Positions 1 through 64,000 of a stretch of 64,000 bases of DNA are shown in pieces. A program made the position numbers and the translations under genes. The stretch is from Scenedesmus sp. ARA3 (Eukaryota > Chlorophyta > Chlorophyceae > Sphaeropleales > Scenedesmaceae): contig RWJK01001567.1 of NCBI GenBank assembly GCA_004335835.1, forward strand, positions 1 through 64,000, written 5' to 3'. How positions within the stretch are numbered: the stretch's first letter is position 1; each line of letters starts with the position of its first letter. The notes beneath the pieces are model-generated. The model had not been told where the DNA came from. It made no database searches and was given only the letters and a program-made list of their open reading frames with translations.

Positions 1-903
1 CGCACACCACCATCGTTGCCCGCAGCCGGCCCACCCCTCTGTCGCTTGCTGCCCCCGCTGCCAGCACCGCAGCAGCAAACAGCGCAATGGATGACAGCAG
101 CATCCACAGCACGAGGGCCTGTGGCAGCCCCGCCTGCCTCAGGAAGTAGCCGGGGAGCCAGTTGATGCCCAAATGCAGCGCAGCAGCACTCCCTGCAATG
201 CACATGGCACATAGAGCAGTACATTCAAAAGCGCAGATGCACTTGCAACAGCTTCAAATTTTTGAACAGCCAGTTGATGCCCAAATGCAGCGCAGCGGCG
301 ATCCCTGCAATGCACATCGTGACAGATTTAGCACAACAAGCACATGCATGTGTCGAGCAAGGTGTTTGCTGCGTTGCCGGAACCACAACGAACGCAGCAT
401 GTCAACAACTTCACTTGAGCTTCTCAGCAGCGACAGCAGGTTTTTGCGCTGACTGCAAGCAATAAAACCATGCAGGTCATGTACAGCACAGCATCACATA
501 GCAGTAGCTTCTGGCACTCGCATGCTTGGCAGCCGCACTGCGCCACAGCGCAGTATCGTGGGGCAAAACAATGTACGTGCTACCATGCATCACATCACAC
601 CAGAATACATAGCAACAAGACCGGTGGTCCAACAAACGATCCACTCACATGCTTGGTAGCCGCACTGCAGCAGCAGTGCACCCCAGTGGCCCCGCAACAG
701 CTCCACCACTGGCACATAGTGCCTCTCAGCAAGCAGCAGCTTCCGCACCGCCTCCAGATCATCGAGCCGGCTGTTGTTATTTTTTAAATTTGAATTATAA
801 TTTGTAACACCTTCCAGCCGGGTGCTGCAGCTCAAGTCTGAGCATGAAGGGATGGGAGCAAGGCTGCAGCTATAGCGGCTGGGCCTGCTGCTGCTGTTTG
901 CGG

Positions 904-941
<38 letters not shown>

Positions 942-1908
942 TGCTTGCGGCGCTGCTGCTGCTGCTGCTGCAGGCGGCGGTGAAACTCCTGTTCGATCTC
1001 ATCATGGCTGATGGCAAACTCTGTTGACCTGAACGCAGGGAGACAAAACAAGCAGGTGTCAACGCACCAGTACAAAAGTGAGCTCAGGAGGAGGGCAGAC
1101 AGTGCTGAGCAGCATACTGCTGCCACGCGGCATGGCAGGCCGCTGCTGTGGTGGTGGTTATACAGTGCTGATGCCAGATGGTTTCCACAGCAACACAGCA
1201 CACCCACACACAACGGATCAGTTGCTGCAAGCTACTACAAGCTCAAGCAAGTCGGAAGTATGCCGCTGTGCACTCACTCGGGCATGTTGAAGCGCACAAC
1301 GATGGCCGCCACCAGTGTCAGCAATAACAGGTGGACAGGGACAATGCCCGTATTGCGGATAACTGAATGCAACAACAAGCGCGTCTGATAGAGAGAGAGC
1401 AAGCAAACCATCAAGTATGTACACATCAGCCGACTCACTCGGGCATGTTGAAGCGCACGATGATGGCAGCCACCAGTGTCAGTGATGACGCCAGGAACGG
1501 GATGCGCCAGCCCAGCGTCACCAGCGAGGCTGCAGGCAGCAGCAGCAGCAGCGGCAGCAGCGTGATGGCAGCAGAAGCATGTAAGGAACTGTTACACAGC
1601 TCCATTTGTTGCACCTGCAAAGCAGCGACTCTCAGTGCGGAAAGGCCGCAGTTGTCAGCAGCCCCCAACCAGTCACAGCCACGCAAGCAGCACCAGCAGC
1701 TCGTCACCAGCAAGTACTCAACTTGTACCACGTGTGGCAAGCGAGTACTTTGCTAGTCACAGCTACGCACCTGGCGGCATGAACGCGCCCACCGCCGCCA
1801 CCACTGCTGCCCCCAGTGCTACCCCCAGACCTAAGCACATGCAGCCAAGGGAGGACAGCAGGCCCTTTTGATGCTCAGGGGCCACCTCGTACAGGTACAC
1901 CAGCGCCT

Positions 1909-1942
<34 letters not shown>

Positions 1943-3156
1943 TGCTCTTCGCAGCGTGTGCGGGCGCAAGCATGGTGCACTGGCTGCCGCGTCTGCTGCT
2001 ACTGTCACCGCTGCTGAGCTGTTGCAGCACCCTGGCGTGCAGAACACACACCGTGACAATGAGATGCTGCAGCACCCACTCGCTGCTGCTGCAGTCACTG
2101 CTGCAGCAATCTGCAAGCCTTGGCTGCATGCATGTAGACATCAGTTTCTGTGCTGCCACAGAAGATACTTGAGCACTGCCACGCACCGTGCCGAACTCGC
2201 CTCCTGCAGGTCAAGCCACAGCCACAAAATGCAGACAGGAGCAGCAGCAGCGGCAGGCATGTGCAGAGTGTCAGCGCTAGCAGCAGTCGATGTTTGTGTG
2301 AGCAATGCCGAGTGTCATTGCTGGCTTGACATGGACAGATACAGACACAGCTGCTGTCAGGTGCAAGCCAGTTTGAATGACGCGACTCGACAGCCTCAGC
2401 TGGCGCTGCCATGGAAGCATACCAAGCGTATGGTTTTGAAGTATGACCAGCAAAACTGTCAAACAGCATCCACAGTCGGTTGCCACCTCTACAGTTTGCA
2501 CTGCTGCCCCAACCCTACACCCTGCATGCCAACCAACCACCAAAACTTATGCCCAAGCACCCACCCTACAAGCTCCATCAAACGCTCACCCATGGCTATG
2601 CCCTGCACTGCTCGCAGTGCTACCAGCAGCGCTGGTGCAGCAATGCCGATCTCCGTGTATCCCGGCAGGCAGCCTATGAGCACTGTTGGCACACCCATGC
2701 CAAGCACACTCAGCAGCAGCGTGATGCCTCTGCCACGGGTGTCGCCAAAATGACCGAATAGCAGCGCACCCAGCGGCCGGGTCACGAAGCCGACTGCAGG
2801 ATAACGGTGTGCAGCAAGCAGGGTTCAGATATGCGCAATCTGGTGTGGGTTCAGTGAGATATGACGGCAGAACACTGATCAGGGCCCTGTGAGTATCCCC
2901 GAAACGGCCGAATAGCAGCGCACCCAGCGGCCGCGTCACAAAGCCCACTGCAGTGCGGCAGTGTTTGGCAGTGTCGAGGTGGCAGGCATAGATATGGTGC
3001 ATGTTGGTTTGGGGGTGCGGCGGGCAGGAAGACTGCAGAGCAGTGCTCGGCGGGCTGCTGTTGCTGCTCAAACTGCACGAGATCCAAATGCGCGTGTGTG
3101 TCACACCAGGTCCAGCTCCACTTGTGTCACCGGCACATTGCTGCTGCTGCTTCTGC

Positions 3157-3192
<36 letters not shown>

Positions 3193-4087
3193 GCACCTGC
3201 AAAGACGCCCCACACTGCCAGTGCTTGTGCCGCTGCATCCCCAGGAGGGAAGAACACACGAGCCAAGATGTCGCCGCCGCCACCTTCTCGCGTCATCTTT
3301 GTGTAGATCTGGCATGTCATATAACATGTCACGTAACATGTCACTTCACCACATCAAATACCATGTTGCGGCATTCAAGCAAGGGATGGCACGTGGCATA
3401 AGGGTTGCAGAGCATTCAATGCATGGTGCATGCACAGTGTGCATGCATTTGCAACTTGAGTGCAGCAGGCAGTTGCTGTGGTGCACTGAAGGCATAATCA
3501 AAGGCATGCCAGTTGTACTGCAGATGGCATATAATTTGTTCAGCCAGCCGATGCAGGTGTGGCAGCACAGTAAAGATGGTGGCAGCAGCTGCTGCAGGCG
3601 CGTTTGATGTGGCTGCAGGAAGGTGGTGGCTGGGGCGAGCTGTGCTTGCTGAGAAATCACACATCTGCTTCTGATATCCGGGCTGTTACTCACTGTGAAG
3701 TCATACCCTGTTGTGATGTGTTGTCGTCGTGACGGTGCAAGCAGCAGCAGCAGCAGCAGCAGCAGCGGCGGCACATTCACCAGAAGATGCAGCAAGCTCT
3801 TGAATGCAGACGCAACAATGCCTGTCCTTGCGCTGCTGATGTTGTGTGTCATCTCTGCAGCATGAGCATTTGAAAGCCCCAGCATAGGAGCTGCAAAAAA
3901 GACCAGCTGCTGCCTGCCGCTGCTGCCTTGCAATGCTGCTGCTGCTGCTGCTGCTGGCTGTGTGGCACGTCCAACAACTGTAGCAGCAAGCTCTTGCTGA
4001 TACCAGCACCACTGCTGAAGCATGCGCTATGCAACCTCTGTGCAGTGGCGCTGCACCAGGCAACAGCACTACAGTCAGCACAACAAG

Positions 4088-4131
<44 letters not shown>

Positions 4132-4396
4132 CACCTCACTCACATTCCAAGATGGTTCCCAGCCCAATCGCCAGCAGCACAGACAGCTTCAAGCCGGCTG
4201 GTCGTGCTGCTGCTGCTGCTGCTGCTGCTGCTTCGCCTGCGGTTGTAGCAGTAGAGCATTGTGCAGGGCGCATGCTGCAGAACCCAACTGTGCTGCTGGC
4301 CGTTGTGCGGCTGGCAGTGCTGCTGCCGTTTGCTAATGGCACCTCTATGCTGATGCCGCTGCTTCGTGAGGCTGGGCCGGCAGAATGCGGCACCAT
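1..4396 (-). CDS. MHS-family MFS transporter (C-terminus beyond window)
   Basis: Membrane symporter of the metabolite:H+ symporter branch of the major facilitator superfamily (relatives ProP, KgtP, ShiA); the substrate cannot be told. Exons on the minus strand: 4144-4396, 3694-3707, 3197-3308, 2590-2793, 2187-2203, 1771-1906, 1439-1529, 649-1028, 192 to the edge. All junctions are in phase, giving 466 codons so far. A Ser/Ala-rich N-terminal extension of about 65 residues, possibly a targeting peptide, precedes TM1 (VLLAIGLGTILEWYDF, W85-F88). Then come the MHS signature TRPLGALLFGHFGDTRGR, the GGGEFGT motif near residue 195, and ALVYLYEVAPEHQKG. Residues about 276-402 form a Gln-rich central loop, followed by TM7 (LHLGINWLPGYF). 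Two signature motifs sit on microexons. Start chosen as the only ATG upstream of TM1 in frame. Domain identity is firm; the exon model is inferred by hand. Confidence 0.88.
268..317 (-). repeat. Acceptor-side echo of MFS exon at 1-192
   Basis: About 50 bp nearly identical to 156-205, including the exon start and the CTGCAATGCAC acceptor region. It lies upstream (in gene sense) of the true exon. Confidence 0.85.
515..545 (-). repeat. Donor-side echo of MFS exon at 649-1028
   Basis: Copies the exon end and donor region at 642-672 (CACTCGCATGCTTGGCAGCC versus CACTCACATGCTTGGTAGCC on the plus strand). The donor dinucleotide region is mutated. Confidence 0.7.
1271..1322 (-). repeat. Donor-side echo of MFS exon at 1439-1529
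   Basis: Repeats the exon's last about 45 bp (..AIIVRFNMPE) with its GTGAGT donor, downstream of the true exon in gene sense. Confidence 0.85.
2187..2203 (-). other. 17-nt microexon encoding the GGGEFGT motif
   Basis: Sense GAGGCGAGTTCGGCACG lies between acceptor CTGCAG and donor GTGCGT. It restores the frame between the exon ending AVQGIAMG and the exon starting ALVYLYE, and supplies the G-G-E-F motif expected there in the family. Without it the flanking exons are out of phase. Confidence 0.8.
2894..2953 (-). repeat. Acceptor-side echo of MFS exon at 2590-2793
   Basis: Encodes GFVTRPLGALLFGRFGDT again behind a CTGCAG acceptor, upstream of the true copy, then runs into unrelated sequence. 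Confidence 0.9.
3694..3707 (-). other. 14-nt microexon encoding WYDFT
   Basis: Sense GGTATGACTTCACA lies between an acceptor (ACAACAG) and a strong donor (GTGAGT). With the T left over from exon 1 it encodes W-Y-D-F-T, the conserved end of TM1 in MHS transporters (usually EWYDF). Skipping it would break the frame (14 nt). Confidence 0.8.
4091..4129. repeat. (CAG)13 triplet tract
   Basis: Pure CAG array on the plus strand (CTG in the sense of the MFS gene) just downstream of the donor of MFS exon 1. Confidence 0.95.
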
Positions 4397-6584
4397 CGGC
4401 TGCTGCTACTCTGCTGCTGTTTGCAGTTGAGTGCAGCTAACCGTTAGGTGCGGAAATCCCACTGCATAGTCCTTGCTGTTGCGCAGCAGAAGCTGCAGCA
4501 GAACCAGAAGCAACAGCAGCACCACCACCAGTGGACAGAAGCACAGAGTCAAGAGCAGAAGGACAGATGTGGGCGATATGAGTTTGAGAGCAGGTTATTA
4601 TGTTCGAGAGCAGCAGCACGCTCCCACGTGAAGCATTCAGAGAGCAGGGATTATGAGGCCAAGGTACTGCCAGTGTTTCACTGTGTTCCGTTCAAGTCAC
4701 CAGGGAGCGTCGAGGCTGGCACAAGACATTGAAACAAAGCCAACATCATTTTGTAGTAGCCACACACCACCCACCTGCAAACTTGGAGTTGTGATTCTCG
4801 AGAAATCGCTATGCCGACGCTGTGCCACGCTGAACGCAAACAAAAAATCTGATATACACGCTTCAATGCTCTAATTCCTCCTCAAAAATGCAGTCCGCTG
4901 TAACTGATCAAGCTCAGCTAGGTACGAGGTTGGTTGTAGACTTGGGTTTGCGTCGCACTGCCTCGGCTGCGAGCAAAAACTCCTATCTGTGTCTACAACA
5001 GGAGATTCTGGGGAGCTTCGTGGTCCTTGCTGGTAGCATGGGCGGGAATGGGCAGTACCCGGCACTACTGTCCACTGCCAGCTGCTAGTCATGATTCACG
5101 TGCACCGTGCAGTCTGATGGCGCCACAAGCAGATTGTACTCTGCGAATGATGTTCAGCAGGTGAACATATTTGACTGAGAAATGCCGCTGGACCAGCTCA
5201 AAGTTTGCATTCAGCTCAGCATGGTTACAGTCATTCAACAGCACGCCCGTTGCTAACGCAACAATCATGCAGCTGCGCAGCGCAAATGCTGCCCGTGACA
5301 TACATGATGCACCAGCCAGTACCAGCCAGGAACACGCTAGCTCGTATCGCACGTGCATGGTGCTAGCCAAGCTATCTACAAACATAGTCAAGAGGTCAGG
5401 CCATCAATGGTGCACCAATGAAGCACGTGCTTCAGACAGAGCCAAAGCACATGCTGATACCACCCAGTGCAACACGACTGCAAAGCGGAGAACTGACAAC
5501 CCCAAACTGGACAATGCTCTGCCCAGCACGCATATGAGCTGCTGCTGGGGAGCACATGCAGACAAGTACATTTTTTAGTAGCAGCAGGTGCAGCACCCAC
5601 ATGCATTTGGTGCGGTGCTTTTCATTCATCGCGGCCGGCTCCCACCAGATGAATTTTGTGCCAAAGCCGCCTGTATGTAGCATGCCGAACACCCGCACAC
5701 AATAGCATTAGTATGAGTGCAACCACAGCTGCCCATTCATCCAACACACATGCACAACACAGCTGCAGCCAATACTGGCATGATGACACATCCTGGGACA
5801 CGGCCTGCCTCAACAAGCATGCAACATTCACGCTGCAGCAACACTACTCAACACAGACACACGCTGCTGCATAGCCAGCTGCTTTCAGCTGTGGGCGGGC
5901 TGAACAAATATGGTTGTGTGTGGGATGCTGCTGAGCAGCACCAGCTGCGGCGTGTTGACCAATGGCGTTTGCAGATTCCCACATCCAACTGATCCCAGTT
6001 CTACTGATCACTGCCAATCGCAAGCCGACTGAATGCAAGGCAACTGTCCAGCCCCATTGATCACAGGCCACCTGGCCAAATTCAAACAACTGATCGCAGT
6101 CCACCGGATCACATTCCCCATCGCAATGCAAGCCACCACACTGGAACACCATTGAAAACACTTTTTGCATCGGGTTTTCGCGAAGCACACAGCTACTGGT
6201 GGTGTGAGTACTGACAACAGCAGCAGGCAGATGCTAATGTACCCTACTAATCACAGTTCAACTAGCCAGATCCCAACTGACGACTATCCTTCACAACCTG
6301 ATGATCACAACCCAATCCAGATGATCACAATCTACCATCAGCAGCATACGACACACACGAACGACGCACTGCAGCGGTGCCAGCGCCAGCCCCAGATACC
6401 TCATTAAACCAGCAGCTCATGTGCTGCCAAGCTGTCATGCTGTTCAGTGTTGGGCAACAAAGAGGCAGCAGACCATGCACGCCTGATGATAACCTTGCGT
6501 TCTCAACCAATTGCAACTGCCAAAGCAACACAGTCAACCTCTGCCGAGCGGACAGCTCCTGAGCCTGCTGCACAACCGTAATGA

Positions 6585-6805
6585 TATAGTCATGATGATA
6601 GGTTTCCAAACCTGCCAACACTACCCTGACTAGTGAAAATACAACCAGTGTCTGCTGCAGGTGCTGCCGCGGGTGCTGCAGGTGCAGGTGTGTGCAGACA
6701 GCACGAGTCTGCTACACAGCAGCCATGATGATAGGTTCACAGACCTTCCAACACTACCATGAGTGTGAGAATACAACCAGTGCTTGATGCAGGTGCTGCT
6801 GGAAG
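6585..6805. repeat. Degenerate direct repeat pair
   Basis: Two copies of about 85 bp (6585-6670 and 6721-6805) share CATGATGATAGGTT, CCAACACTACC, AATACAACCAGTG and GCAGGTGCTGC in the same order. Function unknown. Confidence 0.75.
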
Positions 6806-7380
6806 GAACAACAGCCCCAAGAGCTACTGCAGGTGCAGCGGCTGCAGGCCAGACGCAACACAACAAGCACGCATGAGCCACCCGATCGGCCTGCACTACT
6901 AATCAGCCGCCCCACCCACACAAACACGGCCGCTATCTGACCAGCCCGTGAGATTCCCACCCCCTGACAACAACATCAACCCTCCTCCTTTCGTGTGTTT
7001 GCTGGGCAAATGGCGGGGCAAACAAAGCAATCCAGCCGCCCTGCCCACACGAACAGCACCACAGGAATCCCATGCAGCCACATCAAGAGCCAGCTGCCTT
7101 TCACATTCACAATGAATCACATTGTGTCCATGCTGCTGCCCCAACAGGGCTGGATACTGTCTCAAGCTGACACAGCGCACATTGCGCCGGAATGCTTTAT
7201 GACAGTGTTACTAACGGCCCTGGGTAACACGGCCCTGCGGCGGGCTTGCAGCCAAGCAGCAGCACAGTTTGCGCGAGCCCTGCCTCAAGCCGGCATTGTG
7301 TTGAAGCACACATTCCAGCAGCAGCATTTATAGTAGTAGTGCCTACAAGCGGCCAGTACAGGGCGCCTACTGGCCGACGC

Positions 7381-7560
7381 ACGATCTGGCAGGTGATAGT
7401 CACCGTCACAACAGCCACCTAGCGGCAGTGCAGGGTGGCTGCCAACCGACTGAGGACCTGGCTGGTGATAACACACAGCACAACAGCTATGCGATGCGAG
7501 GGATGTGCCTATCAGCTGGCTGATGATCTGGCAGGTGACAATCAACAGCACAACAGCCAC
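7381..7560. repeat. Three-unit tandem repeat, about 70 bp spacing
   Basis: Units at 7381, 7455 and 7524 share GATCTGGCAGGTGA followed by CACAACAGCCAC. It resembles the exon echoes but no exon for it was found. Confidence 0.7.
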
Positions 7561-8490
7561 GGGATGTGTGAACTGCACACTGAGCACAGGAAAAGGACCA
7601 TGCCACGCACGGCGCATAAGAGGACCTCTCATGACAAGGCTGGCCAGAAGTGTGCATACACCTGCAAGGCCATCTGCCCCAGAATAATTACTGGTATGCA
7701 GGGCTACGGCAACACAGCAATGTCATCGCCTTTTTGCAGTGAACGCACAGGATGTATGTGCAGTGCTGCACAGAGCGTGCGCCTTGCTTATATGTGCAGT
7801 GCACCGTACACGCAAGCCATGTGCCTGACACAGCAGTGCAGCTCAAGCACCCAGTTGCTGTGAGCAGGTCAGAGCAACTGCAACAATCAACTACCTGCTG
7901 TGAAGTTGGGAGTTGACCACCAGGCAACAAGGCACTAGTGCTCAAACACCATGTAAATAATGTAATATAGGTTTAAAGTAACGGGGAAATGACATAGACT
8001 GCAGCCTTACACAGCTCAAGCCATTGTCTGCACATCAGCATGCTGCCTGAATGCGGTGTCAGGCGCACTAAGCAAATCCAGCACATCCAGTGCTGCTGAA
8101 ACCCTGTAGCGCCATGAAACCTCTCAGCACCTGCAGCCACACTGTGCTTGCAGCTGCCTGCTGCGATGCACAACTGCAGTGCAATTGCTGCCCCTGCAAG
8201 TGCTGACTGGGCCGGCTTGCTGTAGGTTGCCTGCAGCACAACCAGGCGCCTGCTGTGTATCACAACACATATCAGCAGAGCAACTTCCCATCCAACGCTA
8301 GAAACGCAAGCTCAGCCTTGTACTCACACTCAGCAACGTGTTTGCCCACCCTTGAACCTAGTGCAACAAGCCAAACACCACACTTCAGCACACAAACCAT
8401 GAACAGCACCACCAACACAGCTCGATGCGAACATAACCAGAAGACAGGCCTACGCTCACACACACGCTGGGCAACACTTGAATGAAACAA

Positions 8491-8923
8491 TCACAGGCAC
8501 TGCAGCTGCTCCCCATACTTTTCCAGAATTGCTGCTCGCTGGCGCTCCAGCTGCTGCTGCCGCGCACACAGCGCAGCATTATGCCGCTTCATGATGCTGT
8601 CCTGCTGCTGCTGCTGCTGCCGCACCTGCTGCTGCTGCTGCTGCTGGGGCGCCTGTTCCTGCTCCTGCTGCTGCCGCCGGTGCTTCTGTTTCTGCTGCTG
8701 GTTGCGCTGCTGACAGTGCTTGTTGCAATGCTTCTGCTTCCTTTGGGGCGCGGCAGCAGCAGCAGCTGCCTCCTGCAGCGCTTGGCTGGTGCTTTTGTCA
8801 ATGAAGTCTTTGCAGACCTGCCCAAAAACTGCAGCAGCAGCAGCAGCAAGGCCACACACATGAGCAGCATTGATAACGCAAGCTGCACACCAACATAATT
8901 CTTTGCAGACCTGCCCTAGAACT

Positions 8924-8968
<45 letters not shown>

Positions 8969-9729
8969 GCAAGGCCACGCACATGAGCAGCAGTGGGCAT
9001 GCAGCTTGCAGAACATCTTCACAGACGGTTGCATACACAGACATGCAGCCAAAGACTGAACAGCTGCTGGCCTGCACGGGTGAGAGCATAATGAGCAGGC
9101 ATAGCACGAGGTGCAAGAGCCCACAGCCCCCAACCACTCAACACGAGAGCAGCAGCAGCAGCAGCAGCAGCATCTCACCTGCGCCTGCTTGCGGCAGGAA
9201 GGGGTACGAGGCCACAATCATCCTGGCCAGCTGCAGCGGACTCAGCGTATTCAGCATGCATTGCGCCAGCATCTGAGTAGTAGTGGTCAGGCCCCACAGC
9301 GTGCCATTCAAAGGTGACACAATACCCTCTGTAACTGCACTACCCCTTGCGCTGCCGCTGCCGCTGTCGCTGCTGCTGCTGCTGCCAGCGCTGCTGCCGC
9401 CAATGCACAGTGCTGCCAGCTTGCGTGCTGTGTCGTCCGTCAGATCGCCGCACAGCCGCCGCTGCCGCTGCGCAAGGGTTTGCCGCTGCAGCACAAACTG
9501 CTGCAGCACGACTGCTAGCTGCTGCCGCTGCTGCTGTGTAACCGCCAATTGATCTGCCACCTGTTGCCAATGACTCGCTGGCACTGCGTCAGTCAGCTGC
9601 TCTCCAGTAGCTAAGTTAACTAAGCCAGCAATGCGGTATGTTGCTGCGCGGTTCAAGATCTGCTCTAGCGCGTTGCATGTGAAGAAGTGGTCAACCAATG
9701 CAGACAGCTCTTGCTCTGCTGCACTGAGC

Positions 9730-9769
<40 letters not shown>

Positions 9770-9832
9770 CTGCTGGTGCAGCCAGGTCCTGGGTTGTGTT
9801 GCTGCTGCTGCTGGCTGGAGGTGCAATCTCGG

Positions 9833-9864
<32 letters not shown>

Positions 9865-11164
9865 GGTTCCTGCATGCTGGTTTTGCCACTGTTGCTGCCA
9901 GGTTGTGCCTCTCCTGTTGCTGCTGCTACTGCCACACCCATGCCAGCACCCTTCTCCCGCCGCATCTGCTGCTCCTGTTCACTGCCGCATGCAGTGTTGC
10001 TGCTGCCTCCTGCGACATCTCCTGATGCTGCTGCTGCTGCTGCAGCATCCGCGCCGTCTTCCCGCCGCATGAGCTCCATGAGTAGGCTCAGCCTGGCTGC
10101 TGTGGCGGCACCAAAGCAGCACCAATCCTGCAGCAACAGCAGCAGCAGCATGGGAAGGCTTCCTTGCAGGGCTCACCTAGTTTCAGCGTCCACCGCGGCG
10201 ACCTGCTGACCTGAGTGTGACACTTGCGCTCGATGCATGTGATGCTGAGGTGCGTGGCTGCCTGTGCTGTGGTGGCACGCCCTGTGCCGCATGCATGTGT
10301 TGCGGTATGTGCTGAGGCGAGCTGGTAATGGACAGCTGCAGCAGTGGCTAAGTTGATGTTTCCATGTGTCAAGGTGTGTGCTGAGACGAGTCAGAGGTGT
10401 AAGCTGCTGCAGGGGTCGCAATCAGTGGTTGGCACCGCTGCCTGAACTCACGCACATTGTGCAAGTTACTCACGGGCAACTACGGCAGTTTGGGGTGCCT
10501 ATGACGGGCTCATCGGGCAGAGGGAGATAACACGCACCTCAGCAGTCATCTGCAGCACTTGATGCCACTGCTGCTCTGTTGTTGCCGCCAGCAGGCTGCA
10601 GCAGTAGTTGTGCTGAGGCTGCTGCCGCTGCTGCTGCTGCGTATGTGCGGCGTTGTTGCTGGCGCCTTCAGCATACAAAGGTTCATTCGCTGCTGCTGCT
10701 GCTGCTGCTGCTTCTGGGAGCGTGCTGCTGCTGGTGCTGTCATGCAGCCCATCAGCACCGGCCAGCCTAAATGCCACCAGCCGTTGCAGCTCCAGCTGCA
10801 AGCTTTCCTGCTGCTGGATGATCCAGGCAAGCACCTGCATGCCAGCCAGTTGAGCATGCAAGTGGCTGTAATAACTTTCTAGCTGCAGTGCTCTACAGAC
10901 AGCTGCTGCAGCTGACTCCAAAGATCTCTGACCATCGACGTGCTTTGTGCTGCCGGTGCGTGATACAGTCGTGCAACCAGATTGTGATGGCAAAAGGTAG
11001 ACACTGACTCAGACAGCAGCAGCATCTCGCACCTCGGCATTGGCTTTGATGGCCTCTTGCTGTTCTCCTGCTTCTACGAGCTGTTGCTGCACAGCTGCGG
11101 CGTGCAGCTCCAGTTGCTTCCTCTTTTGAACATAGTGGTGCTCGCATTTCTTCAGAGGTGGCAT
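8491..11164 (-). CDS. bZIP-like algal regulatory protein, basic region not evident
   Basis: Exons 11033-11164, 10538-10927, 9179-10127 and 8491-8828 join in phase to a 602-residue protein. The N-terminus MPPLKKCEHHYVQKRKQLEL leads into a short amphipathic helix with heptad-like Leu/Val spacing (residues 1-44). Later segments are Gln/Ala-rich. Residues about 250-360 (ASHWQQVADQLAVTQQQRQQ, then LSPLQLARMIVASYPFLPQ) resemble the conserved C-terminal region that follows the zipper in a family of chlorophyte bZIP proteins. That recollection is from family knowledge, not a search. No clear N-x7-R basic region is visible, so DNA binding is unproven. The C-terminus is a long Gln/Lys coiled-coil-like tail ending QQLERQRAAILEKYGEQLQCL, with Q-rich low complexity before it. 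The gene model is firmer than the function. Confidence 0.55.
8897..8936 (-). repeat. Acceptor-side echo of the last exon of the bZIP-like gene
   Basis: Copies the acceptor and the first about 20 bp of exon 8491-8828 (plus strand TTCTTTGCAGACCTGCCC). Like the true acceptor it is preceded in sense by a CTG tract. Confidence 0.8.
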
Positions 11165-11888
11165 GCTGGCTTGCTAGGCGGTCTGCGAAGGCTGTCTTGC
11201 CGAATCTAAATCTGTTCTACATGCGCGCAGTTTTCATGAGCTAGGGGCCCCTGCTGTCAGCGAGCACGGTAAGACGCGAAACGGGTTTGACTCAACTTCA
11301 GCAGCAACCACACACGTAGTCAACCCCTCATCGCACCAGGCATGGCTTTGTCAACGGCAGCTGAAACGACCAGATGACAGTCGTAAGGCAGTACGCCAGC
11401 CAGCTGGCGTCCAGAGCATCAGGAGCGCCTGAATGGCTTCATTTTGTACTTTCCATACAGCAGTGTGTCGCTGCACGGTGTGCAAGCGCATCTTTAAGGC
11501 ACAGCACTTCAGAAATAAACACAAGACCCTTGATGCATAACTAACTTGCACAGCATGCCAATCGTTTTTATTGTGCACTTACAGACGTTCCAAAGAGCTT
11601 ACTTCTTTGATCTGCTAAACATGTTCCTGCTAAGTCACAGTTCGTGACTGCATCTTGCAAAGTTCAGGCGTGCCCAGCTGCAGATCTGCAAACACCTGTC
11701 TACAGCTGCTGACACCAACAACTCCGCATTGGAGCGATCAAAAAGAGATGATGGAAATTAGTGGCCCTGACAATGTTTGGGTTCAGTTCAGTGTGGTGCA
11801 GCATTCTGGTGTTCACTTCATCACTCTGCAGCTGTTTGAAATGTGACAATCGCTGACCCCAGACGCATGTCATGCTAGAGCGCGCAGG
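11165..11888. promoter_or_regulatory. Intergenic, shared by two divergent genes
   Basis: Together with the repeat element to its right this 1.3-kb stretch separates the start of the bZIP-like gene (minus) from the NYN gene (plus). No core promoter motif could be assigned and no gene is seen. Confidence 0.4.
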
Positions 11889-12267
11889 CAGGGGTGTGCC
11901 GTTACAGATATCACTTTTAGTTGTTTCAGTAATTTCACTGAAATTTCATTTCAAATTTCAATCAATCTCGTTGCAGTGGGTGCAGTGGGGCTTGCCCTGA
12001 ACCATCTTGATCCAGTCGCGAGCAAAGCTGGGGGCTGCACCCTTTTGCTTCTTGTTAGACGTTTCATCATCGTTGCCGAGTGCGTGCCGTGAACGCGCGA
12101 GTCCGACTCGGGCAGAGCTTGCAGTTTGAACTTGCCCGCCCGCTGGTTGTTGCTGCTGCTCAGCCATCTTTCACGATTACACGTTCCGCGTTTCACTTTT
12201 CATTTCATTTCAGATTTCATGAAATTTCTTTCACGAGGAGCCAAAAACCTGAAATGGAACACCCCTG
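11889..12267. mobile_element. Short decayed hAT-like element
   Basis: Imperfect terminal inverted repeats: CAGGGGTGTGCC at the left (11889-11900) and its complement GGAACACCCCTG at the right (12256-12267), 11 of 12 matching. CAGGGGTG-type termini are typical of hAT transposons. AT-rich subterminal GAAATTTC motifs lie at 11931-11960 and 12195-12230. An internal minus-strand frame (11958-12167) may be a BED-finger remnant. No clean 8-bp target duplication is visible, so the boundaries are tentative. Confidence 0.55.
11958..12167 (-). pseudogene. Possible hAT transposase N-terminal fragment
   Basis: A 69-residue frame starts MAEQQQQPAGG and ends DWIKMVQGKPHCTHCNEID. The W-x10-C-x2-C spacing recalls the start of a BED zinc finger, but the frame stops before the His/Cys half. 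Its location inside hAT-like inverted repeats supports a truncated transposase; on its own the match is weak. Confidence 0.35.
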
Positions 12268-12272
12268 CTGTG

Positions 12273-12313
12273 ACAGCACTGCAAACCTGCGCCGCGCAGG
12301 TTTGCAGTGCTGT
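12273..12313. repeat. Near-perfect 41-bp palindrome
   Basis: Two 20-nt arms (CAGCACTGCAAACCTGCGC in the left arm) pair perfectly around a single central C at 12293. It lies immediately right of the hAT-like element and about 150 bp upstream of the NYN gene start codon. Confidence 0.95.
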
Positions 12314-12459
12314 GTTACAAAGTGGTATTGACGTGATGATACATATAGCAAGGAGGCACTGGTTGTCGTCAAAGCGTCTCTCGACACACGTCCAACGTCC
12401 TGTCGCGCCAGTTGCCTGGGTCACACTTCCACCTCAAACGCCCCAGCAAATAATAGCTA

Positions 12460-13023
12460 ATGATGAATGGCAGCTCTGTATCAGCGTCTTGTAGGCTCCA
12501 CGGCTCTCGGAAGTGTGCACTGGCACTGCAGCAGCAGGTGCAGCATACAAGTCAGGCATGCAGCGGCAGAAGCCAACTGAGCTTGCGGGCAACACAGTTC
12601 CGTAGTAGATCGGTCATCATTGCATCAGGATCCGCAGATATCAGCAACGCAGAAGCGACACCGGCAGTTGCAGGGACCACAGGCAGGAGGCGCAGAAAGC
12701 TGTACATTACAGGTGCATGTGCCTGAGCTGTCAAGTAGAGCTCTTAGAGCACTCTGACCTTCAGTATTTGTTACCTAGGCACTGAGAGCGCAGCATAACA
12801 GGCATGTCACACAGGTCACATCCTTCCTTTGCGCTGGAAGCTTCCCGCAGCTGAACTTCACAGAGGCGCAGCTCCCCTTACACTGCAGCAGACACATCCG
12901 CTGCGTGCCCTTTGCCTGACTCAGCAGCCCAACAAATTCTCAACAAATTACACCTGCCTTTCCTTTCAATGTTTACGACCTTGCAGACACAGCCAGCAGC
13001 ATCAACGAAGGGCTGCAACAGCG

Positions 13024-13060
<37 letters not shown>

Positions 13061-14358
13061 CAGGAGCTGCCAGCATCCAGGCGTCGGCGGCGGCAAACAG
13101 CCACAGACAAACAGCTGTTGCCGCCACTGCAGCAGCAGCAGCAGCAGCAGCAGCACCAGGACACTGAAGAGCAGGCCGTGCAGCTGCACTGGTGGCAACG
13201 CCCCGATACTGGCTCGGAGCTACTCATGCATGTGTTTTGGGACCTGGATAACCTCAAGCCTGAGCACTGGGGCCGCTCCAGCGACCTCGTCCGGTGCGTC
13301 ATCCAGGGAGCAATGCGAATGCGCAGAGATGCAGCGCAGATGCAGCAGAGACATCTTATGGCATAAGGCTTACACATTCTGTATCAAAGGCCTTGCTGGT
13401 GGCTGTGCTGTGCAGCTGAACCTGTTTCTCGACCTTTGCTTCTGCTGCCTCATCTGCTTCTGTGCCACCAACTCAGCATTACAGCATGGTGTGCCTGCAA
13501 AGGCTTGAAAACAGAGTACACCAGCAGTTGTGAGCATGAAGCGGCCGCCAAGACTTCATGTAAGGGCCTGCTGCTGCACCTACTTGGATTGCGCACCAAA
13601 CCATACCAGGCCACCCACTGTATATATAGCCATCCCTCGGTAGAGGGCTTGGAGCCCAGGGGCGCCGCCCCTGGCCACACGCGCCTGTTACCAGCTTTAA
13701 CTTACCCAGGAGTTGCAGAGCTGCCTGGGTAGTCACTCACTCACTCACTAGCCATCCCTGCTACCCTGCAGTGTCATGTGCTCACATGGCGTCACTGCCA
13801 TCTTCGCTGCACTGCACTGCTGTGCTTCCCTGTGCTGCACTGCCCTGCGCTGCACCATTCAGGTCTCTGCGGTCAGCCCTGAAGCCGTATGGCCGCCTGC
13901 AGCAGCTGCAGGGCTATGCAAACAGCCACACCCTGGTGAGGCAGGTGGAGGGGTGGGGCTTACAGGAGGAGCTGGAAGAAGAGGACACCAGGTGCCCCCT
14001 GTGCGGCAGGTGAGGCTCTCTGGTGTGCAGCAGGGCTCAAGCAGACGCCCTTGAAGGGAATACAAGTGCCTTGTAGGGTTTTACATCAGTTGCGAAAGGG
14101 TTAGCAGACGCCGCTGAGGGTTTAGGGCTACGCAAACAGCCACACCCTGGTGAGGCAGGTAGAGGGGTGGGGCTTGCAGCAGGAGGTGGAAGTAGAGGAC
14201 ACCAGGTGCCCCCTGTGCGGCAGGTGAGGCCTCGGCCGTGCGACAGGGCTCAAGCAACAGTAGTACATTAGCCCAGAGCGGCCTGCAGGCCATGGTGTTT
14301 CAAATGTGATCTCTACACCTGCACTTGCAGAACCTGCTGCCGCTGCCGCTGCCGCTGC

Positions 14359-14400
<42 letters not shown>

Positions 14401-16309
14401 GTATGCAGGCGCTGCAAGTCCTTTGATGATCTGCAGAAGCACTTCAGGCAGCTGCACGAGCGCGAGCACCAGAAGAAGCTGGGGGCACCCAAGAAGCATG
14501 CCGCCAAGTACTCCAAGTCCGACAAAGCAGCGCGTGTCAGGTGGGTCCAGTTGTAATACATGGTATAATTTCTAGTCCCAATTGCCAGCTGAAGGCTGTG
14601 GCAATGCCGACAAAGTGAGATTTTTATACGGCTGCTAGACTTCAAGCGTTCAAGGTTAATGCAGAGCTTCGCACCTTCGAGCAATGCGGGACCAAGAGGT
14701 CCCGCCCATGCTCTCCTCAGAATGTTATGTAGCGGTTTGTAATGCTGGCTTGCACTGCTTGTGTGTAAAACGCGTACATCACCTGCATGTAGTTGACTTC
14801 TCTGACCACTGAACCATGTTGCCAAGTGTTTGCACAAGTTGGAGCTCCCTTCCAAGAACTTTTGAAGAACGTATATCACATACGTATGTGACGTGTGACG
14901 TGCTGCGTGTCCAGGGCTGCTGGGGCGCTGTATGGCGCGCCCAGAAGGACTGAGCTGGCATGTACTGGTTCACCATCGCACGTTGTGATCCTGTCTTGAT
15001 CATTGGACAGTTTCTAGTAAACATGGGCTATATTGCTCCTGTATCATTGTCACCCGGTGGTGGCGATACTGGTAAGGACGCGCCCGTCATGCATCCGCTG
15101 GGTGACAGTGTGACACTTCCTTTTTCCAACAATGGCGTTATCATCCAAGGCACCGATCCTCCTTTTTTGGGGGCTGCAGGGAAGCCGGAAGCCTCTACGG
15201 CACCCCCAAGAAGAACAGGGCTGGCAGCAGTGGCCAGCTGGTGCGCGCTGTGCTGCAGAAGGCAGGCGTCAAGGTGTTTGAGGTGAGTATGCCAAGCGTT
15301 TGTTGCTGAACATATTTCGGATGATCAGACATTACCTGAGTGATTTGAACATTTTGGTGACGCACACTGCCATTGCAATGTGCCACATCGACTGTAACAA
15401 TAAGTCGGACCGATTTTTGGATGTACCAGTCTTTGTGAGGTGTGGCACAGCTGAATGCTAAGATAACAGTTTTCAAAAGCAACTACTCCAGCATTTGGTG
15501 CTGTGCAGTTGCATCCAGTCGCTGCACGGCTGTATCTGTACAGTTAGTGCCGTGCTGGTTCTGGATGGTCGGCCGTGTGTTGTTGAAAAAGCTGAAGGCC
15601 CTGAAGCACGCTGACTGGCCATGTGTGCCAGTCCCCCTTACCCTCTGCTGCCTGGTGGATGCTGTGTGAGATGTGCAAGGCCCTTTTGCACTGCTGCACT
15701 GCAGGTGGCTAGCCAAAAGCAGGCAGCAGATGAGGCCATCGACAGACACATTGATCGCCTCTTAGACGAGCTTCAAACTGCAGAGCCAAGAGCAGCGGCA
15801 CCAGCAGCAGCAGCAGCAGCAGCGGATGACGCTGATGACCTGGCTGCAGGGGAGGTCAGCAGTGCGCTGCGGCCGCTGCTGGCGGCGCTGCCGTCTGCAG
15901 ATGCCTGCCTGAAAGAGATGAGATCTATGTCCGAAGGTGAGTGTGGTCTGCGGCTGCCTACCCCTCCTGACCTTTCAGGTACAATGAGATAGCCAGCTGT
16001 TACAATCAGTCAAGTTGTAGCCAACTACTACTTGCATTGACGTGTAGTTGCTTGATGCGATACAATCCAAGCTGCCCTAACTCCTCAAGATTATAATCAA
16101 TGCATTATCGTGTCTTTGTCTGAAGGTGATCTGCGCTCTGCCTGGGCATACCTCAAGAAGGTGGGATCCCACCTGCCCAAGAAGCAACAGAAGTGGAGCA
16201 AGATCTGGACCAGCTACATCCAGCGGCCGCGTTCAAACAGCAAGTTCAAACCAGGTGACACACCCACGTGGCTGGCACATGCTTGGGATGCGTACCATTA
16301 CGCCATAGC

Positions 16310-16341
<32 letters not shown>

Positions 16342-16739
16342 TGGGGCCGGCCGCCGAGGACGCTGACATGTCAGCAGCAGCTCAGCTGCCATCGGCGCCG
16401 GCCGCTGCCTCAGCTCTGCAGCAGTCAGTGCTGGTGGTTGTCAGCGACGACCGGGGCTTCGCAAGCAGCGTATGCAGGTGGCTGCGCAAGGGTGGTGCAG
16501 GCGTGATGCTGGTCACAACACGCAGCATGGCGGGCTGGGAGGCACCGCTGCGTGCTGCGCTGGCTGGTTCTGCTGCTGAGTCATCTAACGGCTGGCTGGA
16601 GGGGCGGCTGGATGACATAGTAATCATCAGCTGGGATGACGTAATGGATGGCGTGGAGCCGGTTGCTGTGCGGGGTGAGGATCTTGGTAGTGATGTCGAT
16701 GATGATGGTGTGTGGGGGTGGGATGTTTTTTCGTTGTAA
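12460..16739 (+). CDS. NYN (PIN-like) domain putative RNase with C2H2 zinc finger
   Basis: Exons 12460-12712, 12987-13293, 13863-14009, 14409-14540, 15180-15282, 15705-15936 and 16126-16739 join in phase to 595 residues. An Arg/Ser-rich N-terminus (residues 1-80, starting MMNGSSVSASCRLHG) looks like an organelle targeting peptide. The first NYN half is MHVFWDLDNLKPEHW (about residue 164), with the acidic D-x-D expected at the active site. A C2H2 finger follows (CPLCGRRCKSFDDLQKHFRQLH, C-x2-C-x12-H-x4-H, about 231-252), then a Lys-rich segment. The second NYN half is VLVVVSDDRGFASSVCRWL (about 493). This NYN plus C2H2 layout matches plant proteins annotated as putative endonucleases with a C2H2 finger. 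It ends with TTGTAA, so the stop overlaps a TGTAA poly(A) motif. A target RNA cannot be inferred. Confidence 0.83.
14125..14230 (+). repeat. Donor-side echo of NYN exon 3
   Basis: About 100 bp repeat of 13909-14014 encodes GYANSHTLVRQVEGWGLQ and DTRCPLCGR again with a GTGAGG donor. Six codon differences from the true exon: three synonymous and three replacements. It includes the CPLC zinc ligands. Confidence 0.92.
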
Positions 16740-18545
16740 AATGACGAATTCTAGACAAAGCCAGGATACCAAAGTACGCTGGTCATGCACAGCTGCGCAC
16801 CTTCAAGCAATGCTGAGCCAGAAGACCCCCGCCAACAATGTGGATGGCGGTGCTGGGTACATGTGAACCCTGACGATGCTGATGGCTGGATGCTGCATGA
16901 GGGCCTGCTGCAAGCAGAGGCATTCTATTCAAGGGGTACAACGTACCAAGGTCAAGGCCAAGGCATTCTAATAATATCTTCGTAGCGACGCGAGCTGACT
17001 TTCTGCTGGCGACGGTTGCAGCAATACCGGCGGCACAGGTAGTTCCAGCCTGCGCAGTGGCTGCCGTTGGCAACACATGTACACCGAAGTATACTATGCC
17101 TGTGCCTTCAGCACAATTCATTGTCTCCCACATTTTGAGTGTTACAAGGATGGAAGTACACTTGAGCTGCTGCATACGCCACACATATGCACGGTGTAAT
17201 GCCACCGGCGCACCATCGTGCCAGCTTTCTTGACGACTGAAACATAAACAAGACCTCCTTGCAGGCCTAGCGCATGCACAGATAGGCCGCAGCGCAATCC
17301 TGCAGCCACCAGCAGTACTCCCAGCTGCCTGGTCAAATTGTTCAGTCAAACTTTGACCACCTTGCGACCTGTCCCTACAACTGCTTTTTGGACAGATCAC
17401 AGCTGCGCCAGTGCCCTGACCACACGCCTCATGCGCACTGACTGCTGATGAGCCGTTAAACTGTAAAAAGCTCAACAATTGTGCCAAGCCAGCGCGGTAC
17501 TCACACACATCAACGCATAGAGTGCTGCTCAACAAATGCACATGTTTCATATCCTCCTTGCATTGCAGTGCACCACACATGCGCACACAGCCGCCAAACA
17601 ACCTGATGTTTTGGCACACCACAACCTAACTGCTAGACTTCCATGAGGTTCGTACAGAGGGCTGCAGCTGAGATAAGCAATGCTGATGCCACTGCAAATA
17701 CGCCCCTGCTGCCCTTCCATGCCGAAACATACTGCCACACAATGCCAGTACATATATGACTATCACAACACCAACCACAACACCAACCGCTGCGAGCATA
17801 CACACACACCGTGCACTTCAAACGCAGCCGTGAGCCAATGCTCTGCAACCCGACTGCCACGCAGCACATGCACGTGTAGCTCAACCAGTGACCCTCCACA
17901 CAGGCTGGGAGCTAATGCACTGATGCCGACCGATGCAGCGGTGATGTCTAGGGTTTAGGGGTTTAGGGAACACACCCAAAACCCTACAACCCCCTGATTG
18001 CACTGACGCCGACTGATGCAGCGGTGATGTTGTGCGAACCCCACAAGCAGCCACAATAGGTGACTGCCAGCATCCTGCAAATGTAACACGGAATGTAACA
18101 CGCAATGTAACACGGGACCCTTCCTTGCCCTGCTCTGCCGCCACCAGCAATTTTTGAGTTCACGCCGAATGCATGAGCCACATATGTGCAAGGCATCGCG
18201 TCCCGATCCGCCCACATCCCATACCCCACATAACACCCCTGCCTCAACACCCTTGAACAGCCCCAATGCAGAAAAGCCTTTACCCTGAACAGCACCAATG
18301 CCTTCACCACTGCACAGCTGCCCTTACTTCAGCCACGCAGCTGCTAACACCAGCCAAGCACGCAAGGGACGCATCTGGCAGCAGCTGGCACAAACTACGC
18401 CGGTGCACAGCTGCAAGAAAACAAGCGCCGGCACACAGCTACGCATACCAGCAGAGTATAGCTCCGTACAGCCGCTGTTGCTGCTGTTGCCGCTGCCGCC
18501 GTAACCCCGTCACACAGTTGCACGCGGTGATGCTGCTGCTGCTGC
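16740..18545. other. Intergenic between two convergent genes
   Basis: No supported gene. It contains a short telomere-like TAGGGTTTAGGGGTTTAGGG stretch (17950-17969) and a TGTAACACG-type tandem motif (about 18078-18112). The SSIII terminal-exon copies begin just to the right. Confidence 0.5.
18078..18112. repeat. Short AATGTAACACG tandem repeat
   Basis: Three near-identical 11-12 bp units. The same TGTAAC/TGTCAC vocabulary recurs inside starch synthase introns. Confidence 0.8.
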
Positions 18546-18857
18546 TTAGCTGCGGATGGCAGAGTAGTAGAGCTCCACGTAGTCGATGCTGCTGCTGCTG
18601 CTGCTGCTGCCACTGCTGCTGCTGCTGCCGCTGCTGCGGCTGCTGCCGCCGCTGCCGCTGCTCCAACCAGGCTCACTGCCTGGCTCCTGATCGTGCTGTA
18701 GTAGAGCTCAAGTAGTCGCTGCTGCTCCTGCCGCCGCTACTGCTGCTGCTGCTTGCATCACTGCTGCCGCTGCTGCTGCCGTTGCTTTACGAGCGGATGG
18801 CATAGTAATACAGCTCCACGTAGTCGATGGCTGGCCTGTTCCAGCTCCAGTCCGGGC
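18546..18857 (-). repeat. Three echoes of the SSIII terminal exon, downstream
   Basis: Copies of the last coding bases at 18546-18588 (IDYVELYYSAIRS then TAA), 18687-18720 (one base missing) and 18787-18857 (WSWNRPAIDYVELYY, AIRS, TAA). They lie 3' of the true end at 18945. Two keep the stop codon in place. CTG-rich sequence separates them. Confidence 0.92.
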
Positions 18858-18944
18858 GCTGCTGCTGCTTCGCAATCGCATCGTGCTGACACAGAGCTGC
18901 ACACAGCTGCGCACAATGCTGCTGCTGCTGCTACTGCTGTTGCT

Positions 18945-21900
18945 TTACGAGCGGATGGCGCTGTAGTAGAGCTCCACGTAGTCGATGGCTGGCCTGTTCC
19001 AGCTCCAGTCCTGGCGCATGACGCGCGCCTGCAGCGCCCTGAACCACGCCCGGTCGTTGTAGTAGGCGTCGATGCAGCGGTTGAAGGCGTAGTCAAAGCC
19101 GTCAGAGTCCATGCCCTGCAAACGCATTTGACAACAAGAGGACGTGTGAGAATCACATGTGTAAGGATCAGATACTGGTAGAGGCAGCGGTTAAAGGCGT
19201 AGTCAAAGCCGTCAGAGTCCATGCCCTGCGCAAGAAAACAGCCAAATACACAAACCAGGCATGGTGATTTAAGACAGGGATTGATGAAACCCTAAGAATG
19301 ACGTCATTCTGTGAGCATGGAGGTGGCAGTGTCTACACGCAGATGATGCGGGGCAGGGCCGGTCACAGGGCTGTGTGCAACAAGCCCTGATGCTGCCAAC
19401 ACATTCTGCAACACCTCTTCGCAAAGCGCCACCAACCACCGCACCTCACGAAGGCGACGCCGTTGGTGTCGTCCACCTTGTCCCGCATGAAGCTGACAGC
19501 AGTGATTTCAAAGCAGTGTGCAGCGCACACCACAAAACCACAGCAAGACACCGCCGCCCCTTCAAACACAAAGCTGATGGTCACGCGCAAAGCGCAAACA
19601 ACCCTTTGTTTGCACAAAACCGCCATACCACCGCACCTCGAAGGCGAAGCCGTTGGTCTCGTCCACCTTGTCCCGCAGGTAGTCGCTGCTGCCCACCACC
19701 TCCCAGGCTGCACGGGGCTTGTCATTGTCCACGTCAAACACCGTGTCACGCAGCCCGCCAGTGTGGCGCACCACAGGCACCGCACCGTAGCGCATGGCGA
19801 TCATCTGCAGCAGCAGCAGCAGCAGCAGCAGCAGGGAACAGAAGAGTGAGCAGGGGTGTGATCAAGAGCAGCATGTGCAGCAGTCGCTGACAAATAAAAA
19901 GCAAGACTGCAGAAGTGGAGACATGTGGCTGCAGAAACCTGCCACGAATATGGACATAATGTAACATGTCATAACATGCAAGTCGTTGAGGTCATCAATG
20001 AAGTCGCCGGTGTCGGGAATGTTCTCCTCTGTCTCGTGCGGCTCATTGGGGCGAGTGCATTTGACCTTTATGCGGTAGAATGTGCGCGTCGCGGCTTTTT
20101 TGCTTTTGGGTGCCATGTTTAGTACTTCACAAGAAAAATGAATCACATTCCATACTAATTCGCTATCCTTGCTTTTCGTACAAGCCGGGCTGGTACGTGT
20201 GCCGAGTCAGGCTCGCATTGCCGTATTGTTTGTAATTGCTGTACATCTGCTGCCCCATTGAAGCCAGCCCAGAGGCCGCCATCGCATGTCATAACATGTT
20301 ATAACATGTTGCAACACACCTGCGTGAGGCCGCAGGGCTCGAAGTTGCTGGGCACCAGGATGACGTCAGCGCCTGCGTAGATCAGGTGGCTCAGCGGCTC
20401 GTCGTACGCAAACACAAAGCCGGCGTCCTGCACGTGGCCGTGTCCCAGCTCGTTTGCCAGCTCATCAAACTCGGCCTGCACCTTGGGGTCTGGCGCACTG
20501 CCCAGCAGCACAAACTGGCAGCCGCGGTCAAGTGCCTGCACAGCAGTAGCAGTGACAAGACAGTTTGCTGGAACTGGTGCTCCGTCACCATTCGCAACAA
20601 GAGCTGAAGAAAGGCTGCCAACAGGTGAAGCCTTTTGCCGATAAACTCCTCAGCACCAAGCGACGGAGTATGTCTGCTATACAGCCACGCGCAGCCGCAA
20701 TAACGCAATCGCCAGTTTCACCAGAGCCAACTTTGTACGCCGCATGCCTGATGAGATGCAACAGCACATACAAGCACAGCAGCAGCAGCAGCAGCAGCAG
20801 CAGCCCCCACCTTGTATGCCGCGTGCTTGATGAGGTGCACTCCCTTCTGCGGGGTCAGGCGGCTGACCACTGCCACAATGGGCTTGTCCTGCCAGCCGCT
20901 CATGTTGACGCGCTGGCGCAGCTGCTCACGCGCCCTGGAAGCAGCAGCAGCAGCAGCACAGGCAGACACAGCAGCAGCAGCAGCAGCACCAGCAGCAGCA
21001 AGGTTTAGACATGGCCACGATGGGCTTGTCCTGCCAGCCGCTCATGTTCACGCGCTGGCGCAGCTGCTCGCGCGCCCTGGCAGCAGCAGCAGCACAGGCG
21101 GACGCAGCAGCAGCAGCAAGTATAAAACACCGCCATGGGCTTGTCCTGCCAGCCGCTCATGCTGACGCGCTTGCACATTCTTTCCCATCAAGTAAGCGGC
21201 TGCAAAAAATACGCTGTCTTCTGAATTCCTGAACATGGCAGGACTGAAGATGCAGACCCCTTCCCGCCCTGCATGCATTCATAACAAACCGCCGCACCTG
21301 CGCTTGCCCTCCTCTGCCGTGTCAGCGTCGTAGGGCAGCGGCAGGAACTTGTTCTCCGTGGGGCTCCACAGCTCTGTGTCGATGCCGTTGCGGATGCCCA
21401 TGAACTTGTGCGTCTGCCCGGCGATGGCGGGGTGAGAGCCCACCTGCACACAAAATGACAATACAATAACACGCAAATGACAGAGTTGGTGCAAGCATAT
21501 GTTGCACGCAGGTGGTTGGAACACATATTGTTGACAGGGTGTGCGCCCACCTGCGCGAGACGGGGAAAGCAACATTGTGGGCAAACACATCAGGCATGGA
21601 GGCAGACCAGGCACTAGTACAGCGCTTTGCAGATGCCAAAAGACGCCCCCAGCTGCAGATGCGGCACATGGGCGCGCAGCGGTGCGCACCTCGAACGCGC
21701 AGGTGGGTGACACGGTGGTGAACTTCTGGCAGTACAAAATACGCAAATGACAACTTTGTTGCAGGCATATGTCGCCCGCGACGGCATGGTGTATGCTGTA
21801 CCCACCTCGAAGGCGTAGGTGGGTGACACGGTGGTGAACTTCTGGCAGTGCAAAAACACGCAAATGACAACTTTGTTGCAGGCAAATGTCGCCCGCGACG

Positions 21901-24204
21901 GCATGGTGTACGCAGTACCCACCTCGAAGGCGTAGGTGGGTGACACCGTGGTGAACTTCTGGCAGTAGTTGGCCGCCTCTGCGATCTTCTTCTGCCCGTA
22001 GTTCATGTTATGGATGGTGAAGATGACCTGGAAGTTCAGCGCGATCAGCAGCAGGTGGGCAAGAAGCATCAGAAAACCAGAAGCTTGAGAGCATGCTGCT
22101 GATGTGCTTATCCAGATAAAAGCAGCAACAAGGGCACATTGCCGCTGGACGCTACCATCCATCCGCAATGGCACAGCAAGATCCTGAAGCAAGATCACCC
22201 AGCCCACATGCTTCCTGCAAGCTTCCTGCAAGCTGCTGCATGTTTCCTGCAAGTTTTTGCAAGCACCTTGGGCTTCGACAGGCCGTACGGCTGGTAGTCC
22301 TCCCAGAAGGACTTGGCCACGTGTGCAGTGCTCCAGTCGTGGCAGTGCAGGATGTCGGGGTTCCTGCCAGTCTTCAGCAAGAACTCCAGCGCGGCCTTGC
22401 AGAAGAAGTCAAAGCGCACCTGCAAAGGTTTGACCGGACAATAACATGTCAGTAACAAGCCACGTACCAGCGCCAGGACTGCATAAACTCAACATATCCA
22501 CTGTTGTGCAAACATTTGCAAGCTTGCAGGACCCGTCAGCTCTCCGACACCAACTCCTTCCCAAACCCCAAAACCCTGCTCTCCTTTCAACCTTCAAAAC
22601 CTCCTGCCTCAAAACCTCCTGCAAAACCCTCCCGCCGTGGCACGCCGCCCACCTCGTCGTCGTAGCGGCCGTACACGGTGGGCGTCTGGAAGAAGCCGTT
22701 GCGCGGCTCGATGAAGAAGCAGCGCAGGCCCTCCACGATGACGGTGCTCACAAAGATGCGCGTGCCGCCCCAGTCAAACTCCGTCTCGTAGCGCATCTGG
22801 CCCGCCAGCACCGGCGACTGCAGGAAGAAGTCGTACCTGCGCGACAAAATGACGAATGCAAAAACTGGGGTTGTATGTAGAATGTCATGCAGAGCAAAAG
22901 TTCAGATTGGGGGTTGTATGGGTCAAGCGGAGCATCTGGCCAGGCAATCAGAGACAGCAATTGCAGGTGACAGTCATGAAACAACCCACACCTCTCGACT
23001 TCCATACCATCAGGCAGGGGTGATGACAACAATAACATAACAATGTAAAAATGTAACAGCCGCCACGCACCGCGGCAGGATGACCTCCACCAGGTGGCCC
23101 TCCTCCTGCACCGCCCTGCCCAGCGCTGTCACCACGTCACCCAGGCCGCCAACACAGGTGCAAGCCATATGCCAGCGGTCAAAATACCAACAAAAACACA
23201 AAAACATAACAATGTAACAGCCGCCACCCACCGCGGCAGGATGACCTCCACCAGGTGGCCCTCCTCCTGCACCGCCCTGCCAAGCGCTGTCACAACGTCG
23301 CCCAGGCCGCCGACCTTGGCCACTGGTGCCATCTCCACTGCAATGTTGACCACGTGCAGCCGCCCAGGCATCTTGCCGATGCCGCCCTAAAAGAACAGCA
23401 GCAGCAGCAGCAGCAGCAGCAGGAGTTAAAGAGGTGTGTGTGTGTGTGTGTGTGTGTTTTTTGTCGCATGCTGCAGCAGGGGTGTTGACCACGTGCAGCC
23501 GCCCAGGCATCTTGCCGACCTGCCGCCCTGAAGTAACAGCAGCAGCAGCAGCAGCAGCAGGATGAAGGGTGTGGGTTTGTGGGATGCTGCAGCAGGGGTG
23601 TTGATCACGTGCAGCCGCCCAGGCCTTGCCGATGCCGCCCTGCAAGAAACAGCAGCAGCAGCAGCAGTTGCGTGAGTGGCTGCAGCCGGGATGTTGCCCA
23701 CGTGCAAACCCCCAAGCATCTTCACATCGCGGCTGTCATAGATGCCTGCACACCTCGGTCAAACGAAGTCAACTCTTCTCACTTGGATGAACCCTGCCGC
23801 CAATTACACATGCCTCTTGCAGTGATGGGCAGGTGGTAGTTGAAGCCGTTGCGGCCGTCATACAAGCTGTCGCTCCACAGGCAACGCCTGGTCAAACACA
23901 GTCTACCGTCAGTTAAACACAGTATCGACAGTCAAACATGTTGTGTCCCCAGCTCCCCATGAGGTGCAGGTGGTAGTCCAAGCCGCTGCGGCTGTCATAC
24001 AGGCCGTTCACTTTGCAGTCAATGCCCGGGTCAAACAAAGTCGAAGCTCAGTCAAACACACTGCTGCCAGTCAAACATACTCACGGTTATGGGCAGGTGG
24101 TAGTCGAAGCCGCTGCGGCTGTCGTAGAGGCCGTCACCGCCTGGCACGTTGCTGAACACAAAGTCCAGCTGCAGCGCGTCCTTGGGCACGTTGAAGCGAA
24201 TCTG

Positions 24205-24236
<32 letters not shown>

Positions 24237-27200
24237 CTGAGCACTCCTCCTTGATCATTATGACAAGCGCTGCCCCTCAGGCACAGCCTACAGCTGCCCT
24301 CCCAGCGCGTCGTCAAGCAGGGCTGAGCAGCAATTGTGCTGTTAACCCCACGGCTTGATGATAGGAAGCTCAACACGCTGATACATGCTGCCTCTGGTTC
24401 AGCAGCAGCAGCAGCGGCAGCAGCAGCAGCAGCCTCACCTGCCAGTGCCTGCCGTTGATGCCTGGCGGTCGCATCGCTGCAGGGCCCAGCTGGCGCTTGT
24501 GCGCCCAGCGGTTGAAGCCGCCTGTGAAGTAGACTTGGCTGCAGCAGCGCAAAGCAGCACAGCACAACAAATGAAGACAGTGTTAGCTGTACGCTCAACA
24601 TGAACAGCAAGCGATGTCTGAGATTTGAAAGCCTTTGCTCCGCCTCGCGCTGTTGGTGCTGTTCCCTCCACAGCATGACGAGAGTCGTCACCGATGCAGC
24701 ACTTTGGAGCTGCTGCAAAAGGTAGACTGCAGCCAACACAGTGATACCACTCACTTGCTGCCTGCCAGTGCGGTGTCGTCGGGGCAGTAGTAGACCGTGA
24801 CGGGCTTGCCCGCCTCGGAATTTAAACAGGTTTTATAAGTCAAAGAATAACAATCCAAAACAATAAAAGCGCTCACTTGCTGCCTGCCAGTGCTGTGTCG
24901 TCGGGGCAGTAGTAGACCGTGACGGGCTTGCCCGCCTCAATGACCTCAGGCTCCGTGAACATGACGTGCTTCATCTGCCGCCGCAGCACCGCCTTGGCCT
25001 TCTCCTGCAGGCACATAAGTTCAACACAATTTGAAATATGTTATGATGGCTCCGTGAACATGACGTGCTTCGTCTGTTGCTGCAGCACCGCCTTGGCCTT
25101 CTCCTGCAGGCACAGAAAGTCAAGGCAATTCAAATTATGTTATAACAGTCAAATCATGCATTGAGATGTTATGATGGCTCCGTGAACATCACGTGCTTCA
25201 TCTGCCGCCGCAGCACCGCCTTGGCCTTCTCCTGCAGGCACAACAGACACATTTGAGTGTGTTTACTGTGTGCTACAGCACTTTTTAACAGTCACACGCA
25301 TGCTGTTGATGGCCTGCAGAGCCAAATTTTTGGCAGGATCGCCAGGCACCATATCCAGCAGCAGATTCCGCCCCGGCGGCAGTCACAACCCAATATTTTG
25401 TGGCTCATACTATCTTTGGCATTGTTATAGGGCCCTTAATTGACGACCAGGACCCACTTAGGACTATTGGATTGCTCTTCCTGTGAATCCATCAACAATG
25501 CATCCCACCTTTTGCTCGGTGCGCTCCTTGAGCCGCTTGGCGTCCCTGATCGCCTCCTCCTCCTCTGCCTTGAGCCGCTGTTGCTGTCTCCTCAGCCAGG
25601 AAGCCCTCTTACACCAGAAGCGATCAAACACCAGAAACCAAGCTCTCACCTGTACTGCGGTGCGCTGCTTGAGCTGCTTGGCATCTCCGACTGCCGCACA
25701 GTCTGCAAGATAACCTGTCTGTTTTGGCCTCAACAACAAAAGCAGCGTCAGTTTACTGAACTCACCTTTTGTTCCGTGCGCTCTTTGAGCCGCTTGGCGT
25801 CCCTGATCGCTGCCTCCTCCTCTGCCTTGAGCCGCGTGGCAGTCTCCTCAGCCAGGAAGCCCTCAAAGAAGGACTCAGCCCACTCGTTGACCGTCTCAGC
25901 CGTGTAGGGCGGCGGCAGTGCCACAGCCACCTGCGCGTGCATTGCAGTAGCAGCGGCAATGTGTTTGCATCCATCAGCCTTGAATGTGCACATGTCAGCA
26001 GCCCCAGGAGCGTTGCGTGACGAGAACTCCAGCTACAACAGCAGCGGTCTAACGGCAAGTGAGTTGATTGTGGAGGCCTTGATCGCCACAGGTAGGCGCA
26101 GTGATAGCAATTCCGGCTGCATATCCCCCTGGTTGCACTTGTGTCACACTGTCATGTCGGCTGCCTCACATTTTTTCAAACCAACCCCAAAGCCCCACCC
26201 ACCTTGTGGTCCTTGCCGCCGTTGTTGTCCCAGCCGTTCTCGCAGTTCACCACAAAGTTCACGCAGGCCGCGTCCTTGGGAACTTCAAAGTCAACTTCCC
26301 ACCAAAGTTCATCCTCCTCGCCGGTGATGCGGCTGAACTTCATGGGCAGCGGCTGCTCCTTGATGGCCCAGTTGTTGAAGCCGCGTAGCAGCTTGGGCAC
26401 CTGCTGGCCCTCCAGCATCGTCTCTGCAGCAGAATTAACACGTAACACGTTACAAATGTAGCAATGACATAACAACTTCATGGGCAGCGGCTGCTCCTTG
26501 ATGGCCCAGTTGTTGAAGCCGCGCAGCAGCTTGGGCACCTGCTGGCCCTCCGGCATCATCTCTGCAGCAGAAATAACACATAACTTGTTATAAATGTAAC
26601 ATATGGTGTAACAATGTGACTTGCGATGTAACAACCTTGTGGGCAGAGGCTGCTCCTTGATGGCAGCTCAACTGTGCTGAGCTGGCTCTCCACAATTCTC
26701 CCTACCGCAACACAGCAAATTTAACATGTTACAAGATGCGACGATGTTGTCATACATTGTCACTCACTTGATGTGACGACCTTGCCCTCGGGCCGCTTGT
26801 CTTTACTTCAACAGCTTGTGTCACACTCTGTCACAATGCTGTCACACTAATGTCACATAACGTCATATTTTTGTCACCCACTTGATGTGACGACCTTGCC
26901 CTTGGGCCGCTTGTCCTCAATCCACGCCAGCGGCCCCGCCTTGCTGTTGTACAGCAGCGTGGCTGTCTTGCCAGCCACCAGGGGGGTGGGTGCCACGCTC
27001 CACCAGGTCTTGGCATCAGGGTCATCAGACACCTTGCGCTTGTTCACGCCGCCCTCGCGCAGCCACACAAAGCCGTTCTTGAGGTCTGCGGGGTGGATAG
27101 ATACAACAAACAGAAGCAATACACGCAAAGTTTTGATGGTGGTTCTATGTGGTCGTTCTCCTTGCGCTTGTTCACGCCGCCCTCGCGCAGCCACACAAAG

Positions 27201-29778
27201 CCGCTCTTGAGGTCTGCGGGTATGACAAACAAGCACAGGACGCACGATAAGTGGATGCTGCTGATCGGGTCACACAAGAAAGCATTTCTCAGATCTGCGG
27301 GGTGAAAACATAGGGTTGAAAGAGGTTTGTGAGATGGGGGTGGGTGCCATGCTCCACCAGGTCTTGGCATCAGGGTCATCAGACACCTTGCGCTTGTTCA
27401 CACCGCCTTCACGCAGCCACACAAAGCCGTTCTTCAGGTCTGCGGGGTGGGAGAAAACGACAAATAAATCAATGGTAAGTTTATTTGATTTGTTTGGGGT
27501 CATCGCTGACCTTGCGCTTGTTGACACCGCCCTCGCGCAGCCACACAAAGCCGTTCTTCAGGTCTGCGGGTGCAAAAACAAGCACTGGATTCTGATTGGA
27601 TGCACGATAACTGGATGCTGCTGCCTTTGCCGCACTCAAATACGCCACACACAGGCATTTCTCATTTTTTCAACAAACAATTGCACATGTTGCTGGCCTT
27701 GCTGCCTGAAGCCAGCAAAAAGTTCACACACGCCATGGCTGTGCAGGAAAATACAAAACACACACGCCGCACCTGTCACGCGCTTGGTGGCGTTCTCCCT
27801 GTCCCGCTTCTTCTTCTCCTCAGCAGCCTGCTTGGCCTCCTCCGCACGCCGCGCCTGCAGCAGCAGCAGCAGCAGCAGCAGCAAGACAAGATCAGCAAGG
27901 GCAACGACAACGCCCGGCAGTTCCAAGCAAACCACCGGCATACCCACAGCCATCATGCCAACGAGCAGCGTCATCTCAGCCCTGAGAGCCGCACTTGGTT
28001 GCCGTGCATGCCCAACCGTGCATGCCCAAACATGCCCAAACATACCAAGTCAACCGCAGCGCCGCACCTCCTCCGCCTCCACTGCTGCGCGTGCCTGCGC
28101 CTCCTCCCGCTCCACCGCCTGCACCTGCCACTCCTCCCAGGTGATGCCCGCCTGCAGGGCGTAGGTGTAGTCCTGGCCGTTGTTGTTGTCAAAGAGGCTC
28201 TCGCCGTCCGTCATCACAAAGTTGAGCTCGTACACGTTCTCCGGGATCTGCAAAAATGACAGTTAGTGACAGTATGTGACAGTTGGTGACAGTAAGGCAG
28301 CAGTGATTGTCCTGGCCGTTGTTGTTGTCGAACAGCGACTCGCCGTCCGTCATCACAAAGTTGAGTTCGTACACGTTCTCCGGGATCTGCAAAAATGACA
28401 GATAGTGACACATGTTAGTGACAAAAGTCTTGTGACATCCAGTCATTCACCTGGTGACAACGTCAGGAGGGCGGATTGTGATAGCGTGTTGCTTTGATTA
28501 TTGATGGTAATCAACCACAAGCGCCCCACATTTGCACCCAACTTCACACCAAGAACTTCACGCCAAGAACGTTACACCAAGCAGTTCCCACTGGCACTCA
28601 CCCTGAAGCGTGTGGCCCAGAAGTCGGAGTTGTCCACGTGCGGGATGGGGCTCGGGTAGAAGTCATTCTCCCACCACAACACCACCAACTTCACACCACA
28701 AGCTTCACACCCAACTTCACACCGCCACTCACCCTGAAGCGCGTCGCCCAGAAGTCGGAGTTGTCCACGTGCGGGATGGGGCTCGGGTAGAAGTCCACGC
28801 GCGCCTGCTCAGGGTTCATCTCCCATGCGTTGTAGCCCAGGGTTGCCTGGATGCGGTTGCGCTCACGCAGCGCCTCGCTCTGAGTGCGGTTGTAGTAGAT
28901 CATGACGTCCGCGCCTGCACAAGAAGACCAGGAAATAAGGTTAGTTGATTTATGGCTCCCCAGCACACCCCAAACCATGAACACAGCAACCCCAATGCTG
29001 CCAGAGCAGCAAGCTGTGGCAAAGAAGCAGGCACAGTGATGATACTATGATGCCATGATGCTGGACAGCAGTGCTTGCGTAGACAGCCCACTTGGAGCGC
29101 CGGGGGACCTTGGGCGGGAGGTCTCCTGGACAAGCAATGCTTGAAGGTGCGCAGCTTTGCAATTTTCATGCTAGACTGTCCAACTTTACTTTGCACAAAG
29201 CAGCAGATGCTCAACGCACCCGCCACCGGCTTCGCAGGCGCCGTCACAGCCAGGTTGAGTGCAACGCAAGACCCTTGATCCCACCTGCCACCGGCTTCCC
29301 AGGCACAGTGAAGATGAGCCAGCTGAGCCGCGTGGTCGCGTTTTTGGGGCAATCAAACCCTCACCCCACAGCAAAACCCAAAACACGAACTGCAGAACCC
29401 TAGCGCACCTGCCACGGGCTTCTCAGGCACTGTGAAGATGAGCCAGCTGTGCCGCGTGGCCGCAAGCTTCGTTGGATCATGCGTGTCAACCTCCTTTTGC
29501 GCATTGGCACGCAGCACACGCTTTGCCTCATCACGCCGAGCCTGCTCCTCAGGGGTGAGCTTTTTCACCGCTGCCACAGCCTTCTCCACTGGATCAGGAA
29601 TGTCCAGAGGCTCCTCCTTTTTAGGAGGAGGCGGAGGCGGACCCACATCCACGATCGCAGTGCTGCTGCTGCTGCTGCCGGCGGGCCTGCTGCTGCTGCT
29701 GCTGGCGGCGGCTGGTGCCTTGCTAGGCGCTGCTGCAGCCGGCGGCGCGGCTTTGGCAGCAGCAGCAGCAGGTGCTGC

Positions 29779-29809
<31 letters not shown>

Positions 29810-32800
29810 AAGAGCGGGCTAGTTGGAGTAGGGCCTGTGAATTCCTGCACAGGCGGCTTCTGCTGCTGCTGCTGCTGCTGCTGGGGTGCAGGGGTTAGCT
29901 TCAAATTGCCTGCGCGAGCAGCAGGAGGAGGCGGCGGCCGCAGACCGCCTGTCTGCTGTGGGACGGCAGCTGCTGCTGCTGCTGGCTGTGCTGCTGCTGC
30001 TGCGCCGTTGCTGTTGCTGCTGCTAGCTTGTGGGGGCTGTGCTGGCGCCTTGGGTGCAGCAGGTGCTGCTGCTGCTGCTGGAGGTGCTGCTGCTGCTGCT
30101 GCTGCTGAAGGTGCCTTGTCATCTTCTCCCATTGCTGAGCGCCACTTCTTGCCGCCACTGCTGCTGCTGCTGCTGCTGCCAGCCTGTGCTGGAGCTGCTG
30201 CTGGAGCTGCTGCTGGTGCTGCTGCTGGTGCTGCTGCTGCCGGCTGAGGTGTTGTGGGCTTAGCAGTGGCCTTGCTCTTCGTGGCCTGTATGAAGTTTGC
30301 GACAGCAGACGCAGCAGCAGGAGGGTTTGACGCAGCTGCTGCTGGCGCCGGCGCTTGCCCATTGGCTGCTGCTGCTGCTGTTTTGGGCTGCTCTGGCGCC
30401 TTTGCAGCTGCTGCTGCTGGGGCTGCTGCTGCTGGCTTTGCTTGCGCCTGCGGCGCTGCTGCTGCGGGTGCTGCTGCTGCTGCTGAGCCAGATTTCCCTT
30501 TTGGCGCGTTGGGTTCGAATTTGAATGATAGCACATCCCCTTTTTTCTCCACCCACGCCTTCACCTGTACCACCAGTGTTTTGAACAGGTTCGAATGTTC
30601 AGCAAGGGTCTTACAAGGTGTAGGGTTGTGGCGAAGTGTTTTGGGGTTACGGCAAGGTGTGCCCGTCGGCGACGTGCTTGGCTGCATAACAGGCGATGTG
30701 CCTATCTACCTATCTGCCGAGTAATTTGCCTGTCTACGCGCTTGCATTCCAGGTCACCTAAACAGATACAAACCGTCCTTTGTGCTGTTTATAGCCATAA
30801 TGCTTGGTCAGGTATACTGGTTTCTTTCACAGCTATCAGCTCTTTGTTTGCCTCGCATTTGACAGACACTTCAGCAAATGCGCCAGCCACGGCAGCACAG
30901 AAAACAAACTACAAAATACATATATACAAACAGAACCCTTCCCACCTTGTCATCTGCAAACTCAACCGCCTTAGGCTTAGCAGGTGCTGCTGCTGCTGCT
31001 GCAGCAGCAGGGCCGCTGCCGGCAGCAGCAGCAGCAGCAGGCGCGGCAGCGGCAGCTGGAGCAGCAGCAGCAGCAGGTGCAGCGGGTGCCCCTGGCGTGC
31101 CTGGCAGCGGCAGCGGCTCTAGCTGCAGGCCTGCTGCTGCTGCCAGTGCAGCAATCTCCTCATACTGCTTTGTGAGCTTCTCCACCTGACAGCAGCAGCA
31201 GCAGCAGCAGCAGGGAGACAGAGACAATTCATTTTACGAAGCTGGAGCACCATGCCAACATGTATTTGTATGGTGCCGCTGTTGCTTCAACTGCTGCAGG
31301 GCTGAGCTGCTACGAGCATGGCTGCTGCAGCAGCCACACAGTCCACTGGGAGGCTCATATGTTCTGAGGCAGGTCGTTCAGCATGCGCTCAAGCAACTGT
31401 ACAGTAACTAATCGCTGCCCCTGCTCTCGGATGAGTTCTCCATGCCATGCCTACCGCATAACAATCGTTCCAAGGACCCGCTTTTGTTCGTCATCAACCT
31501 GGTCTCATACTTGATGCGCCGATCGCTAGTTCCATGCAATCTAACTCTCAATAGCAGGTAAAAGACCGCTGGGCTAGTACGGGTCCTAACAAGACGGGAG
31601 GGCGGCAAAGGGAACTGACAGGTTCCCGCGGTGATAGCGACAAAGTATGCCAGCTACACCCTTCTTCGCGTTCCATGCAGACTTCACAGATAACATGTGC
31701 AGGCACCGACAACCTTTTATACATTCAAACTGCATACTGTAAAACGGCCATTTTGCCCACCTGCTCTGGCTTGAGCTTGTGTGCGTAGCTGTTGAGCAGC
31801 TGCTTCAGCTTGGCATTCTCAGCCAGCAGCTCCTCCAGCTCAGCCTGAGACAGCTGGCTGGCAGCTGACACGGACACCTGCAGAAGTAACATAAAAGTAA
31901 CACATAATAACATGTTATAAGTTGTCACGAGTGTTTACAGTTGCTTTGCATCCTCAGCCAGCAGCTCCTCAAGCTCAGCCTGAGGCAGCTGGCTGGCAAC
32001 CGACACATACACCTGTAACATATAAATAACATAATGGTCAATGTAACGCGGGTCACATGATTGGTGTCACACAGTCGATGACGGCCTGTGCAAGCGAATG
32101 CCACCACACTGCTCTGATCGTTCCAAGACAGTGGGATGCACTACGTTGGTCAGCAAGAAAGAGGTCTGATGCTTTTTGCGGTGTTATCCACATGCATTGC
32201 ATTAGAATCAAAGACGTGCGTTCCGCCGGTGTGTGGGTTGCACAATTGCATTGCAGTTTCGCAGGCAGTGCATTTGCACGGTGGCCGCATTTGTGCCGCT
32301 TGAAGTAAGCCTAGTGTTCTTACACTGCCTTGAAAGTAAATTGACTGAGATTGAATCTAAAGTTGCATGCAGGGAGTCAAAAGTGCATTGCAGTTGCTGC
32401 ATTGGTCGCGCTACATATGTCCGCTGCTGCCAACACAGCTGCAGTAAGCAGACTCAGGAGCACTCTATGCTGCAGCAGCAATACTGGCAATGCTGAAAGC
32501 TTCTGTGACGTCCCAAAATGGCTTTTGACACGCCAAAGTGAACATGCAGGCGATCGGGCTGCAAATGCCGGGCTGTGCCTGAGGGGCAGTGCTGCTGCTG
32601 CATTCAATCCGTTCCTGCTTTCGACGGGTGAGCCCAATGTGGATCTGTAATATCAAAATAAAATACGAACATTTGTCTGCACATTTGCCTCGCTGCATTG
32701 GGGCAGACGCGAGATCGGACCGAAAGCAGTCTCGCTTTTCGCTATCTGCGCGCTCTCCTTCACTGGCGCACCTGGCGGGTCCTGGGACGCTGCTGTGCTG

Positions 32801-33017
32801 CACATAGCCTCCTGAGGGAACTGCTATCGCCAGCTCGCAGGGTGGAGAGTCGTGGGCGAGCACCTAGGCAGCAGAGAGGGGACCAAGTCAGGGGTTGCCC
32901 TCGCGAGCCAGCATTTCGGCGACCTGCAGCAATGCCCTTACCTAGAGGGGTTGGAACGGCATTGACCCCAGCCTGCCTGAGGCCGGCTGAGCCAGCGCAC
33001 TTTGAACTGACCGACAT
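18945..33017 (-). CDS. SSIII: Starch synthase III (soluble, plastidial)
   Basis: Transfers glucose from ADP-glucose to alpha-1,4 glucan chains in the plastid. The 22 exons on the minus strand join in phase to 1519 residues: 32772-33017, 31761-31877, 30946-31185, 29409-30564, 28733-28914, 28068-28247, 27773-27854, 26882-27085, 26203-26423, 25766-25930, 24877-25004, 24439-24538, 24085-24201, 23232-23386, 22653-22836, 22267-22419, 21923-22027, 21298-21443, 20811-20934, 20320-20535, 19637-19804, 18945-19115. Layout: Arg/Ser-rich transit peptide (1-82), coiled coil (about 85-140), long Ala/Pro/Ser/Gln linker, three CBM53-type modules (about 570-1046, with GFNNWAIKEQPLPMK and FTGGFNRW), then GT5. 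GT5 shows the ADP-glucose loop KVGGLGDVV near 1070, PSNFEPCGLTQ near 1395 and VVRHTGGLRDT near 1420. The three CBM plus GT5 order is that of plant SSIII. The first exon is inferred by phase and its targeting character; an extra exon in 32019-32771 is possible. Confidence 0.95.
19183..19232 (-). repeat. Acceptor-side echo of the SSIII last exon
   Basis: Repeats GMDSDGFDYAFNR(C) behind a GCGCAG acceptor, upstream of the true exon start at 19115. CTT/CTC-type differences are few. Confidence 0.9.
19440..19492 (-). repeat. Donor-side echo of SSIII exon 19637-19804
   Basis: Re-encodes RDKVDDTNGVAF and a donor-like GTGCGG, diverged at several sites. Confidence 0.85.
20729..20757 (-). repeat. Donor-side echo of SSIII exon 20811-20934
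   Basis: Short diverged copy of the HLIKHAAYK end with the adjoining donor. Confidence 0.7.
21008..21176 (-). repeat. Two acceptor-side echoes of SSIII exon 20811-20934
   Basis: 21008-21084 repeats AREQLRQRVNMSGWQDKPIV behind a CTG-rich acceptor. 21128-21176 repeats RVSMSGWQDKPMAV more weakly. Both are upstream of the true exon. Confidence 0.9.
21686..21850 (-). repeat. Two donor-side echoes of SSIII exon 21923-22027
   Basis: 21686-21733 and 21801-21848 re-encode YCQKFTTVSPTYAFE with donors. They sit in units of about 115 bp whose intronic part (ACACGCAAATGACAACTTTG) is also repeated, so this is DNA-level tandem duplication. Confidence 0.93.
23063..23155 (-). repeat. Donor-side echo of SSIII exon 23232-23386
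   Basis: About 90 bp re-encoding GGLGDVVTALGRAVQEEGHL to VILPR with the GTGCGT donor. The three internal codon differences (GGC/GGT, GTT/GTG, CTT/CTG) are all synonymous. Confidence 0.93.
23434..23457. repeat. (GT)n dinucleotide tract
   Basis: A run of 12 or so GT pairs within an SSIII intron, beside a CAG tract and an exon echo. Confidence 0.95.
23481..23724 (-). repeat. Three acceptor-side echoes of SSIII exon 23232-23386
   Basis: Copies at 23481-23532, 23595-23650 and 23690-23724 repeat the GKMPGRLHVVN start with progressive decay. Each is flanked on its gene-upstream side by a CTG tract, as is the true acceptor. Confidence 0.9.
23823..24020 (-). repeat. Two donor-side echoes of SSIII exon 24085-24201
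   Basis: Copies at 23823-23885 and 23959-24020 re-encode GLYDSRSGFDYHLPI-like peptide. Small changes include V/L and W/F replacements. They are separated by TCAAACA-type spacers. Confidence 0.88.
24749..24822 (-). repeat. Donor-side echo of SSIII exon 24877-25004
   Basis: Re-encodes AGKPVTVYYCPDDTALAGS with the GTGAGTG donor, nearly identical to the true exon end. Confidence 0.93.
25048..25243 (-). repeat. Two acceptor-side echoes of SSIII exon 24877-25004
   Basis: 25048-25118 and 25171-25243 repeat EKAKAVLRRQMKHVMFTEP behind CTGCAG acceptors. The first has three replacements (RRQM to QQQT); the second has one synonymous change. Confidence 0.93.
25500..25700 (-). repeat. Two donor-side echoes of SSIII exon 25766-25930
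   Basis: 25500-25615 repeats LKAEEEEAIRDAKRLKERTEQK with a donor. 25649-25700 is a more diverged shorter copy. Confidence 0.9.
26477..26672 (-). repeat. Two acceptor-side echoes of SSIII exon 26203-26423
   Basis: 26477-26572 repeats MPEGQQVPKLLRGFNNWAIK with the acceptor; 26636-26672 is a remnant. The spacers are TGTAAC/ATAACATGTT-rich. Confidence 0.9.
26761..26806 (-). repeat. Donor-side echo of SSIII exon 26882-27085
   Basis: Re-encodes DKRPEGKVVTS with the GTGAGTG donor, about 120 bp downstream of the true donor. Confidence 0.9.
27155..27572 (-). repeat. Four acceptor-side echoes of SSIII exon 26882-27085
   Basis: Copies at 27155-27222, 27268-27306 (weak), 27339-27452 (longest, reaching DDPDAKTWWSMAPTP) and 27500-27572 all repeat DLKNGFVWLREGGVNKRK behind a CGCAG acceptor. 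In the first 60 bp the third and fourth copies differ from the true exon only at synonymous sites. Confidence 0.93.
28307..28402 (-). repeat. Acceptor-side echo of SSIII exon 28068-28247
   Basis: Repeats IPENVYELNFVMTDGESLF to GQD with acceptor TTTGCAG. Four codons differ, all synonymous, including serine AGC to TCG. Confidence 0.95.
28595..28668 (-). repeat. Donor-side echo of SSIII exon 28733-28914
   Basis: Repeats FYPSPIPHVDNSDFWATRFR plus the GTGAGTG donor; its codon differences are synonymous. Confidence 0.93.
29212..29346 (-). repeat. Two donor-side echoes of SSIII exon 29409-30564
   Basis: 29278-29346 re-encodes TRLSWLIFTVPGKPVAG with its donor. 29212-29262 is an older, diverged copy. 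Confidence 0.88.
31944..32018 (-). repeat. Acceptor-side echo of SSIII exon 31761-31877
   Basis: Repeats VASQLPQAELEELLAEDAK behind an ACAG acceptor in a TGTAAC-rich intron. Confidence 0.9.
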
Positions 33018-33415
33018 GAAAGTGCTTCAGACGTGCTGCACTTGGGAACTCAGCGCATAGCGTGCAAATGCTGCGGCCCGTGCAACGTTTACTTTTGTAG
33101 TGTTTTATTTGTTGCAATGCGAGTGAATGTAGCCAGCAGGACCCTGCACAAGAAATGCAGATAGTCCAGAGTGGTGGAGTCCACTGCACTCCTCGTTCGC
33201 ACGTGACACGAAGCACCAACAATTGATCAGATTGATACGTGCATGCGTTTAGGCAATTGACCTTTCTGACACCCTCGAGCCTTGTCAGTGACTTTCACAG
33301 CCCTTGCTCTGTTCCCGCTGCGATCTAAGCTTCCGAGGCAACCAAGAAGCAACCACAGTAAATTACTTGCATCTGAGTGTTCTGTTAGCAGGAAACGCTG
33401 CAGCATGCGTGATTG
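33018..33415. promoter_or_regulatory. Divergent promoter between SSIII and the DEG2-like gene
   Basis: The start codons of two organelle-targeted proteins face away from each other across 398 bp. No TATA box or named cis element was identified. Shared regulation is inference from spacing only. Confidence 0.45.
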
Positions 33416-36400
33416 ATGTTCGCCAAAAGTTTCCTGTATAGGGTCTCTTTGTACAGCAGCACACACGTCGCGAGCATGCTTCAGCTACCCTCTCTAAAAT
33501 GTGGTGTCAGGCACTTGGCAGCGCCGATGCCTGCATGCGCGGCCGTGCTACAGCAGCATCGGCAGCAGCAGCAGCATGCCCGCCCCCAGGCTCCGCAGCT
33601 GCCATCCCTAGTACCCCAGCTGCGGCAGCTGTCGGCTAGCAGGCACATCTGCAACTCTACTGCGGCAAAAGCACCCGTAATCAAGCCGAAATGGGATACT
33701 GAGACAGCCAGAAAGGCGCTTGCCAGCCTTGCTGACGAGCCTACTGAGTTTGCCCGGGGTGTGGAAGTGCTGGACTCCATAGTCAAAGTGTACACTGTTT
33801 ACTCAAGGTATGGTTCAGGGTTTAGGATCAGTTGCTGCTTTCCAGCTTTGCAGCGTGTGGGGCAGCGCCAGCAATCGCATATGCATGCATACATAGCGCA
33901 GAAGAACCCCAGTCGCTGGCTGCAGCCATTGTGCAGCTGAATGTGGCAAACCCTCTGCAGCAGCGAAATCTAGCACCACTCCCCCGGTTTCACAGACCAC
34001 AGCCGGCTTTTTCAAGCCGGTTACGTGAGCGGCCTCAAGAGAGTGGCTGGGCTTTCGCTTTGCTCAAGCACAGCACACACCCTCAGGCTGTTCTAGTCGG
34101 CTACTGTTTGTCCGGAGTGCAATGGCAGTAGCATCAGCACATGATGCTGCCTGCATTCAAAGTGACTGCAGCAGCTTTACATGCAGGATAGTAAAGGATG
34201 CAGAACCGTGTGCGCTGCACACTGGCAGAGGGGCAACAGTTGCATGCACACTACTGTTAGAAACAGTATAACCGTATTATTGACAGGCTGCTAGAACCGC
34301 TAGAACCGCAATGAGTCGAGTCGTGGCCTGAATATTCTGGCATCGCTTGTTGTTTCAAGAGTCACTGCTGCCTCGTTGTACAGGGAGCCTGAATGCTGCT
34401 TCCTAACCAACGAGGCAGCAGTGATTCTTGATAGCCACATCATGCTGCTCCAGCGCTGCAGCCGCTTGAGTACTTGTGACAATCACACGAACAGCATCAG
34501 GATTGCCAGGACCAGGACAGCAAGCAACTTGATTGGCTGCTGTGCAAGTGCTGCTCCAGCAGTTGGCGTGCCAAGTGCTGCAGCTGCTGCCCTATCAGCC
34601 TGGAGACAGACAGACAACGTCCAGCTGCTGGCGTGCTTCCTGCATGTTAAATCAGCCAATGCTCTGCCTACAGTTGCTGCAAATTGAACGCCATTCACAC
34701 ATCACATTCCTCTGGATCAATATGAAATCGTCATTTTGTTATTTTGATGTTCTCCACCGCACAGGCCGGACTACTTCCTCCTCTGGCAGAACCACCCCAG
34801 GGGGAGAGCACGGGCACCGGCTTTGTTATCCGGGACAGGCTGCTGCTCACTTTCTGACTGCCAAACTGTCAATTTTATGATGTTTTGCAGGCCAGACTAC
34901 TTCCTGCCGTGGCAGAACCACCCCAAGCGTGAAAGCACCGGCACCGGCTTTGTCATCCGGGACAGGCTGCTGCTCACCAATGCACACGTGGTGGCTGACC
35001 AGACATATGTGACGGTCAAGCGCCACGGCAGCGGCACCAAGTACAGGGCAGGTGCGGCACGCGCTGTTTGCTTTGGGGTGTGTATGCATGCACTGTTTGC
35101 TTTTGCGTATGCTTGTTGTGATGAGTGGCATGCAGAGCAGGCAGCCGCCATGAGTGGTGTGCCTCCTACGACTGCTGCTGCTGCCACCCCACCAGCTCTG
35201 ACCAACAGAAGCCTGTGTGCTGCTGCTGCTGCTGCCAATATTTCTGCGGTTGATTCTGTCATCCTCGCAGACGTGGTCGGTGTGGGTCATGACGTGGACC
35301 TGGCGCTGCTTACTGTGGAGGATGAGGCCTTCTGGGAAGGCAGTGAGGAGGGAGGGCCCATGAAGCCCCTACAGCTTGGGGACGTGCCACAGCTGCAGGT
35401 GAGAGCTTACACGAACTGCATCTGCTGGTCATTGCTACTTACGATGTGTAGTTGGGGAGGGTGGCAGCGAGGAGGGTGGGCCCATGAAGCCGCTGCTGCT
35501 GCGAGACGTGCCGCAGCTGCAGGTGCGTAGGATTCATGATGTAGGATCCCTGCATATGCAGTCCTCACTGCACCAGCCTTCGAAGTACTTGTGTGTTTAC
35601 TTGACTTCACCTGAACATTATGGTGCATATTTTGTTTGTGTATTATTTGATCCTGCCACGCGCAGGAGCAAGTGCTGGTGGTGGGTTACCCCACAGGCGG
35701 CGACAACACCAGCATCACCAGCGGCGTGGTGTCACGCGTGGAGGTCACGCAGTACGTGCACGCAGCAAGCCACCTCATGGCGATTCAAATTGATGCAGCC
35801 ATCAACCCAGGTGTGTGATACAGATTGCAGTACATATTGCAATCTAAAACGGTTGAAGAATGACGTGTCTGTGTATGCACGTCGCAAGCCACCTCATGGC
35901 GATTCAAATTGATGCAGCCATCAACCCAGGTGTGCCAACACTGTGACGCTGTAACACAATGTCTGAAGATGTTTGCTCTGTCCTGTGCGTGCATGCTGCG
36001 TGGCAACTCATGGCAATTCAAATGGACTGAGAAAGATAAACACTCTGTCTCCTTATCGTGCCTGCAGGCAACAGCGGCGGCCCTGCGCTGCGTGGCGACG
36101 TGGTGGTTGGGGTGGCCCTCTAGAACATGCCTTGATTACAACAGACAAGATAACACTTTGTCTGCTCACCGGGCCTGCACGGTTTGGATGTGCTGCGTGC
36201 TGTGTTAATGCCTGCAGGCAACAGCGGCGGCCCTGCGCTGCGTGGTGATGTGGTGGTTGGCGTGGCCTTCCAGAACCTGCCGCATGCTGACAACATCGGC
36301 TACATCATCCCGCTGCCAGTGGTGCGGCGCTTCCTCAGGTGTGCTGTCTTGTTGGTTGACCAAACACCTGTGTTGTTGATTGAAAGACCTTGACTCAACA

Positions 36401-36790
36401 GCTCTGTCATCAACATCATCCTTACTTAGGCAGTTCTGTCAGGGTTAGAACCTGCCTTGAGTCACCCAATGTGGTGTGACCCGATGCTGTTGTGTTGTTC
36501 AAAGTCGCCTCTTCCTTTGGCTGCAAACTCATGCTGATAAGTTGCTGCTGCTGCTGCTGCTGCTGTGTACGATCAATGCAGTGAGGTGATGCTGTACGGG
36601 CACTACCGCGGCTTCTGCTCCCTGGGCATTGTGTTCCAGACCATGGACAACCTCGATGCACAAACTAATTGCTGCTGCTGCTGCTGCTGTGTACGGTCAC
36701 TGCAGCGAGGCGATGTTGTACGGGCACTACCGCGGCTTCTGCAGCCTGGGCATCGTGTTCCAGACCATGGACAACCCCAATGCACACTAA

Positions 36791-36833
<43 letters not shown>

Positions 36834-39800
36834 GTACGGTCAATGCAGTGAGGTGATGCTGTACGGGCACTACCGTGGCTTCTGCTCCCTGGGCATTGTG
36901 TTCCAGACCATGGACAACCCGCACCTGCGCCGCGCGCTGGGCATGGCAGCCCACCAGTCAGGTGTCATGATCAACCGCATCCAGCCCACCACCAGCACCG
37001 CACAGGTGAATGCTTTTGTCGTGTTGGATGTTGAACAAACAGCCCGGCTCCGCAGGTGAATGTTTTTGCTGTGTTGGATATTGAACAAGCAGTCTGGTGT
37101 CAACCGCATCCAGCCCACCACCAGCACCGCGCAGGTGAATAAGTTTGATAGCCATCATATTCATTATATGATTGTGATCACCAGTGTGGCGCCATGCTCG
37201 TCGCATCCAGCCGCCACCAGCACCGCGTGGGTACGTGTCTGTGATGCGGTTGTTTTTAGTGTTCATGGTTAAGTCTTGTGTCAACCGCATCCGGCCCACC
37301 ACCAGCACCACGTCGGTACGTTTCCTTGGTCCTTGATCCTTGGTCGGTACGTGTCCTTGGTCAAGATGTGACTAAATGACCAGTCTGTCGTCATGATACA
37401 CCACATCCAGCCGCTAGCACCATACAATTGTGTTGTTCCAATATCAAAAACCTTATGTCCAACAGTCAGTCGGACATCATGATCACCTGGCCCACAAACA
37501 GCATATAAATGGCAACAGGGCTTGATTCATGCTAGCCACAGGTCCAGAGTAGCAGTTTGTGTAGCCATTATGACCGTGGGACCCCAAACTTGTTGCTGCG
37601 CCTGCTGCTGCTGCTGCTGCTGCCCCTCAGGTGCTGCGCAAGGGTGACGTGCTGATGGAGTTTGACGGAGTGGCCACCACAAACAACTCACCGTGCTTGT
37701 TGTTGCTGGTGCTGCTGCTGCCTCACATTGCTGCTGCTGCTGCTGCTGTAGGTGTTGCGCAAGGGTGACGTGCTGATAGAGTTTGATGGAGTGGCCATTG
37801 CTAATGATGGCACGGTTCACTTCAGGGCGCGTGAGCGCATCTTCTTCACCTCCCTCATCACCCTAAAACCCACCGGCAGCACGGCACGCGTCAAGGTGGG
37901 TTTACGACTGAGGGTTTATGGTTTGTGTTTCAGGGCCTAGGCACGGTGCACTTCATGGCGCGTGAGCGCATCTTCTTCACAAGCCTCATCACCCTAAAAC
38001 CCACCGGCAGCACGGCACGCATCAAGGTGGGGTTACGGCTTAGGGTTCCCGGTTTTGGATTTCAGGGGCTAGGCACGGTGCACTTCGGGGCGCGTGAGCG
38101 CATCTTTTTCACAAGCCTCATCACGCTGAAACCCACCGGCAGCACGGCACGCGTCAAGGTGGGCTCGGGGTGTGAAGGGTTGAATGTCATGCGCGGTGGC
38201 AGCGTGCTGGAGTACGACCTGCAGCTGGACCCGCTGCAGGCTGCCCGTGCCTGTGAACATGTCTGTTGTAATGCCCTGTTCTCATATCTGTATGTGGTTT
38301 CTGCCTTATTTCTCCTGCAGGTGCTGCGTGGTGGTTCTGTGCTGGAGTACGACCTGCAGCTTGACCCGCTGCAGACGCTGGTGCCCGTGCACAAGTACGA
38401 CCAGCTGCCCAGCTACTTCATCTACGCAGGTGCGGCCTGGGATTCACTGATAAAGTTATATTTGTGCTGTCCGTCGCTTGTGTGGGTTGTTGTATGTCAC
38501 CTGCCTTGACAAGGTGGGCTATTGCAAGTACGACCAGCTGCCCAGCTACTTCATCTACGCAGGTGCAGTTCCGTTTGATGCTTTGAAAAACGTGCCGGTT
38601 CTTGCAAGTTTCAGTTGTTGTGTGTGTGCTTAGCCAACCCAGGCGAGTACAAGTACGACCAACTCCCAGCTACTTCATCCACGCAGGTGCGGCCTGGAGT
38701 CGCATGGCAGAAGTGTGGCATTGCATGTCTTTACAGAGTGTTTGCATTAGGGTTGTATGCAAGCTGAGAGAGCTGGTGCGGTTGTGCTGGCTGAACTTTT
38801 TGCAGGTCTCGTGTTTGTGCCGCTGAGTCAGCCGTACCTTCACGAGTACGGTGACGATTGGATGAGCAACAGCCCCCGGCGGCTGGTTGACAAGGCGCTG
38901 AACACGCACCAAAAACACCGACTACTTTGCCTCACCGTTCCTCCTGTTTGGTTGAATGGCCGGAGTAAAACTTGCAAACTTGTCATTTCTTCAACTGACT
39001 GTCAGTTTGTTGTTACTTCTGTGTTTTTTGAACATGCAGGTCTCGTGTTTGTGCCGCTGAGTCAGCCGTACCTTCACGAGTACGGCGATGACTGGATGAG
39101 CAACAGCCCGCGGAGGCTAGTCGACAAGGCCCTGAACAGCCTCATGGCAAAGCCCGACCAGCAGATCATTGTGCTGAGTCAGGTGCTGGTCGACGACATC
39201 AACACAGGCTACCAGCAGTTCCAAAACCTGCAGGTGGGCTGTTGTTATTTGTGATTTTGTTTGAAGAATTATGAAGTCACGAGCGGGTTATCAGGCGGGT
39301 CAGCTGAGCAGCAGCGTTGTTCGTAAGGTGCTGCCGTTGACATGCACATGCGCGGCTGGTGGACAAGGCGCTGAACAGCCTCATGGCCAAGCCTGACCAG
39401 CAGATCATCGTGCTGAGTCAGGTGCTGGTCGACGACATCAACACGGGCTACCAGCAGTTCCAAAACCTGCAGGTGGGCTGTTGTTATTTGTTGTTTTGGT
39501 TGAAGAGAGATGCAGTTGAAGAGAGATGCAGTCAGAAGCGGGTTACTGGGCAGGTCAGCTGAGCAGCAGCGTTGTTCGTCAGATGCTGCCGTTGACATGC
39601 ACATGCGCGAATGGTTGACAAGGCCCTGAACAGCCTCAAGGCCAAGCCTGACCAGCAGATCATTGTGCTGAGTCAGGTGCTGGTCGACGACATCAACACG
39701 GGCTACCAGCAATTCCAAAACCTGCAGGTGGGGCTCAGTTTGTATGTTGTGGTTGTTTGTTGTGGGCGACATGTGAGGAGCACTATCCGTGTCTTGCTGG

Positions 39801-40404
39801 CAGCGGCAGATGTGTGGCAGCTGCCCTGTGTGATGGAATGATAACAGTGTATGTTTTTTCCTGTGCTTGTGGCCAGTGTGAGTGTATTATAATAATAGTG
39901 TGCTGAAGTTCAATTCAAACACTTACGAACATCACTGGCGCTCTGCTGCCACGCTGCTGCTGCTGCTGCGGTGCGCAGGTGCTGCGTGTGAACGGCGTTG
40001 AGGTGCTCAACCTGGCTCACCTGAAGCAGCTCATCCGAGGGCCAGCTGCTGCAGCAGCAGCAGTAGAGCCGCCGCCAGATGCAGCAGCAGCAGCAGCACC
40101 AGCCGTAGAAGCAGCAGCAGTAGTACCAGGCGACAGCAGCAGCAACGGCAGCAGCACGGTGACGGTGAAGATCACCGTGGGCAGCAGCAACGGCAGCAGC
40201 AGCAGCAGTGAAGCAGCCGCCGGCAGCAGCAGCAGCAGCAACGGGGAGCTGTTCAACAGCGAATGGAATGACAAGTACATTCGGTTAGAGCTTGAAGACG
40301 ATCGCGTCATCATAATGGAGCGGGCAGCAGCAGATGCAGCTACGGAGCGGCTGCAGCGGCGCTACAGGGTGCCCTACCTCAGCAGCGCTGACCTGGCCGA
40401 CTAG
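33416..40404 (+). CDS. DEG2: DEG2-like serine protease (HtrA family, organellar)
   Basis: ATP-independent serine endopeptidase. Ten exons in phase: 33416-33807, 34891-35051, 35271-35398, 35666-35810, 36218-36338, 36849-37005, 37752-37895, 38321-38429, 39040-39233, 39979-40404; 658 residues from the first ATG or 638 from the ATG at 33476. An Arg/Gln/Ala-rich N-terminus (about 85 residues) suggests plastid or mitochondrial import. The catalytic triad is complete: His163 (LLLTNAHVV), Asp194 (GHDVDLALL), Ser278 (GNSGGPAL). Then PDZ-like parts ([55 protein letters not shown]) and a poly-Ala/Ser insert before the C-terminus YLSSADLAD. Motif order and wording follow plant DEG2 more closely than DEG1, DEG5 or DEG8. 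DEG9/DEG10 are the next alternatives. The introns are full of exon echoes. Confidence 0.93.
34762..34850 (+). repeat. Acceptor-side echo of DEG2 exon 2
   Basis: Repeats the PDYFL.WQNHP to [12 protein letters not shown] segment behind a CACAG acceptor. It ends just before the catalytic His codon and has a 1-nt deletion, so it is not translatable throughout. Confidence 0.92.
35457..35526 (+). repeat. Donor-side echo of DEG2 exon 3
   Basis: Re-encodes [18 protein letters not shown] plus GTGCGT. Five synonymous and two replacement codons relative to the true exon end at 35398. Confidence 0.93.
35880..35936 (+). repeat. Donor-side echo of DEG2 exon 4
   Basis: Repeats [15 protein letters not shown] plus the GTGTG donor, identical over more than 40 bp to 35767-35815. 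Confidence 0.95.
36056..36128 (+). repeat. Acceptor-side echo of the DEG2 active-site exon, with a stop
   Basis: Repeats [17 protein letters not shown] behind CCTGCAG, but the CAG codon after the copied block is TAG. Use of this acceptor would truncate the protein right after the catalytic serine. Confidence 0.93.
36568..36776 (+). repeat. Two acceptor-side echoes of DEG2 exon 6
   Basis: 36568-36656 and 36690-36776 repeat [24 protein letters not shown] behind CTG tract plus ATGCAG or CTGCAG acceptors. The first has one synonymous change. The second has five synonymous changes (including serine TCC to AGC) and one replacement. Confidence 0.95.
36794..36832 (+). repeat. (CTG)13 tract before the DEG2 exon 6 acceptor
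   Basis: Pure CTG array ending 16 bp before the real 3' splice site at 36848. Confidence 0.95.
37086..37316 (+). repeat. Three donor-side echoes of DEG2 exon 6
   Basis: Copies at 37086-37139, 37195-37232 and 37276-37316 repeat [11 protein letters not shown] and its donor with increasing decay. The donor GT is lost or altered in the last two. Confidence 0.9.
37623..37677 (+). repeat. Acceptor-side echo of DEG2 exon 7
   Basis: Repeats [15 protein letters not shown] behind CCTCAG, then diverges. Confidence 0.92.
37933..38165 (+). repeat. Two donor-side echoes of DEG2 exon 7
   Basis: 37933-38031 and 38060-38165 repeat [20 protein letters not shown] to RVK with donors. Most differences are synonymous, and both copies use AGC where the true exon has TCC for the same serine. 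Confidence 0.95.
38177..38240 (+). repeat. Acceptor-side echo of DEG2 exon 8
   Basis: Repeats [22 protein letters not shown] in the true exon appears as GGC-AGC here, synonymous at both codons. Confidence 0.92.
38524..38692 (+). repeat. Two donor-side echoes of DEG2 exon 8
   Basis: 38524-38568 and 38645-38692 repeat [13 protein letters not shown] plus the donor. The second lacks one codon's worth of sequence. Confidence 0.92.
38803..38905 (+). repeat. Acceptor-side echo of DEG2 exon 9
   Basis: About 100 bp encoding [19 protein letters not shown] to VDKALN behind TTGCAG. Eight codons differ from the true exon and all eight are synonymous. Confidence 0.96.
39356..39735 (+). repeat. Two donor-side echoes of DEG2 exon 9
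   Basis: 39356-39482 and 39606-39735 repeat [20 protein letters not shown] to NLQ with donors, in units of about 250 bp that include the intron start. Five of five and four of five differences are synonymous. Confidence 0.96.
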
Positions 40405-40466
40405 TGGCTTGTACAATGACAAGAGATTGTACTGTAGTTTGCTGGCCTGGCTGGCTGAAATGGCCT

Positions 40467-40471
40467 TGTAA
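40467..40471 (+). terminator. TGTAA poly(A) motif of the DEG2-like gene
   Basis: The first TGTAA 63 nt after the stop codon. TGTAA is the usual chlorophyte polyadenylation signal. Confidence 0.55.
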
Positions 40472-40636
40472 CAAGCGGCGGTACAGGGTGCCATACCTCA
40501 GCAGCGCTGACCTGGCCGACTAACGACACTGCACATGAGCTTTAGCTGACTAGACCCCGGGCTCGGGCTTTGTAACGGTCTGCTGACCTGGACGACGAAT
40601 TTCATTGTAACAGTTGGCGGACCTGGCGGACTGAAG
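40471..40636 (+). repeat. Terminal-exon echoes after the DEG2 stop
   Basis: 40474-40522 repeats [15 protein letters not shown] and a stop codon. Shorter remnants of GACCTGGCCGAC with stop lie at about 40580-40598 and 40616-40635. TGTAA motifs at 40467, 40571 and 40606 accompany the copies. Confidence 0.85.
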
Positions 40637-41086
40637 GCGCTTTGTGAGAGTGACAGCTGACTGCAGCATTGGCAGAGTGCAGCCTGCCAGCGTGCTGAAG
40701 TCGTAGGCCGAGAAGCTAGTGCTTTATCTATGGCCTCAGGTGATCACGCAAAGCTTTTAGCTGGCGGAAGCATTAGCAGCGTATTTTGCTGGCGGGCCAA
40801 ACTGTCACGGGAGGGTTTGCTGTGCCCTGCACCCTGGGTGTTACAGGACGGTTGATGCAAAACACGCTGTGGCGGTCGAAATTGCCATATAGGCGTGGTA
40901 TAGGCGTACCTTTGTAGGAAGTAGCCAATTCAAGCTGTCAGCTGCTATTGCTCACGCAACCCTGATTTTGGTGCCATCCGACCTCCATTAGTTTCGGCAG
41001 CGCCCGGCCCCCTCTGTCCAGTCATTGCCGTCGAAAAAACGTTTGAAGAGCTAAATTGCCGCTAACATACGACTATCAAATCCCAG
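40637..41086. other. Intergenic, no gene seen
   Basis: Presumed 3' end of the protease gene and promoter of the LRR gene; no motif assigned. Confidence 0.5.
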
Positions 41087-41835
41087 ATGGTCGCAAAGGT
41101 GAGGAAATACGCATGCACGCCGCTAGCAGCTGGAAGCTAGTGCCAGCAGATTGAGCAGCTATGCTGTGCAGTCCCAGGTGGCAGCACAGCAGCACTAGTA
41201 GCATATCAGAGACTATGACTTAGTTGATATGGCAGTCTCTCCCGCCTGCATCAGCATAAGGCAGGAAACTATTCAATTCGCTGTGCTGATGTCTTGATTG
41301 CTGTTGTTGCCTGTTGCTGTGGTGACCGCGCACCTGCAAGTGCTGAATCCCTGCCCATCGTCTTCTATGATACTGCACACTCACTCTTAAATCCTTGCTG
41401 CCGTTGTTTGTGCACTGCTGTGCAGGCAAATGTTGATTCAACACAGCTGATGGCGCTCTCTATTGCTGTGCAGCACCCAGCAGCCAGCACAGACCCACAA
41501 GTGTTATGTGCTGCTGCACAGACATGCAAGGGGCTGCGGGAGGCAGTATACCACTGCAGCGTTTGCAGCACAGCAGTTGTATTGAACCCTGAAGCGCCAC
41601 CGCATCAGCTACAAAGCTTGTCACGCTGGCTTAACAAACATGTGCACTTAGTCAGCAGCATCACAGCCAACAGAGCAGAGCCAGACCCGTATCATTGCAG
41701 TCAATGGTACCCTGTAAGTGACCATCATAACCGTACAGTAACCGCGCGGCAGCTTCTTGCATAAGCGCTGCAGCCAGCTTCCAGACAAGCAGCAGCAGCA
41801 GGGTTGCCCGCAGTTTATCCTAGGCAGCCAGCACC

Positions 41836-41867
<32 letters not shown>

Positions 41868-43128
41868 TCTGGCAGCTGCGCCTGACACGCTTCAGCAGCA
41901 ACTTCGCAAACATGCCAGTGCTGAAGACACTGCCAGCGCACAGCCTGACCCGTCTTCAGTTTGACCTGGCAGACCTGACAAGGGAAGAGTACTTGCAAGT
42001 ACCAGGCTTGCTTGCTGGGCTCAGCAACTTGCAGGAGCTGCAGCTAGATGACAGCAGCTGCTGCAGCAAGATCCCTGGCAGCTGCTTAGCAGGCATTGCA
42101 CAGCTCAGCAAGCTGACTCAGCTGCAGCTGAAGGCTTGCAACTATGTTGACCTACAGGCGCCGCTGCAGCAGCTGCTGGCGCAGCCGCCGCCGCTGCGGG
42201 TGCTGCATTTGCAGCTGCCGGAGCAGTGTGAAGGGCCGGTTGATATGACAGCGCTGACTCAGCTACAGGAGTTTGTTGCAGACGAGTTGCATCCTGCATT
42301 AGTGCTGCCGAGTCAGCTGCGCAGCTTGCGGCTCACTGGGGTGCAGCTGCATGGCCAGCTGCAGGCAGCCACTGCACTGCAGCAGCTGCAGCGCCTGAGC
42401 GTGCGGATGCCGGTTGATACAGGCGCCAGTGATGCAGTCCTGCGGCTTGCAGCGCAGCTGTCAACACTGCAGCATGTGGTGTTTGCTTACGAGTTTGCGT
42501 GGGATGCTGCTGCTGCTGCTCCAGGGTGGCAGCAGCTGCCGCAGCTGCAGGAGCTTTCAATCGTGCATGATGCTATGATCGCTTCCCGAGCTAACACTTC
42601 CCAGATGAGGGCCATACTGGCGGGTATAGCAGCAGCCACAAGCTTAACGAAGCTGGAGTTTGAGGCTGTTGCAGACGATGAGGAGCAGCAGAAGTGGGTT
42701 GCTGTTGCTGCATGCAGCTGCGTGGCTCGACTGACTGGCCTTAGGGATCTATGCATTACCCAGTGCTCCACGCTACTGGCTGGTAATGCAGCGGCTGTGA
42801 CAGCGCTCACAAACCTCAGCCGGCTGGTGCTGGGCAACATGGGGCCGGCGTAGGCGATGCAGCTGCAGCGGCGATCGCACAAAACCTTACGCAGCTGCGC
42901 CACTTAGACCTCAGGTGCTGCGACTTGGGCAGCTTAGGCGCTTTGGATTGCACTCATCTGGCAGAGCAGCTTGAGCAGCTGGTGTGCCTCACTGAGCTGC
43001 GGCTGGAAGGCAACGAGCAGCTCAGTAGTGAGGCGCTCAGGGGTGTGATGGCACTAGCTGGCACTGCATCTGGCAGGGTGCATGTTACGTTGGATGATGA
43101 GCAGCGTGCGCTGATTGCTGGATCATAA
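41087..43128 (+). CDS. F-box-like leucine-rich repeat protein with a late frameshift
   Basis: Exons 41087-41098 (MVAK only), 41426-41713, then 41774 onward, in phase. A short helical N-terminal domain (DSTQLMALSIAVQH, VLCAAAQTCKGLREAV) resembles the F-box-like start of algal LRR families. A poly-Gln patch and about ten irregular LRRs follow (LTQLQLKACNY, LRSLRLTGVQLHG, LTGLRDLCITQCS, LTNLSRLVLGNMG). The frame stops at 42853, but the LRR pattern continues without a break in the next frame (LTQLRHLDLRCCDLGSLG, LTELRLEGNEQLSSEALRG) to a stop at 43128. One missing G in the run near 42842-42845 would explain it. Substrate-receptor function in ubiquitination is only a family guess. Confidence 0.75.
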
Positions 43129-43839
43129 GCGCCGGCGTCTTGTGTGCTGTAGTGATGCTGCCGCGAGAAGGGGTACCAATGTGGTACTACCACACATAAT
43201 GCTGCTGTTGAAAAGAATTTGCATTTTGCATGTAAGCTTCGACTGAAGTGCTGTGTTTGGTGGTGGTGTTTGCAGCTAAGGCTTGATCGGCCACATGGTG
43301 CTGTTCGCAGTGCCAACCTGGCTTGAAGCTGGCAGTAAAACCTTCTGTCACATGCAGGTGTATGACGTCGGTCTGCTGGTAGGGAGCATGTGGAGCTGTT
43401 GTACCAATTTGAACGCCAAGATGTGTCTGTAGGAAAGCAACTTTGATGCTGTTATAGTCTGCTGTTTGGAAAATGGCGGACCGTTGTAAATGGAACTGCC
43501 TGCAGCTGTTGACCAAGCTTGTCTCATTTGAAAGAGGCTGAGCTCATGGCCACGGTGCACTGACAGCCCTCGGCACATGAAACTCGTATATCCTCCATGA
43601 CAGTTAGACGTTACAATGCGCCGAGCAGCAATGACACGACCGCCGCAACCCGTACACAGCTGCTTCCCGCGCATCCAACTCGCACCAGCGCCTCAACAAA
43701 CAGCAGCAGCAGCAGCAGACCTCTCAAAGGCCTTAGGCCGCCGCTGCTGCTGCTGCTTCCGCAGATATGCGTGCTAGCTCCGCAGCTACTGCTGCTGCTG
43801 CTGCTAGCGTCGCACTGCTGCTGCTGCTGCCTCTGCTGC
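43129..43839. other. Convergent 3' regions of the LRR gene and RPL13
   Basis: TGTAA at 43485-43489 (plus) and its complement at 43611-43615 (minus, 225 nt past the RPL13 stop) are candidate poly(A) motifs. CAG/CTG tracts at 43701-43840 lie in the RPL13 3' UTR. No gene seen. Confidence 0.5.
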
Positions 43840-44672
43840 TTATGAGTCCTTATCCGCTGCCTCCGCCTCCTTGGCACGCTTGGCGCGGATGCCTGCCATG
43901 CGCAGGTTCATGCGCTCCACGCGCAGCTTGGCGTACGCGCCGAAGCTCTGCATTGGAAACAAAAAAGGCAAGGAAGTTAAACAAGCAAGTGTTAGCAGAA
44001 GCCACAGGCACTTTTGAGCAATCATTGGAGAACAGTTTCAAAGATTATGCGCTCCACGCGCAGCTTGGCGTACGCGCCGAAGCTCTGCATCAGAAATAGA
44101 ATTAGGCAAGGAAAATAAGCAAGCAGGTGTTAGCAGCAGGTCACAGGCACTTGTGAGAAATTTTGGAGACCAGTGTTGAGCAGGTTCATGCGCCCACACG
44201 CAGCTTGGCGTACGCGCCGAAGCTCATCGCATCAAAAACAAGGCAAGCATGGTGTTACAAAACTTGATAGATGATACAAGCACGCATTGACAGTGTGCCA
44301 TAGGCGATTTTGAGCATAATTTATTGAAAGTACCACGCAGCTGGACAGTGCATTCAATATAGACGTGCGCTACGATGCAGTGCACTTGAATAGGGCAGGC
44401 AGCAGCAAAGCACCACCACCAAAACACCCACCTTCATGTCGCCTGTGATGGCCACCTTCTCCAGCACAGGTGCTGTCAACTCTCACCAACCGAAAACCGA
44501 CAAACAACACAATGTAACGATCAGCATCACACAACAGCGCAGTGTAGCCTCACCTTCATGTCGCCTGTGATGGCCACCTTCTCCAGCGCAGGTGCCGCCT
44601 TGACCACGGGCATGAGCGTGCCCTTGGCCTGGCCCGCTGTCTTGCACTCCTCAGCAGACGCGTCCATGGCCT

Positions 44673-44704
<32 letters not shown>

Positions 44705-47359
44705 GGTTGGTGGGGAGCAAATGTGCCACATGAGAGGATGCGGCCACAGCAGAGGCACAGCAGCACGTGCAGGCGCTCGTGCTGCAGTGCAAACATGCCG
44801 CTGCTGTTTGCCATACTGGTGCCCTTGCTGCAACATGTGCACAGCCTATCCCCGGCTGGCAACAATGACCACAGTACAAATATATGGATGCCGCACCTTG
44901 GGCTTCTTGGCGTTGCGAGCGCGGGGGAATACCACCAGGTTGCTCTTGTACGCCTTCAGCCTGTTCACGTTCTCCTGCAGGATGCGCAACAAGGGCAGAC
45001 AAGCAGCAGACATCAATAAGTGCAACACCAGTATGAACAACGCAACAACATGCAGGAAGCATTTCAGACATACACCGCAGCACCCTGCAGCTGCCTCGTA
45101 GCCAGTGCAAGAGAGACTGGCGCTTGCATTGCATGCACGCCATCAGCTGAGTGCTGAGCCCACCACCCGCCCACCCACCAGCCAGCCAGTTCACCAGCCA
45201 GCCCATCCACCAGCTAGGAGACATATATCACAGCCCCATGCAGCCGCCTCACAGCCATTCAAGCTACTGCCACTCGAACCCCGTGCAACACCAACAGCCA
45301 ATCGCTGAGCCCACCGCCTGCCCTTCCTGCCAGCTAGCCAGCCCACCAACCAGCCCCCCGGCCCACCTGCAGGCTCTCCAGGCTCCTGTTCCTGCGCCTG
45401 TTGTCCACGGCAATGCCGATGGTGGGCGCCAGCTTGCGGGGAATGCCTGCCTCCTGTGAGGGCAGCAGCAGCAGCAGTGGTTGGTATTCTGGACCTTATG
45501 CACTTTCTCTGTGTTGCTGCCCTCGGGCTGGACCTTGACAGCTGGAGGCTGCAAAACACCATATAGCTTCCTGACCTAGCACCCTACCTGCACCTAATGC
45601 CTGCCGCAAGCCCTGCTGCCCCTGCTACTGACCCCTGTTGCTGCACCTTGAGTTTGGTCCCAGGAGCCCAAGGAGCATTTGATGCGCCCTGAGCCCAACA
45701 TTTGATCCAGACGCCTGTTTATGCTGCTGCTGCTGCCGGCGTTTACACCTGGGCTCTGCTAGGGGCTATCACCGAGACTGGTAGCCCAATCCACCAACCG
45801 TATCAAGCCACTGCTGCTGCCGCCAGCATGCACAACCCAACACACTGCAGTTTGTATCTGTGTCCACAGTATCAACAAGAATCCTGCTGCCGCACCTTGA
45901 GCTCCTCTAGGGAGAAGCCGCGGCCCAGCTTCTGCTTGCTGTTGTACTTGATGGTCTGGCCGCGCACCACGGGCCTCAGGGGGCCGGCAGTGGGGCGCGG
46001 GAACAGCGCGCGGGCCTTCTCAGCGCGAGCTGTTTTTTTTTTTTTGATTAAGGAGAGATCAGGATGCGGCAGGCAGAACAAGGCAGCAAACAGGCAGCGA
46101 AACGGTTGGTGGAGGTACGAGAAGCTAGCTACAAGAAAGGGTTGATGCACGAGTGTTGAGAAGTGTTGGGTGGGATGAATGCACCTGCTGCTGTGCACCA
46201 TGGGCCTCAGGGGCCGGCGGTGGGGCGCGGGAACAGCGCGCGGCCCTTCTCAGCGCGAGCTGTTGTTGCGTTGGTGGTTCAGCATTGCAAGGCAGCAGGG
46301 CAAGATGCGACAGGATGAGTGACAGGCAAATGATAGGAGAGGACCACAGCAAGGCCGGTCTGCAGCTCCTGTGCACGCGCTGCCCGAAACGAAGTTAAGG
46401 AACGCCTCCGGCGCAACACTGCAGCTGCCAGATAAGCCAGAGAAGCGCAAGCTAAGCAGCTCAGGCTTTGAAGCGGCTGTTTCCCCAAGAAATTCAGGCT
46501 GGTGCAAACACTTTCCCTGAATGCTGCGGCTGCTGCTGCTGTTCCAGTTGCTGCTGCTGTATTGTGCGATGCGCGGGATGCAAGGAGCCGCTGCCAGTGC
46601 AGCGGCGAGCAGCGCTGTCTGTGCGCGCCACATGCCGCAGCTGACAAAACAGCCACTGGACCACTGCACTGCTGAAGCTGCTGCAGGCTGCTCCTGGCCC
46701 TCAAAGGCCACTTAAGGTGCAGCGTAGCTGCTGCTGCTGCCATGGCGGATCACAGAACACAGCAATGCATGCCATGGCGTGGCTTGTTGCTGAGCTGGTG
46801 CACGGCCACCCCTGCCAGCCCTGCCACATGCCCCCAGCTGGTGCTCCTGCTGCTGCTGCTGCTGTTTGGTTGTCTTGCTGATCGGCTTTGCCGCCCCGCA
46901 CATCTTCCGGCCGCTGCTGCTGTCGCTCTCTGTGCCACTGCTTGAGTAGCTCCTGCAACTGCTGCTGCTGCTGCCGCCGCCGCTGCTGCTGCTCCCGCCG
47001 TTGCTGTGTGTGCAGCTGCTCACCGTTCCTGCGACGCAGCTTGCGTGCTGGCTGGTTGAACCATGTCTTCACGTGGAACTGCCACTGCAGGCAGCAAACA
47101 CAAAAACCAGCAGCAAACACACACAAAGCAGCAGCAAGCACATCAGCAGCTGGGCAGGTGACATGCACAGCCTGTGGATAGTATATAGATGTACTCAAAC
47201 TGCGTATGCCCGCTCATATGGGTATAAAGCCAGGGATCAAGCTAGCAGCAGCCAGCACACCACTACAGCAGTCACTCCTGATCACTGCCACCAGCACAGC
47301 CCGCGACTTGCCTTCTTCTTCCAATGTCCATTGGGGATGACGTTGTTGTGGCGCACCAT
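43840..47359 (-). CDS. RPL13: Cytosolic 60S ribosomal protein L13 (eL13)
   Basis: Structural protein of the large cytosolic ribosomal subunit. Seven exons in phase, 210 residues, the normal family length: 47312-47359, 47024-47084, 45896-46029, 45367-45453, 44897-44974, 44554-44670, 43840-43947. Family motifs run in order: [92 protein letters not shown], and the basic C-terminus [20 protein letters not shown]. The start is fixed by the conserved MVRHNN. Intron 1 uses a GC donor (AAG then GCAAGT). The acceptor of exon 3 is preceded by a run of about 13 A rather than pyrimidines. Exon echoes lie in three introns and are excluded from the model. Confidence 0.97.
44047..44228 (-). repeat. Two acceptor-side echoes of the RPL13 last exon
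   Basis: 44047-44097 and 44184-44228 repeat [12 protein letters not shown] with the acceptor region. The first is identical over about 38 bp. Similar GGCAAG/AAGCAAG/GTGTTA intronic sequence follows each copy. Confidence 0.95.
44431..44480 (-). repeat. Donor-side echo of RPL13 exon 6
   Basis: Repeats [12 protein letters not shown] with the GTGGGTG donor, downstream of the true donor. Confidence 0.94.
46197..46270 (-). repeat. Acceptor-side echo of RPL13 exon 3
   Basis: About 65 bp repeat of the exon start ([17 protein letters not shown]) behind an ACAACAG acceptor. One base is lost near the end. Confidence 0.94.
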
Positions 47360-49149
47360 CTTGGCCGATTCCCTACAGCAGAGAGGCAGGAAGCTCGGCG
47401 ACTAGCGAAGGGTGTTGCTGATGCCACATAGCCACCGCCGCATGCACTCGTAAAGCTTAATCAAACATAATAAACATCATCAGCTGTATACAGAACTAGT
47501 TCGCGTACTGAGCACGTAAGACACAAATCAGGGTGGCTTCTTCTGCTGAAGCCGCCAAACCGCATGCAAGCCGGCATGCCCACCTTAAGCAGGCCTACTG
47601 CGCCACGCCGGAAAGAGGGAGTCGTCAGAGGCCAACCAGGGGTAAGAGCAGCCATCCTCATGCAGGGTGCACTAAACCGCTGCGGGCTTGAACGAGGAGC
47701 AGGCACGCTGCTTAGCGGGCGCTTGCATGTAGCCAATGCCATTTTGAACGTTTGGTTAGGAGCAGCGATGGCTTTCCTTCTGACTACAGCCCATATGCAG
47801 GGAACTCTGCACATGCTGCAGCAAGCACGGCACGTCTGCTGAAGATTGCCCGCAAACAAGGCCGCAGCCTTTGGTTCAAGGTTCTTGTGTTGGCATAGTG
47901 CAGGTCATTTGCCCTTGCAGGGCGCAAAACAGTCCAGCCCACAGGAGTTGTCAGCTGCAGTGCTAGTGCTGCATCAGTCTTAAGGGGCTCTGTTTCGCTC
48001 CAACGCAGCAACTGCAGATGTGATCAACCTAGATTGAATGGTTGCAAATCAGTCGTGTCGCATGATCTGCTAAGGACTTGAAGTTGCTGGCTTGCTGGGC
48101 ATACACTGTGACTGTGAGGGCTTTCTGTCAACTTGACCCTGCCCCCTTCCACGACCTTTTCCAGTATCCCGCTGCTGTCATGTTGTTGGAAGCCACTTTA
48201 CAATGTTTTTTTCTGGTTTTGCAAACGAAGGTTTCTCACGTTGCCTGTCGAGGGAGGCAGCAGCTTCTGAACTGTGCATCGCATGTGCTGCTTGCCAAGC
48301 AGCAGCAATTTGGCTTGATGTGCTGCACCTGTTCAGGCTGTCATCAGCCAGGCCTGTTACAGCGCTCAGCCTATCATGAATTCTGTCAACTGTGCCTGCA
48401 AGCTGCCCGGGCCACTGCAGACTGTGGGCAAAAACGCAGTGCGGCTGGCTCCAAGCCCAAGCCTTGGGCTGACCTCAACCAAGTTGGGAGCCTGCTCAGT
48501 TGTGATTTGCCTGGTTACCCTTCCATGATGGCAGGGCGGTGCACCAATGTTTCAAAGACGAATGGCTACCGCTCTCTTTGCAGGTGGCGGCAGCAGATGA
48601 TGCCGTAGCAACAGCAAACAGCATGGGGCACTTTGAAAAGAGCCACACCACCAAGCAACCCGCTGCTGAAAGCCGCTGGCTGCAAATGAAAAGACCCGAG
48701 AACTCGGTGTGGCTGTGTTCGACACTTTCTGAGCGATGATCGCGCTGCAGGATGCGTCCCAGCCTCGCAACACTTCCTTGGCCCTATGTGGTGGGTGCTT
48801 ACCAGCTGCAGCCCATGTGCCGACAAACTGCGACCAGCATCACCGGGATCTAAAACAGCTTCCTAACAATTCAACTCCTTTATTTTGATACGTGCCATTA
48901 GATCAGCTTGGGGCGGTCAGGCAGTCCCGTGCAGAGAAGCTGATTAGCAGCAAGGTCACAAATTAGTCTCGTTGGCTGAATGACAAAGCCACCAGTAGCA
49001 CAATACATACCACTTGCTCAGAACGGCAAGCATATGTTTTTAATAATACTAGGTGCTTGCTGTGGGCTTCTTTTCCGCGGACCGCCTAACTGCGCGCCAT
49101 TATCAAAGCAAGCGCCAGGGCAGGCAGGTCATCCTCGGAACGTAGCCAA
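47360..49149. other. Intergenic between divergent genes; two unrecognised open frames
   Basis: Two open stretches stand out but match nothing known: minus 47461-47859 (Arg/Pro/Ser-rich, targeting-peptide-like) and plus 48078-48608, which lacks an early ATG and has a Cys-rich stretch (CCTCSGCH, later FCQLCLQA). Neither has convincing exon partners. Confidence 0.3.
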
Positions 49150-50329
49150 ATGCAGCAAGACTCACGAAACAATCATGCGGATGGTCGGCTACTGCCTCCG
49201 TGCGCGGTGCACGGCAGCAGTATCTCCTTCACAGAGCAGCCCTGCACACCGATACGGGAGCACAGCTTTTGTCACAGTTTGCCGTGCCAGACCCACTGTA
49301 GTTCAAGCCGGGATTGGAGTGCAGATAGCAGCTCAGATGGCTCAAGCTCAGGCGCAGCTGCAGGAACAGCAGCAATGGCAGCAGCACAGTACACAGGTCG
49401 GCCGACCACATGCAGCATCAGCAGTAGCAGCAGCCTGCAAGCCAGTAGCAGCGCCACAACCTGCAAATCCGCTTGCAATCACAGCAGCAGCAGCAGCAGC
49501 AGCCGCAGCAGCAGGGGCAGCAGCTCAGATGGCGTCTGCCATGCAGATGATGAGTCAGCGCTGCTACTGCCACCACAGCAGCACGACCCGGCAGCCCTGG
49601 TGCAGCCAGCACGCTTTGCAGGAAACAGTGCGCTGGCAAGCAGCAATGCAGAGCAGAAGCAGCGGCAGCTTCAGAGCAACAGGGTGCTGCAGCTGATGCT
49701 GGTGGTGGTGTGCTGCGTGTGCTGGCTGAGCATGTCGTCTGCAACAATTCTCATCAACAAGCACCTCATGGTGGACCTAGGGTGAGTGCTCCTGCAGCCA
49801 GCAACAGCTTACAGCCAGATACTACTGCTATGTTGCTACCTTGGACAATTCCAAGATGCCGATTGAGTTCCAGCAGAATTGCAGCATGCATGCGGCAGCT
49901 TGCTTGGCTCAAACAGCATGCGTGCCTCCAACTCAGTGCTATGCAGTCACGTGGGCTGCTGCTTGCAGGAACACCATTGCTGCTGCATGCTTGCATGTGC
50001 TCAGACACCACCACACATCACTGTCATTTGCGCTTCGAATGACTATGGCTGCATCAAAATATGCAGCAGTAGTATTCACTGCTCACTGCTGTGTGTTTGT
50101 TGGCTGCTCTGCCTTCAGCTTCCACTTCCCCGCAGCAGTAGCAGCCCTAGGCATGGCAGGCACGACTGCCTTCAGCTTCTTGGCATGTGTGGTGCTGCGC
50201 ATAGCACCCTGCAGTGCATCCGTTTCGCCGTACTTCTTCTTCACGCGCGTGCTCAGCACTGCCTTCTTCACTGCGCTCAGCTTCCAGGCCGGCAACACAG
50301 CCTACCTGTACCTCTCAGGTGCGGCACAG

Positions 50330-50389
<60 letters not shown>

Positions 50390-51573
50390 CTTGAAGCAGT
50401 GATGGCTGTATGCACAGCAGCCGCAGCTCGCAAGCATACCTGCACAGCCGCGCGCATACAAGGCATGGCAGGGCTGTTAGCAGCCTCGTCAGCAGGACAC
50501 ACAACAGCAGCAGCAGCAGCAACGACACTAGCGGTTTGTTGGCAGCAGCCACAAGCGGCAGCCATAGCAACAGCAGCTGGCGGCAGCATCACACCAAAGC
50601 ATTGACTCCAGCCCATAAACGACGAACATCATCAAACCTTTTGACAACTTGCTTTCTGCTCCCCATACTATGTTGTTGCACCTGCAGTGGCCTTTGTACA
50701 GATGCTCAAGGCCTTCACTTCAGTCTCCACCATGCTGTGTGCCTTCGCCCTCAACCTGCTGCTGCTGCTGCTACTGCTGCTGCTGCTGCTGCTGCCTGCC
50801 GTCATGCCTGCAGTTGCCTTTGTGCAGATGCTCAAGGCCGTCAAACCCGTCTCCACCATGCTGTGCGCCTTTGCCCTCACACTGCTGCTGCTGCTGATGC
50901 TGCCTGCCATCACGCCTGCAGTGGCCTTTGTGCAGATGCTCAAGGCCTTCACGCCAGTCTCCACCATGCTGTGCGCCTTCCTGTTCCGCCTGGAGCGCCC
51001 GACAGCGCGGCTCATCGCCACGGTGTGCTGCATCTGCATAGGTGTGGCTGCCTCATCTCTTGGGGAGCTCAACTTTAGCACGTTTGGGGTTCTTGCAATG
51101 CTGGTATCCATTGCTGCAGAGGGACTGCGCATTGTCATGATGCAGCATTTGCTGGCGTCGAAGCAGTTCCATCCAGTGGAGGTGTGGCTATACCTCGGAC
51201 CGGCCTGCTGCATCTGGCTGGCGGTTTTGATCGGCGTTTTTGAGGTTCACCACATGCAGGACAGCCATGGTTTAGCGATAGTGTCTGGGCATGCGTGGCA
51301 GTTTGGGTTTGCGGCTGTAGCAGGCTTTGCAGTGAATGTGCTGGCAATGTGTGTCATCAAGCTGGCGAGTGCGCTGACTTTGAAGGTACTGGGGATGTGC
51401 AAGGATGTGGGCCTTATTGCTTTCAGTGCGCTGCTGCTGGGGGAACATGTGACAGGGCTGCAGCTGGCAGGGTATAGCGTGTCGCTGCTAGGGTTTGGGT
51501 GTTATAACTACGTCAAGGCCGCAGACGCGAGATCAGAAAGCCAGGCGGCCGCAGCAGCAGGCAGAGCACGGGG

Positions 51574-51605
<32 letters not shown>

Positions 51606-51712
51606 TGCTGCTGCGTGGCTTGAAAGGCAAGCTGCCTCGCACACCCAGCCCCCTACGGCGCAAGCAAGGCATGATCGGCACAGCGACAATGCCAAATGCA
51701 GGCTGCGAGGGA

Positions 51713-51744
<32 letters not shown>

Positions 51745-51808
51745 GGCAGTGGAGCGGCTGGCCGAACCACTGCTACCAAAAGGTGTGAGCATCAAGGTGT
51801 TAGTTTGA
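49150..51808 (+). CDS. Triose-phosphate / nucleotide-sugar transporter family protein
   Basis: Drug/metabolite-superfamily antiporter of the TPT type in a Golgi or plastid membrane; substrate unknown. Exons 49150-49781, 50119-50318 and 50922-51808 join in phase to 572 residues. A long Ser/Gln/Ala-rich N-terminal region (about 175 residues) precedes TM1 (LMLVVVCCVCWLSMSSATI) and INKHLMVDLGFHFPAAVAAL, the K-rich motif at the TM1-TM2 junction. Family hallmarks follow: NTAYLYLSVAFVQMLKAFTPV and later LTLKVLGMCKDVGLIAFSAL. About ten membrane segments are visible. The C-terminal tail is poly-Gln/Ala-rich. The LKVLGMCKD motif (family: LT.K..G..K) favours the KT-type nucleotide-sugar transporter branch over plastid phosphate translocators. 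The start is the ATG that opens this frame; a shorter start cannot be excluded. Confidence 0.88.
50333..50389 (+). repeat. (CAG)19 tract in transporter intron 2
   Basis: Long pure CAG array just past the donor at 50319. Here the sense strand carries CAG, unlike the CTG tracts that precede acceptors. Confidence 0.95.
50680..50880 (+). repeat. Two acceptor-side echoes of transporter exon 3, in frame
   Basis: 50680-50745 and 50803-50880 repeat VAFVQMLKA..VSTMLCAF behind CTGCAG acceptors. The frame stays open from the first echo through the true exon, with Leu-rich CTG-encoded spacers, so all three acceptors give readable protein. Confidence 0.94.
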
Positions 51809-53794
51809 CTTGGTTCGACTTGATTTGAACCACATGTGGTGCAGCAGCCTTAGTTAGCAGACCGTGCTTAGCAGTTTGGGCACCAATCAGCAGCAGCAAT
51901 GGCGGCCGTGCTGCTTTTGGCGATGGGGTCGTCATTGAGATAGGCTGTTGAGCAGTTTCAGCAGCGAGCCACAAGCTTGTGTGTGTGTTGTGCTGTATGG
52001 GGTGATAGTGGTTGGTGCCAGGAGCCATTGCTGCGGCAGTGGCTGTGTTGTACAGCATGTGCAGTTTGCAGCTGGTGTGGCATACATCCCAAAGAGCTCG
52101 GCTGCCTGATCGCCTGATGTGAGCTGATGGCGGATGAAGGCAGTTTAAACACTAAGTTGGTGTGTGCATATCGCCTGATTTGTGATATGCAGCACATGCA
52201 TACCCCAGCTAGTAAACCAGCAAGTGTGCCATATGTCAGGTATCATGTCGGCATCATGGGATGATGCAATCTTGTTTGTTTCCAAGCAATGCATATCAGT
52301 GCAGTACGTGCTGTTGTTGTCACAGGCAATGTGACATTATAACTGGGTGCTTTGGCTGTCATCTTGGAACCTCCCGAGCTGATGTTGAATGTGCTGAGCT
52401 GCAGTGGTTGATGAATGAAGCAGACATTAGCAGTGCAGGCGGCACTGACAAGTGCGACTGCAATGCCAAGGGTTGTGCAGTAAACTCAACATGCACTGGA
52501 CAATCCAGGTGCCTCTACTGCGGCAATGTGCATCTTGTTTATGTGCGGGCATTCCTTCACTGCGCTTTACTTCACGCGCTCAGCGTTGATGGACTGTGAT
52601 CCCACATAAGCGTCTGTTATCAAGCTGGCGCTGTGCTGGCTGCGGGCAGTTGTGTTTTCCACCCTGCTTTACTGTATATGCTCCACCCAGTGTCACGGTA
52701 GGAGTGGGAACCTCAAACTCAACCTCAACCTGAAGCAGGAGTTGCACCAGCTGCAGCTCATTCAGGTAGCCTCTGTCAAGATTTGAACAGGGCTGTTGGC
52801 TCTGATGCTATGGGTACTTAAGCTTTGAACTCTGGTTTGACAATGATAGATCTGTCATCATGCTACTAGCAGTAGTGACTATGATAGTGTGATTTTGTGC
52901 AGCACATGCCATGATGGTGACTCAGCTTCGGGTCCAATGGTGTGGGTGCTTCATTGCTGCGGTTTGCTTGGTGGTCTGATGATGACTACAAATCAAGGAC
53001 AGCGGGCTGGGGCGGGGGGTGTACAGGGGGGTGTCCAGCCGCTGCGGCAGCGTGTAGAAGTGGCTGAGGGCACTGGTGCCTATACTTGGGCGTGCTGTGC
53101 AGCTCTGCCGCTCATGATAACCGCTGACATGGTAATCTGAGATATCGGAAGTTGTAGCGTGCATCCGCTGACGAGTGTGTAGAATGCCAGGCAGTTGCCA
53201 CAGAACAGCACCTTGGGATTCAGCAGCCTTCCTGCTGCACATGTCTCAGTTTACAGGAGCATTTGTGCATGTGCGTAGTGCAACTTCAGCATAAGTAACC
53301 GAGGCAACCCCTTCAAAACATGAGCCAGCAGGTTCTCGAGCTCCAGGGAGTTGCGAAGCTGCAAGGTGATGCGGACGTTCAAATGTGGTGAGGTTCTGGT
53401 TGCACCACCTAAAACCTGCTGGTAACAGGTGTTGTCAGCATGTTTGCGCGCAGGGCCGACTGTTGTTATCAATCTTTCCTTCTGGTTTGGTTATATGCAC
53501 AGCAGGCTCATGCGCAGCAACACCGGCTCTACACAAACACAAGCACTGTTGCGAACTTCAGACACTTACTGTGCTGCATCCATCACCCGTCGATTGGTGT
53601 GCATCTGTGACCTCAAATCTGAATATAGCGTACTATTGCGACATGTGACCAAACCGATCGCTTCCTTCAGCCCAGCTGAGGCATACAGCAGCTGACAGCA
53701 GCACACAATGGTGGGGCCCTTGATTGCTGGGACCGCGTAGCAGCTGCTGAACGGGCACGGGGTCATTGATATATGTTGCGTTTTTATTCTACAG
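51809..53794. other. 2-kb intergenic region, no gene seen
   Basis: No open frame with recognisable content; presumed 3' UTR of the transporter and 5' region of the YEATS gene, possibly with a 5' UTR intron since an acceptor (CTACAG) sits directly at the YEATS start codon. Confidence 0.45.
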
Positions 53795-54637
53795 ATGCAG
53801 CCAGGGCGGCTTCAAAACACCGAGCTGGTGGTGCCCATCATTGTTGGCACCGTGTCACAGCACCTAGGCAAGAAGGTGCGTTCCTGGATTCACCAACAGC
53901 AGTTGGTTGAAACTCAGCTCAGCTCCTTAAATTTCCTTGTTCAAGTAAACATTGTAGCAGAGCACAGCTGTGCGCGTCCATGCCTGCTGCTGGTAGCGCT
54001 CAGCCAGCAACAGCAGCTGTGCCGTCATGCAGCTGAGGCACCTGCAGCATTACCACCATCAGCCATTACACCCCAATAGCAGCAAATCATTTGAGTCCAC
54101 AACATGAGCATACAAAGGCACACATGCAGCATCCGGCCAGGCAGCACTACTGTCAGGCCACAAACTGCAAGCAGTACAGTCCCAGCCACCCACACAGCAC
54201 TCCAACAATCATGATTGCCCCTGCCCAGAAATCCAGGCACTGGCCAATGCCTGGCTACAATTCACTGCAAGGAATGTGCTGAATGACAGCAGTACGCTGG
54301 CATGTGCGTGTCTTGCACCTTCTGCCCTGCAGCAAGCAAATGACCTGGCGTCTCACAGATGGACAGTGTACGTGCGCGGCAATGGCAACGAGGATATCAG
54401 CCACCTAGTACAGAGGGTACGTGGAAGCAGCAGCAGCAGCAGCAGCAGCAGCCAGCCAGCAGCGGCAGCCGCTGCCGCAGCAGCAGATCAAGCCACCGTA
54501 TCTGCGTGTTTGTAACAGGCAACAGCAGCAGCAGGGTGAACAGGGTGAGCTGGCAGTATGCCAGAGGCAGCAGTAGCGGCGGCACAGGTAGCAGCTTTGT
54601 GGCCACATAGCACAGCAAGTGCATTGAAGAGTGCAGT

Positions 54638-54673
<36 letters not shown>

Positions 54674-54934
54674 CAGGTGGCAGCGTTGTGCTGCAGGCTG
54701 TAGGTTTGTGTCTCGGCTGCAGTCGGCAGCACAGCCTCTGGGCATGGTGCATACTATCTATGCTTTTGTCCAAGCAGCAAGCCACTGCAGTTGCGTCTGG
54801 GCGTGCCGGCCCCTGACTATACAGAATGCAGCAGAATGTTGCTGCAAATCCAACTGCCGGCATCAGCTGCTGCTGTTACATGTACAACCACAGACACAGC
54901 TGCGGCTGCCATGAGTGCTGCTGCTGTTCATACC

Positions 54935-54980
<46 letters not shown>

Positions 54981-55738
54981 CTGTGCAGGTCACCTTCAAC
55001 CTTCACCCCAGCTTCAAGGACCCTGTGCGCAAAGTGGAGCAGCAGCCTTTTGAGCTCACAGAGACAGGCTGGGGAGAGTTTGACATAGGCGTCGTGGTGA
55101 GCAGCGCATGTGGCAGCAGCAGCCGCCCCGGCAGCAGCAGCAGCAGTACAGGCCGCAGCAGCACTGACAGCAGCACCAGCGGCAGCCTTTTGTGCTCACA
55201 GAGACAGCTAAGGAGAGTTTGACATAGGCGTCGTGGTGAGCAGCGCATGCGGCAGCAGTAGCCGCAGCCTTTTGAGCTCACAGAGACAGGCTGGGGAGAG
55301 TTTGACATAGGCGTGGTGAGCAGCACATGCGGCAGCAGCAGCAGCAGCTGTGGCACAGGGAGCAACAGCACTGGCAGCAGCAGCCGCAGCAGCAGCAAGT
55401 TTTGAGCTTGCAGAGACAGACGGGGTGTGTTTGGCAGTGGCGTGGTGGTGGTCAGCATCAGCCCTGGCAGTAGCAGTAGCAGCAGCAGCAGCTGCAGCAA
55501 GCAGCAAGCACAGGGAGAAGATGGTGGTAGATTGCAGCAGTAGCGGCAGGACTGGTGAGAACACGGGAAAAAGCAGCTGCGTTACGCTGATCCGGGGTGT
55601 GCATTGTGGAAGACACGTCGTACCTGAGCCGTGCTCTGCCACATTTCCAACATACTTGCCCACAGCCAATCATACGTTGCCACAGCTCAATGAAATACCT
55701 CACACTGGTGTCTTTCTTGTGTGCATGTGTGGCGCGCG

Positions 55739-55775
<37 letters not shown>

Positions 55776-56563
55776 GCTCCTGCTGCAGCTGCACTTCACT
55801 CCTGATGCGCAGGAGAAGGACCTGGAGGTGTTCCACCGGCTGAAGCTGTACGCTGACGACGACCCTACAGGGCAGAGCAGAAAGCCCGTGGTGCACGTGA
55901 GTGGCGCAGCAGTTTTGCGGCCTGCGTGGTTGTGTGGGTGTCTCGTAGTGAGGGGTGGGTTGCTTGCAGCTGCTGTGAGACGAGCAAAGCAGGAAGCCCG
56001 TGGTGCACGTGAGTGGCGCAGCAGCAGCAGCAGCGGCTATACGCGGATTTTTTCTGAGCAGAGATGGGATCTCTGTGTCTGCGTTACGCTTGCAGGAGCA
56101 ATGGGAGGAGTGGTGTTTGTCAACCCACAGCAGACTTTCTACCAGCGGGTGATGGCCGTCGTAGCAGCAACACTGTCCCTGCTGTTTGTCTGCGTGCTGC
56201 TTGCAGGAGCAATGGGAGGAGGTCGTGTTTGTCAACCCACAGCAAGCTTTCTACCAGCGGGTGATGGCCGCCGTAGCAGTGACACTGCCCCTGCTGTATC
56301 TGTCTGCGTGCTGCTTGCAGGAGCAATGGGAGGAGGTCGTGTTTGTCAACCCGCAGCAGGCCTTTTATCAGCGCATCATGGCCCACCAGCCACGAGCCCG
56401 CATCCCGCTCAGCATTGAGGGCTACCTCACACCCCCAAGCGAGGCTGCTGACCTGGCAGCGATCCAAGAAGCTCGCAGGAAGGTGGCGCAGATGAGCGCA
56501 AACATCCGCGCGCAGCTGCAGCAGCACGCGATGGACTCGCCGGGCGGCATGCACCACATGTAG
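53795..56563 (+). CDS. YEATS-domain chromatin protein (GAS41/TAF14-like)
   Basis: Nuclear reader of acylated histone lysines, a subunit of the NuA4/SWR1-type complexes by family knowledge. Exons 53795-53875, 54333-54416, 54989-55096, 55789-55896 and 56321-56563 are all phase 0, giving 207 residues. YEATS motifs run in order: VVPIIVGTVSQ, HRWTVYVRG, EDISHLVQRVTFNLHPSF, the central PFELTETGWGEFDIGVV with the conserved G-W-G-E-F, HFTPDAQ, FHRLKLYADD. A C-terminal helix (EAADLAAIQEARRKVAQMSA) matches the coiled coil of GAS41. The ATG lies directly behind a 3' splice consensus, so a 5' UTR intron or an upstream coding exon is possible. Two introns hold exon echoes. Confidence 0.92.
55172..55452 (+). 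repeat. Three donor-side echoes of YEATS exon 3
   Basis: 55172-55240 (with an in-frame TAA), 55262-55327 (lacks one codon) and 55400-55452 (weak) repeat PFELTETGWGEFDIGV plus the GTGAGC donor, in CAG-rich spacers. Confidence 0.92.
55978..56027 (+). repeat. Donor-side echo of YEATS exon 4
   Basis: Repeats the KPVVH end and about 20 bp of intron (GTGAGTGGCGCAGCAG). Confidence 0.93.
56083..56265 (+). repeat. Two acceptor-side echoes of YEATS exon 5
   Basis: Tandem units of 111 and 114 bp bring acceptor TTGCAG and EQWEEVVFVNPQQAFYQR twice before the true exon at 56321. The second copy has six synonymous differences and one Ile/Val difference; the first has a small deletion. Confidence 0.96.
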
Positions 56564-57348
56564 CGCTGCGGGGTGGAGCGCAGATTTCTTTAGAGGACTC
56601 CTTGTTTGGGCCGGGAGGTCTTGGATGCTAGCCATGGCCCCGCGCATGATGCGCTTGCATGGAGATTTTAGCATGGACCAGCATGGGCATGTGCAGGTAT
56701 GTGGTTTCTGCAGGCGCCCTGTTGTGGCCTTCACGCCCACATGGTGAGTCTTGAAGCATCACTGCCATCGTCTTATGCCGTGGCCAGTTGACATGCACTT
56801 GTTGTGGGCATTGTGCAGTTCCTGGCAGGGTATTCACATGCCAGAGAGCCTTGTTACAGTCACACGCACTGCTAAGCAGTGCCCCAGTGCTTTGCAGGCC
56901 CTGCCCAGGGCAGCCTTTGAGACTGACAGGAGTGACTAGCACTTCTCAGACTTTAACAACTTGAGAGCGCTTTTGGCTGATGTCGATATCAATGTTATAG
57001 TACTTGATTGTATTTATACGCAAAGCAAGCGCAGCTGTTTCCCACAATCAGTTTTCCCACCTCAGCAGCTGCATCACCAAGCCCTTCGTCCACACCAGCA
57101 GTCAAATGCATGAGCGTGCCCAAAATTTGATCGTCGAGTGAATGTTGCTGTAATATTGACTGAGAAGCTTTACATTGTTTCTCAAGTTTGACAGGCAGTA
57201 CACGAGCGACGCACTGCGGATGGTGGAAGCCTTGTGCTGCGAGCTTGTACATCAAAATGAAAACTGAGCAGCGAGTCATACAGGCTACATCAGTTGTCCT
57301 GTGCGGTTGCGCAATTGCTCAGGCAAGGTAGCACAGCAGCAGCTCAGC
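56564..57348. other. Intergenic, no gene seen
   Basis: Presumed 3' UTR of the YEATS gene and promoter of the TOG gene. A TGTAA lies at 57148-57152, far from the YEATS stop. Confidence 0.45.
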
Positions 57349-60300
57349 ATGGAGCAGCAGGAGCAGCAGCTGAAGTTTGGCTTCCTGCCAGCTCAAGCAC
57401 TGCAAGAAATCAATGACTTGGGTCAATGGAAGGTGAGGAGTGCGTAATAGTCGATTGCTGAGCCAGGCTTGCAACATACGTGCTCTGCAAGGAGTTTCAT
57501 GTACGGACGCCCCCAGCCCTGGCACGGCACCCCAACAGACTTGATGCATGCCATTCCTGTGTACACATGCCTACAATATATGTCACATAAGTCAATCACC
57601 AAGTCAGGGAATCAAAGGGGCAAGTGTGTCGCTATACATGCATGGGCAAACCAACTGGCAGTTGTCGGTTGGCACAAACAGCACCTCAGCACCTCTGCAG
57701 AGCCTTGTATTCCACCCGCCATGCACACTCACAACTACATGTGATGTTTTGCTGCTTCTTTTGCTATTTTTGCTGCTGCCAGACACGGTCAGCCGCTCTG
57801 CAGCAGGTACAGCAGGGCCTGGCCAGCCTGGCTGACAAGTCAATGCTGCTGCAGCAGCTGCCAGAGTTCATGGAGTTCCTCGTGCAGCTGCTGCAAGACC
57901 AAAACTTCAAAATGGCTACCGCGGGTCTGGAGATGCTTGCAGGACTAGCAAGTAGCTTTGGCACTCTCCTGCAGCCACACCTCAGGTATACGCGCAGTCC
58001 AGCAACTTGCAGCAGTCTCAACTTGTGCAACAGCTGCAGGTTGAGCTCCTGCCTTTCCTGCAAGTGCAGACTGTCATAATGCATACTGCCTGCGGTATCC
58101 ACCAGCAGAGCTCCAACTCTGCTTACAGACAGTGCATGGGTATGGCCGCAAGTGCAGCAGCATAAGAAGCAGCTTGGAGATGATGCAGCAGCTGCGGCGC
58201 AGTTCTCATCCATTGCTTGCTGTTTTATGCTCTTTTCGTCTGCAGCTTGCTGGCACTCATCGTACACAAGAGGCTGCTAGACCAGCGCGCTTCTGTGTCG
58301 GCAGCAGCAGTGAAGGCTTGCAGCAGCCTGATGTGCCACACGTTACCCAGCAGTCCCCTCCCGTTGCTGAGCAGGCTCCTGCTCCTGCAGCATCAGCATC
58401 AACAGCAGCAACTGCATCTGTTGGAGCAGCAGCAGCCACAGCAGCAGCCAGATGCTGCGCAGTGTGCACAGCTGCAGGACTTCAGTGGCATATTGGAGGT
58501 GCTTGTCCTGGTGAGTTCCGTGAGGTGCTGCCTTCTAGCCATGCCTTTCTTGCTTGGCATCATACACAGCAAATGTGTGTCATAGCTGCATGGGTTATTG
58601 CTGAGCCCCTCTGCCGAGTAACCCCGTTGCTCGTTACGTCATTTAAATCCTTATCTTTGGGTTACTGCAACCTTGTGAATCGAGGAAATCTGCTGACCCA
58701 TGCATGATGTGTGCCGCCTGTGCATCTGTGCTGTTCCTGCAGGCGCAGCTGAGCTACCCTGCCAGCAAACTCGACATGCTGGCTGCAGCGCAGCTGCTGC
58801 TGGATGCGCTGGTGCCCTCACCATTTCTGAAGCAGCAGGCTCTGGCACTGGAGGGCCTGGCCCTTGCAACAGATGCGCTGGGCCCAGAGCTGCCGCCCTT
58901 GCTGCGCCAGGCTGGTGCGACGGAAGTGCAGATTTCGCACGTGCTGCAACACACGGCGCAGCTGCAGCGGCCGCAGCTGCAGGCTGATGGAACTGTGCAG
59001 CACAATAATGCTGTGGAGCTGGCCGCTGCAGCAGCCAGTGACCCAAATGCTGCCGGAGGCACCAGCGGTATTAAGAGCTTCAGTACCGGTGGACTGCTGG
59101 GCAGCGGTGGCAGTGCAGCGTTTGCACGCAGCAGGAGCGGGCGCAGCGTTGGTGGGGTAGAGCCCAGCGACCTCAGCTTGTGCAAGTTTGCAGCGCTGCA
59201 GCTTGCAGGACGCAGCCAACAGCAGAGCAGCTGCGAGTTGCCTCGCGCAGCACCCGCAGCAGGGGCTGCAACACCAGCAGGTGGCCCGCTGGGTGGTGGT
59301 AGTGCTGCAGGTTCAGACTCGCTCAACAGCTCGCTTGGTGGCCGGGGCAGCATTGGGGGCCTGGCAGCTCCTCACAGCCTCGGAGAAATGGCAGCAGGGG
59401 CCTCCGCTAGCTGTGGCGGCGCTCTTGACAGTGCGCGCAGTACAGGCCAGGAATCTCCTGCAAGTCCTGCAAGCAGGCTGATATGGACAGTGCCACCAGC
59501 AGGTGGAGACAAGCCAAGGAGCAGCCTCAATAACGTGCAGCAGCAACAGCAGCAGCAGCTTGAGCAGCTGTTGCCGCCTGGATCGCTCAATGCGCTGTCA
59601 GCGCATGCACAGCTGATCCATGCGCATGGTGGCAGCATGTCTGCTGGAGGCGTACCTCCTCAGCAGCAAGGTCTGCCTGCTGCGGTTTGCAGGAGCAGCT
59701 CAGTGCCTGGCAGGTGGGTGATGCACTTTATGCCTGTTCAAACTAGACTTACTCACAACTGTAGCACACCCCAGGATTTCTGTCCCTGCAACCGCTGTTT
59801 AACGCTCATCCCGTTTGCAGTAACATGAGCTTCTTCGCAGGCTGTGGAGGTGTGCTTTCTGCGCTGCAGATGCATCCAACAAGCCTGTTGTGTGTGCTGT
59901 GTGCGCTACTTGCAGGCACGACCTGTCTTTCTTGACAGCTAGCCAGCAGCTACAGCTTGGCGGCTTAGCAGGGCTGGACAGCAGCGTCAGTTGCGGCAGT
60001 GCATCGCCTCTTATTGGCAGCCCATTGGCATCAATGAGGGCCTCTGCAGTAGGGCTGGATATGGCAGGTGAGTGCTGGATGATGCAGAGAACGGTGACAG
60101 ACGAGTTTTTTTTGTATCGTCATGGCACATGAAACTTGCAGTCGGCAAGAAATAAATGGTGCGGTGCTGTGATCAGTTGCAGACGTGTCGCTGAGTCCAT
60201 GTGTTCTGCTTTGTCCTGCGTGTAAGCAGGCGGTAGCTCAGGCGGTCGGCGCACATCATTAGGCAGCAGCAGGTCAGCAGACAATTGTGAAGAAGTGGCA

Positions 60301-63300
60301 GCGGCAGCCTCAGCAGTAGCAGCAGCAGGCAGCCTAAACAGCAGCTTCAAGAGCAGTATTGGCGGGAGTTGCAGCAGCATTGCAGCAGCAGCTGCAGCTG
60401 CTGCTGCACCTGTGGCTGCTGGTGGCAGTTGCGGTGGCCTTAGCAGCAGTGCAAGGAGCAGCTTGGGAGGTGCAGGTAGCTTGGCAGCAGCTGGGGCGCA
60501 AGCAGCATACAAACTTGACCTGCCCAAGTCCAGGTTCTATGGCGACGAGGCTCCGTCTGAGCAGCAGCAACAGCTGCGGCAAAGCAGCAGCATCCAGTCA
60601 CTAGTGAACCCTGCACCTGAGAAGCAGCAGCTTGCAAAGCAGCTGCAGCAGATCACAGAAGCTGGAGTACTGCAGTCTGGGTCAGCAAGTCCTGACGCCT
60701 GGCAGCAGCAGCAGCAAGCTGCAAGCGCGCTGCAGCCATCTGGCAGCAGCGGCAACTGGGTCATAGCTGCGGGCACTGCTAGTGGCAGCAGCAGCCCGAG
60801 CTGGGTGCAGTTGGAAGGCTCCGTGGACAGTAATGGCTCAGGCTTGAGCTCTGGTATGTACTTGCTACTCTGAACCTTGCGTGAGACAAGCACCATGCCT
60901 CCACACATGTAGCAAAGCACAAGCATTGGCGTGCATCATGCGGCTTGAGGCCCGCAGCTGCTTTCAATTTGTGCATGATCTGCAGCTGGGTGTGCTGTAC
61001 CTGTCAGACAACTGCATCTCCAGGTATGTGTCTCAACTTTTTGCGAACGCTTGCATGCATACTCTTGCTTATCCTGCAGGCCGGCTAGAAACGCTGAGTC
61101 CCAGCCGAGGGGAGCGGCTGGCACAGCTGAAGCGGCGTCAGAATGAAAAGCGCGGCTCCAGCGCCTCTGGCGGCAGCAGAGGCAGCCCGTTGTTCCCTGG
61201 CCAGTCACCCTCGCCGGCGCCGCAGTCACCAGACTGCTGTGCTGCGGAGGGTGCTGCGCTGTTTGCTCCGGCAGGGTCTGCTAGCAGCTGGGCAGCAGCA
61301 GCAGAAGCAGCAGCTGAAGTGAACATTTGTGGCAGTAAGTGCAGGGATGGTTTAGGGGCAGCAGCTGGGTTTGAGCCTGCAGTGCCAGGTGCAGCTGGCA
61401 TGCCGCCCCGTGCGCCCTCGCCGCTGCTGAAGTGGCAGCTGCACACAGCGCCAGAAAGGCCGCAAGCCCCAGCACAGAATGTGCGGGGCCAGCAGCAGCA
61501 GCAGCAGCCATCTGGTGCGTTGCTACAGTTTGCAGGACGTGGCTGTTCTGATGGCAATTTCGAGTCGCAGAGTTTGGATCAGCCGTGCAGCAGTTGGGCA
61601 TCTGCAGCGCTGCCACCACCAAGGCAGGCAGCTGGTTTGGCTCAACCCAACAGCGGCAGCAGCAGCAGCAGCAGCACCTCTGGTATTCAGTATGGCAGGC
61701 GGGAGCACCATCACCTGCTGGGCTCTGGAGGTTCATTGTCTGCTGCTGCAGCAGAGCCAGGAGCTGGCTGCAGCCCTGCTACGCTGCGCACAAACAGCGC
61801 CGCAGCAGTGCTGATGGGTGCGGCAAACAGCGGCAGCAGCAGCAGTCCTGTCAGCAGCCCTGTGCAGGCTGGACGACGCTTTGGCAGCAGCACAGCAGCA
61901 GCAGGCGGACAGGTGGCACCAGCCTCGGCCTCTCCAGATGCCGGCAGCAGGAGAACCAGCGGCGCATTCTTGCAGCAGGGAGCAGCAGCACTGCGGGCTC
62001 AGACAGCAGCAGCGGCACTCAACAGCAACAGCAGCGGCAGCGGCAGCTGGGGGCCTGCTGGGCCAGCAAGCAGCAGCGGGGAGCAGCAGAGTGGCTTTGG
62101 CAGCTCTGCTGGCTCACCTAGTAAGGTCACTAGGCTGGGCAGTGGGGGTGTGGTTGGCCGGCGTGGTGCACTGGAGCGGCCGCAGACAGTGGGTGCTGCT
62201 GATGTGGACAGTGCAGAGCTGGCACCGTTGCCGGACCCAGAGGGCACACTAAGGTACGGGGCAGGTGTTTGTGGCATTGCACGCGCTTGCTGCTCATCTG
62301 TATGAGGCACATGGTGATGATACCTGCTGACGGTGCTTGGAGTTCTCTGTTAGACCAGACAGCTGTTGTTAGAAGCGCAACCAGCTAATGCGATCTGACG
62401 AATAGGTTGGATTGCTTTTCGGCTGCTGTAATTGCAGGCAAGTCATTGCCAAGTGCCAGCAGTCCAACACTGCAGCGCGCAAGGAGCTGGACTGGCAGGG
62501 CCAGCTGGAGGCGCTGACAGATGCTCGGCGGCTGACTGCACACCATGCAGAGGTGTGCGGCCAGCAAGCAACTGTACAGATCCCCAGAGCAGCGTGTAGA
62601 TAGGACCACAGTGCTGTGCCACGCACGAGAGCAGCCTGCTGCATGCAAGCTGCTGCAAGCATACATAGGTGTGTTCACATCACATTCTCAACCGGAGTAG
62701 GGTGTGAGAGCGACCTTGCCTGTGATTTCCGGGTACTAGATGTTGAGACTGCGGTGTTTATTGTTGACCTGCAGGTGGTCATGGCAGCGTCGCATGAGCT
62801 GGTGCTGGCAGTGCTGCCTGCTGTGGACGAGCTGCGCAGCACCACTGCTCGTGTGGCACTGCAGCTGCTGCAGGAGCTGCCTGCGGTGCTGGGCCGCTCG
62901 CTGGAGCGCGAGCTGGAGGACATTGTGCCGGTGCTGCTGAAGAAGGCTGGGGAGCTGAGCACAGCAGGTGCGTTGCATGACCATTTATACAGCGCATGTA
63001 GTAATGTGCTGGTGCATGCACATGAATGCCTTCTGTACAATAACACCCAGAACATGTTGGCAGTGGTTGCGGGACGGTGTAACCAACCATGCTAGCCGAA
63101 CCGCAACCCGTGTCTGCTTTTCATCCAGCGTCTTGTCCATTGAGCAATGCAACTGTCGTCTAGCAGGAGCTGCATAACTGTATACTGTCGAGCAGTGCCA
63201 AAGATGCCAGCGCTTGACAAGGGTTTGACGCCGTATGCTGTTTGCCGTTGCTGCCAAATTCTTGCCTGCAGGCCGCGACAACTTCCTCGCTGCTGAAGCT

Positions 63301-63823
63301 GACAAGGCGCTGTCAGCCATCCTGGCAGCCGCCAGCGAGGCGCGTGCACTGTCAGCGCTGCTGGCCAGCGGCGTCATCCACAAGAGCCCGCACGTGCGCT
63401 GCAGGGCTGCTGCACACCTGGATGAGGTTGCTGCTGCAGGGCAGGGGCTGGAGGCGTTGCTGCGCGGCAACAACTGGAGCCTGCTGGACCGCGTCTTCAA
63501 GTGAGCGCTTGCGGCTTGCCGTGTGTGCAGCTGAGCATTGCGCTACGAATTAAGAACACAACTTCAAAGTAGCTTGTGAGATCAGTGCAGCAGCAGCCAG
63601 CACAACCAGCGCATGTGTGCGGGTGACTTAGGTTGGCCGTTCGTCTATGGAAGCATGCTGGTTGGCTGAACTGCAGCTGTCTTTTGCATGTTGTGCCGCA
63701 GGGCTGCTGCTGTGTTCCTGCAGGAGGGCTCGCTGGACACGCGCACGTACGGCAAGCGGCTGCTGTGGGCAGTCAAGGCAGCACTGCACGGCAGCCGCTC
63801 AGATCTGGACAGGCTGGTGACAG
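57349..63823 (+). CDS. TOG-domain microtubule protein, crescerin/TOGARAM-like (continues past window)
   Basis: Likely ciliary or cytoplasmic microtubule regulator. Exons in phase: 57349-57432, 57783-57985, 58246-58510, 58743-59713, 59916-60067, 60230-60853, 61080-62253, 62438-62552, 62775-62967, 63272-63500, 63702-63823, then beyond the edge; about 1377 codons so far. Residues 1-290 form HEAT-like helices of a first TOG array (LPEFMEFLVQLLQDQNFKMA, SVSAAAVKACSSLM). A Ser/Gly/Ala/Gln-rich linker of about 700 residues follows. From about 1180 a second TOG array begins with ELDWQGQLEALTDARRLTAHH, the W-containing first helix typical of TOG domains, and continues with RELEDIVPVLLKKAGE, KSPHVRCRAAAHLDEV and GSLDTRTYGKRLLWAV. 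The two TOG arrays around a disordered linker fit TOGARAM/crescerin; CLASP is the main alternative. No exon echoes were noticed here. Confidence 0.75.
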
Positions 63824-64000
63824 GTGAGGAGTTGTGTACTTCAGACAGAAGGTAAAATTGTACTGTGCGCAAACAGCTCAGCATGGTGTGTTACTTGAGG
63901 CGCAGCTGCCTGGCACAAGTCAGCACTTGATCCTGTAAACATGCAATTTACTGTTGGGAATTGTGCTGAAATGCAGTAGAGACCACTCACGCACCTATGC

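Follow-up and report, generated by a model that had tools for sequence, protein, structure and literature searches.

Echoes of exons in DEG2 and starch synthase III of a Tetradesmus obliquus-like alga: tandem duplications with an excess of silent differences

Two genes and the partial copies of their exons

Protein identities place the 64-kb window studied here (the whole stretch of DNA analyzed, C1179:1-64000) at Tetradesmus obliquus or very near: the DEG2 (DegP10-like) query matches OEZ86_014578 at 99% identity over 55% of the query, and the starch synthase III (SSIII) query matches OEZ85_014309 at 96% identity over the whole query. The genome searched comprises 87.27 Mb in 1,567 contigs. 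In the window we placed exactly the 10 exons of DEG2, on the plus strand, and 20 exon pieces of SSIII, on the minus strand; the first SSIII exon, visible in a separate comparison, is absent from the analyzed set, and the low-complexity SSIII exon x2 was omitted from codon training, strain comparison, and the null model. Two reference proteins bear on these models. P0001, a 647-aa protein whose 2,238-bp contig is presumably a spliced transcript, matches 100% of the DEG2 query at a listed identity of 100% and differs from the window DEG2 exons at 3 of 641 residues; P0121, the annotated T. obliquus SSIII, differs from the window SSIII exons at 3 of 960 residues, with the low-complexity piece excluded. 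Both contain complete exons only.

Beside these exons, in neighboring introns or after stop codons, lie partial copies of them, here called echoes, which are real duplications. We aligned 51 echoes in DEG2 and SSIII; of the 30 exon pieces, 23 have at least one. The echo segments are absent from both P0001 and P0121. The features central to this report are as follows; counts are synonymous : replacement codon differences between echo and exon.

DEG2
36543..36652, plus strand: first upstream echo of exon 6 (36850-37005); 1 : 0
36670..36777, plus strand: second upstream echo of exon 6, its junction similar to that of the first; 4 : 1
37591..37676, plus strand: upstream echo of exon 7 (37752-37895), Met kept where the window exon has Ile; 2 : 1
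37940..38031, plus strand: first downstream echo of exon 7; 3 : 2
38072..38163, plus strand: second downstream echo of exon 7; 6 : 1
38806..38904, plus strand: upstream (acceptor-side) echo of exon 9, exonic part, with its own TTTTTGCAG before the echo; offset -234; 8 : 0
38905..39039, plus strand: spacer from echo to exon 9, unalignable to the corresponding intron stretch
39040..39233, plus strand: exon 9, complete copy, found in P0001 and P0003
39354..39472, plus strand: downstream (donor-side) echo, copying the second half of exon 9; offset +239; 7 : 0
39614..39727, plus strand: second downstream echo of exon 9; offset +494; 5 : 1
40474..40522, plus strand: echo of the terminal part of the last exon, beyond the stop codon of 40355-40404; 2 : 0

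SSIII
28068..28247, minus strand: exon x4
28309..28410, minus strand: upstream echo of exon x4; 4 : 0
24879..25004, minus strand: exon x9
25048..25143, minus strand: upstream echo of exon x9, directly adjoining the intron end of the exon copy; 0 : 3
25176..25242, minus strand: second upstream echo of exon x9, sharing its partial-exon junction with the first; 1 : 0
23231..23386, minus strand: exon x12
23027..23153, minus strand: donor-side echo of exon x12; 4 : 0

At the exon 7 site, the Met of the upstream echo is also found in P0001, P0002, and P0003, so the older residue is that of the echo.

Comparison of the window with itself gave 67 direct repeats, all at offsets below 500 bp, and five inverted repeats. 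In the window and the sampled loci together, offsets below 200 bp (n = 132) have a median of 124 and quartiles of 111 and 140, and a second rise lies near 220 to 270, about double 125 bp. The echoes are tandem duplications of about 125 bp that span exon-intron junctions or trail stop codons. Direct copies carry an intron end together with part of the exon, several of them abutting, which fits tandem duplication across the exon-intron boundary; many arrays consist of at least three copies, and both echoes of SSIII exon x9 break after the identical exon base. The gene region has 47 duplication pairs, of which none lies entirely within coding sequence and 39 touch an exon, against 28.7 expected (standard deviation, 3.7; largest value in 1,000 shifts, 41). 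This modest enrichment could come from any one of survival, slower decay, or targeting. Several upstream echoes begin in (CTG)n runs beside the splice acceptor (36543-36845 and 37591-37751), and such runs may favor breakage or slippage.

Direct repeats were also present in 15 of 19 sampled 10-kb stretches and were not seen in the other four (L011, L014, L020, and L021), two of which are mostly N. After exclusion of overlapping loci (L033, L041, L043, L044, L046, and L048), 38 loci besides the window remained for counting. The sampled loci suggest that the process forming echoes is genome-wide.

Silent and replacement differences

An earlier note on this DNA, made from hand counts, held that echoes differ from their exons almost only at synonymous sites. 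Its counts for DEG2 and SSIII were borne out: around DEG2 exon 9, "8 of 8" for the upstream echo was recovered as 8 : 0, "5 of 5" downstream became 7 : 0 (39354-39472), and "4 of 5" was matched in kind by 5 : 1 (39614-39727); in SSIII, "4 of 4" for the echo of exon x4 and "3 of 3" for the donor echo of exon x12 both came out as 4 : 0. All 51 echoes together cover 985 codons with 135 synonymous and 104 replacement changes (pS, 0.201; pN, 0.046), and their pN/pS of 0.23 (family bootstrap, 0.16 to 0.30) lies under the ~0.5 expected from a constrained exon paired with a neutral echo. The ratio in DEG2 and SSIII therefore stays below the range of 0.5 to 1 that the note had named as fatal to its claim, and a silent excess exists in these genes. 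As a general rule the claim does not stand: its five examples, at 28 : 1, are indeed the extreme, and the other 46 echoes give 96 : 84 (pN/pS, 0.28). Hand counts are inflated because echoes of one exon share the changes private to that exon.

To set an expectation, we derived a null from the substitutions seen in 39 non-coding pairs, which gave a synonymous fraction of 0.240 for neutral change in these exons and 0.388 for a constrained exon paired with a neutral echo. Codons lying under a single echo in DEG2 and SSIII show 57 : 33, or 0.63 (bootstrap, 0.50 to 0.77), with the null outside the interval; in 32 other families, drawn from the rest of the window and the 38 genome loci, they show 50 : 56, or 0.47 (0.34 to 0.60), with the null inside. 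By our own arithmetic, about 56 of the pooled 107 : 89 would be synonymous under the null, so about half of the 107 would be in excess, mostly in DEG2 and SSIII. The silent excess is thus beyond chance in DEG2 and SSIII, and elsewhere it is weaker or absent.

Exon segments in the sample were called by codon usage, not from homologs; the frame calls were right in 82 of 82 cases at a score above 0 and in 83 of 85 without a threshold. From the sample, 135 pairs were set aside as ambiguous or non-coding and four were excluded as repeats within proteins (one at L005, two at L011, and one at L012). Read in the two wrong frames, the DEG2 and SSIII echoes have synonymous fractions of 0.18 and 0.12; the second set, that of the other families with outwardly extended segments, gives 0.14 and 0.15 in the wrong frames and 62 : 87 in the right one.

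Where 20 nt or more of intron flank could be aligned, as in 20 of the 51 echoes, that flank provides a clock. In these, silent divergence (0.156) equals flank divergence (0.159), and replacement differences reach 0.36 (0.18 to 0.53) of the neutral-echo prediction. Changes private to the exon are 13 : 0 in DEG2 and SSIII and 8 : 1 in other families. Those private to the echo are 28 : 43 (0.39; 0.27 to 0.53) and 37 : 48 (0.44; 0.30 to 0.56), respectively, against 0.24 for a neutral branch; these higher fractions are suggestive, and the branch of an older echo may itself reach 0.388 under the null. By side, 73 replacement differences arose in the echo, one in the exon (the Ile/Met site of DEG2 exon 7), and eight are unclear. 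A fit with two classes, about two-thirds of echoes being neutral-like and one-third about 0.85 synonymous, beats one class, in a count that takes exon changes common to several echoes repeatedly. The synonymous fraction drops as total divergence rises (0.75, 0.78, and 0.46), a confounded trend, and neither echo side, distance, nor frame showed a clear trend in this fraction.

Several simple sources of the excess were considered and rejected. The echoes were found at the DNA level, and selecting on total similarity should give silent changes no advantage; mutation bias is insufficient, as the non-coding spectrum yields only 0.240; and exons do not change faster at silent sites, the rates being equal (13 of 261 codons exon-private, 28 of 570 echo cells echo-private). 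Gene conversion alone would homogenize copies without sparing silent sites. Introgression from the NREL 46B-D3 lineage was likewise set aside: the exon 9 echoes read AKPDQQ, as does the window, and P0002 reads QKPEQQ.

The strongest single case of silent bias without translation is at L016, in a gene that we take from its translation to be an SNF2-type helicase, where an echo at 6905-7045 lies beyond the stop codon, in an untranslated 3' position, and shows 12 : 2. The last exon of this gene also has four more partial copies on its upstream side (L016, 6079-6510), with identities of 82 to 91%.

Translation, assembly, and the origin of the excess

The earlier note offered three explanations: that echoes are or were translated, that the assembly interleaves haplotypes, or that the copies diverged under selection before they were joined. 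Current or past translation, as alternative or mutually exclusive exons, would account for the coding-type constraint seen in part of the set, and the frame at 38751-39251 is open across echo, spacer, and exon 9; in P0017, a transcript-derived DEG2 protein of another alga, the C-terminal end reads by eye as the end of exon 7 in two imperfect copies, possibly a retained echo. Against translation, P0001 and P0121 lack echoes, and the truncated ends are not splice sites: by eye, 2 of the 22 upstream echoes, both from one array, have a GT placed precisely at their end, and 3 of the 29 downstream echoes have an AG placed precisely at their start, each about what chance gives, so that the usable acceptor and donor per copy typical of mutually exclusive exons were not found. 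Offsets ignore frame (19 of 51 are multiples of 3), nine of 51 echoes are frameshifted by gaps in their coding part, the 985 codons include two stop codons, and both echoes past stop codons, in DEG2 (2 : 0) and at L016, are silent-biased too. General translation of echoes is unlikely, and we regard translated exons as a very improbable source of the pattern.

An assembly that interleaves two haplotypes, with echoes as misplaced alleles, has in its favor that the genome is a scaffolded draft with N present in 9 of the 19 sampled stretches. The window itself is free of N. Misplaced alleles predict unique junctions, yet the identical partial junction recurs within single arrays, and many arrays have three or more copies. 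Copies of exon 9 also appear on contigs of other data sets with different break-points: in ORF translations, P0330 and P0241 (each from a 24,113-bp contig, taken as one) jointly carry at least three copies of the exon 9 start, broken at a point different from that in the window, and P0337 and P0338 (contigs of 2,381 and 1,982 bp) each end in a truncated exon 9 copy. An automatic check for protein self-repeats was uninformative, being blind even to the obvious repeat of P0241. DEG2 has one high-identity locus in the assembly, the matches on other contigs reaching only 34 to 61% identity. Misassembly is accordingly extremely unlikely; the echoes are a real peculiarity of gene structure, present in more than one data set, and the original claim about them was partly right and overstated.

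Our preferred reading, held tentatively and at slightly less than even chances, is real tandem duplication followed mostly by neutral decay. The residual silent excess would then reflect divergence from a time when both copies were functional, probably as alleles that out-of-register exchange later joined. Duplications of about 125 bp would cover an exon-intron junction or the end of a last exon. As the anatomy and the echo-free proteins suggest, the complete copy would still be spliced and read, and the partial copy would leave with the intron or stay in the 3' untranslated region; duplications at exon edges would thus be harmless, and those wholly inside an exon would not. The working exon can change only synonymously, as its private changes show, and this contributes silent differences to the pairs. 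The excess over neutral decay in DEG2 and SSIII would have been gained when each copy still served as a working exon, probably in the form of alleles in a heterozygous lineage, and the diverged copies may later have been set side by side by exchange between arrays. Divergence under selection before joining, the third of the earlier explanations, is in this form the source we prefer for the residual excess, by inference and not by direct demonstration.

Offsets clustered near 125 bp and its double, recurrent junctions, exon 9 copies in other data sets, the exon-private and echo-private counts, the replacement changes lying on the echo side, the 57 : 33 against a null of 0.388, the flank clock at 0.36, the two-class fit, and the 12 : 2 at L016 all speak for this reading as a whole, without bringing it quite to an even bet. 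The related Scenedesmus NREL 46B-D3 is likely diploid with separated haplotypes, according to excerpts of its report (PMC7955037), which supports joining of alleles. Against it, the independent sample of 50 : 56 is compatible with plain neutrality, a second DEG2 haplotype is absent from the assembly, and the two-class fit counts shared exon changes more than once; moreover, with so few residues differing from P0121 and P0001 (three in each), silent divergence between alleles may fall short of what the most diverged silent-only echoes require.

Plain neutral echoes are the main competitor, in our judgment somewhat unlikely: the excess would come from the exon side of the pairs, with hand-picking and recounted exon changes added to it, and the extra in DEG2 and SSIII would be a fluctuation confined to two genes. 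The other families, whose interval takes in the null, the 62 : 87 with extended segments, the extreme standing of the five hand-picked echoes, and the nine frameshifted ones all agree with this; the interval of 0.50 to 0.77 in DEG2 and SSIII, the flank clock with its upper bound of 0.53, and the echo-private fractions (with the caveat on older branches given above) do not. Alternatively, recombination within arrays might repeatedly restore echo sequence to the reading frame and so impose weak selection against replacement mutations in echoes. Arrays clearly expand, and the replacement rate of echoes in DEG2 and SSIII is about 0.36 of neutral; on the other side, by a rough estimate, a return rate that fits silent divergence of about 0.2 exceeds the mutation rate only severalfold, which is too little without very high diversity, and two echo classes are not predicted. 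We consider this improbable. It is a long shot, too, that untranslated echoes serve as a standing reserve of exon sequence, with frequent recombination of arrays between haplotypes bringing them back into frame and so exposing introns and 3' untranslated regions to selection on protein.

Known systems and use of the echoes

Mutually exclusive tandem exons resemble echoes in being tandem exon copies with low replacement divergence; echoes differ in being truncated, in lacking a second splice site, and in occurring past stop codons too. In excerpts of one report, a tandem genomic duplication across an intron-exon boundary (PMC4974935) likewise leaves a partial exon copy that is spliced out within the intron. 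That system concerns one gene and a new intron, whereas in DEG2 and SSIII together 23 of 30 exon pieces have echoes, which lengthen existing introns and show a ~125-bp unit, arrays, and copies after stops. Small tandem duplications made in break repair by fill-in and end-joining are, like echoes, short direct copies of unique sequence, with a size set by the length of the staggered break; as excerpted, they were shown for breaks of 43 to 50 bases in cells of mouse and human, against echo units of ~125 bp (PMC8355091). By analogy, echoes may be founded by fill-in at staggered breaks. Introners, in the portions of the account consulted (PMC9860276), resemble echoes in having greatly altered the intron content of a single lineage; they are one element copied into many genes, whereas each echo copies its own exon. 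A family of that type, with one sequence at many unrelated loci, was not found in the window, where all 67 direct repeats lie less than 500 bp apart, and in the genome search the exon 9 region matches itself alone, which argues against one element at many loci. Among the results listed in literature searches on exon fragments, intron gain, and tandem repeats in algal introns, none described such echoes.

The mean intron of T. obliquus is 462 bp, compared with 230 to 302 bp in three other Sphaeropleales, by figures from excerpts of a genome comparison (PMC5966456), and echo duplication could help explain these long introns. Each exon-echo pair combines a constrained copy with an intron-flank clock and could test the origin of the ~125-bp tandem duplications, as well as whether haplotype exchange exposes non-coding copies to selection. 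Echoes can also mislead gene prediction and by-eye estimates of dN/dS. Different in kind is the internal repeat in a long open frame at L011 (6401-6881), where 74 codons differ by replacement and 10 synonymously; we judge it to be a true protein repeat, unlike the echoes.
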